In this document: piece by piece, positions 1 through 45,175 of the stretch | Layout: each line of letters starts with the position of its first letter | Position numbering within the stretch: position 1 is the stretch's first letter | Source of the DNA: a virus | Strand: one strand, 5' to 3' | IMG/VR virus record: IMGVR_UViG_3300047560_000330 | Coordinates: 1-45,175 of that record | DNA length: 45,175 nucleotides | Translations under genes and position numbers: made by a program | The notes under the pieces: model-generated | Database searches by the model: none | Told to the model about the DNA's origin: nothing | What the model saw: the letters and a program-made list of their open reading frames with translations, nothing else

Positions 1-384
1 TACTTTGAAGCAATCAGACATTTGAAAGCTCATTGTCGTGAGCTAGAAGAACAATCTTTAACTACTGAAAAGGTTGCTGACAGTGCGATTGATCGCATTG
101 AAATGCAATGGCAGATGAAGCAATTAGCTGCTCAGCTTAAGCAAGCAATGATCTATGGGACTCCCAAAGAGCTTGGCTTAGGTGCCATGTACGAAGACTT
201 CCTTATCAAGTACGATGAGATTGTTGAAGCTCAAGAAGTTGCCAGAGAAGCCAAGGCTCAAAGAGAACGGGAAATTGAATGGCAACACGAACACCGAAAG
301 GAAATAGCAATCTACAAAATCGTTTACCTGGTAGCCGTACTAGTCGGTCTACTGGAGATGATTGGGTTGTATTTAAGTCTATGA
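1..384 (+). CDS. Membrane-anchored coiled-coil-like protein, C-terminal part (partial at left edge)
   Basis: The frame is open to the left edge, so this is the 3' end of a gene. About 127 residues are visible. They are rich in Glu, Lys and Gln and look helical. The last 20 or so residues (IVYLVAVLVGLLEMIGLYL) form a membrane segment next to the C-terminus. The stop codon overlaps the next start (ATGA at 381-384), so it leads the lysis cassette. The gene that runs off the right edge (45000-45175) has a similar helical, charged style and is probably its N-terminal part. Joining the two ends directly does not keep the frame, so some sequence is missing between them. Function is unknown. A role in lysis or in the virion is a guess from position. 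Confidence 0.7.
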   Translation, partial: YFEAIRHLKAHCRELEEQSLTTEKVADSAIDRIEMQWQMKQLAAQLKQAMIYGTPKELGLGAMYEDFLIKYDEIVEAQEVAREAKAQREREIEWQHEHRKEIAIYKIVYLVAVLVGLLEMIGLYLSL

Positions 385-566
385 AAGAGTTTTGGTTTTG
401 GGTAGCAATCGTTACGATGATCATCTTCTGTTTGATGTTGTTATCGTTTGCCATTATTCACACTGACAAGCAGCTCAAACGGGTTGATGCTCTTGTTATG
501 CGTCTTGAAGAGAAGGAGAAGAAACGTAATGAGAAACCTCGTGTTGATCCTGTTGATGGTAATTAG
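381..566 (+). CDS. Small inner-membrane protein of the lysis cassette
   Basis: This is a 61-residue protein. Residues 4-24 form one hydrophobic segment, followed by a charged, probably helical tail (KQLKRVDALVMRLEEKEKK). The ATG at 381 overlaps the upstream stop, which fits translational coupling. The open frame extends further upstream to 279, but the ATGA junction makes 381 the natural start. Its 3' end overlaps the next gene, a lipoprotein, by 38 bases. A small membrane protein overlapping a lipoprotein gene is the layout of a two-component spanin, yet a clearer Rz/Rz1 pair lies downstream. It could instead be an antiholin or holin partner. Function is inferred from context only. Confidence 0.65.
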   Translation: MKEFWFWVAIVTMIIFCLMLLSFAIIHTDKQLKRVDALVMRLEEKEKKRNEKPRVDPVDGN

Positions 567-744
567 CGTAGTCGGTTGTGAAGACCGCTATCGCTACTAC
601 TGTCAAGACCCCCAGAACTTCTCTGCAAAGAGATGTCAACGACCTGACTGTTTGTTTACTCAAGACTGTCCAGACTATCTTGTTGCTCCAGTATTGGAGA
701 AGCAAGCCCAACAACCTCAGCCTGTAGCATCGGAGGCTAAATGA
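529..744 (+). CDS. Small Cys-rich lipoprotein
   Basis: This is a 71-residue protein. A short basic start is followed by a hydrophobic stretch ending in the lipobox-like VVGC (Cys about residue 16), which marks a lipoprotein processed by signal peptidase II. The mature part is rich in Cys (CEDRY, YYCQDP, RCQRPDC, QDCPDY), so disulfides in the periplasm are likely. The start at 529 is preceded by an AGAAGGAG-type ribosome site inside the previous gene. The open frame begins earlier, at 448, but that extension lacks a signal sequence of this form. The stop overlaps the next start (ATGA). It may act in lysis or as a cell-envelope exclusion lipoprotein. I cannot decide which. Confidence 0.65.
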   Translation: MRNLVLILLMVISVVGCEDRYRYYCQDPQNFSAKRCQRPDCLFTQDCPDYLVAPVLEKQAQQPQPVASEAK

Positions 745-1232
745 ATTCTTTTGAAATTAAATCTGTAGAAGAACTAGTCAAGCTCATTCAAGTTATTGTT
801 TGGGGTCTAGTTGTCTTTGTGTTGATGATGGTTCTTGGTGGCATTGTTGGCACTATGTTGTACTCAGTTACGTTTGTTGTGCAACCTATCAAGTCAATGG
901 CTCCTATTGACATGGCTTACACCAAGATGTTGAATGACATCGTGTTGATCTTAGCTAGTAGCGTTACAACTATTGTCAGTATGTTTGCTGTTAACAAAGG
1001 CATACAATCTGCTGCTGAAAAAATGGCTCCTACTTTAGGACTACCACCACCAACACCTACTCCTCCAGTAACTTCTGTTCCTAATAACAATGGGTTTAAC
1101 TGGATGGGGTATCAGAACCCTGCACTAGATGAATCCTGGGTACCACCTCCACCTCCTACTACACCACCTACTCATCTTGAGTCTGATGATGTCCGTGAAG
1201 AGATTGCTAATGCCCGTGCTGGAGAACGTTAA
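741..1232 (+). CDS. Holin-like two-span membrane protein with Pro-rich tail
   Basis: This is a 163-residue protein. It has a long hydrophobic segment at about residues 14-48 and a second at about 66-88 (DIVLILASSVTTIVSMFAV). A Pro-rich, probably cytoplasmic tail follows (PPPTPTPP, PPPPPTTPP) and ends in charged residues. It sits directly before the Rz, Rz1 and endolysin genes, and the TAATG overlap at 1232 couples it to Rz. Position and topology suggest a holin, which forms the membrane lesion that starts lysis. No holin family motif is recognisable. The Pro-rich tail is unusual for a holin, so another lysis-associated membrane protein is possible. Confidence 0.6.
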   Translation: MNSFEIKSVEELVKLIQVIVWGLVVFVLMMVLGGIVGTMLYSVTFVVQPIKSMAPIDMAYTKMLNDIVLILASSVTTIVSMFAVNKGIQSAAEKMAPTLGLPPPTPTPPVTSVPNNNGFNWMGYQNPALDESWVPPPPPTTPPTHLESDDVREEIANARAGER

Positions 1233-1654
1233 TGCCAAACCTACCAAACCCTTGGGTTATTTTGGGGGCTATAGCTGTCGCTTTCAGTGTGTACCTGTAC
1301 GGGCACCATGCTGGCTATGCCAAAAAGGAACAGGAGGATCAATTACTGATCGCCAAAAAGAACTCCGAAATGAACAAGTTAAAGGATGAACAAGATGCTA
1401 AAGATGCCAACACTAAACAAGAGTTTGAAACTAAGTTGTCTGGGATTCTGTCTTCTCGCCCAAGGCTGTACATCCCCATCACCTCCAAAGGTGGATGTTC
1501 CACCTCTACCTCCAACAATGATCAAGCGAGAGCCGAACTTGACGGACAGACTGTTGAAGACCTTATCAAGCTCGTCGCTGAAGGAGACAGAGCAATCATC
1601 GACCTCAACTCCTGTATCGACAGGTACGAAGCAATAAGGAGCACACTGCAATGA
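1232..1654 (+). CDS. Rz: Rz-like inner-membrane spanin subunit
   Basis: This is a 140-residue protein. Its N-terminal signal-anchor (about residues 8-24, WVILGAIAVAFSVYLYGHHAG) is followed by a long charged periplasmic helix region (KKEQEDQLLIAKKNSEMNKLKDEQ). This is the usual form of the lambda Rz i-spanin, which spans the periplasm with its outer-membrane partner Rz1 and fuses the two membranes in the last step of lysis. The partner is encoded inside it in the +1 frame (1395-1637), a classic nested arrangement. It starts on the TAATG overlap with the holin-like gene and ends on an ATGA overlap with the endolysin. Confidence 0.82.
   Translation: MPNLPNPWVILGAIAVAFSVYLYGHHAGYAKKEQEDQLLIAKKNSEMNKLKDEQDAKDANTKQEFETKLSGILSSRPRLYIPITSKGGCSTSTSNNDQARAELDGQTVEDLIKLVAEGDRAIIDLNSCIDRYEAIRSTLQ
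1395..1637 (+). CDS. Rz1: Rz1-like outer-membrane lipoprotein spanin, nested in Rz
   Basis: This is an 80-residue protein lying entirely within Rz in another frame. It has a signal peptide (KLSCLGFCLLAQGC) ending in a lipobox, with the lipid-anchored Cys at about residue 25. A short Pro-rich mature part follows (SPSPPKVDVPPLPP), as is typical of Rz1 o-spanins. The ATG at 1395 has AAGGA eight bases upstream. In-frame ATGs at 1386 and 1404 are alternatives. It would pair with Rz across the periplasm to disrupt the outer membrane. The lipobox, Pro content and nesting together make the call firm. Confidence 0.83.
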   Translation: MLKMPTLNKSLKLSCLGFCLLAQGCTSPSPPKVDVPPLPPTMIKREPNLTDRLLKTLSSSSLKETEQSSTSTPVSTGTKQ

Positions 1655-2259
1655 TTACTGCTGCACAACTATTAAAGCTACACATTGGTCCTCAATGGGT
1701 AGATGCTTTGAATGAAACGTTTAATCGTTTTGGTATCAACACACCTCGTCAACAAGCTGCCTTCATAGGTCAGTGTGGACATGAGTGTGGTAACTTTCGT
1801 ATCCTTGAAGAAAACTTAAACTACAAGGCTGCTACGCTTATGAAGCTGTGGCCTAAACGTTTCCCTAGCTTAGAAGTAGCCAATCAATACGCAGGTAACG
1901 CTCGTAAGATTGCCAACAACGTTTACGCAAATCGTATGGGAAACAGAGATGAAGCATCGGGTGACGGTTATCGTTTTCGTGGCAGGGGTTGCATTCAGCT
2001 TACTGGTCACGCCAATTACTACCATGCTGGTCAAGCTCTTGGGGTGGACTTTGTAATGGAACCAGACCTAGTAGCTACACCTAAGTATGCTGCTTTGACT
2101 GCTGGTTGGTTCTGGTCAACACATGGTTGCAATGACTTGGCTGAAGCAGGCAACTGGATCAACCTTACCAAAAAAATTAATGGTGGGACTATCGGTCTTG
2201 ATGACCGAGTAGCCCACACTAATCAAGCATTAGAAGTCTGTTCCTCTTGCTTAGCTTGA
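1651..2259 (+). CDS. Endolysin, glycoside hydrolase family 19 (chitinase-like muramidase)
   Basis: This is a 202-residue enzyme of the GH19 fold, used by many phages to cut peptidoglycan glycan chains. The core motif GQCGHECGNFRILEENLNY (about residues 34-52) carries the expected catalytic acid. GYRFRGRGCIQLTGHANY (about residues 106-123) is the conserved substrate-groove segment. There is no signal peptide, so it depends on a holin for export. It starts on the ATGA overlap with Rz and ends the rightward cassette. Its tail overlaps the opposing gene by 37 bases (2223-2259), and a 12-base palindrome begins at the base after its stop. Confidence 0.9.
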   Translation: MITAAQLLKLHIGPQWVDALNETFNRFGINTPRQQAAFIGQCGHECGNFRILEENLNYKAATLMKLWPKRFPSLEVANQYAGNARKIANNVYANRMGNRDEASGDGYRFRGRGCIQLTGHANYYHAGQALGVDFVMEPDLVATPKYAALTAGWFWSTHGCNDLAEAGNWINLTKKINGGTIGLDDRVAHTNQALEVCSSCLA

Positions 2260-2744
2260 GTTACTAGTAACGTTTCCTTCCTTACGATGGGCCTCATGCG
2301 CTTAGCGCGGTACTCCTTTGTTACCAGGTCCATCGCTTTTTCCATATCGTTTACTGTAGTGTTGTTAAGCTGTTCGTCGTGAATTTCCATTACAAGGTTC
2401 ATGGCTACTAGCTCATCTGCTTTAAGAATAAATCTCTTACTCTTATACCCACGTACACCTACGGCATGTAAAGCATCTAAGCCTGCTTTGATCTCATCAC
2501 TCCAGTCCTGTCCTAACTCAGGACGTAACATGATGTAAGCCTCACACATATTGAATGCACCTATAAGGACATCTATATCCTCCATAGTTGCATCTCCCCT
2601 ACGCAAAGCGTCCATAGCTGCATGGTTCTTAATGCGTAATGTTGTGCTGTACTCAACCGTCTTAAATGGTTGGAGTCCTTTTAGAACCCAACTGACTGCA
2701 TCCAATCGGACACCTTTTGGTTTGTACTTGCTTTTCTTTTTCAT
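2223..2744 (-). CDS. Hypothetical protein, last gene of the leftward block
   Basis: This is a 173-residue soluble protein of unknown family. It begins with a very basic stretch (MKKKSKYKPKG) and continues as a mixed helical protein with no signal peptide or membrane span. I chose the ATG at 2744 because it overlaps the stop of a 43-residue gene (ATGA) and has GGAAAG upstream. An in-frame ATG at 2762 would extend it by six residues. Its end overlaps the endolysin gene on the other strand by 37 bases. It is the last gene of the leftward transcript. I see no terminator between the two convergent blocks. Confidence 0.7.
   Translation of the reverse strand: MKKKSKYKPKGVRLDAVSWVLKGLQPFKTVEYSTTLRIKNHAAMDALRRGDATMEDIDVLIGAFNMCEAYIMLRPELGQDWSDEIKAGLDALHAVGVRGYKSKRFILKADELVAMNLVMEIHDEQLNNTTVNDMEKAMDLVTKEYRAKRMRPIVRKETLLVTQAKQEEQTSNA
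2260..2271. repeat. 12-base palindrome GTTACTAGTAAC, copy 1
   Basis: An exact copy of the dispersed palindrome, directly after the endolysin stop codon and inside the C-terminal codons (Leu-Leu-Val-Thr) of the opposing gene. It sits at the meeting point of the two convergent gene blocks. Confidence 0.9.
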
Positions 2745-2872
2745 TCTTTCCACCCTGCCCATGCAAAAAGTGCTTGGTACATATACGCTTCCCAGAATTC
2801 TTTATTTGATTCTGCCTTGCTTATAAGACCAAAACAAATTTCAGCAACTCTTAAATGATCTTGTTTACTCAT
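2741..2872 (-). CDS. 43-residue hypothetical protein
   Basis: A short frame encoding a 43-residue Trp- and aromatic-rich protein (start MSKQDHLRVAEICFGL, end FAWAGWKE). Support comes from its junctions. Its ATG overlaps the stop of the gene before it, and its stop overlaps the start of the gene after it, both as ATGA. This is the pattern across the whole leftward block. The function is unknown. Confidence 0.62.
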   Translation of the reverse strand: MSKQDHLRVAEICFGLISKAESNKEFWEAYMYQALFAWAGWKE

Positions 2873-3126
2873 GCTTCACCTCTTGCTCGGATTGCTTTGG
2901 CAATTTCTTTAGGATGTCCCATCCACGGCTCTTCAACCAACTTTGCACACGCCTCACGCTCTGCTTTAACAGCTTCATCAATACGCTTCAGCCATAGTTG
3001 AGCGTGTTTATTGCTGTAATCGTTTCTCACCAGTTTGGCAAAGACTTCAATCCGTGTATCAAACTTTGCGCTGTGTTCGTCATAGCCAGCCTGTCTAGCC
3101 ATCTCAATGATTTCATCTTGTGTCAT
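2869..3126 (-). CDS. Small hypothetical phage protein
   Basis: This is an 85-residue, charged, probably helical protein (MTQDEIIEMARQAGYDE at the start, DEAVKAEREACAKLVEE in the middle). Proteins with this EIxxMARQAG opening and EREACAK segment are common as unnamed genes in phages of Proteobacteria. No catalytic motif is visible. It is coupled to both neighbours by four-base overlaps. Confidence 0.68.
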   Translation of the reverse strand: MTQDEIIEMARQAGYDEHSAKFDTRIEVFAKLVRNDYSNKHAQLWLKRIDEAVKAEREACAKLVEEPWMGHPKEIAKAIRARGEA

Positions 3127-3473
3127 TTGTTTCTCGCTTCATCTTCTAACATTCTTTTTTCCATAAGAACTGCGTCAAACGTTTCTTGATCAAGGACATT
3201 CTTACAAGCTCTGTACCAACGTGAATCATCTACAACTCTGTTTAGTCGTTTGATCTCGTTGTTTATCTTGCTAACTTGAGCTGCTGCCTGTTGGTATTCT
3301 CTTTGACCAATGTTCTCTAGCACAAGTGTTGATCGGTAAGCCTGTAGTTGAACTAAGGCTTCTTCGTGAGGCATAGTCAGAACAACTGTCCACCAGTCTT
3401 TGCTTCCAACTTCTGACGCATTCATCTTACGATAAGGTACAGACAGTCCTATGGGTTTTCTTTCGGTGTACAT
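3123..3473 (-). CDS. Hypothetical protein with helical middle
   Basis: A protein of about 116 residues with an uncertain start. The open frame runs back to 3536, but that extension lies deep inside the upstream gene. I place the start at the ATG at 3473 (MYTERKPIGLSVPYRK), which overlaps that gene by 25 bases. A later ATG at 3425 (MNASEVGSKDWW) is an alternative, and neither has a strong ribosome site. The middle (QREYQQAAAQVSKINNEIK) looks like a coiled coil. The function is unknown. Confidence 0.55.
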   Translation of the reverse strand: MYTERKPIGLSVPYRKMNASEVGSKDWWTVVLTMPHEEALVQLQAYRSTLVLENIGQREYQQAAAQVSKINNEIKRLNRVVDDSRWYRACKNVLDQETFDAVLMEKRMLEDEARNK

Positions 3474-3646
3474 GTGTGTGTTCCAGAGTAAACATCCATA
3501 GGGTCTAGCCACAAGTTCTTGCCACAACGTCTGCAAGTTGTTTGGTATACCTCTGGTTTCTTCTTAAAGATGTTGTCGTAGTTAAAGCTAAATTGCTCGT
3601 GGTTAGTGGGACGTTGCTTGTCACCCTTGCCTGCTTCTCTGCTCAT
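3449..3646 (-). CDS. Small putative zinc-binding protein
   Basis: This is a 65-residue basic protein. Its C-terminal half holds CRRCGKNLW followed 12 residues later by THTC, a Cys/His set that could bind one zinc ion. The N-terminus (MSREAGKGDKQRPTN) resembles small phage proteins with the same opening. The ATG at 3646 has AAAGGA upstream and overlaps the previous stop (ATGA). It could be a small nucleic-acid-binding or regulatory protein, but that is inference from the metal-site pattern. Confidence 0.62.
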   Translation of the reverse strand: MSREAGKGDKQRPTNHEQFSFNYDNIFKKKPEVYQTTCRRCGKNLWLDPMDVYSGTHTCTPKENP

Positions 3647-4065
3647 GGTAGTTCCTTTGGTTTGATAGTGGGGATGTTAGGACTGTTCTTCAATGCTGTC
3701 CCGTAGTTTTTATTTTGCTTACGCTTCTTAGCAACAATGCTAGTCATCAACTGAGAGCGTGTAGGTCTGTGCATGTGTGCTGGTCTGTGGGTGACCATCA
3801 ACTCTTTAGGATCAATGCTTGGGTCCTTGTCCTTAGACAGTCCAAACATAGTCCCGTGTGACGGATCATCTTTACGTCTGTTGTCCAGGTACTTAGCTAC
3901 GTTACGTCCAGACTCCTGCTGCATACTAGTAGTCCTGATACTAGTAACAAACTGAGGCATGTACGTCTTCACGTAGTCAGGATGAAACGCATTGATGACT
4001 GGCTTAAATTCTTTAGGGTTCAAAACAAAACATCCTTTCTTGGGATCGTAGATTGACAGGCTCAT
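3643..4065 (-). CDS. Hypothetical protein
   Basis: This is a 140-residue basic protein with no family I recognise. The first part (MSLSIYDPKKGCFVLNPKEF) looks folded. The second half is rich in Lys, Arg, His and Pro and looks disordered (THRPAHMHRPTRSQL, AKKRKQNKNYG). That fits a nucleic-acid or protein binder. It is coupled at both ends by ATGA overlaps. Confidence 0.62.
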   Translation of the reverse strand: MSLSIYDPKKGCFVLNPKEFKPVINAFHPDYVKTYMPQFVTSIRTTSMQQESGRNVAKYLDNRRKDDPSHGTMFGLSKDKDPSIDPKELMVTHRPAHMHRPTRSQLMTSIVAKKRKQNKNYGTALKNSPNIPTIKPKELP

Positions 4066-4250
4066 TGGGTGAGCTCGCTGTTAAATTTCTTGTAACCTGC
4101 AACCATATCCTCTCGCAGCTTTGCATCTGACAAGATTTTATGGATGATGTACTTGTGCATGTGAGCATCTTCTTTGTACTTGAGAGCAGCTATTGTGGCT
4201 ACACTGCCCCAAACAATTAAGAACACTTCTCCAAAAGACATTTCAATCAT
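4062..4250 (-). CDS. Small single-span membrane protein
   Basis: This is a 62-residue protein. Its N-terminal hydrophobic helix (residues 8-22, VFLIVWGSVATIAAL) is followed by a charged cytoplasmic-type tail. The ATG at 4250 has GGAG nine bases upstream. The next in-frame ATG at 4241 lies too far from it. It is probably an early membrane protein, with unknown function. Confidence 0.6.
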   Translation of the reverse strand: MIEMSFGEVFLIVWGSVATIAALKYKEDAHMHKYIIHKILSDAKLREDMVAGYKKFNSELTQ

Positions 4251-4461
4251 CGCTGGCTACTCCTTTAGCAATGTAAGCTGTCAAACGTTTGATGCGGTCC
4301 TGATGGTAATCAACCATACGCTTGGAGTAATCCAGGGCTGTAAGCATCTGTAGGTGTTGACGTTTAGCTTCGTCTAGCTCACGCATAGCAAGCTCCTCTG
4401 CACTTGGGGTACGTGTGAGGTGTACCCACAACTCTTTAATGATATTAGTAACACTGTTCAT
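4243..4461 (-). CDS. Small helical hypothetical protein
   Basis: This is a 72-residue charged protein, probably one long helix pair (EELAMRELDEAKRQHLQML). The start at 4461 overlaps the previous stop and has AAGGAG upstream, a strong ribosome site. No family is recognised. Confidence 0.62.
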   Translation of the reverse strand: MNSVTNIIKELWVHLTRTPSAEELAMRELDEAKRQHLQMLTALDYSKRMVDYHQDRIKRLTAYIAKGVASDD

Positions 4462-4736
4462 CGTTCAACTCCTTCTAATCTATCTGCAACAAGTTTGGCG
4501 TAGCCTGCAATGTCCACCCAGTTATCGACGTAGTTCTCATCACCAACTGCAATGCGTGCAAGTTTGTGGCAAATCATATCGAGTGCTACTCCCATGTCTG
4601 GAGGTAACCCTTTACATTTTTCAAAAGACATATTGTCATAGAGTGCAGTCTCAAGGTCTTGCGTAGCTTTTGATACGTCTATAAACTTCCCATAGCGTGA
4701 TCCACGCTCGTTTAGAACTGTGTCTACATCACTCAT
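4458..4736 (-). CDS. DUF6378-like phage protein
   Basis: This is a 92-residue protein. It opens with a (V)LNERGSRYGKF segment and ends in NWVDIAGYAKLVADRL. Both are hallmarks of a small phage family I know as DUF6378, with an ALDMICHKLARI helix between them. Members often sit near nucleotide-metabolism genes. Here it follows the MazG-like gene directly. The biochemical role is not established. Family naming is from memory. Confidence 0.7.
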   Translation of the reverse strand: MSDVDTVLNERGSRYGKFIDVSKATQDLETALYDNMSFEKCKGLPPDMGVALDMICHKLARIAVGDENYVDNWVDIAGYAKLVADRLEGVER

Positions 4737-5041
4737 TCTTGCTCCTTAATAAACGTTCCCTCTGGTGTAAGGTACCCCTTACGAAATTGAATCTCTGTAT
4801 AAGCTCCTTGCAAACAGTTAACAAGGTTGATGTCCAAGATAGCGCACACCATAATCAACGTTACAACAACGTCACCAACAGCATCCTTGGTTGCTTCCAA
4901 GTCTTTACGATTGATAGCGTCCAGCAACTCTGTTACTTCCTCAAGCGTCTTGATAGCCTGAGAGATAGCTTTACCGTTCTTTACGATACCTCTTGCTTCA
5001 CCCCAACGCAATACATCCATCTCTACCTCTGCATAACTCAT
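4733..5041 (-). CDS. MazG-like nucleotide pyrophosphohydrolase
   Basis: This is a 102-residue all-helical protein. Its EEVTELLDA (about residues 34-42) and DAVGDVVVTL (about residues 53-62) match the paired acidic metal sites (ExxE and ExxD type) of the MazG/dUTPase-like NTP pyrophosphatases. Such enzymes hydrolyse NTPs or dNTPs to monophosphates and may adjust nucleotide pools or alarmone signalling during infection. It lies in the leftward block, coupled to a micro-protein upstream and to the DUF6378-like gene downstream. Substrate cannot be read from the sequence. Confidence 0.75.
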   Translation of the reverse strand: MSYAEVEMDVLRWGEARGIVKNGKAISQAIKTLEEVTELLDAINRKDLEATKDAVGDVVVTLIMVCAILDINLVNCLQGAYTEIQFRKGYLTPEGTFIKEQE

Positions 5042-5124
5042 TTCAAATACTCCAGTACGTTAATGATTGTGTCGATTGTTGACGACACTGTTAGAACAAT
5101 AAGAACAATGTGATCGTTAGTCAT
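5038..5124 (-). CDS. 28-residue membrane micro-protein
   Basis: A short frame encoding 28 residues that are almost entirely hydrophobic after a four-residue opening (HIVLIVLTVSSTIDTIINVL). Its ATG overlaps the end of the upstream gene, and its stop overlaps the MazG-like start as ATGA. This explains an otherwise empty gap. It would be a single-span inner-membrane peptide. There is no homology evidence. Confidence 0.45.
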   Translation of the reverse strand: MTNDHIVLIVLTVSSTIDTIINVLEYLK

Positions 5125-5353
5125 CTTGTTCTTCCCTCAATGCTTCAATGTGTTTAAGCTTAGCCTGCTCTACATCTCCTTCGATGTATAACCAACGCTC
5201 TTGTTCACGCGCTGTCATGTTGAGAGGCATACGCTTCGCTTCCTTTACCCAGACTGACATGCTGTTCTGTGTGTCCTGCCCAAAGGGTAGTCTAGAGACA
5301 CGACTAGCAATCTCATCCAGGGCATCATTCCATCCTTGGTCATAGGGTCCCAT
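5117..5353 (-). CDS. Small hypothetical phage protein
   Basis: This is a 78-residue charged protein (MGPYDQGWNDALDEIASRV at the start). The GWNDALDEIA opening is common among small unnamed phage proteins. The ATG at 5353 has AAGGAG five bases upstream. A GTG six bases earlier would overlap that site and is less likely. Confidence 0.62.
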   Translation of the reverse strand: MGPYDQGWNDALDEIASRVSRLPFGQDTQNSMSVWVKEAKRMPLNMTAREQERWLYIEGDVEQAKLKHIEALREEQDD

Positions 5354-5368
5354 AGTCACTCCTTGTTA

Positions 5369-5581
5369 TTAGGAACTTGAACTAGCTAACAAACCTTTTG
5401 ACTTCCACTTTTTGTGGTCTTGACTACCAGGACGTAATGGTTGGATGTAATCACCATCTCCTGTTCTGTACACTCCACGCAAGAACATGTTGTCATTAGG
5501 CACGGAGCCTACTTCAAAAGATACTTTGGTTTTCTCCTTGATCTCTTTAAAGTACTCCAGTGTGGCCTTGTCTTTCTTCAT
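5369..5581 (-). CDS. Hypothetical protein
   Basis: This is a 70-residue protein. A helical N-terminus (KATLEYFKEIKEKTKVSF) precedes a short beta-rich part with RGVYRTGDGDYIQPL and a Ser-rich end. I start it at 5581, where ATGA overlaps the previous stop with GGAGGAG upstream. An ATG 72 bases earlier lies inside that gene. No family is recognised. Confidence 0.6.
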   Translation of the reverse strand: MKKDKATLEYFKEIKEKTKVSFEVGSVPNDNMFLRGVYRTGDGDYIQPLRPGSQDHKKWKSKGLLASSSS

Positions 5582-5808
5582 CGTGCTCCTCCTCGGTATG
5601 CTTCCATAGCATCCATGATCATGTGTGAGTCTACGATTAGCCCGTGAGGGCATTTGTCTAGCTCGTAGTTAATCCACTCTGCAACATAGGCTGCTAAGCC
5701 TTCTATTGTTTGTGTTGGGTCTGACATAACTTGTTGTTCCTTCCATCGTTGCTGCATCTCATTGATCAGCTTTTGGTTTTCCTGTTGTGCTTGTGCTGAG
5801 ATTTTCAT
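5578..5808 (-). CDS. Hypothetical protein
   Basis: This is a 76-residue protein with a Gln-rich helical first half (AQAQQENQKLINEMQQRW). The second half is amphipathic (GLAAYVAEWINYEL). It is coupled to the resolvase gene upstream by an ATGA overlap. The function is unknown. Confidence 0.62.
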   Translation of the reverse strand: MKISAQAQQENQKLINEMQQRWKEQQVMSDPTQTIEGLAAYVAEWINYELDKCPHGLIVDSHMIMDAMEAYRGGAR

Positions 5809-6209
5809 TTGAGGTGTCTCTTAATGAATTCAAACCAGTGATCCTTGTCTGCAAAAACGCAGGCATCTAGGTTGTTCTTAGCTGCCCAGTCTAAGTACGT
5901 TGTCTTGCTCTTCTTAGAGAGTCCCTGGTTGCGTTGCAACACATACAGAATTTTTATGTCTGGGTGTTGTTGGCTAATTAGTACAGCTTTCTTCCTGTCA
6001 GCTCCTGTCCACAGTCCCTTGGTTTCAATGTACACGTTATTAGTAACAGTGAAGTCTGGTGTGTATGTGTGGTTGCTTGCAGGGATTACGTACTTAATCT
6101 TGCTTGCTTCGTAGGGTAAGTTCCAGCCTTGTGCTTCGCACTCTGCTTGAAACCTTGTCTCCAGTCCACTGCGGTAGCCTGAAGGGTTGTGTCGTTTAGG
6201 TCTTGGCAT
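5805..6209 (-). CDS. T7 endonuclease I-like Holliday junction resolvase
   Basis: This is a 134-residue nuclease. Its YRSGLETRF segment (about residues 12-20), TPDFTV (about residues 51-56) and YIETKGLW (about residues 61-68) supply the Glu, Asp and Glu-x-Lys residues of the PD-(D/E)xK site. The spacing is that of T7 gp3. GADRKKAVLISQQHPDI continues the family pattern. T7 gp3 cuts branched DNA, resolves junctions before packaging and helps degrade host DNA. It lies downstream of the exonuclease in the same transcript, as in T7-type phages. Confidence 0.85.
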   Translation of the reverse strand: MPRPKRHNPSGYRSGLETRFQAECEAQGWNLPYEASKIKYVIPASNHTYTPDFTVTNNVYIETKGLWTGADRKKAVLISQQHPDIKILYVLQRNQGLSKKSKTTYLDWAAKNNLDACVFADKDHWFEFIKRHLK

Positions 6210-6396
6210 TACGTTCCTCTCGTACCATCATCCAAAGGTCTGCCCACCTAAAACAATTCTCTATAAGTTCTCTAGGAGTAATTATTCCCTCATCTATAGC
6301 TTTAACCATAGAAGGCATAACAGCGTACTCACCTAGCATAGCTATTGACACATACTCTTTCATAGTCATGTGCTGCATGTTTGGGTCTTTGGTCAT
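6196..6396 (-). CDS. Small hypothetical protein between exonuclease and resolvase
   Basis: This is a 66-residue, probably helical protein (PSMVKAIDEGIITPRELIE, FRWADLWMMVREERN). It overlaps the exonuclease end by four bases and the resolvase start by 14 bases. No motif is recognised. Confidence 0.6.
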   Translation of the reverse strand: MTKDPNMQHMTMKEYVSIAMLGEYAVMPSMVKAIDEGIITPRELIENCFRWADLWMMVREERNAKT

Positions 6397-7088
6397 TGTT
6401 GTTCCTTCGCTGCTTGGGGCAGCTCAGTTGTGGGTGGTGTGTATTTGTCGTTTGGTTGTTGCCAGATGTACAGCAGTTGTAGGTTGAGGTGATAGCGTTC
6501 ATCATCGTTATAGAGTTCACGGCACTTCTCGTACCACTCTTCTTCAGTCTCAAGCTCTGCTAGAGCCTTAGCTGCCTTTACTGGGCCAATGCCAGCTACC
6601 CCGATGATGTTGTCACTCTTGTCACCAATCAAACTCTGAAGATAAAGAAACTTCTTACCTTGGTCTGGAGTAACTTCCTGTGCTTCTTTCTTAACAAAGT
6701 TGTAGTGCCTGCCAGGTATCTGAAGCAAATCTTTGTCGATAGAACAGATCACTGTAGACATACCAACCTTATCCTGATCCACACCCATCTGATCGTCAGC
6801 TTCCCAACCATTGCAAATGATTGCTTTGTGTTGTGTTACTAGGAACTCTCGGATAGCTTGCCAGTGTTCTGGTCGTTCATCTGGTCGATGAGCTTTGTAT
6901 GTAGGTGTTAACTCCCTACGAAAGTTACCTGTACCCGTTAGGTATACCTGGTAAGAAGTAGCCCCAACATCCTCAAGAATGTCTTGCAACATCTTGTCTG
7001 CTCTTGATTGAGCTACCCATTGTTCGTCACCGATAGCACTACAAGCACTGCGGAATACAACTATGTCTCCGTCCACCAAAGCTTTCAT
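6393..7088 (-). CDS. 5'-3' exonuclease, PIN/FEN fold (T7 gp6-like)
   Basis: This is a 231-residue nuclease. MKALVDGDIVVFRS carries the first acidic residue, EADDQMG (about residue 96) and SIDKDLLQIPG (about 115-125) carry further metal ligands, and GDKSDNIIGVAGIGPVKAA (about 156-174) is the helix-hairpin-helix DNA-binding turn of FEN-type nucleases. T7 gp6 of this class removes RNA primers and recombines and degrades DNA. The start overlaps the HNH gene stop (ATGA) and has AGGAGG upstream inside the HNH gene. A relic of a very similar start lies upstream of the HNH gene (7524-7613). Confidence 0.86.
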   Translation of the reverse strand: MKALVDGDIVVFRSACSAIGDEQWVAQSRADKMLQDILEDVGATSYQVYLTGTGNFRRELTPTYKAHRPDERPEHWQAIREFLVTQHKAIICNGWEADDQMGVDQDKVGMSTVICSIDKDLLQIPGRHYNFVKKEAQEVTPDQGKKFLYLQSLIGDKSDNIIGVAGIGPVKAAKALAELETEEEWYEKCRELYNDDERYHLNLQLLYIWQQPNDKYTPPTTELPQAAKEQQ

Positions 7089-7561
7089 GTAAACCTCCTA
7101 TGTTTGTTTAAATACTTAATTGCTGATTTCATTTTGTTAATGTCTTCATGGAAATGGCCTAGACCTCTATTGCAATTTGTGCAAAGAAAATCTCTTATTT
7201 TTCCTGTCGTATGGTTGTGATCTAAATGGACGTTTGGGTCTCCTTTTTTTAAAAGTTTGTTGCAAATTGCACAAGTTTTTTGAGCTTGTCTTTTAGACAA
7301 ATACTCTTGTTCTGTTAAACCATACTTTGTTTTGTAGTAAGACATCTTCTTTTTATAAGCGTAGTCTTTGTCTACTAACATTCTTTCGTTATGATTTTTT
7401 CTAGAATTTACACAAGCACACTCTTTACAGTAATAAGCACATCCGTGCCGATGCTTGTAGCCTCCTATGTGAAATTCTGAAAACAACTTATGTTGTTTGC
7501 ATTTAGAACATTGAGCAGTGGTGTCAGTTACTAGTAACTTTGCAGTGAATTGATTTGGCAT
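7085..7561 (-). CDS. HNH endonuclease, endonuclease VII type (free-standing homing-like)
   Basis: This is a 158-residue protein. A first zinc-ribbon part has CSKCKQHK and CKEC. The C-terminal HNH/endonuclease VII domain has CAICNK, HLDHNHTTGKIRDFLC and NCNRGLGHF, so all Cys, His and Asn positions expected for zinc binding and catalysis are present. The start at 7561 has AGGAGG five bases upstream. Base use is more AT-rich than in its neighbours, and it sits between a duplicated exonuclease start and the intact exonuclease. It therefore looks like a mobile endonuclease gene inserted into the replication block. Confidence 0.85.
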   Translation of the reverse strand: MPNQFTAKLLVTDTTAQCSKCKQHKLFSEFHIGGYKHRHGCAYYCKECACVNSRKNHNERMLVDKDYAYKKKMSYYKTKYGLTEQEYLSKRQAQKTCAICNKLLKKGDPNVHLDHNHTTGKIRDFLCTNCNRGLGHFHEDINKMKSAIKYLNKHRRFT

Positions 7562-7613
7562 AGAACCCTCCTGCACTATATTTTATATTAGTACCGTCTA
7601 TTAACGCTCTCAT
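7524..7613 (-). pseudogene. Relic of exonuclease 5' end, cut off by the HNH insertion
   Basis: A 29-codon frame with a strong ribosome site (AGGAG five bases upstream) and an ATGA overlap with the gene before it. The peptide opens MRALIDGTNIKYSA, closely like the exonuclease opening MKALVDGDIVVFRSA. It then runs out of frame into the HNH gene and stops just after the palindrome GTTACTAGTAAC. I read this as the original exonuclease start, separated from the rest of that gene by the HNH cassette, which carries a replacement start at its own 3' end. It may still be translated as a short peptide. Confidence 0.55.
7527..7538. repeat. 12-base palindrome GTTACTAGTAAC, copy 2
   Basis: An exact copy inside the HNH gene, where it encodes Leu-Leu-Val-Thr. 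The relic frame on the same strand reads it as Val-Thr-Ser-Asn, immediately before that frame's stop. Confidence 0.9.
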
Positions 7614-7840
7614 ATTAACTCCTGACGTTTACGTCCTGGTTTAGCTTTAGGTGTACCATCTTTTCTAAAACCATACTTACTTACCTTCAGCAAGATTTGT
7701 TCATAACGATCTAAACGTGTTGTTAAATCTTCAAGAATGTCTGCTTGCAAACTACTACGCCTCTGCAAAAAATCTACTTCACTCTGAAGACTTTGCAGTG
7801 CTTCATAAATTTTCTCTTTATCTTTTTTCCAAAAGAACAT
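7610..7840 (-). CDS. Small coiled-coil protein
   Basis: This is a 76-residue protein. It opens MFFWKKDKEKIYEAL and continues as a likely coiled coil (SLQSEVDFLQRRSSLQADIL), ending in a basic tail (KPGRKRQELI). The start at 7840 has AAGGAG seven bases upstream. An ATG 42 bases earlier has no such site. It is the first gene after the parS-like site and the terminator, so it opens the second half of the leftward block. The function is unknown. Confidence 0.62.
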   Translation of the reverse strand: MFFWKKDKEKIYEALQSLQSEVDFLQRRSSLQADILEDLTTRLDRYEQILLKVSKYGFRKDGTPKAKPGRKRQELI

Positions 7841-7886
7841 TTCTATCTCCTTAAAAGGTGAGGGCCTCGATTTGGTCTTCAACTAG

Positions 7887-7915
7887 GTAGGGCAGAAAGC
7901 CAGAAAATTCCCTAC
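7887..7915 (-). other. Inverted repeat in the leader of the 76-residue gene
   Basis: GTAGGG and CCCTAC form a six-base-pair stem with a 17-base loop in the untranslated stretch between the parS-like site and the gene start. It may be a leader hairpin. No T-run follows on either strand. Confidence 0.3.
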
Positions 7916-7959
7916 GTTGACATCCTCGAATGCTGGCTTAACAGCCCTCGTAATCGTTT

Positions 7960-7977
7960 ATGTTCCACGTGAAACAT
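7960..7977. promoter_or_regulatory. parS: parS-like centromere site (ParB-binding consensus)
   Basis: TGTTCCACGTGAAACA at 7961-7976 matches the bacterial parS consensus TGTTNCACGTGAAACA at every specified base. The dyad extends by one base on each side (ATGTT...AACAT). It lies in a non-coding gap of 195 bases between the candidate single-strand-binding gene and the 76-residue gene, just past a terminator. In bacteria, ParB binds parS, spreads along DNA as a CTP-dependent clamp and works with ParA in segregation. This window encodes no ParA or ParB that I recognise, so host ParB would be the binder. Confidence 0.75.
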
Positions 7978-7984
7978 CTACAGC

Positions 7985-8014
7985 AAAAAAGGCCAGTGGT
8001 GTTACCCACTGACC
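7985..8014 (-). terminator. Rho-independent terminator after the replication genes
   Basis: On the minus strand, a nine-base-pair stem (GGTCAGTGG with CCACTGGCC, one G-T wobble) and a six-base loop are followed by TTTTTT. It lies 22 bases past the stop of the candidate single-strand-binding protein and would end or attenuate the primase-to-SSB transcript. Confidence 0.75.
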
Positions 8015-8035
8015 AATCCCTGCAAAGGAATACTT

Positions 8036-8551
8036 TTACTCTTCAACAGCCGATTCAGCTTGTGCTTCAGCCATGTCAATGTCACCTGCGGTGTATGCCT
8101 CAAATGTACGAGCAAATCCAATGACCATGTTTAAAGTCGTTGCATCCAACTCAAAAGGCTTACCACCACGTGCAGCGATAAAGATGTCAGTAGCACGAGC
8201 TAATGCGTTCTGACGAACGATAGCACGATCTCCATGCAAAGGGGGGATAGGGAAAACCTTCTCCTTAAAACCACCAAAGGCTTTAGCTGGAGGTGTAGCA
8301 GTGCTACTAGTAACAACTGCTGCTGGTGCTCCTGCACCTTTACGGATGATGTTAACGGCTTTAGTTTCCATGCCGTATGTACCTGTGTTGCCATCGAACT
8401 CAACCTCATCACCTACGGATGCGTTGTGATTCTTAAAGCCACATTTGACCCAGTTGCCATTGACCTTCATTGAGAAGGTTGGCTTCAAGCCAAATTTAGT
8501 GTTTACATCTTTTGTGGAAACTTGTTCCACGATACCTGTCATCATTGTCAT
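8036..8551 (-). CDS. Putative single-stranded DNA-binding protein (OB-like)
   Basis: This is a 171-residue protein. The first 70 residues look like a small beta barrel (TGIVEQVSTKDVNTKFG, FSMKVNGNWVKCGF, GDEVEF). A low-complexity linker rich in Ala, Thr and Pro follows. The C-terminal helical part ends in an acidic tail (AEAQAESAVEE), as SSB proteins do. It lies directly after DNA polymerase, where T7-like phages need such a protein. I do not recognise it with certainty as a named SSB family, so the function is inferred from fold style, tail and position. Confidence 0.55.
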   Translation of the reverse strand: MTMMTGIVEQVSTKDVNTKFGLKPTFSMKVNGNWVKCGFKNHNASVGDEVEFDGNTGTYGMETKAVNIIRKGAGAPAAVVTSSTATPPAKAFGGFKEKVFPIPPLHGDRAIVRQNALARATDIFIAARGGKPFELDATTLNMVIGFARTFEAYTAGDIDMAEAQAESAVEE

Positions 8552-8552
8552 A

Positions 8553-10493
8553 TCAAAGTTCTTTCATTTCATACCAGTTAATACCCACTGATGCACCTGC
8601 GTTGAGCTTCAGTGCCAGGGGCTTTCCAAAAGTCCGTTCAAAGTGAACGTGTGTGTTTTTCAATAGATCGGACATCTCCTTTATAAACGAATCAGCTGAC
8701 GACAGCTTTACATCAAACATCAGAGAGTCATGGATGGTGTTAACCATACGCACATCCTCTCTGTCCTTTAGCATACGGAACATAATGCCCAACATCATGG
8801 GAACAATGTCACCAGTAGCTAAACCTTGTACAGGATAGTTCTTCAACTCAGTTGGACTGAAGTTGTAAGTCCGTGTAGACCACGTACTATCGCTGTGATA
8901 CTCCTTGAAAGCAAACTTCCTGCCAGTCTCTGTGTCATACACAAAGGTCTTAACTTTCTCTAAGAATCCTTCGTCATTGAGTTCGTACTTGCCTAGCTTG
9001 TTAGCAACATCAGCAAACTCACTGTGCCACTTACCGACAGAAGGGTAGCGAGTATAGAACACGTCAACAAACTTCTTAGCCTCGTCAAGGCTACAACCAG
9101 CAGACTTTGCAATAGCCTTAGCACCTGCACCATAGATAAGTTGGAACGTTCTAGCTTTGAATGGCTTACGTTCTTCCTTGGTAGGCTTACGACCAAACAT
9201 AGCGTTGTACAACTCAGAGTGAATGTCAGCACCACTAGAGATGTCATGTATCAGTTGCAAGTCTTTAGTGACGTGAGCAAGAGCAACAACCTCAAGCTGA
9301 TTGAAGTCCATCTCAACAATCACACCATTCTCAAACCTTGATGTAAAGATTTGTTTGATAGGGTTGTTAGAGATGTTCTGCAAGTTAGGACTGGTTGAAG
9401 ACAAACGACCTGTAACAGTTGCTGTGTGATTTAACTTGCCATGAATGAAGTCACCGATGATGTGCTTGCTTAAGCCTTGCACATATGTTGATAGCTGCTT
9501 AGACAACTCACGATACTTTAACAAGCCTTCGATAATTGCAATGGCTTTAGTGTCAAACGTATGCTTGAGCATGTCAGTCAACACAGAGTCATCAACAGAC
9601 ACTTGACCTGTCTTCTCAGACACCTTGTCAGGATCAGGAACATACTTAATGAATGGCAACAGCTTGATCTCTTTATCCATCAGCTTAGTCTTGACCTTGC
9701 CATTCTTGTAGAAGCCAACCTCTTCCTTTACCTTGACCTTCTTAGTTCCACCGAAGAAAAACTGTGACCACTGCTTAGGGCTGTTAATGTCATCTACGTA
9801 TCCTTCAGCTAACTCCTCAAGGTTAAGCTTGACTTCAACGTATTCGTTAACAACTTCAAGTGTGTACTTGTCTAGAGCTGGTCGATCAATGTGTAGACCA
9901 TTGAACTGCATCTCTGTAGTTGCATGGAGAGCTTCCATTTGAGTCAGGATCAATGTAAGTTGACCTTGAATTACTGCACGCTCCCATTGCTTCCTAGCAA
10001 TCTGCATGGTATTAGTAACATCTTGCTCCAGGTATGGGATCAGTTCTTCCTTTGGAATCTTGTCAGAACCTAAGCCAGCTTGGAAATACTTTTTGATAGT
10101 GTCATCCTTAACTGGCAATCCATACTTGATAGACAACTCATCAAGGCTAGACCACTTGGTTTGTTGAGCACTTAAGATGTACTCAGCTAACTGTGTGTCC
10201 CAGATTTTGAATTGCTGTATGCACTTCTTAAGCCTAGGATTCTTGTACAAGTACATCAAATCAAACGCTAGGTTGTGCCCACAAAACACCATCTCAGGTG
10301 TACATGCTTCTACAAGAGCTTCAAACACTGCTTCAGTGTATGTAGTCTGTGGCTCATAGTACGGCACATCTTTCATAATGCCCCAAGCAACAACTCTGTT
10401 GTCGGGGTGCATAGGGTGAGCTAGTCCCACATCTTCATTGGCATTGAGAGTTGTCTCAACGTCAATAGCTACGAATGTTGGCATCGTGGTCAT
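8553..10493 (-). CDS. DNA polymerase, family A, with 3'-5' exonuclease (T7 gp5-like)
   Basis: This is a 646-residue enzyme that copies the phage genome. The proofreading domain is intact: Asp11 and Glu13 (AIDVETT), Asp78 (HNLAFD) and Tyr154/Asp158 (YLEQD). Polymerase motifs are motif A with Asp396 (EMDFNQLE), motif B with Arg442, Lys446, Phe450, Tyr454 and Gly455 (RKPFKARTFQLIYG), and motif C with His588-Asp589 (IHDS). Position 450 corresponds to residue 762 of E. coli Pol I. It is Phe here, not the Tyr of T7, a variant often linked to lytic lifestyle. GRLSSTSPNLQNI precedes motif A as expected. The polymerase domain is compact and may use host thioredoxin, but that cannot be seen. Confidence 0.95.
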   Translation of the reverse strand: MTTMPTFVAIDVETTLNANEDVGLAHPMHPDNRVVAWGIMKDVPYYEPQTTYTEAVFEALVEACTPEMVFCGHNLAFDLMYLYKNPRLKKCIQQFKIWDTQLAEYILSAQQTKWSSLDELSIKYGLPVKDDTIKKYFQAGLGSDKIPKEELIPYLEQDVTNTMQIARKQWERAVIQGQLTLILTQMEALHATTEMQFNGLHIDRPALDKYTLEVVNEYVEVKLNLEELAEGYVDDINSPKQWSQFFFGGTKKVKVKEEVGFYKNGKVKTKLMDKEIKLLPFIKYVPDPDKVSEKTGQVSVDDSVLTDMLKHTFDTKAIAIIEGLLKYRELSKQLSTYVQGLSKHIIGDFIHGKLNHTATVTGRLSSTSPNLQNISNNPIKQIFTSRFENGVIVEMDFNQLEVVALAHVTKDLQLIHDISSGADIHSELYNAMFGRKPTKEERKPFKARTFQLIYGAGAKAIAKSAGCSLDEAKKFVDVFYTRYPSVGKWHSEFADVANKLGKYELNDEGFLEKVKTFVYDTETGRKFAFKEYHSDSTWSTRTYNFSPTELKNYPVQGLATGDIVPMMLGIMFRMLKDREDVRMVNTIHDSLMFDVKLSSADSFIKEMSDLLKNTHVHFERTFGKPLALKLNAGASVGINWYEMKEL

Positions 10494-10516
10494 GGTTTTC
10501 CACGGTCCTTTCTTGG

Positions 10517-11230
10517 TTAAAACGGTAATGTCTTTTCAACGTACTCTTTGCCATACAAGATAGCTTGGAATACAGTGACTCTTTCAATCTTAAACATCAG
10601 GTTCAAGGACTTGCATACGTGTGTTGCAAGCATGAACTTCTCAAAGAACTCCTCATTGTCAGTGATAATAAAATTCATTGTTCCACTTCGCAGTGAGACA
10701 AACTCTTTGGGATAGGTGCTATCTATAGAACCATCCCGTGTAAAGCCTATTTCGATACAGTCACCAATCAAAGTTTCTATATCGTCTGTAAGCAACAACA
10801 CATCCTCGTCTGTGTCTGTAGGAGCTGGTGAGCAAGTTACTCTGCTGCCAACGTATTCCATTTTCACAACCTTATCTAAAAACGGATTCATAGCAAGCTC
10901 TCCTTTTACTTTAGCGTACTCGTCGTAATCCAAAGACCCAAAGATAGCGTCATACTCTTTTGCAATCTTTGCATCAACAGCTTTACGCTCCTCATCTGTA
11001 GTAGTACTAGACAGTCCAAAGATTCCTCTAGGGTCTGTCCAACCTGCTTTGTAGTACTCACTTGCCACTTCTTTCTCCTTAAATGAGCCGTTCACATAAG
11101 CATAGTTATTCCACTCTTCAGATGTGAACATGTACATTTTTCTGTTGATCCCTTTACCAACAGTCATTACATGAGTGTCAGTAATTGGATCGTAGGTACT
11201 AGGCCACATAAGCCTAATGTCTTGAGCCAT
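10517..11230 (-). CDS. Putative nucleotidyltransferase-fold protein
   Basis: This is a 237-residue protein. VGSRVTC...PTDTDEDVLLL (about residues 128-149) has the G-S and D-x-D pattern of minimal nucleotidyltransferases of the Pol beta superfamily. A later segment, KEFVSLRSGTMNFIITDNEEF, is shared by a phage group I recall being annotated as nucleotidyltransferases. Such proteins transfer a nucleotide to a protein, RNA or small molecule. The target is unknown here. It sits between helicase and polymerase, so a replication-linked or regulatory role is plausible. Confidence 0.55.
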   Translation of the reverse strand: MAQDIRLMWPSTYDPITDTHVMTVGKGINRKMYMFTSEEWNNYAYVNGSFKEKEVASEYYKAGWTDPRGIFGLSSTTTDEERKAVDAKIAKEYDAIFGSLDYDEYAKVKGELAMNPFLDKVVKMEYVGSRVTCSPAPTDTDEDVLLLTDDIETLIGDCIEIGFTRDGSIDSTYPKEFVSLRSGTMNFIITDNEEFFEKFMLATHVCKSLNLMFKIERVTVFQAILYGKEYVEKTLPF

Positions 11231-11231
11231 A

Positions 11232-12494
11232 TCACTCGTACCTAGCCCTGATAGGGTCGATAGTTACAAGATACTGACCATGACGCTCAGACTCCATTTG
11301 TTTAGAACCACCACCAGGTAGTTTGTTCTTAGGAACATTGATTGTCCTAATCATCTCTTCCTCTGGTGACTTGGGTTCTTTGTACTTACCGATTGTGATT
11401 ACTACGTCTGCTTCACCTGGCTTGTCAGTCTTCGATCCACGAAGAGCATCTAAACCAATAAACGGAGGGTCTTTCAACTCCACTGCACCAGCAGACAACT
11501 GTGATGCTGCAATAACTGGGCCATACGTTCTAGCAAGTTCACGTGCCCATTTGTACAACTTACCAAGCTTCAGATGCTCAGGCTCATCACCTTTGACACC
11601 ATCAACCTTGTCAAGCTGGTCAAACACAATCAAACCTGGATTGACTTCTTTGAACAATGTTTCAAGGTCACGCATGTTGTTTGTGTCTTTGGTAACACGA
11701 ATCTTGTCCTTGTTGCCACCCATCATTACTGTGTAGCTGTCCATAGCTGCTTTAGAGTCAGCAATGATTACCTTGGATTCAACACCAAGAGTAGCTTGAA
11801 CAATACGGAAGAACACAACAGAAGATTCTTCTTCGTTGTTGATCCATACAACAGGACGATCAGCTGGTAGTTGTTGAGCTAGGTAACTTACTTCGCTTGC
11901 GAGGAATGTTGTCTTACCTACTTCAACACGTGCAGCAACGATAACAAAATTACCTGTACGCAAAGGACCAAGAGAGCGATTGAGCGCATCGAGTCGCCAT
12001 TCATATCCCGAAGATGTGATGCGATCAGCAATAGAGCTAAGATCAGCAGAAACAAAAAGCTCATCTTTTTCAATGTAACGCTCCACGTCTTTCAACGCAT
12101 TGGTTGCAAGGATGTGAACGTGCTCTAAGTCACTTTCACCTTCCTTAACTTTCTCGCACTCTTCCATGATCTTGGCAAGGTAGTCCAACTCAATGAGAGT
12201 CTTGACTACTTCTTCGTGAGCATGATGTGGTTCAAAAGACTTTGCTTTTGTAAGCGTCATGCGAAGCTTGACAATAGCATCGTCTGTTAAACGTTTGCTT
12301 TGATCTGCAATCAGGAATGCAGAAAAAGAATCCCAGTTAAGTTCAGTGACTCCTGGGAATGTTTTGAAGTAACGTTCCATGCCTTCTAGGATGGTGTTTG
12401 TTTCCTTCATTACTACATGCGGCTTGATGTACCGTCTGTACTTTGCTAGGTTCTCTTTGCTTTGGGAGCAAAGGTAGAGAACGTCATAGTCCAT
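11232..12494 (-). CDS. Replicative DNA helicase, DnaB-like RecA fold
   Basis: This is a 420-residue protein. The N-terminal 140 residues are helical. The C-terminal RecA-like ATPase has the Walker A segment ARVEVGKTTF (about residues 187-196) and the Walker B segment GLIVFDQLD (about residues 296-304), followed by AASQLSAGA. The Walker A lacks the usual first Gly, as in many DnaB relatives. The ending ESERHGQYLVTIDPIRARYE is typical of phage helicases. It would unwind DNA ahead of the polymerase. In T7 the primase is fused to the helicase; here the primase is a separate gene just upstream. AAAGGA lies before the ATG. Confidence 0.88.
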   Translation of the reverse strand: MDYDVLYLCSQSKENLAKYRRYIKPHVVMKETNTILEGMERYFKTFPGVTELNWDSFSAFLIADQSKRLTDDAIVKLRMTLTKAKSFEPHHAHEEVVKTLIELDYLAKIMEECEKVKEGESDLEHVHILATNALKDVERYIEKDELFVSADLSSIADRITSSGYEWRLDALNRSLGPLRTGNFVIVAARVEVGKTTFLASEVSYLAQQLPADRPVVWINNEEESSVVFFRIVQATLGVESKVIIADSKAAMDSYTVMMGGNKDKIRVTKDTNNMRDLETLFKEVNPGLIVFDQLDKVDGVKGDEPEHLKLGKLYKWARELARTYGPVIAASQLSAGAVELKDPPFIGLDALRGSKTDKPGEADVVITIGKYKEPKSPEEEMIRTINVPKNKLPGGGSKQMESERHGQYLVTIDPIRARYE

Positions 12495-12503
12495 CTTGTT
12501 CCT

Positions 12504-13301
12504 TTATAAAAATTTTCTTTTTAACTGTTCTGGTGTGAGATGCTTAGGCTCTTCATTGGAATGAATAGTCATTAGCTTCACATCAGAGGGCAAGAAGTGC
12601 CGCAGTGTTTTGGACACTTTGGCAGCTCCCTTTACACCTGCTTCATCGGAGTCAAGCCAGACATAAATCTCGCTGAATCCCATGTCGTAGATTTGCATCA
12701 GTGTCTTGTCTGTGATGGTTGTTCTTAGTAACGCCATTGCGCTATAGCCCACATCACGAGAGACACGATAAGCACTAAGATAATCCTCAGTGATTACTAG
12801 AACCTTGCTTCCGTTGTTAAACCAAGCAGATTCACCTTTTGTTTTGTTGTCGATGTAGTACGTTGTGTACTTAGGCACAGCATCAGGAACCAAGTTCCTC
12901 ATCTGCCAGCCAATTGTTTCCCCTTCGGGGTTCTGCAACGTCATTGCAACCTTCAAAGGGTCATCTTTGATGCCCCAGAATACCTTGCTTGTTGTTGTGC
13001 AGTGGTTTGCAAGCAGCCACATCTTGCCACCAATACTCAGAGGACCTAACTCAGGCTTTTGTTGCGTCTTTACAACAGTTGCCTCTTTTTTAAGCACCCA
13101 AGTACCTAGCCTTGTGTCTCCATCCCTAGCAAAGCCTGACTGAGAGCAGTGATGACAATAAGCCACCAGACCTTTCTCAGTACGCTTGATGTACAAGCGT
13201 TGCTTTCTGTCCTCACCTGCTTCGCAGCCTGCATGGTTAATACTGATCTGTTGACCAATGTTACTAGGAGCATTTGCAAGTATTAGTTTGCGATCAATCA
13301 T
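12504..13301 (-). CDS. DNA primase with zinc-binding and TOPRIM domains
   Basis: This is a 265-residue protein. The N-terminal zinc-binding module has INHAGC and CHHCSQSGF (Cys/His ligands, about residues 24-56). The TOPRIM catalytic core has VLVITEDYLSAYRV with its Glu (about residue 170) and YVWLDSDEAG with the Asp-x-Asp pair (about residues 213-222). It would make RNA primers for the lagging strand. It is separate from the helicase gene that follows. A terminator-like hairpin lies about 20 bases upstream of its start with no room for a promoter in between, which suggests attenuation. Confidence 0.88.
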   Translation of the reverse strand: MIDRKLILANAPSNIGQQISINHAGCEAGEDRKQRLYIKRTEKGLVAYCHHCSQSGFARDGDTRLGTWVLKKEATVVKTQQKPELGPLSIGGKMWLLANHCTTTSKVFWGIKDDPLKVAMTLQNPEGETIGWQMRNLVPDAVPKYTTYYIDNKTKGESAWFNNGSKVLVITEDYLSAYRVSRDVGYSAMALLRTTITDKTLMQIYDMGFSEIYVWLDSDEAGVKGAAKVSKTLRHFLPSDVKLMTIHSNEEPKHLTPEQLKRKFL

Positions 13302-13320
13302 GTGTTTCTCTAAAACTCAA

Positions 13321-13368
13321 AATAGAAAGCTCTCCCGTAGAGTAGGTTTGCCTACGGACAGGAGAGCC
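13321..13368 (-). terminator. Terminator-like hairpin between ATPase and primase genes
   Basis: On the minus strand, a long stem pairs GCTCTCC with GGAGAGC and then, inside a three-base bulge, CCGTAG with CTACGG. A T-rich tail (TTTCTATTTT) follows. It lies after the MoxR-like gene and shortly before the primase start, so it probably acts as a partial terminator or a processing signal. Confidence 0.65.
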
Positions 13369-13383
13369 TTGTGGTTTTGAGGT

Positions 13384-14505
13384 TTAAGCGTTCTTGCCGT
13401 ACACCTTGGTGTATAGCTCGTCAGCAACCTTACGTTGTGTGTCATTCAACTTGTTCAAGTACACAAGAGAAAAAGATTGCTTGAGTGTGCAACCTGATTG
13501 AACTTTGCGACAGATACTGAACAACGAACGAGGTGACATCGTAAGACTAAACTGATTTGCTTTGTAACCTGTACGAACCAAGTTAGCTAGTTTGACTAGC
13601 TCCTTGACTGCTTTGGCATTGATACCAGAGAACTTGTTCTTCAGCATTGTTTCTTCGATCTCTGGTCGTAAGTAGTCAATGTAGACTGCTGTACCGAAAC
13701 GATCCAATGTAGCAGAGTTTTGAACGTTAGTGCCTGCATGAGCACCTGTCTCATCACCCTGACCTTGGGTATTACCGATAGCAACGATCCTAAAGTCTTT
13801 GTGAGGCACGATTTGTTTGTCAGCAGTACTACCTGGCATTTCTTTCAAGAACAGCTTGCCATCATCCTCTAAGAGCCATTGCAGACCCATTGAGATTTCT
13901 GGAGGTGTTACGTCCCACTCGTCCCAAGCAAACACAGCGCCGTATCGAACTGCTTCGGTAACTGCACCATCAACCCAATGTGTTGAACCATCTTTAGCCG
14001 TTAACTGACCAAAGATCATTGAGCTATCCATATCCCCAGTGCAATTAACACGAACGAAAGGCCGCCGAGTAAGAGCACAAAGCTGCTCAATAAGACTAGA
14101 CTTACCAGCTCCAGTAGGACCGTAACAAAGTACTTTCTCATTTAGTTCCCAAGCTCGTAGGATGTTAGAAGCCAGCTCAGTATCTATCACGTATGACTTG
14201 TTGATAGCTGGTATGAATGATGAGATGCGGGCATCCCAATCGCTGTCGTCAAAGACTGTTACTGGAAAGTCTGAGTCAACATGCGCTGCAACAATGTCTG
14301 ATAACCATCGCTGAGAGTCTTTCAACTCTACGCTTGCAGAAACTGTTGTTTCTACGCCACAGTCTTCAGTTGTTTCTTCTTCTTTCATTGTTACTGGTAA
14401 CACGTCTTCTGTTGTTTTACGCTTGTCGAGAGCTTCCTTCAAAGCTTTCTTAACAAGGTCTTCCACTTTTGGTGGACTTGCTTTTGCTCCTGCTGGACTT
14501 GTCAT
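13384..14505 (-). CDS. AAA+ ATPase, MoxR/CobS-like
   Basis: This is a 373-residue protein. A charged, probably flexible N-terminus of about 100 residues precedes an AAA+ core with Walker A GPTGAGKSS (about residues 129-137), Walker B AVFAWDEWD (about 190-198), sensor 1 IVAIGNTQG (about 240) and an arginine-finger-type LDRFG (about 267). It resembles CobS/MoxR ATPases, which remodel a partner with a vWA domain. That partner is the next gene upstream, overlapping by four bases. In bacteria such pairs insert metals or mature enzymes and transporters. What the phage remodels is unknown. Confidence 0.8.
   Translation of the reverse strand: MTSPAGAKASPPKVEDLVKKALKEALDKRKTTEDVLPVTMKEEETTEDCGVETTVSASVELKDSQRWLSDIVAAHVDSDFPVTVFDDSDWDARISSFIPAINKSYVIDTELASNILRAWELNEKVLCYGPTGAGKSSLIEQLCALTRRPFVRVNCTGDMDSSMIFGQLTAKDGSTHWVDGAVTEAVRYGAVFAWDEWDVTPPEISMGLQWLLEDDGKLFLKEMPGSTADKQIVPHKDFRIVAIGNTQGQGDETGAHAGTNVQNSATLDRFGTAVYIDYLRPEIEETMLKNKFSGINAKAVKELVKLANLVRTGYKANQFSLTMSPRSLFSICRKVQSGCTLKQSFSLVYLNKLNDTQRKVADELYTKVYGKNA
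14390..14401. repeat. Near-copy of the 12-base palindrome (GTTACTGGTAAC)
   Basis: This copy has one mismatch and lies inside the MoxR-like gene. Other one-mismatch copies lie at 3937-3948, 6036-6047, 8303-8314, 39554-39565, 40613-40624 and 44939-44950. Confidence 0.6.
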
Positions 14506-16298
14506 CGCAATATCTTCCTTTCAATTAACTCAATCAACTTGCTCGGAATGTCTTGGGGCTCGTTAACAACGCTGTGAGCTTTGTAGTAATGCTCAACTGA
14601 ATCGCTACACAAACCTAAGCCATATATCTCAACGTTCTTTGACGCTTCAATCTCTTTGATAACGTTCTCGGTATACCTACCAATGCCGCTACCACCTTTA
14701 CTTGCAGCAGGACTGCCGTCAGACATGACAATCAATAGCTTCTTCTTCTCCTTACGTTTGACCAATCGGTCATACGCCCAAAGAATGTTCTCAGCATCAG
14801 GATTGCCGTGCATGTATGAGCTGCTCATGCCGTAGTACTTTCTCAAATCTTCGTCACTGACTTTGATGTCAGAAAAGTTTTTGTAGATGTACATGACAGG
14901 AGCAATCTCACGACCTACAGCAGTGCGTATTTCGTCGTCAGTAAAACCAAGAATCTCCAATGGAATATTCAAAGTTGTACATACCTCATTGACAAGCAAA
15001 GTCGATGCCATAGCAAACAAGTCTTTTTCACCAGACATAGAACCAGATTTATCGACCAGTACGGTGATAGCTGCATCCAGTGTCTTGTTTTCGATCTTGT
15101 TCTTAAACACACGCTCATTGAATCCAGGTGCATTGAAGCAAATACGAGACAGTCGAGACTGATCCAATTTGCCTTTCTTGACACCATAGACACGCTGAAC
15201 TTTGGCTCTGATCTGAATCAAACGCCTAACCTGTTGAGCAAAGTTTTCTTGAGAGACTAGTTTAGGAGTCACTCGACGACTGAACTCATGGTTAATGTGA
15301 TTAGCAGTGCTTACTAGCTGGTACTTAGCGTCACCAACAGCTTTGGGATAGTTGACAACAACAAACTTGTTGAAGTCAGTTAAGTCCCAATCTCCAGTTT
15401 CACTCTTTACAGGTTTGAAGTTGATACCTACCTTACTCATGCCTGACTCTTCAGGAATGGTTACAGAATACTTGTTTAAGTCTTCTTCGGTAACAACTAC
15501 TTCGATGATCTTGTAATCAGAGTCATCTTTGCCGTGTCTGCGTTCTCCTTCGGAGTCTTCAGATTCACCTGCTTTGCCACTCTTAGAGGATGCTTTAGCT
15601 CCCTTTCCATCCTCATCACCTTCGTCCCCTTCGGGACTCAGTTTTGGTTTTGGAAGTTCTTCCTTGCATTTCTCATCTAGCTCATTGAGGATGTCCTCAG
15701 CAAGTTTGAAAGTAGCTTCTGTGCCCAATCTCTTGTCTATGATCGCATGACAATCAATAAGACGATCACAATAGTTACTAAGAACATCTAGGATTTTCTT
15801 GTTAGGAGTTACTCGGCTTGCAGCTAACTCAATTTGTGGAAATGCGTGAGCAGAGAGTCGAGCTTCCCAATAGATCAAGGCTTCTACGAGCACTGACATG
15901 GTTGTTTTCTCTTTCTTGGATTTAGACAAGATGTCCTGTACCAAGATAGAGCTGCAATCATCCCAGTTCTCTTTGAAACCCAAATACTCTTTGGCTTCGA
16001 TCATGTTGATGCGTGAATCCTCAAGGAAGTTCCACACAAACATCAGCAAACCTTTTGGGTTAGCTTTCTTCTCTTTAAGAACATCAAAACAACTGAATTT
16101 ATCGTGTGCAACCTCGTGGTCAACAGATGCCATCAGTTGTTTGAGTTCCATGTCGGTAGTTTTGTACGTAATCCGTGGAAGATAGATGGTTCGACCATCA
16201 TGCCTTGGTTGGTTTACGTCTTCAAATACGACAGAGATACCAGCACGACCTGCGCTGGCTCTGACGTACTTCATCACCTCAATGCCTTGTGTGAGCAT
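14502..16298 (-). CDS. CobT-like vWA protein with metallopeptidase-like motif
   Basis: This is a 598-residue protein. The C-terminal von Willebrand A domain has the MIDAS motif VDKSGSMSG (about residues 410-418) and LLIVMSDGSP (about 520-529). The N-terminal part contains VDHEVAHDKF (about residues 64-73), an HExxH-type zinc motif, and NFLEDSRIN (about 96-104), which could give the third ligand. This HExxH, LED and vWA layout is seen in proteins paired with MoxR/CobS ATPases. An acidic, low-complexity stretch of about 60 residues separates the halves. It starts on a TAATG junction with the gene upstream and overlaps the ATPase gene downstream. Confidence 0.8.
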   Translation of the reverse strand: MLTQGIEVMKYVRASAGRAGISVVFEDVNQPRHDGRTIYLPRITYKTTDMELKQLMASVDHEVAHDKFSCFDVLKEKKANPKGLLMFVWNFLEDSRINMIEAKEYLGFKENWDDCSSILVQDILSKSKKEKTTMSVLVEALIYWEARLSAHAFPQIELAASRVTPNKKILDVLSNYCDRLIDCHAIIDKRLGTEATFKLAEDILNELDEKCKEELPKPKLSPEGDEGDEDGKGAKASSKSGKAGESEDSEGERRHGKDDSDYKIIEVVVTEEDLNKYSVTIPEESGMSKVGINFKPVKSETGDWDLTDFNKFVVVNYPKAVGDAKYQLVSTANHINHEFSRRVTPKLVSQENFAQQVRRLIQIRAKVQRVYGVKKGKLDQSRLSRICFNAPGFNERVFKNKIENKTLDAAITVLVDKSGSMSGEKDLFAMASTLLVNEVCTTLNIPLEILGFTDDEIRTAVGREIAPVMYIYKNFSDIKVSDEDLRKYYGMSSSYMHGNPDAENILWAYDRLVKRKEKKKLLIVMSDGSPAASKGGSGIGRYTENVIKEIEASKNVEIYGLGLCSDSVEHYYKAHSVVNEPQDIPSKLIELIERKILR

Positions 16299-16852
16299 TA
16301 GTTGCTACCGATAACAAAGTCTTTGACAAGCTGGAATACTTCGACAGCATCCAACTCTTCTGGTACTTCCATCAAAGCTTTGATGATTTTGTCAGCGTAT
16401 TGCTGGCTAGTCATGTCTTCTTTGACTGGCTTGGCTTCTTTGATTTTCTGCTGAAGAGCAGATTTACCACGATAGCCACCGTTGTCATCAACCAAGCTAA
16501 TGCCCAGTTTCATAGCACTTTGAATCACAGATTTAGCAGAACGCCAAGGACCAGGCATAGACCCGACCTCAAAGTCCTTCTTAATTTGTTTTTCAGTGTC
16601 CTTCAGTTCCTTAGTGAAAGTTTCTACAGTGCTATGGGTATAAGCAGCTGCAATCATTTTCTCAAAGGTACTGGTAGCCGATGTTTCCGAGACTAAAGCC
16701 TCGGTAGCAGCAGCATAGAGAGTGGATAACATAGCATCCATTTGAACCTCCGTACAAGGCAACATTGCCTCCACATTGCTCTTGTTACTAAGAACAATGT
16801 GAAAGTTTGCTGTCTCACTTAATCCCACAAGCTTTTTCCATGTATGCCACAT
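16298..16852 (-). CDS. Hypothetical protein preceding the CobT/CobS-like pair
   Basis: This is a protein of about 184 residues with no family I recognise. It is mostly helical (STFEKMIAAAYTHSTVETF, ELKDTEKQIKKDF) and has no membrane span. The start is uncertain. The frame opens at 16891, but that overlaps the upstream gene by 77 bases. ATG at 16852 and GTG at 16828 are alternatives. Because its stop is joined to the vWA gene by TAATG, it may be a third member of that ATPase system. That is inference from position. Confidence 0.6.
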   Translation of the reverse strand: MWHTWKKLVGLSETANFHIVLSNKSNVEAMLPCTEVQMDAMLSTLYAAATEALVSETSATSTFEKMIAAAYTHSTVETFTKELKDTEKQIKKDFEVGSMPGPWRSAKSVIQSAMKLGISLVDDNGGYRGKSALQQKIKEAKPVKEDMTSQQYADKIIKALMEVPEELDAVEVFQLVKDFVIGSN

Positions 16853-17090
16853 AGATTTGATCTGTTGTTTTGAACTCTCGATCATCTCCATCTAGAAAAT
16901 ACACAATGTCAGGATCTTTCCAACCACTATAGATGTCTCCACGTTTCTTTTGTTTTGTCACTGTTTCTTTTTGGATGCCATGAGCATCATTGCGATGCAG
17001 CCTCATAGCACCCCAGTCATACCTGATTCCTTGGTAGTACTGCATTGGCAACATGCAAAACTCTTCGTAGGTCAGTTCTGGTTTAACCAT
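16815..17090 (-). CDS. Hypothetical protein
   Basis: This is a 91-residue protein (MVKPELTYEEFCMLPMQYY at the start) with many Tyr and charged residues. The ATG at 17090 has AAGGAG seven bases upstream. The frame extends to 17117, but that would place the start inside the upstream gene without a ribosome site. No function can be assigned. Confidence 0.62.
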   Translation of the reverse strand: MVKPELTYEEFCMLPMQYYQGIRYDWGAMRLHRNDAHGIQKETVTKQKKRGDIYSGWKDPDIVYFLDGDDREFKTTDQIYVAYMEKACGIK

Positions 17091-17445
17091 TGTTCTTCTC
17101 CTTAAGTTTGGCTTCAATCAATTCTTCACCATTTGCACCAAGTTCAACTGCAAGATAGATTTCGTCTCGTTCTTCTTCTGTTAAACCAACCCATGTGCGT
17201 TGTTGTGGTGTGGTGTTGACAGTAAGAATTCCTGATTGTTTTGCCCCGCACTTGGTACATTCAATGTCCATAACGTATTTGTCAGGCTCACCCTGCTCTT
17301 GCTTGGCTAGTTCGGCTTCTAAAACGTCAATGGCTTTGTGCGCTCTAATGTTCGCTTCTGAACCTTTTTTGTCCCCAAGCCAGATATGTAGCGTTGCGTC
17401 TTTCAACGCCTCAAGCGCCAGCTTCATTGTTTCTTTGTTTGTCAT
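17083..17445 (-). CDS. Hypothetical protein with a CxxC motif
   Basis: This is a 120-residue protein. Its first 50 residues are helical (MKLALEALKDATLHIW, HKAIDVLEAELAKQEQ). This resembles the ALEALK-type leader found in many unnamed phage proteins. A possible metal site follows (ECTKCGAKQSG, about residues 62-72), then an acidic helical tail. It is coupled to neighbours at both ends. Confidence 0.65.
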   Translation of the reverse strand: MTNKETMKLALEALKDATLHIWLGDKKGSEANIRAHKAIDVLEAELAKQEQGEPDKYVMDIECTKCGAKQSGILTVNTTPQQRTWVGLTEEERDEIYLAVELGANGEELIEAKLKEKNNG

Positions 17446-17627
17446 TTATCAAACTCCGATTGTTCTCCGTCGTAAAACCAGTCTAAATATGAGTGAAGAC
17501 CAGCTAGAAAAGCAGCTTCTTTATACTCTGCCAGTGTAGCTTCATCCAGAGAGATCCGTTCTATAGAATCGTCATAAGCATCCAAGTGATTGATGTCAAG
17601 AACATCTAAAGCTTCAGTGATTTGCAT
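17442..17627 (-). CDS. Small acidic hypothetical protein
   Basis: This is a 61-residue, strongly acidic protein (DVLDINHLDAYDDSIERIS, FYDGEQSEFDK). The ATG at 17627 has GGAG six bases upstream. An ATG 12 bases earlier is part of that ribosome site region. Small acidic early proteins often bind host enzymes or mimic DNA, but nothing specific supports that here. Confidence 0.6.
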   Translation of the reverse strand: MQITEALDVLDINHLDAYDDSIERISLDEATLAEYKEAAFLAGLHSYLDWFYDGEQSEFDK

Positions 17628-17639
17628 GTCTATCTCCAT

Positions 17640-17787
17640 TGAAAGTTAATAAAGGGCGAAGGCGACTGCCCCCGTCCCTGACGGGCAGGCGACGAGTCCC
17701 GCTTAGATATTTGAGCGAAGGCTAAGCAAGCAAATGCCAGCTCCGCTGGCGTGCAGCTTGCCAGACTGAGCGTCTGCGGACAGAGCG
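17640..17787. other. GC-rich structured intergenic island
   Basis: A non-coding stretch that is clearly more GC-rich than its surroundings and full of short hairpins. TGCCC and GGGCA (17667-17687) enclose GTC/GAC. GCTTAG pairs with CTAAGC (17701-17727). GCAAGC and GCTTGC (17726-17761) flank GCCAGC-TCC-GCTGGC (17736-17750). CAGAC pairs with GTCTG (17762-17776). GGCGAC occurs twice as a direct repeat. A 61-codon frame crosses it but looks like an accident of composition. It may be a structured RNA or an RNA processing spacer in the leftward transcript. Confidence 0.5.
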
Positions 17788-17925
17788 TCACATCAGGTAA
17801 GTTTTGACAAACCATGATCTACGTCCTAGTCCAAACAAAAGAGCCGCTTTCTCAGCGGCTTCTTCTTTGTCATCAGCTAGGACTTCTACAAATCCTAGGT
17901 CATAAAAGCATTTATAAGTATTCAT
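17788..17925 (-). CDS. 45-residue hypothetical protein
   Basis: This is a 45-residue protein (MNTYKCFYDLGFVEVLADD, then KEEAAEKAALLFG). The opening beta pair followed by an Ala-rich helix resembles a family of tiny phage proteins. Its ATG shares a base with the stop of the membrane micro-protein before it (TAATG). The GC-rich hairpin AGCCGCT/AGCGGCT within it looks like a terminator, but it falls in the helix codons and a coding origin explains it. Confidence 0.55.
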   Translation of the reverse strand: MNTYKCFYDLGFVEVLADDKEEAAEKAALLFGLGRRSWFVKTYLM

Positions 17926-18014
17926 TATGCAGTCATCCATATAACCAAAATAGCTACAGCGTAGATAACATACAGAACTCGGTTAACAACCCACATTTCA
18001 TCAGTTTCAATCAT
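17925..18014 (-). CDS. 29-residue membrane micro-protein
   Basis: A short frame encoding MIETDEMWVVNRV followed by a hydrophobic span (LYVIYAVAILVIWM). The ATG has GGAG seven bases upstream, and the stop joins the next start as TAATG. It is probably a single-span inner-membrane peptide made early. The function is unknown. Confidence 0.5.
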   Translation of the reverse strand: MIETDEMWVVNRVLYVIYAVAILVIWMTA

Positions 18015-18026
18015 GATCTTCTCCAG

Positions 18027-18320
18027 TTAATAGATTTCGGGACGTGTGTCCCACTTGTCAGGAACGTACCTGGAACTAACAAAATTGTTATTAGGAACAA
18101 GTACAGGGTCTTCAAGAGAGATGATGTAGTCTCTCCATTGAGTGTCAGATAAACAGTCGTACATCTTCTTACGAGTCAAGTCCATCTCCAGATCAATGGG
18201 AGACATATCGACTCCGTATGTACGACAGCCGTGCAACCATTCGATGTCAGTGACACCGTGGTTAGAAGGACGGATGGTGAAGCATCTATCCTTCATAGAG
18301 ATAACAGCGTGATAGAACAT
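18027..18320 (-). CDS. Hypothetical early protein
   Basis: This is a 97-residue protein with no recognised family (MFYHAVISMKDRCFTIRPS at the start, many aromatic and Asp residues after). GGAG lies seven bases upstream of the ATG. A terminator hairpin ends 20 bases upstream of the start, so expression probably depends on read-through. Confidence 0.62.
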   Translation of the reverse strand: MFYHAVISMKDRCFTIRPSNHGVTDIEWLHGCRTYGVDMSPIDLEMDLTRKKMYDCLSDTQWRDYIISLEDPVLVPNNNFVSSRYVPDKWDTRPEIY

Positions 18321-18340
18321 GTAGTTCTCCAGTTGATTGG

Positions 18341-18375
18341 TAAAAGAAAAAGGTAGTAGAGTGAACTACTACCTT
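18341..18375 (-). terminator. Terminator after the first leftward gene
   Basis: On the minus strand, a perfect ten-base-pair stem (AAGGTAGTAG with CTACTACCTT) and six-base loop run into TTTTTCTTTT. It lies 15 bases past the stop of the 77-residue gene. With the next gene starting 20 bases later, it may act as an attenuator that makes the first gene's message most abundant. Confidence 0.75.
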
Positions 18376-18389
18376 GATCAAGACCCACA

Positions 18390-18623
18390 TTAGATGGGAG
18401 AAGCTTCAGCACGAGCGAGAGCGTCAGCCTTGAGCTGAGTACGCAGCGTCTTGAGTGCATTGAGAGCGTCACGAACCTCCACTTGACGTGGGTTGTCGTA
18501 CTTCTCCATGCTCCAGAGAGCGTTAGACAGCAGCTGTTGTGCCAAGAAGATTTGTAAGCCAGCAGGCTTACGTTCTGTCATAGCGTTAAAGCCGTTGAAA
18601 TCGAAATTGTTTTGTTGAGACAT
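18390..18623 (-). CDS. First gene of the leftward block, hypothetical
   Basis: This is a 77-residue protein with a disordered Asn/Gln-rich opening (MSQQNNFDFNGFNAM) and a helical remainder (LAQQLLSNALWSMEKYDN, DALNALKTLRTQLKADAL). AGGAG lies six bases upstream of the ATG. It is the gene nearest the divergent control region and is followed by its own terminator, so it is likely strongly and early expressed. This would suit a host-takeover or regulatory role, but no motif shows one. Confidence 0.65.
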   Translation of the reverse strand: MSQQNNFDFNGFNAMTERKPAGLQIFLAQQLLSNALWSMEKYDNPRQVEVRDALNALKTLRTQLKADALARAEASPI

Positions 18624-18655
18624 AGCTAACTCCTAGTTTGTTGAGAATTGAGGGG

Positions 18656-18865
18656 ATTTAGCCCCCTCACAAAACGGTGAAGCGTGGCAAGGCGCAACGC
18701 GCCGCAGTCCCGACCGAAGGGAGGGATTGACCAAGCACTAAGGCGCAAGCCCGAAGCGCGGAACGCGCGGAGCCATGCCACAAAGGAGGAGCGAAGCGAC
18801 GAACGACTGGCGTGGTTAGTGCAAGCGAAGCGGGTCAACCTAAGCGGGAACCGTGGGGGCTAAAT
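18656..18865 (+). ncRNA. Candidate structured RNA of about 210 bases, closed by an 11-bp stem
   Basis: Perfect outer stem: ATTTAGCCCCC (18656-18666) pairs with GGGGGCTAAAT (18855-18865). It is extended by ACGGT (18674-18678) with ACCGT (18850-18854). Nested inside are TTGACC (18727-18732) with GGTCAA (18833-18838), GCACTAA (18735-18741) with TTAGTGC (18816-18822), and CCATGCCA (18773-18780) with TGGCGTGG (18808-18815). Hairpins include GGCGC-AAC-GCGCC (18691-18703), GGC-GCAA-GCC with a GNRA loop (18742-18751) and GCGCG-GAA-CGCGC (18756-18768). The U-G wobble and GNRA loop favour the plus strand. It lies between the divergent blocks, before the terminase genes. I recognise no known RNA family. 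Confidence 0.5.
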
Positions 18866-19131
18866 AACAGCAAGTCTTAATAAACGTACAGGAGAGTTAG
18901 CTTCGTCTAAACGTATGTAGATCAACGCCAACGTAGTGACGGAATAGAAGCCTGTTATAGCTACGATCTAGGTACATAGCTGTCGGAGTATCAACGCATA
19001 CCAAACGACACCAAGAAAGTAGGTTTAAAGCGGTTAGATTAGCTACTAAGTTAGGGGGGGATATGTGTAGCTAAGTTGTTGTCAGATAAGGTGTTGCAAT
19101 AAAACAACAATGTCAACAAGAAACATAGCCT
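18866..19131. other. Non-coding stretch between RNA candidate and DnaA boxes
   Basis: I find no gene with a ribosome site here on either strand. Short direct repeats such as TAGCTA and CTAAGTT occur. Leftward and rightward promoters are expected somewhere in this region, but no clear -35/-10 pair is visible. Confidence 0.4.
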
Positions 19132-19151
19132 TGTGGATAAGTTGTGGATAA
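19132..19151 (-). promoter_or_regulatory. Two tandem perfect DnaA boxes
   Basis: TGTGGATAA occurs at 19132-19140 and again at 19143-19151, which is TTATCCACA twice on the minus strand, separated by two bases (an 11-base period, one helical turn). TTATCCACA is the high-affinity binding sequence of bacterial DnaA. I saw no further perfect copy in the window. Confidence 0.75.
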
Positions 19152-19250
19152 GTACTAGAGTACTACCTAGATATTGTTGTGTACCCTAAACCTAGTAGTA
19201 GTTGTAGGGGTATAGGGGGGAAATATTTTGTTTATAAGAATTTACTTATA
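19132..19250. other. Putative replication origin region
   Basis: The DnaA box pair is followed about 70 bases later by an AT-rich stretch (19221-19250, AAATATTTTG then TTTATAAGAA) that could unwind easily. Together they form the minimal layout of a DnaA-dependent origin. They lie in the only long non-coding region of the genome, between the divergent blocks. The phage has its own primase, helicase and polymerase but no initiator I recognise, which leaves initiation to host DnaA as a plausible reading. Confidence 0.45.
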
Positions 19251-19313
19251 GCAACTTACAACGCTACAGTAATTTTTTAAACAAGAGGGGGTTACTACTC
19301 GTTATAGATGCTC

Positions 19314-19353
19314 GGTACTACGTACCTCGCATACTGAACATCTGCTACGCAGA
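19314..19353. other. Twin small inverted repeats with TAC centres
   Basis: GGTAC-TAC-GTACC (19314-19326) and TCTGC-TAC-GCAGA (19341-19353) are two five-base inverted repeats with the same three-base centre, with first bases 27 apart. They could be protein-binding sites or small hairpins in the control region. Confidence 0.35.
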
Positions 19354-19481
19354 CATAGTTGTTCTCTACTTAACCCCAAAGAAAGAAAACAGTAAAAGAA
19401 AGAAACGCCGTTAGTGTCTCGTTTTGAAAATACCTTGTCAAGTCCACCAAAGGTATTCATTCGTAAAATATTTCTTCTATG

Positions 19482-19499
19482 TTGTCACATCCGTGACAA
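19482..19499. promoter_or_regulatory. Operator-like inverted repeat upstream of terminase
   Basis: TTGTCAC-ATCC-GTGACAA is a perfect seven-base inverted repeat with a four-base spacer. It lies about 20 bases upstream of the likely -10 element for the rightward late block, where a dimeric regulator could bind. No candidate repressor gene is recognised in the window, so the binder could be host-encoded. Confidence 0.5.
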
Positions 19500-19518
19500 T
19501 GTTCAGATTCTAGAAGGA

Positions 19519-19527
19519 TGGTATAGT
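19519..19527 (+). promoter_or_regulatory. Possible extended -10 promoter for the rightward block
   Basis: TG-G-TATAGT is a good extended -10 element, 28 bases before the small terminase start. No convincing -35 box is present at 17 bases upstream, so it may need an activator or rely on the extended -10. It is the best promoter candidate for the rightward genes. Confidence 0.4.
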
Positions 19528-19555
19528 CCACCCCAATCAAGTTAGGAGTCAATCA

Positions 19556-20110
19556 ATGCGTAGACCCAAGTCCCATGATCGTCGTTACAAGAAGTCCATC
19601 TGGACTCAGAACCAGAAGCTACAAGCTGTCAGTACGTACCTGATGCTAGGTAACCTGGCTGAGACAGCTGTTGTAACGGGAGTACCTCTTCCTACATTGA
19701 AGATGTGGAAGACTACTGACTGGTTCAAGGAATACGCTCTTCAGCTTCAGTCTGAGGATGTTCAACAGATGTCTTCTTCTATGAAGAAGGTTATTGACAA
19801 AGCTCTTAAAGCTGTTGAAGATCGTTTAGACCTGGGTGATGCTCAGTTTGATCAACGTACTGGTGGGATTGTTAGGGTTCCTGTTAAGGCTCACGTAGCC
19901 TTGAAGATCACTACTGATCTAATGACTAAGCAAGAGAAGCTCTTAGCTAACCCCGTTAAAGAGCAGGTTGAGAAGACTATTGATGATCGTCTGCTTAAGC
20001 TGTCAGAGGAGTTTGCTAAGTTTGCTAGTGGCAAGTTATCCAATGCCGTACCTGTAGATGTGGAGGTTCGGGAACTGAACCGGACGGAGGCTAAGGTTGT
20101 CACGCCTTAA
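19556..20110 (+). CDS. terS: Terminase small subunit
   Basis: This is a 184-residue protein. The basic N-terminus and a helix-turn-helix-like segment (KLQAVSTYLMLGNLAETAVV, then GVPLPTLKMWKTTDWF) match the DNA-recognition part of small terminases. A helical oligomerisation region follows. It selects phage DNA for packaging and hands it to the large subunit, whose gene follows with a 14-base overlap. AGGAG lies seven bases upstream of the ATG. The operator-like repeat and -10 element sit just before it. Confidence 0.82.
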   Translation: MRRPKSHDRRYKKSIWTQNQKLQAVSTYLMLGNLAETAVVTGVPLPTLKMWKTTDWFKEYALQLQSEDVQQMSSSMKKVIDKALKAVEDRLDLGDAQFDQRTGGIVRVPVKAHVALKITTDLMTKQEKLLANPVKEQVEKTIDDRLLKLSEEFAKFASGKLSNAVPVDVEVRELNRTEAKVVTP

Positions 20111-21611
20111 TGCCAGTGTTATGGAGGGCTTTGTTAACTCAGTCCTTCGTAAGAACTTTGATAGACCTGCTGAGACACCTCAGTTTCACAAAGAAATTTG
20201 GGAACTTGTTACTAGTAACAATCGGCAGGTAGCTATCGCTGCTCCTCGTTACCATGCCAAGTCTACGGCTGTAACCCATGCCTACACCCTAGCTTCAGTC
20301 CTATTCAGGGAGTCTCGGTATGTCCTCATTGTGTCAGACACGGTATCGCAAGCTGTTCAATTCCTTGGGGATGTTAAGAAGGAACTCTTGGATAACGAAG
20401 ACCTCAGATCGCTATTCGCTATATCTTCGTTTCCGAAGGATACGGAAGACGATCTCATTGTCGAGATGGAAGACGGGTACACCTTCAGGATACAAGCGAA
20501 GGGAAGTGAGCAGAAGCTTCGTGGTCTAAAGTGGGCTAACCTACGTCCTGATCTAGTCATCGGTGATGACATGGAAAACGACGAGATTGTTATGAACAAG
20601 GATCGACGCATGAAGTTCAAGCGTTGGTTCTATGGTGCTTTAATCCCTTGCGTAGCTTCATCTGGCAAGATTAGGATTGTTGGAACCATCCTTCACCTAG
20701 ACAGTCTGCTTGAAAACTTGATGCCAGCTACTCAGCTTAGCTCCCACAAGGGAGTCAAAGACCTGGTACGGGAAGACCTCAAAGAGTATTCTAGGAACGT
20801 CTTACCCTGGAAGTCTGTTAAGTATCGTGCCCATACTGACGACTTTAAGACCTTGCTATGGCCTGAGATGAAGACTGCTGAGCAGTTCAAACTGCTTAAA
20901 GAGGACTATGTACGTCAAGGTCTGGCTGACATTTACTCCCAAGAGATGTTAAACATCCCACTGGATGTGGGTGACACGTTCTTTACTAAGGCTGACTTTC
21001 AAGCTATCAAACCTGATGAGGCTAAGAAGAAGCTGGTCTACTACGCTACCTGTGACTTGGCTGTATCCCAGTCACAACGGGCTGACTACTCTGCTTTTGT
21101 TGTAGGCGGTATGGATGAAGACGGAAAGCTGTACTGTAAGCATGTCATCAATCAGCGTATGGACGCATTGGAGATTGTGGATACAATCCTGATGATTCAA
21201 CGGATTTATAAGCCTGTACTCTTTGGATTTGAACAGGGAACCATCCAGAAGTCTCTTGGCCCATTTCTTAATGAAGCGATGCTCAAGCGCAACGAGTTTG
21301 TCAACATTGTTCTACTCAAGCCTAGTGGTGACAAACTGACCCGTGCTAGAAGCGTCCAAGCTCGTATGAGAAGCGGGGCTTGTCGTTTTGACAAAGACGC
21401 AGATTGGTACCAACCTTTTGAAGACCAGCTACTACGGTTTCCTAGGGACAAGCATGACGACCAGGTTGACGCTTGGGCTTATCTTGGTCTTATGCTCGAT
21501 AGGATGTGGGAAGCACCTACTGAAAAAGAAATCGAAGAAGAAGAGTACAGGACTTATGTTTCTGAAAGTATTGGTGTAGACTTAGGCCGATCCTCTGTTT
21601 GTGGGTATTAG
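20097..21611 (+). CDS. terL: Terminase large subunit
   Basis: This is a 504-residue packaging motor and nuclease. The ATPase has a Walker A-type segment APRYHAKST (about residues 49-57) and Walker B LVIGDDMEND (about 151-160). The C-terminal RNase H-like nuclease has CDLAVSQSQRADYSAFVVG (about 321-339) and KHDDQVDAWAYLGL (about 457-470), supplying the metal-binding Asp residues. I take the TTG at 20097 as start because GGAGG lies six to seven bases before it. The ATG at 20121 has no ribosome site. A palindrome copy at 20208 encodes Val-Thr-Ser-Asn near the N-terminus. Confidence 0.92.
   Translation: MSRLNASVMEGFVNSVLRKNFDRPAETPQFHKEIWELVTSNNRQVAIAAPRYHAKSTAVTHAYTLASVLFRESRYVLIVSDTVSQAVQFLGDVKKELLDNEDLRSLFAISSFPKDTEDDLIVEMEDGYTFRIQAKGSEQKLRGLKWANLRPDLVIGDDMENDEIVMNKDRRMKFKRWFYGALIPCVASSGKIRIVGTILHLDSLLENLMPATQLSSHKGVKDLVREDLKEYSRNVLPWKSVKYRAHTDDFKTLLWPEMKTAEQFKLLKEDYVRQGLADIYSQEMLNIPLDVGDTFFTKADFQAIKPDEAKKKLVYYATCDLAVSQSQRADYSAFVVGGMDEDGKLYCKHVINQRMDALEIVDTILMIQRIYKPVLFGFEQGTIQKSLGPFLNEAMLKRNEFVNIVLLKPSGDKLTRARSVQARMRSGACRFDKDADWYQPFEDQLLRFPRDKHDDQVDAWAYLGLMLDRMWEAPTEKEIEEEEYRTYVSESIGVDLGRSSVCGY
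20208..20219. repeat. 12-base palindrome GTTACTAGTAAC, copy 3
   Basis: An exact copy within the terminase large subunit gene, read as Val-Thr-Ser-Asn, about 12 codons before the Walker A segment. Confidence 0.9.
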
Positions 21612-21613
21612 AT

Positions 21614-23698
21614 ATGCAACTCAAAGATAAATTCAAAGTTGAAGACCTCATGTATGAGGCCAACATTGCCGAGCTTCTGTGTGAACAGGACTTGTCTGCT
21701 ATTGGTTCTCAGGTCGTTAAAGACTTTGAAAACGATTTGCTATCTCGTAACACTTGGGAGAAGCGTACCGAAGCTTCCCTAGAACTTGCCTTACAAGTTG
21801 CCAAGACTAAGAACTTTCCTTGGGCTAATGCTTCAAACGTTAAGTTCCCCCTCATCACTATTGCTGCTCTGCAATACCATGCACGTAGCTACCCAGTACT
21901 GATTGACAGTGATCTGCCAGTTAAGTGCCGTGTAGTTGGTGAAGACAAAGACGGTTTGCGATCTGCTCGTGCAGCTCGTGTTGAGAATCACATGAGCTAC
22001 CAGCTTCTTGAAGAAGACGAAGACTGGGAAGGCGAGATGGATAAAGTCTTGATTACACAGCCTATCGTTGGTTGTGCATTCAAAAAGACTTATTACGATC
22101 CAGTTAAGAAGCACAACATCTCTGAGAACGTGTTGGCTAAAGACTTGGTAGTTAACTATTGGACTAAGAGTCTTGAGACTGCTCCCCGTGTTACACACGT
22201 TCTTCAAATGCAGAAGAATGAAATCTATGAGCGCACAGCTCGTGGACTGTGGTTAGAAGGTATCTCTGAAGGTCGTAGACAAGGTGACGCTTCTATCTTG
22301 GGTGCTAGTGGTTTGAAGCAAGCTCAAGATCGTGCTCAAGGTATGCAAGCACCTGAGCCTAACGACTCTAGTACCCCAATTGAAATTTTGGAACAGCACT
22401 GCTTCATTGACTTAGATGACGATGGCTACGCTGAACCCTACATTGTTTATGTACGTCGAGACAACAAGAAAGTTGCTCGCATTGTTGCTCGTTACACCAA
22501 AAATGATATTGAATACAACAAGAAAGGTGATGTCATCCTCAGCATCAAAGCTGAGCAATACTTCACCAAGTATCCATTTATCCCATCACCTGACGGTGGC
22601 TTCTATGATCTCGGCTTTGGGGTCTTGCTTGGACCACTCAACGAATCAATCAACACAATCATCAACCAGCTCGTCGATGCTGGCACTATGGCTAACACTG
22701 CTGGTGGATTCCTTAGCCGTGGTATCAAGCTACGTGGTGGCAACTACGCCTTCAATCCTATGGAATGGAAGCATGTAGACACAACTGGTGATGATCTGCG
22801 TAAGGGCATTGTTCCCTTGCCAGTACGTGAACCATCTCAAGTTATGTTTACGTTGTTGAACTTGTTGATCAACTACGGCGAACGTATTGGTGGATCAGTA
22901 GACATCTTGTCTGGTCAGAACCCAGGTCAGAACACTCCTGCTGAAACTACCCGTACTATGGCTGAGCAAGGCATGAAGATATTTAACGGTATCTTCAAAC
23001 GTACTCACCGCAGTTTGAAGCAAGAGTTCCGTAAGCTGTATCGTTTGAACCAAATCTTTATTTCTGAAAACACACCATACGTATCTAACTCACAAAGCGA
23101 AGGTATTGTGTTGGCTGATGACTACGCTGGCCCTGTTACAGATGTGATGCCTACTGCTGATCCAAGTGTGACTTCTGATTCACAACGTGTTCATCAAGCT
23201 ATGGCTATTGCCCAACGTGTACAAGCTACCCCAGGTTTGTATAACCGTTACGAAGCTGAATACATGTTCCTTAAGGCTATGAAGGTTACGAACATTGATC
23301 GTATCTTGCCTGATCCTAAGGGTCCTAATGCTGTCAAGCCTCCAATAAACCCTAAAGTTCAGATTGAACAAATGAAGCAACAAGCTAAACAAGCTCAAGC
23401 TGAACTTGATATGAAGATGGCTCTGTTGAAACTAATGAGCGAAGCTGAACTCAATCAAGCTAAGATTCAAAAGTTACAAGCAGAAGCTGAAGTACTTAAG
23501 ATTGGTGTCTTGCATGAGGGAGAGAAACTTCGTTTGCAAGAGATCAATACACAGATTGGTATGGCTCGTGAACGTCGTGAAGGGATTCTTAGTTCTATCC
23601 AAACTATGAATTCTGTTTACGAAACTATGAAACAAAGCCAAGAAGCAGCAGGTGAGCAGCCCCAGGAACAAATGGAGATGCCACAACTGCCTCAGTAA
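21614..23698 (+). CDS. Portal protein
   Basis: This is a 694-residue protein forming the dodecameric ring through which DNA enters and leaves the capsid. The order after terminase and the body sequence (PIEILEQHCFIDLDDDGYA, GGFLSRGIKLRGGNYAF, SGQNPGQNTPAETT, FNGIFKRTHRSLKQEF) fit large podophage portals. The last 120 residues are a Gln/Lys/Glu-rich coiled coil (QMKQQAKQAQAELDMKMAL), a likely barrel extension, ending in a Gln/Pro-rich tail. I start it at the ATG at 21614, just after the terminase stop. A TTG at 21599 overlaps that gene. Confidence 0.88.
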   Translation: MQLKDKFKVEDLMYEANIAELLCEQDLSAIGSQVVKDFENDLLSRNTWEKRTEASLELALQVAKTKNFPWANASNVKFPLITIAALQYHARSYPVLIDSDLPVKCRVVGEDKDGLRSARAARVENHMSYQLLEEDEDWEGEMDKVLITQPIVGCAFKKTYYDPVKKHNISENVLAKDLVVNYWTKSLETAPRVTHVLQMQKNEIYERTARGLWLEGISEGRRQGDASILGASGLKQAQDRAQGMQAPEPNDSSTPIEILEQHCFIDLDDDGYAEPYIVYVRRDNKKVARIVARYTKNDIEYNKKGDVILSIKAEQYFTKYPFIPSPDGGFYDLGFGVLLGPLNESINTIINQLVDAGTMANTAGGFLSRGIKLRGGNYAFNPMEWKHVDTTGDDLRKGIVPLPVREPSQVMFTLLNLLINYGERIGGSVDILSGQNPGQNTPAETTRTMAEQGMKIFNGIFKRTHRSLKQEFRKLYRLNQIFISENTPYVSNSQSEGIVLADDYAGPVTDVMPTADPSVTSDSQRVHQAMAIAQRVQATPGLYNRYEAEYMFLKAMKVTNIDRILPDPKGPNAVKPPINPKVQIEQMKQQAKQAQAELDMKMALLKLMSEAELNQAKIQKLQAEAEVLKIGVLHEGEKLRLQEINTQIGMARERREGILSSIQTMNSVYETMKQSQEAAGEQPQEQMEMPQLPQ

Positions 23699-23719
23699 GA
23701 GTTTTTAAAAGGAGAGAGA

Positions 23720-23950
23720 ATGGAAGCTGTAAGCCCCAGTACCTTTGAAGAGTGGCAACACCATCCTGTTACTAAACGTCTGATGAAGATGCTTAGTCAA
23801 GATCGTGAATCCATGAAAGAAGGTTTGATTAGTTCCTCGTATGAGGACGAATCAGAAGTTAAAGGTCGCTGTAGAGCTATCGCAATTATTCTAGATTTGG
23901 AATATGGCGATTTGTTTGAAGCAACACAAAAGGTAGAAACAAATGAGTAA
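23720..23950 (+). CDS. Small hypothetical protein after the portal
   Basis: This is a 76-residue protein (FEEWQHHPVTKRLMKML, then EDESEVKGRCRAIAIILDL). Small proteins with this WxxHPVTK-type opening often follow portal genes in podophages of this style. A role in head assembly is likely but not shown. AAAGGAGAG precedes the ATG, and the stop overlaps the co-chaperonin start. Confidence 0.68.
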   Translation: MEAVSPSTFEEWQHHPVTKRLMKMLSQDRESMKEGLISSSYEDESEVKGRCRAIAIILDLEYGDLFEATQKVETNE

Positions 23951-24290
23951 TGTGTCAGGTATTAACCCAGTAGGCAATCGTATCCTGCTGTTACCAATTG
24001 AAGTGCAACAGAAGTCTGCAAGCGGGATTATCCTTGCTACAGAAGAAACTAGTGCACGTGAACAGATGGCTAATACCTCTGGTATTGTTGTCGCTATGGG
24101 TAACGAATGTTACGAAGACTATCCTAGTCCTTGGTGTGCTATCGGGGATAAAGTTGTTTTTGCTAAGTATGCTGGTCTTATGTATCTTGGTAAAGATGGT
24201 AAGCAATACCGCATGATCAACGACCTAGACGTTACTGGCACTTTGGATGCTGACGTTGACGTGGTTGATATTCATTTGGCAACGAAGTAA
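23943..24290 (+). CDS. GroES-like co-chaperonin
   Basis: This is a 115-residue protein. INPVGNRILLLPIEVQQKS (about residues 6-24), SGIILATEE as the mobile-loop region, GIVVAMGN (about 46-53) and IGDKVVFAKYAGLMY (about 67-81) follow the beta-barrel pattern of GroES/Cpn10. It would cap the host GroEL ring and fold phage proteins, as T4 gp31 does. No chaperonin large subunit is encoded here. Its place between portal and scaffold genes points to capsid folding as the likely purpose. Confidence 0.8.
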   Translation: MSNVSGINPVGNRILLLPIEVQQKSASGIILATEETSAREQMANTSGIVVAMGNECYEDYPSPWCAIGDKVVFAKYAGLMYLGKDGKQYRMINDLDVTGTLDADVDVVDIHLATK

Positions 24291-24304
24291 TTTAGGAGTA
24301 AGAT

Positions 24305-25135
24305 ATGAGCGAAGAAAATGTTACTAGTAACGAAGTCGCACCTGAAGTCGTAAAAGAAGCAGAGTCACAAGGTTGGGTTCCTAAAGAACGTTTCCGTGGC
24401 AATGAGTCTGACTGGGTAGATGCTGATACTTTTGTAAAGCGTGGTCGTGAGATTCTTCCTATTCTGCGTAAGAATAATGAGAACCTTATTAAAGACTTGC
24501 AGCACACTAAGGAACAGCTTAAAGAGTTTCGTGAAGCAGCAGAAGAGTTTAAGAAATTCCAGAAAGAAGCTTACGAGCGTAAAGCTGGAGAATACGAAAA
24601 ACGTATTCAAGAGATTAAGGAAAGCCGTGCCCAAGCTATTAGCGACGGTGATGGTCAGAAAGTCAATGCTCTAGATGATGCGTTAGACCAAGCAAAAGAA
24701 GAACACAAAGAAGCTTTGCAAGCCGTTAAGGATGCTGATAAGCCTTCTGTTGAAGCACCTGCACCTGCTTCAATTGATCCTGGACTTCAGGCTTGGTTGG
24801 ACACTAACAGTTGGTTCGGACAGGATAAGCGAATGACAGCAGTAGCTAACGGGATTGGCGAAAGTATTCGTTTGGAGTTTCCAATGCTTAAAGGTCAAGC
24901 CTTCCTAGATAAGCTTGATGAAGTGTTAGCAGAAGAACTTCCTAATAAGTTTGGCAACAAGAAGCAAAGTCCTACTAGTCGAGTTGAATCTGGTTCAGGT
25001 CGTCAAAGTCGTGGTGGCAGCAATGCCCAGTCTTATGACAACTTACCAGCTGACGCTAAAGCAGCTTGCGACAAGTTCGTTAAACAGAAGCTGATGACTA
25101 GAGAAGAATACGTTCAATCGTATGACTGGTCTTGA
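24305..25135 (+). CDS. Capsid scaffolding protein
   Basis: This is a 276-residue, highly charged protein. Residues about 60-150 form a long coiled coil (QHTKEQLKEFREAAEEFKKF, YEKRIQEIKESRAQAI), followed by a Pro/Ala linker and a folded region. It ends in a small basic helical tail (AACDKFVKQKLMTREEYVQS), the part of scaffolds that binds the capsid. It sits between portal and capsid genes. AGGAG precedes the start. A palindrome copy at 24320 encodes Val-Thr-Ser-Asn at residues 6-9. Confidence 0.8.
   Translation: MSEENVTSNEVAPEVVKEAESQGWVPKERFRGNESDWVDADTFVKRGREILPILRKNNENLIKDLQHTKEQLKEFREAAEEFKKFQKEAYERKAGEYEKRIQEIKESRAQAISDGDGQKVNALDDALDQAKEEHKEALQAVKDADKPSVEAPAPASIDPGLQAWLDTNSWFGQDKRMTAVANGIGESIRLEFPMLKGQAFLDKLDEVLAEELPNKFGNKKQSPTSRVESGSGRQSRGGSNAQSYDNLPADAKAACDKFVKQKLMTREEYVQSYDWS
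24320..24331. repeat. 12-base palindrome GTTACTAGTAAC, copy 4
   Basis: An exact copy six codons into the scaffold gene, read as Val-Thr-Ser-Asn. Confidence 0.9.
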
Positions 25136-25163
25136 TTTGTAAGTAAACTGAAAGGAAATTATT

Positions 25164-25679
25164 ATGCCCCGCGCACTAAATGAGTTTGAAAAACGTGATC
25201 GTCTTATTGCTAAAGCAGAAGAACGCAATGCTGTAACAGTAGCGGCTTCTACACCAGCAGCAGATGGTACAACTCGAAAACGCCGTAATACCTTTAATGG
25301 TACGGAAGCCAAGTTAAGTGTCCGTCAACAGATACCAGGTTATCACCTCCATGTCTTCACAGACACTGGAAGTCGCATTCAAGAAGCTATGGATAGTGGC
25401 TACGAGTTTGTCCGACCTGCTGAAGTTGGTGGCGTGAGTGAAAACGTAGTGTCCCGTAATGGTGACCTCGGAGAAAGAATTCGGTACCTCGTAAACCCTC
25501 GTGCTACTGGCTCGGAGCAATACGGATACTTAATGAAGATTCGGCAAGAATGGTATGAGGAAGATCAAGCTGAGCTTCAGGCTAAAAACAATCGCATTGA
25601 TAATGCTATCCGTAAGGGAAAGATCACGGGTGAGAATCCGTCGTTCTATGAACCTACAGGTGGTATTAAAATTTCTTAA
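25164..25679 (+). CDS. Putative head protein of unknown role
   Basis: This is a 171-residue protein. A basic helical N-terminus (EFEKRDRLIAKAEERNA) precedes a beta-rich middle (QQIPGYHLHVFTDTGSRIQ, GYEFVRPAEVGG). A helical stretch then leads to the end. The position between scaffold and capsid-associated genes suggests a minor head or assembly protein. I recall similar unnamed proteins in environmental podophages. AAAGGA precedes the ATG. Confidence 0.65.
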   Translation: MPRALNEFEKRDRLIAKAEERNAVTVAASTPAADGTTRKRRNTFNGTEAKLSVRQQIPGYHLHVFTDTGSRIQEAMDSGYEFVRPAEVGGVSENVVSRNGDLGERIRYLVNPRATGSEQYGYLMKIRQEWYEEDQAELQAKNNRIDNAIRKGKITGENPSFYEPTGGIKIS

Positions 25680-25696
25680 CGTACAAGGAGTCTTAA

Positions 25697-26320
25697 ATGG
25701 CTAACGTATCTCGCCCTCGCGGTCTGTCTCCAGTAGGTACAACTACTGGTGCAGCCTTTAACGAGCAAGGTCAATTGTTCGCAATCGCTAGTGATTCTTC
25801 TAACACATACGCCATTGGCGATGTGGTGAAGTTCACTGCTGGTTCCGATGCAAACGGCGTTGCTTATGTCACCAAAGTGACTGCTGACACTGATTTGCCT
25901 TTGGGCGTTATTGTCGGTATCCGTCCTGCCGATCCAGGTGTAAGCCTGCAAGGTACTAACATTGATTTGTCGAAGCTGTATCTCTCTAAGAGTTCTGGCA
26001 CTCGCTACGTCTATGTGACTACCGATCCAAGCATCATCTACGAAGCTGAAGCTGATAGCTACGCTTTGGCTGATGTGTGGAAGAATGCAGGTGCCAACTG
26101 GACTGCTGACCAAACATCTACTTTGTCGCAATCGTCACCCCAATCTAGCACTACCGTTAAAGCTTCGACTATCGTTGCTCAAGGTAGCTCTGGCTCTTTG
26201 GGTCTGCCTTTTACGATCATTGGTTTGGCTCAACGTGCTGATAACGCCGCTGGCGCTTACGCTAAAGTACAGTTGATTTTCAACAAGTCTCAGTACAAGC
26301 AAGCCCAAGGCACTGCTTAA
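25697..26320 (+). CDS. Putative capsid decoration protein
   Basis: This is a 207-residue, beta-rich, Ser/Thr/Ala-rich protein. It opens with MANVSRPRGLSPVGTTTG and has AIGDVVKFTAGSDANGVAY and GLPFTIIGLAQRADNAAG. The gene lies directly upstream of the major capsid gene, the usual place for head-decoration or auxiliary head proteins. It is followed by a good ribosome site for the capsid gene. The function is inferred from composition and position. Confidence 0.65.
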   Translation: MANVSRPRGLSPVGTTTGAAFNEQGQLFAIASDSSNTYAIGDVVKFTAGSDANGVAYVTKVTADTDLPLGVIVGIRPADPGVSLQGTNIDLSKLYLSKSSGTRYVYVTTDPSIIYEAEADSYALADVWKNAGANWTADQTSTLSQSSPQSSTTVKASTIVAQGSSGSLGLPFTIIGLAQRADNAAGAYAKVQLIFNKSQYKQAQGTA

Positions 26321-26347
26321 TCTATAGCCTATTAAAGGAGAAATATT

Positions 26348-27268
26348 ATGGCTGGCGTTATTACTACTGGTTCCCATCCCAAGGCTCTGTGGCCTGGCAT
26401 CAAAGCTTGGTGGGGTCAAACTTATGCAGAGCATCCAGAAGAGTACATCGACTTGTTCGATAAAGACACTTCTACCCAAAACTATGAAGAAGACGTTCAA
26501 TTGTCTGGCTTCGGTTTGGTGCCTGTTAAAGATCAAGGCGTGGGCACTCAGTACGACTCTGAAATCCAAGGCTTCGTTACACGTTACACCCACGTTGCTT
26601 ACAGCATGGGTTACATCGTGACTAAAGAAGAAATGGATGACAACCTGTACGAAACAGTGTCTAAGAAACGTGCTGCTGCATTGGCTATGTCTTTCCGTCA
26701 AACGAAAGAAAACATTGCTGCTAACGTTTACAACCGTGCTTTCAACAGCACATATAAAGGTGGTGACGGTGTTGAGTTGTGTTCTACAGCTCACCCTAAC
26801 ACTGCTGGCGGTACTTGGTCTAATAAGCCTACCGTTGACGTTGACTTGTCGGAAGCTTCTTTGGAAGATGCAGTGGTCGCAATCATGGGTCTGCAAAACG
26901 ACCGTGGTTTGTTGATTGCTATCCAACCAAAGAGCTTGCACATTGCTCGTCAAGAAGTGTTTAATGCTCAACGCATTCTGCACTCTAACTACCAGACAGG
27001 TAATGCCAACAACGACATCAACGTGATTTCGTCTGGCAAGTACATCCCTGGTGGCTTTAAAGTGAACCACTACTTCACAAGCCCACACGCTTGGTTTATC
27101 CGTAACACCCTCCCAGGTGGTACTGGTATGAAGTACTATGAGCGTCACGCTGTCACGTTTGATCAAGACAATGACTTTGATACTATGAACGCTAAAGCCA
27201 AAGGCTACGAGCGTTATAGCTTCGGTTGGTCTGATCCCCGTGCTGTGTACGGTTCTAACGGTCCTTAA
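26348..27268 (+). CDS. Major capsid protein
   Basis: This is a 306-residue protein, probably of the HK97 fold. FKQTYAEH-like openings, VKDQGVGTQYDSEIQGF-type beta segments and GYIVTKEEMDDNLYE followed by a long helix (KRAAALAMSFRQTKENIAAN) are typical of phage capsid subunits, as is FVKNHYFTSPHAWF-style packing near the end. It sits after scaffold and decoration genes, has AGGAG before its ATG and is followed by a strong terminator, as expected for the most abundant late protein. The family assignment rests on pattern and context. Confidence 0.82.
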   Translation: MAGVITTGSHPKALWPGIKAWWGQTYAEHPEEYIDLFDKDTSTQNYEEDVQLSGFGLVPVKDQGVGTQYDSEIQGFVTRYTHVAYSMGYIVTKEEMDDNLYETVSKKRAAALAMSFRQTKENIAANVYNRAFNSTYKGGDGVELCSTAHPNTAGGTWSNKPTVDVDLSEASLEDAVVAIMGLQNDRGLLIAIQPKSLHIARQEVFNAQRILHSNYQTGNANNDINVISSGKYIPGGFKVNHYFTSPHAWFIRNTLPGGTGMKYYERHAVTFDQDNDFDTMNAKAKGYERYSFGWSDPRAVYGSNGP

Positions 27269-27270
27269 TC

Positions 27271-27282
27271 GTTACTAGTAAC
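27271..27282. repeat. 12-base palindrome GTTACTAGTAAC, copy 5
   Basis: An exact copy in the gap between the capsid stop and the terminator. It is the only exact copy lying wholly outside coding sequence, so protein coding cannot explain its conservation here. Confidence 0.9.
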
Positions 27283-27283
27283 A

Positions 27284-27315
27284 AACCCCCTCTTTAATCG
27301 GAGGGGGTTCTTTCT
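27284..27315 (+). terminator. Rho-independent terminator after the capsid gene
   Basis: A nine-base-pair stem, AACCCCCTC with GAGGGGGTT, an eight-base loop and a T-rich tail (CTTTCT) on the plus strand. It would set a high level of capsid message relative to the tail genes downstream. Confidence 0.8.
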
Positions 27316-27329
27316 ATCTGGAGATTAGA

Positions 27330-27398
27330 ATGAGCTTCGAACGTCAAAAGGAAAAGGGCAAACGCCCTACTCCAAAACCACAACCACACAAAAAATAA
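27330..27398 (+). CDS. 22-residue basic, Pro-rich peptide
   Basis: A tiny frame, MSFERQKEKGKRPTPKPQP with a short His/Lys end, preceded by GGAG seven bases before the ATG and placed between two hairpins. It is strongly basic and probably unfolded. It may be a leader peptide or a real micro-protein. There is no comparative evidence. Confidence 0.35.
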   Translation: MSFERQKEKGKRPTPKPQPHKK

Positions 27399-27401
27399 TT
27401 G

Positions 27402-27416
27402 GGTTAGAATCTAACC
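27402..27416. other. Short perfect inverted repeat
   Basis: GGTTAGA-A-TCTAACC, a seven-base inverted repeat around one base. It follows the 22-residue frame and could be a regulator-binding site for the genes downstream. Confidence 0.4.
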
Positions 27417-27428
27417 GCAAGTCCGATG

Positions 27429-27458
27429 ACGCTCTACGGAGCGTTGTTTTTAACAACG
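27429..27458 (+). terminator. Overlapping hairpins, terminator-like
   Basis: ACGCTC-TACG-GAGCGT is followed by TGTTTTT, a weak terminator. A second stem, CGTTGTT-TTT-AACAACG (27442-27458), shares bases with its 3' arm, so only one can form at a time. They lie just before the ribosome site of the next gene. This fits an RNA switch or attenuator. Confidence 0.4.
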
Positions 27459-27473
27459 TCAAAGGAACCTATC

Positions 27474-28202
27474 ATGTCAGCTCCTACCCGATTCCTCAGT
27501 GGTGTTGCCACTGTCCCCGCTTCTCAACCTCTGGGTCAATACCCACACCACGATCCTTTCCACACTAGTGGTAATGCAGGTCTGGATGTTGTGTCGTACT
27601 CTAACGACTTCTTCAACATTGGTTCAACAACTTTAGACTGGACTATCACTGGTTCGTCTTCTACCTTTGCTACAACTGATGGCTTGGGTGGTGTTGCTCT
27701 TATTACCCCAGGTGCTTCTACAACCACAACCACTGTGGCTATGTCTCATTCTGGTTTCCAGTTTGTTGCTGGTCAAGACTTTTGGTATGTTTGCCGTATC
27801 AAGATGTCTGCTGTTAGCTCTACTAAAGCATTTACTTTTGGTCTGCAAAAAGGTTCTGGTGCAACTGGCTCTGCTACTGATGGTTTGTGGTTCACTAAGC
27901 CTGCATCTAGCACTAGTTTGAACTTGGTATCTGTAGTTAACAGCACCTCTACCACTTTGGTTACTGGCGTTACTACTTGTGCTGATAACACATACGTTGA
28001 CGTTGGTTTTTACTTTGATGGTGCTGACCTCTTGGTGTACTCTGCTGATGCAGTAGTAGCTCGTGTAGCTAACTGTACAGTTGGTGCTTCTGCTACCACC
28101 TTGACTAATGCTTTGTTGAACGTAGCCTTTAACGTGGTTCCCACTGCTACTGATACTTTGTCTGTTGACTACGTGTTGGCTGCTCAAGAAACCTCACGTT
28201 AA
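27474..28202 (+). CDS. Putative structural protein, beta-rich
   Basis: This is a 242-residue protein rich in Ser, Thr, Val and Gly. The patterning (DWTITGSSSTFATTDG, GLQKGSGATG, VDVGFYFDGADLLVYSAD) suggests a lectin-like jelly roll, as in head or tail adornments. AAGGA precedes the ATG at 27474. An in-frame ATG at 27426 lies in the upstream hairpin and is unlikely. It is the first gene after the capsid terminator. The exact role is not known. Confidence 0.62.
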   Translation: MSAPTRFLSGVATVPASQPLGQYPHHDPFHTSGNAGLDVVSYSNDFFNIGSTTLDWTITGSSSTFATTDGLGGVALITPGASTTTTTVAMSHSGFQFVAGQDFWYVCRIKMSAVSSTKAFTFGLQKGSGATGSATDGLWFTKPASSTSLNLVSVVNSTSTTLVTGVTTCADNTYVDVGFYFDGADLLVYSADAVVARVANCTVGASATTLTNALLNVAFNVVPTATDTLSVDYVLAAQETSR

Positions 28203-28215
28203 TTAGGAGAGTCAC

Positions 28216-28626
28216 ATGACTAACTCCGTAACATTTCAAACCCTTGAAGAAGGGCCTCGCAATATTATTGTGAAGGCTGCGGGAGTGCTTGACACTTCCG
28301 ATTACAGCTTAAACACTTTTATTAGCATGGCCTCTAGCAACCAAGGCGGTAAAGGTCCAACACCTACGCAAGTACGTATTGACCATATCGACTATTCGGT
28401 TAGCGATCAACTTGAGGTACAGCTATGGTGGGACGCTACTAGTGATGTCATCATCTTGCCTCTTGCTGGTCGAGGACGCATGTCGTTCTGGAACTTTGGT
28501 GGCTTGGTCAACAACGCTGGTGCAGGTAAAACTGGTGACGTTCTTATTAAGACTACAGGGTATACATCTGGTACGCAGGTGTTCTCTATTATCTTAGAGT
28601 GCGTTAAACAAGGTCCTGACCTGTAA
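28216..28626 (+). CDS. Putative structural protein
   Basis: This is a 136-residue, beta-rich protein (VTFQTLEEGPRNIIVKAAG, VRIDHIDYSVSDQLEVQLWW). Similar unnamed proteins occur between capsid and tail genes of environmental podophages. It may be a head-tail or decoration protein. AGGAG lies upstream of the ATG. Confidence 0.62.
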   Translation: MTNSVTFQTLEEGPRNIIVKAAGVLDTSDYSLNTFISMASSNQGGKGPTPTQVRIDHIDYSVSDQLEVQLWWDATSDVIILPLAGRGRMSFWNFGGLVNNAGAGKTGDVLIKTTGYTSGTQVFSIILECVKQGPDL

Positions 28627-28637
28627 GAGTCTCCGCT

Positions 28638-28871
28638 ATGGATAACCAACAACTGTTCAACTTTGTTGTCTCTATAGCGGGGTTTCTAGCCATGTTTGTC
28701 TTTTATCAAATCATGCAGAGACTTCAAAGGTCTGAAGACTCTCTAACTGCTTTGAAAGATAAGGTGGCTAGTGAATACGTTCACAAAGAAGACTATCGTA
28801 ACGACATCAAGGAATTGAAAGATATGCTCCGACAAATCTTTGATAAGTTAGACAACAAGCAGGACAAGTAA
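28638..28871 (+). CDS. Small membrane protein with coiled-coil tail
   Basis: This is a 77-residue protein with one N-terminal membrane span (residues 6-24, LFNFVVSIAGFLAMFVFYQ) and a charged helix ending in HKEDYRNDIKELKDMLRQIF. The YxxDIxEIKxML type of tail is common in small phage membrane proteins near tail genes. It may be a holin-like or envelope-contact protein. The function is unproven. Confidence 0.62.
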   Translation: MDNQQLFNFVVSIAGFLAMFVFYQIMQRLQRSEDSLTALKDKVASEYVHKEDYRNDIKELKDMLRQIFDKLDNKQDK

Positions 28872-28872
28872 C

Positions 28873-29571
28873 ATGTCCTCAGTAGCTCGTTGGGACAATG
28901 GTGGATGGAACGTCATCTGTGATGCTTGTGGTCGTCAGTTCAAAGACCATGAGCTTCAACTGCGTTGGGACGGACTTATGGTCTGTAGAGGTGACTGGGA
29001 ACCCAGACAACCTCAAGACTTTGTACATGGTGTAGCTGACAAACAAGCTCCACCTTTTACACGTCCAGAACAAGCTGACGTATTTATTCCTATCAACTAT
29101 ACGCAGTACCCTGCTGAACAGATAGACCTTAGCGACAAGATTAAGTTCTCTGTTACTAAGAACATTAAAAATTCTATTCCCGTAACAACTAGTGTTCTTA
29201 ACGGCGCAGCCTTAAACCAATACAGGCTTAACTATTCAGACACTACTCCAGGTGGAACAGAAGAGACTGTTTCTCTTAATGAGACTGTTAGAGTCATCTT
29301 AGGCAGAAACTTATCTGATACAGTCACCCCAACAGAAACAGTAGCTAAGGTTATTACTAAGCGTTTTAGTGATACCATTTCTATTGCAGAGAGCTTACAA
29401 TTCATCGAAGTAGAGCGCACTGTTGAAAGCCTGTCTCTTGCTGAGACTGTTACTAGGAAAGCTGGTAAAGGCATCTCAGAAACTCTTGCTATCACAGAGT
29501 CAGTTTCTACAACCATTGTCTCACCACTAGCCTTTAACGGCGCTGCCCTCAACACATACAGATTGGATTAA
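28873..29571 (+). CDS. Zinc-finger-headed repeat protein, probable tail component
   Basis: This is a 232-residue protein. Residues 16-50 (CDACGRQFKDHELQLRW then VCRGDWEPRQPQDF) form a zinc-binding head seen in many phage structural gene clusters. Residues 130-219 are five 18-residue repeats of the form SDT-V/I-x-x-x-E-T/S-V/L. The motif NGAALNxYRL occurs immediately before the repeats (about 110-119) and again at the C-terminus (about 222-231). Such regular beta repeats suit a fibre shaft. There is no close named relative. Confidence 0.65.
   Translation: MSSVARWDNGGWNVICDACGRQFKDHELQLRWDGLMVCRGDWEPRQPQDFVHGVADKQAPPFTRPEQADVFIPINYTQYPAEQIDLSDKIKFSVTKNIKNSIPVTTSVLNGAALNQYRLNYSDTTPGGTEETVSLNETVRVILGRNLSDTVTPTETVAKVITKRFSDTISIAESLQFIEVERTVESLSLAETVTRKAGKGISETLAITESVSTTIVSPLAFNGAALNTYRLD
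29260..29529 (+). repeat. Five degenerate 54-base repeats encoding an 18-residue unit
   Basis: The protein repeats are exactly in register at 18 residues: EETVSLNETV, SDTVTPTETV, SDTISIAESL, VESLSLAETV and SETLAITESV begin successive units. The DNA has diverged, so the duplication is old or selected at protein level. Confidence 0.75.
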
Positions 29572-29573
29572 AA

Positions 29574-29999
29574 ATGAATGACTTGATTAACCTCGTAGGC
29601 GAAGTTGAAATCTTGCTTAACAACGAAGTTGTTCTTCAAAAGAAAAACTTGATTGTTCAAGTAGGTAAAAACTTTTTGGCAAGTGCTGTGATTAGTTCTA
29701 GTACTAGCCCATTCACTGCTATCGCTATTGGTACAGGTACAACTGCTGCAAGCACTAGCGACACAACTCTGCAAACAGAACTTACTCGTGCTGCATTTAC
29801 TACCTCCAGCGTATCTACAAACGTGGTTAGCTTGTCTAACACTTACGCTGCTGGTACAGGTACTGGTGCTATCACTGAAGCAGGCATCTTTAACAACTCT
29901 ACCTCTGGTGGTACGATGCTGTCACACGTAGTGTTTAGCGCCATTAACAAAGGCTCTGCTGATACCTTGACAATCAACTGGACCATCACTGTCGGTTAA
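29574..29999 (+). CDS. Putative tail fibre or baseplate-type protein
   Basis: This is a 141-residue protein. FTAIAIGTGTTAASTSDTTL, TYAAGTGTGAITEAGIFN and MLSHVVFSAINKGSADTL match a widespread phage family that presents a beta-sandwich on tails. It lies within the fibre cluster. No ribosome site is obvious before its ATG, and it starts three bases after the previous stop, so it is probably coupled. Confidence 0.7.
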   Translation: MNDLINLVGEVEILLNNEVVLQKKNLIVQVGKNFLASAVISSSTSPFTAIAIGTGTTAASTSDTTLQTELTRAAFTTSSVSTNVVSLSNTYAAGTGTGAITEAGIFNNSTSGGTMLSHVVFSAINKGSADTLTINWTITVG

Positions 30000-30017
30000 T
30001 CTTAGGAGGGTCGCTGT

Positions 30018-30782
30018 ATGTCGATCAAGTTTACAAATAACGCTACCGCAACATTAGCGTCTGGAATCAATAGCTCCGTTACTAGCTTAACTGTATCTAG
30101 TGGACAAGGAGCATTGTTTCCTACTCTTAGTGGTTCAGACATCTTTTATGTAACACTGTCTAACGTAAGTGGTACAACAGAGATTGTTAAAGTAACTGCT
30201 CGTAGTACAGACACCTTCACTATTGTTCGTGGTCAAGACAACACTTCAGCAACTTCTTGGTTGTCTGGTGATCGTGTTGAACTACGTCCTACAGCATTGA
30301 CAATGGCTGCTATGGCTCAAGTAGCCAACAACTTGTCTGATCTTGCTAGTGCTACTACAGCTCGTACTAACCTTGGGTTAGGTACTGCTGCAACAATGGC
30401 AGGTCCTTCTGGAACTATTGTTGGTACAACTGACTCTCAGACACTGACTAACAAGACTATTACTGCTGTTGCTGCATACGAAACTAAGGTTGCTGTATCT
30501 GCTAGTGCTATTGATGTAGCTACTGGTAACTACTTTAGCAAGACCATTAGCACTACAACAACATTTACTATTAGCAATACTCCCTCAACAGGTACTGCTT
30601 GTAGTTTTATTCTTGATCTTACTAACGGTGGTAGCTCTACTGTTAACTGGTGGTCTGGTGTTAAGTGGGCTGGTGGTACAGCTCCAACACTTACTAGCTC
30701 TGGTCGTGATGTATTAGGTTTCTTTACTCACGATGGTGGTACCACTTGGACAGGTTTAGTTCTAGGTAAGGATGTGAAGTAA
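30018..30782 (+). CDS. Tail fibre-like protein
   Basis: This is a 254-residue protein. The opening IKFTNNATATLASGINSSVT and TEIVKVTARSTDTFTIVRGQ are typical of tail fibre N-terminal parts. ARTNLGLGTAATM and TDSQTLTNKTIT are the collagen-free shaft motifs common in phage fibres. AGGAGG precedes the ATG. The stop overlaps the next gene start (TAATG), so the two fibre proteins are probably made together. Confidence 0.72.
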   Translation: MSIKFTNNATATLASGINSSVTSLTVSSGQGALFPTLSGSDIFYVTLSNVSGTTEIVKVTARSTDTFTIVRGQDNTSATSWLSGDRVELRPTALTMAAMAQVANNLSDLASATTARTNLGLGTAATMAGPSGTIVGTTDSQTLTNKTITAVAAYETKVAVSASAIDVATGNYFSKTISTTTTFTISNTPSTGTACSFILDLTNGGSSTVNWWSGVKWAGGTAPTLTSSGRDVLGFFTHDGGTTWTGLVLGKDVK

Positions 30783-32716
30783 TGAGCGCCCACGACATCA
30801 TCATGGCCGCTGCTGGTGGCTCCGCTGCGGCCACCTACATCGAGGATGTGTTCTCGACTTATCTAACTTCTGGTACCGGATCCGCTCAAACAGTCGTCAA
30901 CGGTATAGATCTGTCAACCAAAGGCGGTTTGATCTGGGAAAAGCTGCGAGGCCCCGGAACACAAAGCAACAGTCTTACCGATACGGTTCGTGGACTAAAT
31001 ACGCAACTCAACACCGACAGTACCGGAACTGGAACCACATCAACGTCATGCATTACAGCGTTCAACACTAACGGATTCAGCTTTGGTACCGCGTACAGCA
31101 ACTCGGGCGATACCAACGTTTTTTGGACATTCCGCAAGCAGCCTAAGTTCTTTGATGTTGTGACATGGAGTGGGGATGCTACAGCAGGACGTCAAATTGC
31201 ACACAGTCTTGGTTCTGTTCCAGGTTGCATTATTGTTAAAAACTTAACTAACACTCGCAACTGGAATATTTATCATCGTGCTGCCGCTAAGTCTGGATAT
31301 ACACCAGAGCAGTCCGTGACCTACTTTACTACGTCAGCAACTACAAACGACACAGTTTGGAACAACACAGCGCCAACAAGTACATATTTCACTGTTGGTA
31401 CTGATTTAGGTGTAAATGCGTCTGGAAGCGATTACGTTGCCTACATCTTTGCCCATGACGCAGGAGGCTTTGGCTTAACTGGCACAGACAATGTGATTAG
31501 CTGTGGGTCTTATACGGGTACAGGCACGGCAGGCCTTACTGTCAGTCTTGGATACGAACCTCAATGGGTAATGATTAAAAAGACCAATGGTGCAGATTAT
31601 TGGTACATCTCAGACAACATGAGGAACATGGCAAACAGCGGCACAACCACGGGTGCTGCGTTATTGGCTAATGACTCAATGGCTGAATACACATCAAACG
31701 ATAACGTATTTGCTACAGCAAATGGTTTTGGTCTAGGTAATACCAATGGCGGTTTAAACGCTTCTGGTGGAACCTACATCTACATAGCCATTCGCCGTGG
31801 CCCGATGAAAGTGCCTACTGATGCGACTAAGGTTCTTACACCATCGTTGGGATTAAATGCGTCAGCCAATGGCAAAGCATGGGAGGCTGGTTTCCCTGTC
31901 GATATGTATATCCGAAACGACAAAGGTGCGGGTGGTTCTTTCTATACCAGCGATCGCTTGAGAGGAAGCATCAACTATCTCTCAACAAACAGTACAGCAA
32001 CAGAATCAACAGTTGCTTACTCGGATAAGCTAGATAACAACACTGGTGTTTACACAACTAACGCTTACAACTATACAAGTTGGATTGGCTGGATGTTTAG
32101 ACGCGCCCCATCATTCTTTGATGAGGTTTGCTATACAGGTGATGCGGTAGTGGGTAGAAACGTAAATCATAATTTAGGTGCTGTGCCTGAGTTAATAATT
32201 GTTAAAGGTAGGTCAATTGCTCGTGGTTGGTTTGTCTACTCACAAACTTTAGGCGCATCTAGCGGTTTAAAACTTGAATCAACCGCCGCTGCATCCGCTA
32301 GTTATGCACGGTGGAACGGTACAACCCCTACATCTACCGTCTTCACACTTGGCGGTGACTTTGATGAAAATTACACAGGTTATACCTATGTAGCCTACCT
32401 ATTCGCAACCTGCGCTGGTGTTTCCAAAGTAGGTAGCTACACAGGTACAGGATCAACACAGACAATCTCTTGTGGTTTTACAGGTGGCGCTAGGTTTGTA
32501 ATGATCAAACGTACAGACTCTACTGGTGACTGGTATGTGTGGGACACAGCTAGAGGTATGGTGGCTGGCACTGATCCATACTTGTTGTTAGACTCAACAG
32601 CAGCAGAAGTTAATGCTAACTACATCTACACTACATCAGGTGGATTTCAAATTGTTACTACTGCAGCAGACATAAACGCTAGTGGTGGTAGTTACATTTA
32701 CCTTGCAATTGCATAA
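30782..32716 (+). CDS. Tail fibre / receptor-binding candidate with duplicated domain
   Basis: This is a 644-residue protein with two tandem copies of the same module. Copy one has DATAGRQIAHSLGSVPGCII (about residues 132-151) and copy two has DAVVGRNVNHNLGAVPELII (about 455-474). Each is followed by a YVAYIFAHDAGG or YVAYLFATCAGV stretch, a SYTGTG segment and INASGGxYIY. I recall this module as a DUF7483-type phage tail domain. It is the best receptor-binding candidate. The first 110 codons are visibly more GC-rich than their surroundings, which suggests a recombinant origin. Confidence 0.75.
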   Translation: MSAHDIIMAAAGGSAAATYIEDVFSTYLTSGTGSAQTVVNGIDLSTKGGLIWEKLRGPGTQSNSLTDTVRGLNTQLNTDSTGTGTTSTSCITAFNTNGFSFGTAYSNSGDTNVFWTFRKQPKFFDVVTWSGDATAGRQIAHSLGSVPGCIIVKNLTNTRNWNIYHRAAAKSGYTPEQSVTYFTTSATTNDTVWNNTAPTSTYFTVGTDLGVNASGSDYVAYIFAHDAGGFGLTGTDNVISCGSYTGTGTAGLTVSLGYEPQWVMIKKTNGADYWYISDNMRNMANSGTTTGAALLANDSMAEYTSNDNVFATANGFGLGNTNGGLNASGGTYIYIAIRRGPMKVPTDATKVLTPSLGLNASANGKAWEAGFPVDMYIRNDKGAGGSFYTSDRLRGSINYLSTNSTATESTVAYSDKLDNNTGVYTTNAYNYTSWIGWMFRRAPSFFDEVCYTGDAVVGRNVNHNLGAVPELIIVKGRSIARGWFVYSQTLGASSGLKLESTAAASASYARWNGTTPTSTVFTLGGDFDENYTGYTYVAYLFATCAGVSKVGSYTGTGSTQTISCGFTGGARFVMIKRTDSTGDWYVWDTARGMVAGTDPYLLLDSTAAEVNANYIYTTSGGFQIVTTAADINASGGSYIYLAIA

Positions 32717-32725
32717 GGAAACAAC

Positions 32726-33181
32726 ATGGAAATCAGAATTAAACAAACAGGCACAGTGGTTACTGAGAGTGAGTTTCGCTCTATGTTTCCAGATGCTTCT
32801 TTGCCTTTAACACTTACCTCACAAGAAGTAACTAGCTTAGGTGGAGACATTGTTTTAGAAGGTCCTCAAGCTCAACCTACTCGCTATCAAGTTTCTTTCC
32901 GTGATGGGGTACAAGAGATTGATGGTCAATGGTTTACTAAGTATTCCGTAACTGACATTGATGACGAAGCTAAAGCAGCTAAAGATGCTGAGCAAGCTAA
33001 GTCTGTACGTAAACAACGTGACGATTTGTTACTAGAAACAGACTGGAAAGTTATTAAAGCTGCTGAAACTAGTACTGCTTTAGCAGCAGATTGGGCTACG
33101 TATCGTCAAGCATTGCGTGACGTTACTACACAACAAGGCTTCCCTTGGGAAGTACAATGGCCTGAACAACCTACTCAATAA
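32726..33181 (+). CDS. Putative tail fibre assembly protein
   Basis: This is a 151-residue protein. The N-terminus is a small beta domain (VTESEFRSMFPDASLP). The C-terminal helical part, LLLETDWKVIKAAETS then WATYRQALRDVTTQQGFPWE, is the widespread RdxLL...TDW...YRQALRDI...FP signature of proteins encoded after tail fibres, often annotated as fibre assembly chaperones. It follows the fibre genes directly, consistent with helping them fold or attach. Confidence 0.72.
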   Translation: MEIRIKQTGTVVTESEFRSMFPDASLPLTLTSQEVTSLGGDIVLEGPQAQPTRYQVSFRDGVQEIDGQWFTKYSVTDIDDEAKAAKDAEQAKSVRKQRDDLLLETDWKVIKAAETSTALAADWATYRQALRDVTTQQGFPWEVQWPEQPTQ

Positions 33182-33190
33182 GGCTAAGTC

Positions 33191-33955
33191 ATGTCTTCTA
33201 ACTACAGCATCACCAGGGATCAAGTTATCTCACTAGCTTTGCGTAAGCTTGGTGTGCTTGAGATTGGACAAACACCTGACTCAGATACGTTGGCTAACGC
33301 TAACATGTCTCTCAACTTAATGATCAAACAGTTTAGTACTGAAGGTCTTAAGTTGTGGAAAGTGTCTGAACTAGTTGTACCTCTTACAGCTAACAAGACT
33401 ATGTACACGTTAGGTGGTTCTAGTTCTGATGTCATGTATGACTCGTTAGACCTTAACACCCCTATTACAGATAAACCTTTAAAAGTTATTCAAGGGTTTT
33501 ATCGTAACGTTCAAATTACTCCTTACATTGATACACCTGTAATGGTTGTATCTAAACAAGAGTACAACGTACTGGGTTCTAAGTTCTCTACAGGTACAGC
33601 TAACACAATCTTCTTTGATCCTAAAAAACTTAGCGGTTTGTTGTACGTGTACTTAACTCCTGATGCTAATGCTCAAAGCAACATTGAATTACACCTTGTA
33701 GCTCAGATGCCTTTGAATGACATCACTGCTTCTACAGATGTACCAGACTTCCCTAACGAGTGGATGAACTGCTTGATGTGGAATCTTGCTGACCAACTAT
33801 CTCTTGAGTATGGTGTGCCTATGAACACTAGACAAGAGATCGCACAACGAGCTGCTTCTTACAAAGAACAATTGTCTGATTGGGATGTTGAGGCTTCTAG
33901 TACATTCTTCCAGCCTGACTTTCGTTCTATGAGCAACAACTCTTACGGACGTTAA
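33191..33955 (+). CDS. P22 gp4-like head-to-tail adaptor
   Basis: This is a 254-residue protein. RDQVISLALRKLGVLEIGQT (about residues 9-28) and LMIKQFSTEGLKLWKVSEL (about 45-63) fit the helical core of P22 gp4-like tail accessory proteins. DFPNEWMNCLMWNLADQLS and a long terminal helix follow. Such proteins bind the portal ring after packaging and help close the head. The next gene is gp10-like, the same order as in P22-type tails. Confidence 0.75.
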   Translation: MSSNYSITRDQVISLALRKLGVLEIGQTPDSDTLANANMSLNLMIKQFSTEGLKLWKVSELVVPLTANKTMYTLGGSSSDVMYDSLDLNTPITDKPLKVIQGFYRNVQITPYIDTPVMVVSKQEYNVLGSKFSTGTANTIFFDPKKLSGLLYVYLTPDANAQSNIELHLVAQMPLNDITASTDVPDFPNEWMNCLMWNLADQLSLEYGVPMNTRQEIAQRAASYKEQLSDWDVEASSTFFQPDFRSMSNNSYGR

Positions 33956-33957
33956 TC

Positions 33958-35424
33958 ATGGCTACGGAACGTATCCCACTTACACAACCGATTGAATCTC
34001 GTGATGGAACCTTTGCTAAGGATTCCTACTCATCTAATTGTTTCTTTGAAACACGAGATCAGAAGCGTGAGTTTGTTAAGCGTCCTGGATTGTCTGTAGT
34101 AGCACAATTAGTCAGTAACACTCCTCCAGCTATCTCTGAAGCACAAGGACTTGCTGCTTTTAAAGGCAACCTTGTTGCTGTTATTGATAACGTCATCTAC
34201 AAGGTTGATGGGACTACATACGCTACAACTAATGTAGGTTCAGTAACAGCATCTTCTAATCAATGCTACTTTGTTAAAACATTCTTAGACGCAAATCTGT
34301 TTTTTCATAACGTAGCTGCTGCGTACTTACTAGACTCTAGCTACTCACCTGTATCTGTAACAGGTTTACCTAGTGCTCCGTATGTAGCTGGATGTGCGTT
34401 CTTAGACAACTACGTGTTCTTAGGAACAACTAACAATCGTATCTACAACTGTGATGTAGGTGACCCAACTACATGGGATGCTTTGAACTACATTAGCTTT
34501 GAACAAGGTACTGATTTGTTAGTTGGTATCTGTTCTCACTTGAACTATGTTGTTGCTTTTGGACAAAGCAATACAGTGTTCTATTACGATGCTGCTAACG
34601 CTACAGGTTCTCCTTTAGCTGTGTCTCAGTCGTACACTACAGAGATTGGTTGTGCTAGTGGAGACAGTATTGTCTCAACTAACAACACTGTTATTTGGAT
34701 TGGTACTAGTAAGACCTATGGTCGTTCTGTGTATGTAATGGATGGTGTGTCTGCTGTCCGTGTGTCTACACACAACATTGACAAGCACCTTGAGAAGTCT
34801 AACCTGTCTAACGTATCTGCTTACTGCCATACTGTTAGTGGTCATACGTTGTATATCTTGACTTTACATGATACTAATCAAACTCTTGTTTATGATTTAA
34901 ACGAGAAGATGTGGTACCCCTGGACACAGTGGGCTATTGCTTCTAGTGATCAACCTAACCCAGGTACGTACTACGAATCTTATTTTCGTCCTACGTTCTA
35001 TGCAGTGCTTAACAGCATTCCTTATGCTTTAGATGATGACACAGGACAGCTGTACAAGATAGACGTAAACACATACCAAGATAATGGTCAACCTATTTAC
35101 TGTCGTACTGTTACAGACATCGTTGACAACGGAACTACTAAGCGTAAGTTCTATGGTCGTCTAGAGATTATTGGTGATAAAACACCAGGAACAATGCAGG
35201 TACGTCACTCTGGGGACGACTACAATACATGGTCAAGTTACAGGTCAATTGACCTCAATGCTAGTCGGTCAGTCATCTATTTGAGTGGAGCTGATCGTCG
35301 TAGAGCTTGGGAGTTCCTTGTTACTAGTAACTGTGCACTTCGTCTGGATGGTGCGGAGATAGACTTCCGCATAGGCGAAATGGATCAAGAACAGCAAGTC
35401 GGTGGTGGTCGTTATAGGAGATAA
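33958..35424 (+). CDS. P22 gp10-like tail hub / DNA stabilisation protein
   Basis: This is a 488-residue beta-propeller-style protein. The opening (IPLTQPIESRDGTFAKDSYS, KRPGLSVVAQL), NRIYNCDVGDPTTWDALNYI and the ending DFRIGEMDQEQQVGG are typical of the packaged DNA stabilisation family that forms the tail hub. Its place after the gp4-like gene supports this. A palindrome copy at 35320 encodes Val-Thr-Ser-Asn near the C-terminus. Confidence 0.75.
   Translation: MATERIPLTQPIESRDGTFAKDSYSSNCFFETRDQKREFVKRPGLSVVAQLVSNTPPAISEAQGLAAFKGNLVAVIDNVIYKVDGTTYATTNVGSVTASSNQCYFVKTFLDANLFFHNVAAAYLLDSSYSPVSVTGLPSAPYVAGCAFLDNYVFLGTTNNRIYNCDVGDPTTWDALNYISFEQGTDLLVGICSHLNYVVAFGQSNTVFYYDAANATGSPLAVSQSYTTEIGCASGDSIVSTNNTVIWIGTSKTYGRSVYVMDGVSAVRVSTHNIDKHLEKSNLSNVSAYCHTVSGHTLYILTLHDTNQTLVYDLNEKMWYPWTQWAIASSDQPNPGTYYESYFRPTFYAVLNSIPYALDDDTGQLYKIDVNTYQDNGQPIYCRTVTDIVDNGTTKRKFYGRLEIIGDKTPGTMQVRHSGDDYNTWSSYRSIDLNASRSVIYLSGADRRRAWEFLVTSNCALRLDGAEIDFRIGEMDQEQQVGGGRYRR
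35320..35331. repeat. 12-base palindrome GTTACTAGTAAC, copy 6
   Basis: An exact copy near the end of the gp10-like gene, read as Val-Thr-Ser-Asn. Confidence 0.9.
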
Positions 35425-35459
35425 TGCCACTAAGTTAAATCGTGTTTCAAAGGAAGCCC

Positions 35460-35906
35460 ATGATCACTTACCAAGAGGAAAAGTTCTCAGACGTTGTTGA
35501 AGAAGTAAAAGTACTTCTACCAGAACATTACGAAGAACTTACAGTCAGTAAAAACTTTCCTCTTGCTCCTGATTGGACTAAATATGAAAACATGAGTAGG
35601 CTTGGCATACTCAAACTGTACACTGTAAGAGACGATAGAGTCTTGATCGGTTACACCGTAATGATTGTTGGCACGGGCTTGCATTACAAGACGTGTTTGG
35701 TAGCTAGTGAAGACCTGTATTACTTGCGTAAGGAATACAGAAAAGGTCGTACAGGTATCAAGATGTTTAAGTTTGTTGAAGACGAACTTAGAAAACTTAA
35801 GGTAGATCGTATCGTAATGGGAACTAAAGTCTATTCAGACAACTCAAGTTTGTTTGAATATCTAGGCTATAGGATGTACGAAAAACTGTTCACAAAAGAA
35901 TTGTAA
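35460..35906 (+). CDS. GNAT-family acetyltransferase-like protein
   Basis: This is a 148-residue protein. VLIGYTVMIVGTGLHYK and LYYLRKEYRKGRTGIKMFKF (the acetyl-CoA pyrophosphate-binding loop, R-x-x-x-R-x-G-x) lead into VEDELRKLKVDRIVMGT and YLGYRMYEKLF. Together these follow the GNAT fold. AAGGA lies five bases before the ATG at 35460. A GTG at 35442 is less likely. Its place among tail and ejection genes is common in environmental podophages. The substrate is unknown and could be a virion or host protein. Confidence 0.72.
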   Translation: MITYQEEKFSDVVEEVKVLLPEHYEELTVSKNFPLAPDWTKYENMSRLGILKLYTVRDDRVLIGYTVMIVGTGLHYKTCLVASEDLYYLRKEYRKGRTGIKMFKFVEDELRKLKVDRIVMGTKVYSDNSSLFEYLGYRMYEKLFTKEL

Positions 35907-35915
35907 GGATGCGCT

Positions 35916-37112
35916 ATGAGCGATTCAGCAGATAAAGCCACAGGTGGTTTATATAGCGACGTAATGGACGTTGGACAAAGTGCCATTGACACTGTTAAAG
36001 ACATTGGTGTTAGTCTTGACCAGACAGTCCGTGACACTGTTCCAGGTGGTTGGGTAGGTGCTGCTGCACTTGCTGCTGGTGGCTTTGAGTACTCAGATGA
36101 ACTGGGTGCTTGGTTTAATGGTGAAGGAACTACTGTTCCAGGTGACTTTACTGGAGCAGCACAAACAGATGCTGCAAGTGCTTTACAAACCAACACTGCT
36201 TTTACTGGTGATCTTCCTGCTGGTTATACAGGCTACACAGCTCCTACTGCTACTGATCTTGGCACTGTAGCTGGTTCTACAACAGGTATTGCTAGTGGAG
36301 CAACAGATGCTGCAAGCAGTAGCATCTTTGACAACATTACTTTAGGTAACGTTGGCTCTGCTATGGCTATTGCTACTGGTATTAATGCTTTAACTGGTGG
36401 TGGAGTTACTAAAGCGTTAGGTCTTGGTGGTAGCACTACTGTTAATACTGGCGGTGGAACTGTTACTACTTCTCCTCCAGGTACAACTACTCCCTTACCA
36501 GGTGGCGGTACTACAGGTGGTACTACAGACATTGCTACACCTGCTGGTGCTTTAAAAGTTGCTGATCCATTTAGTGCTTATCGTTCTCAAATGGCTGACT
36601 TATATGCTGGCTATTTAACTGGTGGTAACAAAACAGACATTACACAGATGCCTGGGTACTCTCAGTTTCAAACTGGTGTACTTGATCCTGCTATGGAAGC
36701 TACTAAACGTAGTGCTGCTAAGTCAGGTCAAATGGTTTCTGGTAATGAGTTGATTGCTCTTCAGAAGCAAGGTCAGACTGGTTACTACGGCTTTATGACT
36801 GACTATTTGAATCGTCTTGCTACTGCTTCTGGTGCTAGCTCATCTCCCGCTACTGCTGCTCAGTTAGCAAGCGGTACAGCTACCGCACAACAACAAGCCA
36901 CTATGCAAGGTATTGGTGGAGTACTTACTGGTGCTGCTGGTTTAGTTGGTGCTAGTAATTTGGCTAATCTATACGGCGGTAGTGGTAGCAGTAATACATA
37001 CACAGGTTCTCCTGGTGGTATGTATGCGGGAGATAACTTTAGTCTGTCTAACGTACCTAATCAAACAGGTGTGTTTGGTGATAATCCAGCAGATTATTCT
37101 TTCAGCGATTAA
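35916..37112 (+). CDS. Putative DNA ejection / internal virion protein
   Basis: This is a 398-residue protein. The first half is low in complexity and rich in Gly, Ala and Thr (TTTPLPGGGTTGGTTD). The central part is helical (DPFSAYRSQMADLYAGYLTG, then PAMEATKRSAAKSGQMVSGN), a pattern seen in ejection proteins of P22-like podophages. The Gly-rich end looks flexible. It is the first of three consecutive ejection-type genes. Confidence 0.65.
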   Translation: MSDSADKATGGLYSDVMDVGQSAIDTVKDIGVSLDQTVRDTVPGGWVGAAALAAGGFEYSDELGAWFNGEGTTVPGDFTGAAQTDAASALQTNTAFTGDLPAGYTGYTAPTATDLGTVAGSTTGIASGATDAASSSIFDNITLGNVGSAMAIATGINALTGGGVTKALGLGGSTTVNTGGGTVTTSPPGTTTPLPGGGTTGGTTDIATPAGALKVADPFSAYRSQMADLYAGYLTGGNKTDITQMPGYSQFQTGVLDPAMEATKRSAAKSGQMVSGNELIALQKQGQTGYYGFMTDYLNRLATASGASSSPATAAQLASGTATAQQQATMQGIGGVLTGAAGLVGASNLANLYGGSGSSNTYTGSPGGMYAGDNFSLSNVPNQTGVFGDNPADYSFSD

Positions 37113-37123
37113 GAAAGACAACT

Positions 37124-38470
37124 ATGGCTTATTTGTTAAGTGATGCAGCAGCAGGCAGCAATGCTGCTATGACTATGATGCAGAACATGGGTGCTGCACC
37201 TATGGCTGCTGATGTTGGTAAAGCTAAAGCTGAACAGGCTATTGCTGAAGGTCAAAAGGCTAAGTTGTCTGCATTGATTGCTGAGACTAACTTTAAATCT
37301 TCTGAAGACTCTAAAGCTAAGCTCCAAGCTTTACAACAGACTCCAGACTTCAAAGAAGCTGTAGCCGCTGGTGACTTTGGTAAAGTTCTTCAGATGACTG
37401 GTGCTACACAGATAGCAGCCAATGATGTTGAGAACGGTGCTAAGACTTTAGCTAGTGCTGAAACATACGATGCTAAGAAGTTAGCTAACGAACAGAAACA
37501 ACTTGATCAGAAAGCACAACAGATTGGTAATGCCTATGGTGTTATCTCTGCTGTGCCTGATGACAAGGTTGAAGAGTACGCTAAACGTCTTCCTGCTCCA
37601 GTATTAAAAACTTTGGTTGACTCTGTTGGTGCAGAGAGCTGGAACAAAATGTCTGGCACTGAAAAGAAAGAAGCTGCTAAGAACCTTATGCTCAATGCTA
37701 AAGGTCAGTTGGCTACTCACCTTAAAGAGTTGGACTCTCAACGTCAAGCCGAACGTCTTGCTTCTAATGAACGTATTGCAATGATTCGTGCTAATGCTGC
37801 TCTGGAGCGTAAGCTTGCTGGTGGTGATGCTCGTGATATGCGTGACTGGAACTTGTACGTTAAGGCACAAGACAGCATTGAACGTTCTGGTAAGAAGACT
37901 CTTGAAGCTCTTGATGCTAAGGTTGAGAAGGCTCAGGCTAACTTAGACAAGACTATTTTCTTTGATCACGATGAAACTGTTGCCTATGAAAAAGCTGTTG
38001 CTGACCGCAATAATTTCTTGCGTGATCGAACTCAAAAAGAATTAGACCTTGCTGCTAGTGCTCCAGAGTTTCCAGGTAAGAAGAGCATCATTGATAACCT
38101 CAAGACACAACTTCAGATGTATCCTAAAAAGGATGACAAACAAACTGAAGACAAAGGTGCAGATGCAAAACAAAATAAAGGCGAAAGCACTAAACTTGAT
38201 TTCAGTGGCATCAATGAGTCTGCTTTAAATACTGAGCAACAACAAGCTGTCAAGTGGGCTAAAGAAAATTCTACTGATCCTCGTGCTGCTGGCATCTTAA
38301 ACAAGATTCGTTCTGGCAGTGGTAGTGCTGGCAGTAAAGAAGAACCTAAGACTGACAACACTAAGTACGTTCGTGCTAAAGGTCCCCGTGGTAACTGGGT
38401 CTACACTCCTAGTCCAAGAGGAATGACTAAGGCACAATACGAAGAGCTTGACCAACAAAAGAAGGAGTAA
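37124..38470 (+). CDS. Putative internal virion / ejection protein
   Basis: This is a 448-residue, strongly helical protein rich in Ala, Lys, Glu and Gln (EGQKAKLSALIAETNFKSS, LANEQKQLDQKAQQIGNA, LKELDSQRQAERLASNER). A charged linker precedes a small folded end (VRAKGPRGNWVYTPSPRG). Long helical proteins at this position are usually carried in the capsid and ejected to form a channel across the envelope. No enzymatic motif is seen. Confidence 0.62.
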   Translation: MAYLLSDAAAGSNAAMTMMQNMGAAPMAADVGKAKAEQAIAEGQKAKLSALIAETNFKSSEDSKAKLQALQQTPDFKEAVAAGDFGKVLQMTGATQIAANDVENGAKTLASAETYDAKKLANEQKQLDQKAQQIGNAYGVISAVPDDKVEEYAKRLPAPVLKTLVDSVGAESWNKMSGTEKKEAAKNLMLNAKGQLATHLKELDSQRQAERLASNERIAMIRANAALERKLAGGDARDMRDWNLYVKAQDSIERSGKKTLEALDAKVEKAQANLDKTIFFDHDETVAYEKAVADRNNFLRDRTQKELDLAASAPEFPGKKSIIDNLKTQLQMYPKKDDKQTEDKGADAKQNKGESTKLDFSGINESALNTEQQQAVKWAKENSTDPRAAGILNKIRSGSGSAGSKEEPKTDNTKYVRAKGPRGNWVYTPSPRGMTKAQYEELDQQKKE

Positions 38471-38473
38471 TGT

Positions 38474-41400
38474 ATGGCAGAGTTTGATCCAGATGCCTTC
38501 TTAAAAGAACCATCTAAAAAATCTGCTGCTCCTTCTAAAGGGTTTGACCCAGACGCTTTCTTACAAGAGCCTGTTGCTAAAACAAAACCTGTTACTAGTA
38601 ACAAACGTACTGAGCCTGTCTCTACAGAACGTCCAAAAACTTCTGCTATTGGAACCTTTGCTCGTGAAGCTGGATTAAACGTACCTGCAACTATGGCAGG
38701 TATTGGTGCTGGTGAAGCGGCTACAGTTGCTGCTGCTCCTGTGTTAGGACCTGCTGCTCCCTTAGCTGGTCTTGTAGCTGGTGGAGCTGTTGGCTTTGGT
38801 GTCAACTACATTGGTGAAAAAGGATTAGATGCTTTAGAAGGCAGTGATCCTCTCATCAAGAAGTTTATGACTATGGTTGGTGCTGACCATGCTACCCGTG
38901 AAGCAGGACGTAGAGAACATGAGTACGCTGCCTTAGCAGGACAACTTGCTAGTGGTGGACCATTTATGTCTACTGCTGCTAAGAGCTTAGGTCAGCGTGC
39001 TATGGGTGGTGGTATCCAAGCTGGTGTGGGTGTTGGTACCCGTGCAGCTATGGGTGAAGAACAAGACTGGAAAAAGACAGCTCTTGAGTTTGCAGGTGGT
39101 GCTGCTATGCCAGGTGGACTCACTAAGACTGGTGAGAAGATTCCTGGTGTTAAGAAACCTGTTGAGCCTGTAGCTAAGCCTACAGTAGAACCCACTACAC
39201 CTGAAGAACGTGCTGCTCTAATAGAAAAGATTAAGGCTGAATCTGCTGCTAAAGCTCCTCTAGTTGAAACTGCTCTCCGTAATAAAGAGACTGGTGAACT
39301 AGAACGTATGGGTCCTAAGCATGACCAAGCTCGTAAAGATGCAACTAAAGACACGCATGAAGAAGGCTTTGTAGATGCACAAGGTAACTTCCATGAACGT
39401 CAAGCTGCTGTAGATCAAGCTAAACGTGCAGGTCAAATCCCTGAAGATCATGTATTAGAAAACCCTCCTGGTGAACGTGAAGGTTTGCATAGTGGTGACA
39501 TGCGTAAAGCAGGTGTTAAAGACTTTGAGGTATCTGAGACTAACCCTGCTGGTGTTCCTAGTAACACTAGACCAGTTACTCTTGATGACACAACACCTCC
39601 TAAGTTCCTGTATCACGGTACTAAAGCTGAACCAGAGTTTGATGCTCAAGGTAACTTAGTCTTACGTCCTGCGCAGAACTTTGAAGGTAAGACTTCATCG
39701 GTATCTTTGACTCACAACCAAGACGTTGCTACTGACTATGCTGCTCGCATTAAAGGTGGTGGGCCAGGTGCATTTGACTTTGCTAATGCTAAGACTATTA
39801 AGATTCATTCTGACGCATTGCCTGAAGGCATTAGTCGTGAGAGTGGAGAAGAGTGGGCATTCAATACTACTGATCCAATTGTTATCCCTAAAGATAAGTT
39901 TGAGATCGTAGAGCATCCTCTGTCTAAAGAGACTTCACCAGAAGCACGTAAGGCAGAAGCCGACAGGCTTGAAGCTATAGCAGACAAGCGTGGTACACGC
40001 ACATACGAAGAGCCTGCTGTAGAGTGGAACAAACCTAAAAAAGCAGAGCCTGCTGTCCTTAAAGATGGCAGCAAAGTATCTATAGAAACAGAATCTTCTC
40101 CAAATGCTTTTTCAAATATAGTGAGGATGCAATATGGAGAACCAATTTCTTTAATAGCAAAAAATAAAGCTGGAGAAGAAATAGGCAGACTAACATACAT
40201 GCCTGATGGTGGTCCTATAGATATTTCTGTTCGAGAACAAGATAGACGTAAAGGTGTTGCTACTGCTTTATACGATGCACATGAGGCTGCTGGTGGAAAA
40301 CTTCCTGCTGTAGATAGTGGAGTAGCCATATCTGATGAAGCTCGTGCTGTGCGTGCTGCTAGGGAAGCAAAGCTGTCTACAGACACAATACCTAAAGTAG
40401 CTAAAGAACCTACTACAACTGACCCTCGTAACATTGGGTCAGATGAAGAGATGCTTAAAGTAGCTACAGAAATCTATGAGAAGTCTGGTGAGAAAGCTGC
40501 TATTGAATTCTACGAAGGCTACAAAGAATACAAGAAAACCTGGTTAGAACCTATCAAAGAAACTGAAAAGTTTGTAGGCACTAACCTTAACAACAAGCTT
40601 GCTGCTGAACGTGTTATTAGTAACAACAAAGCAGATGTCTTAGAACTTGCTAAAGAAGGTAAAGTTAACCTTGAACAGTTGACTTACAAGATCGACAAGG
40701 GTGAAACACTTACAGGTGCAGAGAAGACCATTGCTGACAAGTTCCGTTCCTTTATGGACGCTCTTGGTAAGCGTGCTTTGGATGCAGGTGTCATCAACGG
40801 ATGGCATGAAGACTACGTAGCTCGTAACGTTGTGTCTGAAGGTAACGCACCTAAAGGCGCTCTTGAAGAGTTCTTGCAAGACATCTTTGGTCGTGGTGAA
40901 CCTTCTGCTATGGGTGGTGTTAAGACTACTACCAAGTACGGTGAGCCTCGTCGTCTTAAGACTCGTGAAGACTTGTTGAACCATCTTGATGGTATCAATG
41001 GTTGGTTGGCAGCTAACGGCAAAGACTATCGCTTCAAGTTAAAGACAGATAACCTTGCTGAAATCTATGCTGACTATGCTCACTCAGTTGAGAAAGCCAT
41101 TGAGAATAAGAACCTTGTTACTAACCTTAAGCAGGTACGTAATGCTAATGGTGAATCTCTAATCCGGCCTATCACTGAGTCTGATCCTCTGCCACATGGT
41201 TGGGAGGTTATGAACACTTCAGAGTTGGCTGGCTACGCTATCCATCCTGACTTGATGCCTGCCTTGAAGTTTGTGTTTGATTCGGGCCCAGGTAAATTAG
41301 TTGAAGCTCTAGGTAACATTTCTCAGGTAACTAAACGCATCAACGTTATTGGTTCTTTCTTCCATGCTAAGTCTCTGATGGAAGTTATGTCTAGTGCTCA

Positions 41401-42646
41401 GATACCAATCTGGACACCAGTTAAAGAAGCCATTGTGTTGCCTCTGGTTGAGAAGGGTGTCAAAGCTCTTACTGGTAAAGAACTCCAGTTGTCAGCTATC
41501 AGTAAGGCTGTTGATCAGTTCCAAAAGGGTGGCGTTGGTGACAACGTAGATCGTTGGATCAAAGAAGGTGGCTTACAACTAGAAGCTCCTGAAGATGTTT
41601 CTAAGAACATTCTGTCAGCTACAGGTAAGTTTGCAGACGAGATGATCGGTAAGTTTGGTCCTAAGACTAGAGTGCTTGAGAAGTCTTTGTCTACAGTTGA
41701 GAAATACACATTAGGTTTGTTTGACAAGTACACATGGGATTACTTGCACACTGGTGGCAAGATCATGGTGGCTGATGCTTACCTAGACAAGGCTCGTATT
41801 GCTGCTGCTAAAGAAGGCAAACCATTTGATGAGAAGGCTGCTCGTGTAGAGATCAGTCGTTTTGTTAACGATTCATTTGGTGGATTGAATTGGTTTGATG
41901 CAGCTACTAGTGCTCGTACCGAGATGGGTAAACGCATTGCTATGGCTGCTTACAGTCCTGCTGGTCGTAGAGGTTTGCAGATTGCTTTGTTTGCTCCTGA
42001 CTGGACCATTTCTACTCTGCGTGCATTTAGTTCTGCATTACCTTCAGGGTTAAACCCTGCTAAGTGGCATCCTGTTGAAGGTGTTAAAGGCATGATGGTT
42101 CCTACAACCAAGGCTGACTATGCTAGGTTGTATCAGTTCAAAACTGCTTTGACTTACCTGACGTTAATTAACGCTATCAACATGATGACAGCTAACCGTC
42201 CTATCTGGGACAACAAAGACCCAACACGTATTGAATGGCCTGATGGTACGTCTATGCAGGCTATGAAACACGCTATGGAACCTTACCACTGGATTGCTGA
42301 TCCAGATAAAACACTGGCTAACAAGCTTGGGTTCATTCCTAAAGCTGTCATTATTGGTATTGCTGGTACAGAGTACGCCTCTCCTCAAGCTCAGAAGTTG
42401 GTTGATCCTAGTGCAACTGGTAGACTTAAGGCTGTGGCTGGTACTGTAGTTCCATTCCAAGTTGCTGCTTCTAGAGATGCTCCTCCTGGTGAAGGTCTTA
42501 AACGTGCTGCTCTTGGTACTGCTGGCTTCCCTGTTTATGGTGCTACCAAAGAACAGAAGAAAGCTGCTAGAGCTGAACGTGAGAAAGCACTCAAACAGAA
42601 GGCTCGTGAGTACCATGAGAAGGCTAAAGAAAAGGGTTGGGAATGA
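38474..42646 (+). CDS. Large polyvalent ejection-type protein with ART-like and GNAT-like domains
   Basis: This 1390-residue protein is the largest in the window. The N-terminus repeats FDPDAFL(K/Q)EP twice (about residues 4-13 and 24-33), then has Ala/Gly-rich helices. Residues about 375-480 resemble an ADP-ribosyltransferase: LYHGTKA with His381, SVSLTHNQDVATDYA, and SGEEWAF with Glu459/460. Residues about 530-620 resemble a GNAT domain (VREQDRRKGVATALYDAH). The C-terminal half is long and helical and ends like large polyvalent-protein virion domains (LYQFKTALTYLTLINAINMM, WPDGTSMQAMKHAM). It is probably ejected with DNA and could modify host targets. Confidence 0.65.
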   Translation: MAEFDPDAFLKEPSKKSAAPSKGFDPDAFLQEPVAKTKPVTSNKRTEPVSTERPKTSAIGTFAREAGLNVPATMAGIGAGEAATVAAAPVLGPAAPLAGLVAGGAVGFGVNYIGEKGLDALEGSDPLIKKFMTMVGADHATREAGRREHEYAALAGQLASGGPFMSTAAKSLGQRAMGGGIQAGVGVGTRAAMGEEQDWKKTALEFAGGAAMPGGLTKTGEKIPGVKKPVEPVAKPTVEPTTPEERAALIEKIKAESAAKAPLVETALRNKETGELERMGPKHDQARKDATKDTHEEGFVDAQGNFHERQAAVDQAKRAGQIPEDHVLENPPGEREGLHSGDMRKAGVKDFEVSETNPAGVPSNTRPVTLDDTTPPKFLYHGTKAEPEFDAQGNLVLRPAQNFEGKTSSVSLTHNQDVATDYAARIKGGGPGAFDFANAKTIKIHSDALPEGISRESGEEWAFNTTDPIVIPKDKFEIVEHPLSKETSPEARKAEADRLEAIADKRGTRTYEEPAVEWNKPKKAEPAVLKDGSKVSIETESSPNAFSNIVRMQYGEPISLIAKNKAGEEIGRLTYMPDGGPIDISVREQDRRKGVATALYDAHEAAGGKLPAVDSGVAISDEARAVRAAREAKLSTDTIPKVAKEPTTTDPRNIGSDEEMLKVATEIYEKSGEKAAIEFYEGYKEYKKTWLEPIKETEKFVGTNLNNKLAAERVISNNKADVLELAKEGKVNLEQLTYKIDKGETLTGAEKTIADKFRSFMDALGKRALDAGVINGWHEDYVARNVVSEGNAPKGALEEFLQDIFGRGEPSAMGGVKTTTKYGEPRRLKTREDLLNHLDGINGWLAANGKDYRFKLKTDNLAEIYADYAHSVEKAIENKNLVTNLKQVRNANGESLIRPITESDPLPHGWEVMNTSELAGYAIHPDLMPALKFVFDSGPGKLVEALGNISQVTKRINVIGSFFHAKSLMEVMSSAQIPIWTPVKEAIVLPLVEKGVKALTGKELQLSAISKAVDQFQKGGVGDNVDRWIKEGGLQLEAPEDVSKNILSATGKFADEMIGKFGPKTRVLEKSLSTVEKYTLGLFDKYTWDYLHTGGKIMVADAYLDKARIAAAKEGKPFDEKAARVEISRFVNDSFGGLNWFDAATSARTEMGKRIAMAAYSPAGRRGLQIALFAPDWTISTLRAFSSALPSGLNPAKWHPVEGVKGMMVPTTKADYARLYQFKTALTYLTLINAINMMTANRPIWDNKDPTRIEWPDGTSMQAMKHAMEPYHWIADPDKTLANKLGFIPKAVIIGIAGTEYASPQAQKLVDPSATGRLKAVAGTVVPFQVAASRDAPPGEGLKRAALGTAGFPVYGATKEQKKAARAEREKALKQKAREYHEKAKEKGWE
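38591..38602. repeat. 12-base palindrome GTTACTAGTAAC, copy 7
   Basis: An exact copy in the disordered N-terminal linker of the polyvalent protein, read as Val-Thr-Ser-Asn. Confidence 0.9.
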
Positions 42647-43974
42647 AACTTTTAATTATTGATCAGTTCGACTGTGGTTTCTCAATGGACTTGGCTATCA
42701 AGTCTGCTAACCACGGACATGAAGTACGTGTGTACATGCGTAACAACTTCGATGGTACTTGCTGTGAGAACGGCGATGGTATGGATTGCTTTAAGAAAGT
42801 TGCTGACTGGGAATCAAGCATGGATTGGGCTGACTTAATCTTTGTTACTGATAACAGTCGCTTTATTCAGAAGCTTGAGAGCTATCGTCGTAAAGGTTAT
42901 CCCATCTATGGCTGTAACGTAGAGGGTGCACGTTGGGAACAGGATCGTGAATACGGTGCTGCTATCTTTGAGCGTGCTGGTATTCCAATCATTCCTACTA
43001 CCAAGTTTGCTAAGTACGATGAGGCTATCGCATTTGTTCTTAAGAACAGTGACAAGCGTTATGTGTCTAAGCCTATCGGTGATGGTGCTAAGGACATGAG
43101 CTACTGCTCTAAAGACTGGCGAGACATGGTGTTCATGTTGAACAAGTGGAAGAAGAGTAACGCCTATGGTGGTGAGTTTATTCTTCAAGAGTTCCACGCT
43201 GGTTCTGAGATGGCTGTTGGTGGTTGGTTTGGACTTGGTGGGTTCTCTAAATACTTCTTAGAGAACTGGGAGTTCAAGAAGCTGATGTCTGGTGACTACG
43301 GTCCTGCTACTGGTGAGCAGGGTACTGTCATGCGCTACACAGAGAAGTCTTTGTTAGCTGACAAAGTTCTTAAACCTCTTGAAGGTTTCTTACATGGCAT
43401 TGGTTACTCTGGATACATTGATGTGAACTGCATCGTTGACTCCAAAGGTAATCCTTGGCCTCTAGAGTTCACTACTCGTCCTGGTTGGCCTCTGTTCCAG
43501 ATTCAACAAGCATTGCACCTTGGTGATCCTATTCAATGGATGTCTGACTCATTGATGGGTAAAGACACTCTGAAGGTACGTGATGGTATTGCTTGCGGTA
43601 TTGTTGTGTCTCAACCTGACTACCCTTATGGTACTGTTAAGAAGCGTGACAACACTGGGTATCCTATCTTCGATATGACTATGGAAGATGCTACTAAGAA
43701 CATTCACTTGTCTGAAGTAAAAATGGGCTACGGCCCTGGGAAGGATGGAAAGAACAATGAGCCTTGTTTGGTCACTGCTGGTTCTTATGTGCTTACTGTC
43801 TCTGGTGTCGGGGATACCGTTGAGGGTGCTCGTGATGCGTGCTATAAAACTTTTAAAAAGAAAGTGAACATGATCAACTCACCTATGGTGCGTGATGACA
43901 TTGGTAAGAAGCTTGAGCGCATGTTGCCTGAGCTTCAGAAGAACGGCTACTGTAAAGACATTAAGTACTGCTAA
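42643..43974 (+). CDS. ATP-grasp enzyme, PurD (GAR synthetase)-like
   Basis: This is a 443-residue protein. A Rossmann-like start (MKLLIIDQFDCGFSMDLAI) precedes an ATP-grasp fold: FERAGIPIIPTTKFAKYDEA, RYVSKPIGDGAKDMSYCS, GGEFILQEFHAGSEMAVGGW, and the metal-binding SGYIDVNCIVDSKGNPWPLE with FTTRPGWP. This order follows phosphoribosylamine-glycine ligase, whose C-terminal GVGDTVEGARDACYKTFKK is also present. GAR synthetase makes an early purine intermediate. In a late virion operon the enzyme may instead ligate amino acids to a protein. The ATG at 42643 overlaps the previous stop. Confidence 0.75.
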   Translation: MKLLIIDQFDCGFSMDLAIKSANHGHEVRVYMRNNFDGTCCENGDGMDCFKKVADWESSMDWADLIFVTDNSRFIQKLESYRRKGYPIYGCNVEGARWEQDREYGAAIFERAGIPIIPTTKFAKYDEAIAFVLKNSDKRYVSKPIGDGAKDMSYCSKDWRDMVFMLNKWKKSNAYGGEFILQEFHAGSEMAVGGWFGLGGFSKYFLENWEFKKLMSGDYGPATGEQGTVMRYTEKSLLADKVLKPLEGFLHGIGYSGYIDVNCIVDSKGNPWPLEFTTRPGWPLFQIQQALHLGDPIQWMSDSLMGKDTLKVRDGIACGIVVSQPDYPYGTVKKRDNTGYPIFDMTMEDATKNIHLSEVKMGYGPGKDGKNNEPCLVTAGSYVLTVSGVGDTVEGARDACYKTFKKKVNMINSPMVRDDIGKKLERMLPELQKNGYCKDIKYC

Positions 43975-43979
43975 GCACT

Positions 43980-44720
43980 ATGGCAAAACTAACCGTACCT
44001 ATCCCCCAAGATAAGATTGGGGAAAGCTTTGTCTGGAGGGATTGGTTCCAGAAGCTTAGTGATCGTGCTTACAACAATGCTGCTACGTTAGACATTCCTA
44101 TTGCACCCATCTATGGTGGAACTGGGATGACTGCGTACAACACTGGTGACATCATCTACGCTAACTCTAGTAATCATCTAACAAGATTAGCTGCTCCTAG
44201 TGCTACTGCGTTTTTAACAATGAACAGTTCTGGAACTCCTAGTTGGAAGTCTCCTAAAGAAGGTTCGTTCCACGACACTACTAACCAAACAGCATCAGCT
44301 AATACGCCTACAGCTATTACATACAACACAACAGAAACGTCGTATGGCATAAGCATTGGTTCTCCTTCTTCTCGTATTGTTATTGATACAGCGGGCATCT
44401 ATAACGTTCAGTGGAGCATTCAGTTTGCTAACGCTAACGCTTCTATTGATGACGTTGTTGTGTGGATGAAAGTTAATGGTACTGACGTAGCCAACAGTGC
44501 TAGTTGGGTATCTGTTACTGGCAAACATGCTGGTGTTAATGGAACAGGTCTAATGGCTCTTAACTTGTTCTATACGTTTGCTGCTAACGATTACTTTCAG
44601 TTGTATTGGATGAGTCTTGGAGGCAATGCTTCTTTAAACACTATTGCTGCTAGTACATCTCCCGCATATCCTGCATCACCTTCTGTCATCGTAACTGTTT
44701 CTAATAACATTAAGGCTTAA
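43980..44720 (+). CDS. Tail fibre-like protein with C1q/TNF-type jelly-roll end
   Basis: This is a 246-residue protein. The start (VPIPQDKIGESFVWRDWFQK, then IAPIYGGTGMTAYNTGDII) is a typical fibre attachment and shaft segment. Residues about 100-246 form a C1q-like beta sandwich (TAGIYNVQWSIQFANANASI, LFYTFAANDYFQLYWMS, ending SPSVIVTVSNNI). Such domains trimerise and often bind receptors. It lies apart from the main fibre cluster, next to the lysis end of the late block. Confidence 0.72.
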   Translation: MAKLTVPIPQDKIGESFVWRDWFQKLSDRAYNNAATLDIPIAPIYGGTGMTAYNTGDIIYANSSNHLTRLAAPSATAFLTMNSSGTPSWKSPKEGSFHDTTNQTASANTPTAITYNTTETSYGISIGSPSSRIVIDTAGIYNVQWSIQFANANASIDDVVVWMKVNGTDVANSASWVSVTGKHAGVNGTGLMALNLFYTFAANDYFQLYWMSLGGNASLNTIAASTSPAYPASPSVIVTVSNNIKA

Positions 44721-44725
44721 TAACA

Positions 44726-44998
44726 ATGCAACTGTCTCACAAAGGCTATACCAAACTTCGATCCAAAGGCTTCCGTGCCAAACCTTACCGAGATGAAAAC
44801 GGTAATTTGTACGTAGGCTATAGACACAAACTGTCTCCTGAAGATGGTGTAGCCCATAAAGACATCATTAACTCTTTCAAAGCTTCAGAGCTTTTAATGC
44901 GTGATGTTGAGCAGGCTGTTGCTAAAGTGTTGCCTACTGTTCCTAGTAACATAACTCAGGACGAGTTTGATGCTCTTGTCATCGGGACTCTAAACTAA
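44726..44998 (+). CDS. Short, degenerate lysozyme-like (GH24) protein
   Basis: This is a 90-residue protein. KPYRDENGNLYVGYRHKLSP and VEQAVAKVLPTVPSNITQDE then FDALVIGTLN follow the T4/P22-type lysozyme pattern. Two features are off. The usual catalytic Glu before the YRD segment is missing (RSKGF instead of the normal x-x-E-G form). The protein also stops where the family normally continues for 50 or more residues. It could be an inactive peptidoglycan-binding virion protein or a decayed endolysin. A GH19 endolysin elsewhere supplies lytic activity. Confidence 0.6.
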   Translation: MQLSHKGYTKLRSKGFRAKPYRDENGNLYVGYRHKLSPEDGVAHKDIINSFKASELLMRDVEQAVAKVLPTVPSNITQDEFDALVIGTLN

Positions 44999-44999
44999 T

Positions 45000-45175
45000 G
45001 TGGACCCAATCTCTCTCCTACTCATGGCTCAAAGTGCGGTCAGTGCTATCAGTGCTGGCTGTCAAATGCTACGAGAAGGTAAAGCAGAGATTGACAAGTT
45101 CAAAAAGAACGTTGAAGGAGGAGTCTCCGACGTTAAAGCCATCTACAAAGAGGTCACAGGCATCTGGGGATGGCT
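45000..45175 (+). CDS. Coiled-coil-like protein, N-terminal part (partial at right edge)
   Basis: A frame open to the right edge. It reads MDPISLLLMAQSAVSAISAG, then helical charged sequence (REGKAEIDKFKKNVEGGV, VKAIYKEVTGIWGW). The GTG at 45000 is the first start after an in-frame stop. ATG at 45024 is an alternative. The style suggests that the C-terminal gene at 1-384 is its continuation across the opened circle. It lies between the lysozyme-like gene and the lysis cassette. The function is unknown. Confidence 0.6.
   Translation, partial: MDPISLLLMAQSAVSAISAGCQMLREGKAEIDKFKKNVEGGVSDVKAIYKEVTGIWGW

Follow-up and report, generated by a model that had tools for sequence, protein, structure and literature searches.

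What kind of element lies between the two divergent gene blocks of this phage genome, how far does it extend, and which strand encodes it? The window analysed here is the whole 45,175-nt IMG/VR virus record IMGVR_UViG_3300047560_000330 (positions 1-45,175). Its leftward gene block starts at 18623 and holds genes for DNA polymerase, a DnaB-like helicase, primase and exonuclease together with CobS/CobT-like genes (a CobS-like ATPase and a CobT-like protein, at 13384-16298), and the rightward block runs from 19556 through a gene in the TerS position, TerL, portal and capsid. We call the gene at 19556 TerS by its position before TerL alone; it had no family match. The first leftward gene, p77, is a small one, and the element lies between it and the rightward block, at the point where GC skew and gene direction both switch. 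A reading made from the letters of this DNA (hereafter the sequence-only reading) had proposed a novel structured RNA at 18656-18865. Comparison with related loci supports a larger picture, in which this segment would form the multi-branched apical part of a large structured RNA that is encoded on the plus strand and has a long imperfect stem (Table 1).

Table 1. Positions of p77, the predicted RNA and neighbouring elements in the window
Feature	Positions	Strand	Basis or remark
Intrinsic terminator of p77	18350-18375	-	GGTAGTAG...CTACTACC and a T run; strong, in most relatives
p77, conserved gene of 77 codons	18390-18623	-	residues conserved, synonymous codons vary
5' arm, antisense of p77 and its leader	18443-18655	+	plus-strand fold; duplex against shuffles
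Competing local hairpin GAGGGG/CCCCTC	18650-18655/18663-18668	+	sequence and version-A homologues
Apical domain (segment first reported)	18656-18865	+	covariation, 38 tested pairs
P1	18656-18666/18855-18865	+	11 bp; ATTTAGCCCCC/GGGGGCTAAAT
P1b	about 18675-18677/18850-18852	+	
P7	18727-18732/18833-18838	+	
P4	18735-18741/18816-18822	+	
P6	18773-18780/18808-18815	+	
P6 core hairpin	18773-18815	+	sole part common to versions A and B; carries the invariant U-G
3' arm, diverged inverted copy of p77 without an open coding frame	18866-19097	+	fold; arm alignment
Two perfect DnaA boxes, TTATCCACA	19132-19151	-	11 bp apart
Candidate leftward promoter, TTGACA-17-GACACT	19413-19441	-	recurs at the same place in relatives

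A covarying apical domain and its strand

The perfect 11-bp inverted repeat described by the sequence-only reading is exact; it forms P1 and closes a conserved multi-branched RNA domain. The helices said to nest inside it are real as well, with P1, P1b, P7, P4 and P6 all located in the segment, and further parts include P1c, the P2 and P3 hairpins and a P5 hairpin with a GCAA loop. GNRA-type loops do occur, for example GGC-GCAA-GCC at 18742-18751. As had also been noticed, GC content is high in the segment (0.59; its surroundings have about 0.38-0.50); its plus strand is A-rich (AT skew 0.39) and folds at -99.9 kcal/mol (z -4.6, reached by 0 of 200 shuffles), compared with a z of -1.9 for the fold of the minus strand. 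The local hairpin GAGGGG/CCCCTC, absent from the sequence-only reading, is mutually exclusive with P1.

It is covariation, and not folding energy alone, that places this structure beyond chance. Among 80 relatives collected by TerL, the apical domain occurs in two versions. In version A, for which 20 homologues were aligned and 38 pairs tested, 96.4% of cells are standard pairs, as against 36-48% paired in controls with slid partners, and 18 pairs show changes on both sides; the covariation score was reached by 0 of 500 shuffles. P4, for instance, occurs as GCACTAA/TTAGTGC, GCAGAAA/TTTCTGC and GCACAAA/TTTGTGC, and P7 as TTGACC/GGTCAA, TTGCC/GGCAA and TTGGCA/TGCCAA; the competing GAGGGG/CCCCTC hairpin is likewise retained in this version. 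In version B, found in other relatives, the P6 core (CCATGCCACAAAGG...CGACTGGCGTGG) is kept and the 5' hairpin is different; here 28 pairs were tested and 91.4% paired, 18 pairs carry double changes, and again none of 500 shuffles did as well. The sequence-only reading had made its proposal depend in part on compensatory changes in related phages, and these are present in both versions. Thus the comparison confirms the apical domain as a conserved, presumably structured RNA, with compensatory changes above both shuffled and slid controls.

The two versions can differ between close relatives. L071 and L003, the closest relatives of the window by TerL (94 and 92%), both have version B despite p77 genes 94-96% identical to that of the window, and therefore the apical domain seems to have been exchanged as a module between phages.

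A covariance model built from version A recovers 22 loci at E < 1e-15, 20 of them training sequences, and elsewhere picks up mostly the core. Overall, the RNA group recurs in dozens of uncultivated phage genomes, with a related element directly upstream of p77 in nearly all relatives that retain p77 and its upstream flank. In named phages, positions 18300-19600 had no DNA match and p77 had none either, and a scan of genome contigs with p77 found no relative; the nearest TerL proteins in named phages, those of MW202796 and OK172329, are 48-52% identical, and the corresponding regions of these two genomes showed no similar element by eye. Searches for the P6 motif also returned a number of look-alikes. 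One is an attC-like hairpin beside a tyrosine recombinase (L089, 3063-3260) and another a hairpin in which the motif takes the form GGTTC/GGTTC, at the end of a filamentous-phage-like contig with a Zot-like gene (L131, 8519-8547); both are read as probable convergence, since a palindrome makes such a pattern far likelier to occur. Pattern matches in L086, L090, L095, L105, L111 and similar contigs were set aside as coding or chance.

The preference of the sequence-only reading for the plus strand holds up, and on more evidence than was first named. The U-G pair to which it pointed lies in P6 and is invariant in 38 of 38 aligned homologues (20/20 in version A and 18/18 in version B). G-U outnumbers A-C by 23 to 1 in version A, where the invariant pair accounts for 20 of the 23, and by 62 to 2 in version B, or 44 to 2 once the invariant U-G is dropped. 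P1c carries a tandem G-A in most homologues; in many version-A sequences it reads GUGAGGG/CCCGAAC, which gives tandem G-A on the plus strand and U-C on the minus. The mean folding z across homologues is lower for the plus strand. The G-U excess, the invariant U-G and the tandem G-A of P1c therefore favour an RNA encoded on the plus strand.

The converse possibility, that the minus strand is functional as a structured 5' leader of the p77 transcript and controls p77 translation, seems to us very improbable. It draws on the candidate leftward promoter, which recurs among relatives and would transcribe the whole element ahead of p77, and on a minus strand that also folds better than shuffles. This promoter has an exact -35 and a weak -10, with a mean score not above shuffles; it is a possible start of the p77 transcript and, lying to the right of the RNA, may mean that the minus strand is transcribed across the element too. 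Read as minus-strand RNA, however, the apical domain would have to accommodate the G-U/A-C asymmetry, a C-A mismatch that never varies in P6, and mismatched U-C in P1c; and at 33 of 36 loci the full element is less stable on the minus strand. A search of the plus strand to the left of p77 for sigma-70 promoters, the only type sought, gave none above shuffles.

The region between the RNA and the first rightward gene contains two conserved noncoding blocks, one at 19198-19292 with TATAAG...CTTATA and one at 19376-19498 with the leftward TTGACA and an inverted repeat, TTGTCAC...GTGACAA. Three relatives (L025, L027 and L051) have extra leftward genes inserted between the RNA and the TerS position, with a terminator in L025 and L027.

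The predicted long stem and the neighbouring gene p77

With its residues fixed and its codons varying among relatives, p77 is, by this signature, a true protein-coding gene. It had no Pfam or PHROG match. Its predicted structure is a helical hairpin (pLDDT 89.5) with close matches only among uncharacterised phage proteins and no significant match in the PDB.

By comparison of its flanks, the segment is the tip of a far longer predicted hairpin RNA of about 650-880 bases found in uncultivated phages: about 650 nt in the window (18443-19097) and about 740-880 nt in relatives. Thus the sequence-only reading was right that the element is structured and right in its coordinates for the apical domain; it drew the boundaries too narrowly and missed the continuation on both sides as a giant inverted repeat derived from p77. 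In L006, a degenerate p77-like reading lies to the right of the apical domain, and the flanks were therefore recognised as complementary. A second p77 gene in the right flank was considered and rejected, as the region contains stops and is an arm of the inverted repeat. The 5' arm is the complement of p77, so that, of the features of a cis-antisense RNA, complementarity to a coding gene is present.

Arm pairing was judged by shuffles, swapped arms and control folds; an RNAduplex calculation on 420 x 480 nt was discarded as evidence, because sequences of such length always pair. In 32 of 38 homologues the arm duplex is more stable than its dinucleotide shuffles (z < -2); the mean z is -7.1, and the window has -6.4. 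Folded in full, the element has a z of -6.1 on the plus and -4.2 on the minus strand in the window, and of -22 and -10.9, respectively, in L006. Long-range pairs average 114 over 36 loci against 40 in 216 control folds (maximum 87), and in the window positions 18401-19200 are the best-folding 800-nt stretch of the entire 45 kb, with the long stem inside that fold. L021, with L006 one of the two clearest examples, folds at -516.6 kcal/mol with 282 long-range pairs, of which 55 are G-U on the plus strand as against 1 on the minus.

Is the stem itself under selection? Identity between the arms is only about 70-85%. In L021 and L006, 90 and 87% of aligned arm positions, respectively, pair on the plus strand against 72% on the minus; in alignments that score all transitions alike, G-U-type differences outnumber A-C-type ones by 54 to 1 in L021 and by 53 to 5 in L006. 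Pairing also persists over long distances: in L075, L077 and L079, whose p77 genes are only 24-33% identical to that of the window, the arms still pair with their own p77, and in L039, another distant relative, they likewise pair with a very different one. Covariation of the arms among close relatives is modest, with 82 double changes that keep pairing against 59 that break it; pooled shifted partners give 53 against 72 (p = 0.007), and the +3 shift alone p = 0.10.

The strand bias of the arms requires care. In the window and 15 other loci, the G-U excess comes solely from C-to-T changes, A-to-G and G-to-A being about as common as each other (125/1081 against 91/793), and C depletion of the plus strand, which reaches past the arm in L006 and L021, could yield the C-to-T excess in those 16 loci. 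A clear excess of A-to-G over G-to-A is seen only in L021 (15 against 1), L006 (19 against 5), L039 (14 against 2) and L077 (14 against 3). Outside the best preserved loci, the strand bias of the arms is thus partly confounded by C depletion.

It is in this light that we weigh the idea that function resides in the apical RNA alone and that the arms represent an inverted duplication of p77 in decay. The modest arm covariation and a strand bias that can be mutational in part would fit it, as would the window, where the arms pair less strongly than in L006 or L021; indeed, in the lineage of the window the arms, and the right arm especially, look partly decayed. A duplication in general decay is hard to reconcile, however, with pairing that persists across p77 genes so divergent, and loss of C cannot explain the A-to-G bias in L021, L006, L039 and L077. 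We regard decaying arms as a distinctly unlikely explanation for the family.

Comparison with known RNAs

The sequence-only reading recognised no known family, and model searches agree. An Rfam 15 cmscan of the window and 17 related loci, at both gathering and permissive thresholds, returned no match for the element and nothing above chance; GOLLD, ROOL and OLE gave no match at gathering score over the same loci, and the family model of the phi29 packaging RNA (pRNA) none either. The segment is also not a tRNA, tmRNA or RNase P RNA, there being no family-model match or ARAGORN prediction. In Rfam 15 and the open-licence literature, none of the described RNA families matches it in covariance model or architecture.

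An RNA-only oligomeric cage is a defining trait of GOLLD and ROOL. They are large ornate phage RNAs of open role with frequent tRNA neighbours (PMC12286853), and they share with the present element a phage origin, a length of 600-900 nt and an elaborate covarying fold (PMC12286853). This likeness raises a serious competing account, namely that we are dealing with a stand-alone large ornate RNA of the same kind, in which the folded RNA is itself the product, perhaps multimeric or bound by the p77 protein, and overlaps p77 as a side effect of the inverted duplication by which it arose. The size of 650-880 nt, the location in phages and the elaborate fold all suit such an RNA, selection appears to keep the duplex itself, beyond what antisense alone would call for, and a tRNA gene lies just downstream in two distant relatives, L078 and L079 (Ile and Thr, at 5319-5396 and 4852-4928, respectively, in the gap that separates the RNA region from the first rightward gene). 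Such tRNA neighbours are not general here, however, the GOLLD and ROOL families gave no Rfam match, and in place of their architecture we find a rod that has a single apical domain and, in its 5' arm, the antisense of a coding gene. On balance, we think this account unlikely, but not remote.

Other comparisons illuminate single features. The PLE IIR transcript and the ICP1 noncoding RNA of about 800 nt, abundant satellite and phage RNAs (PMC7567579), resemble the element by description: they too are phage or satellite noncoding RNAs, with inverted repeats nearby and either antisense homology to leaders or a similar length. The PLE IIR transcript, however, sits between inverted repeats and matches several leaders (PMC7567579), whereas here the repeats are the arms and cover one whole gene. 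Plant hairpin RNAs from inverted duplications, such as Mu killer (PMC3440606), also contain an inverted gene copy and can pair with the mRNA of that gene; the likeness is one of origin only, as the present element belongs to a bacterial virus with no siRNA pathway and has a conserved apical domain. The phi29 pRNA is likewise a phage RNA, and the element is encoded near packaging genes, but it is much larger. A role as packaging RNA, which had been suggested earlier, finds no support: TerL is ordinary, and the first rightward gene begins 690 bases from the segment.

Possible roles of the RNA

Overlap of the RNA with p77 makes antisense-type control the leading idea, and we give somewhat less than an even chance to a self-locked plus-strand RNA that regulates p77, or the leftward early unit, by an antisense-type mechanism. 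The plus strand would be transcribed as one self-folding RNA whose ends, given the negative promoter search, are putative. Its 5' arm would be perfectly complementary to the p77 mRNA, and the intramolecular stem, with its mismatches and G-U pairs, would be weaker; therefore p77 mRNA could displace the 3' arm, which otherwise would keep the antisense arm locked, while the apical domain may serve as a stabilising or protein-binding cap. The regulated target would be p77, or the leftward early transcription unit that starts with p77 and its terminator, and control might be exerted by a block to translation, by RNase III cleavage or by readthrough of the terminator, all of which are guesses. One aspect is awkward for an antisense mechanism: a self-complementary arm would weaken the regulator.

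An RNA of this kind beside DnaA boxes also invites comparison with the cis-antisense RNAs of phages and plasmids, including ColE1 RNA I/RNA II and Rop, which have in common with it a countertranscript over a small gene near DnaA boxes and competing helices; the self-complementary gene copy within the same RNA is a difference. By analogy, the plus transcript, running toward the DnaA boxes, might prime or gate replication as RNA II does, and p77 mRNA would then act as its countertranscript. The window has just two perfect DnaA boxes in its 45 kb, and the pair sits to the right of the 3' arm at a distance of 35 bases, the switch in GC skew and gene direction falls at the element, the helices GAGGGG/CCCCTC and P1 are mutually exclusive, and p77 is predicted to be a small helical hairpin, Rop-like in shape. 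Yet only about one homologue in three has perfect DnaA boxes near the RNA, and p77 does not qualify as a Rop homologue, given the lack of a Pfam match and Foldseek E values for Rop of 5-6, which are not significant. We therefore hold an origin-linked RNA to be unlikely.

The position of a long inverted repeat beside a putative origin and upstream of terminase might also suggest a signal at the level of DNA, in which a cruciform or a hairpin of single-stranded DNA would serve replication or packaging; DNA, moreover, also tolerates G-T and sheared G-A pairs. However, both the covariation and the loops of the apical domain are typical of RNA, DNA hairpins with arms of this length would be burdensome, and arms of such limited identity fit poorly, so that we consider a DNA signal extremely unlikely.

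Returning to antisense-type control, we tentatively propose that these elements may constitute a new class of RNA in phages. Its members would be about 0.65-0.88 kb long, arisen by inverted gene duplication, and would act as self-paired antisense RNAs: selection would keep the second arm complementary to a changing gene, the ornate cap would be exchangeable, and strand displacement would control the gene or replication. The full proposal is possible rather than probable. Regardless of the mechanism, phages have so far yielded few large structured RNAs. This family shows strong covariation and links a large RNA with a single small gene in a constant layout; its function is therefore directly testable through the arm, the cap or the gene. 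It would be an instance in phages of a hairpin RNA derived from the adjacent gene by inverted copying.
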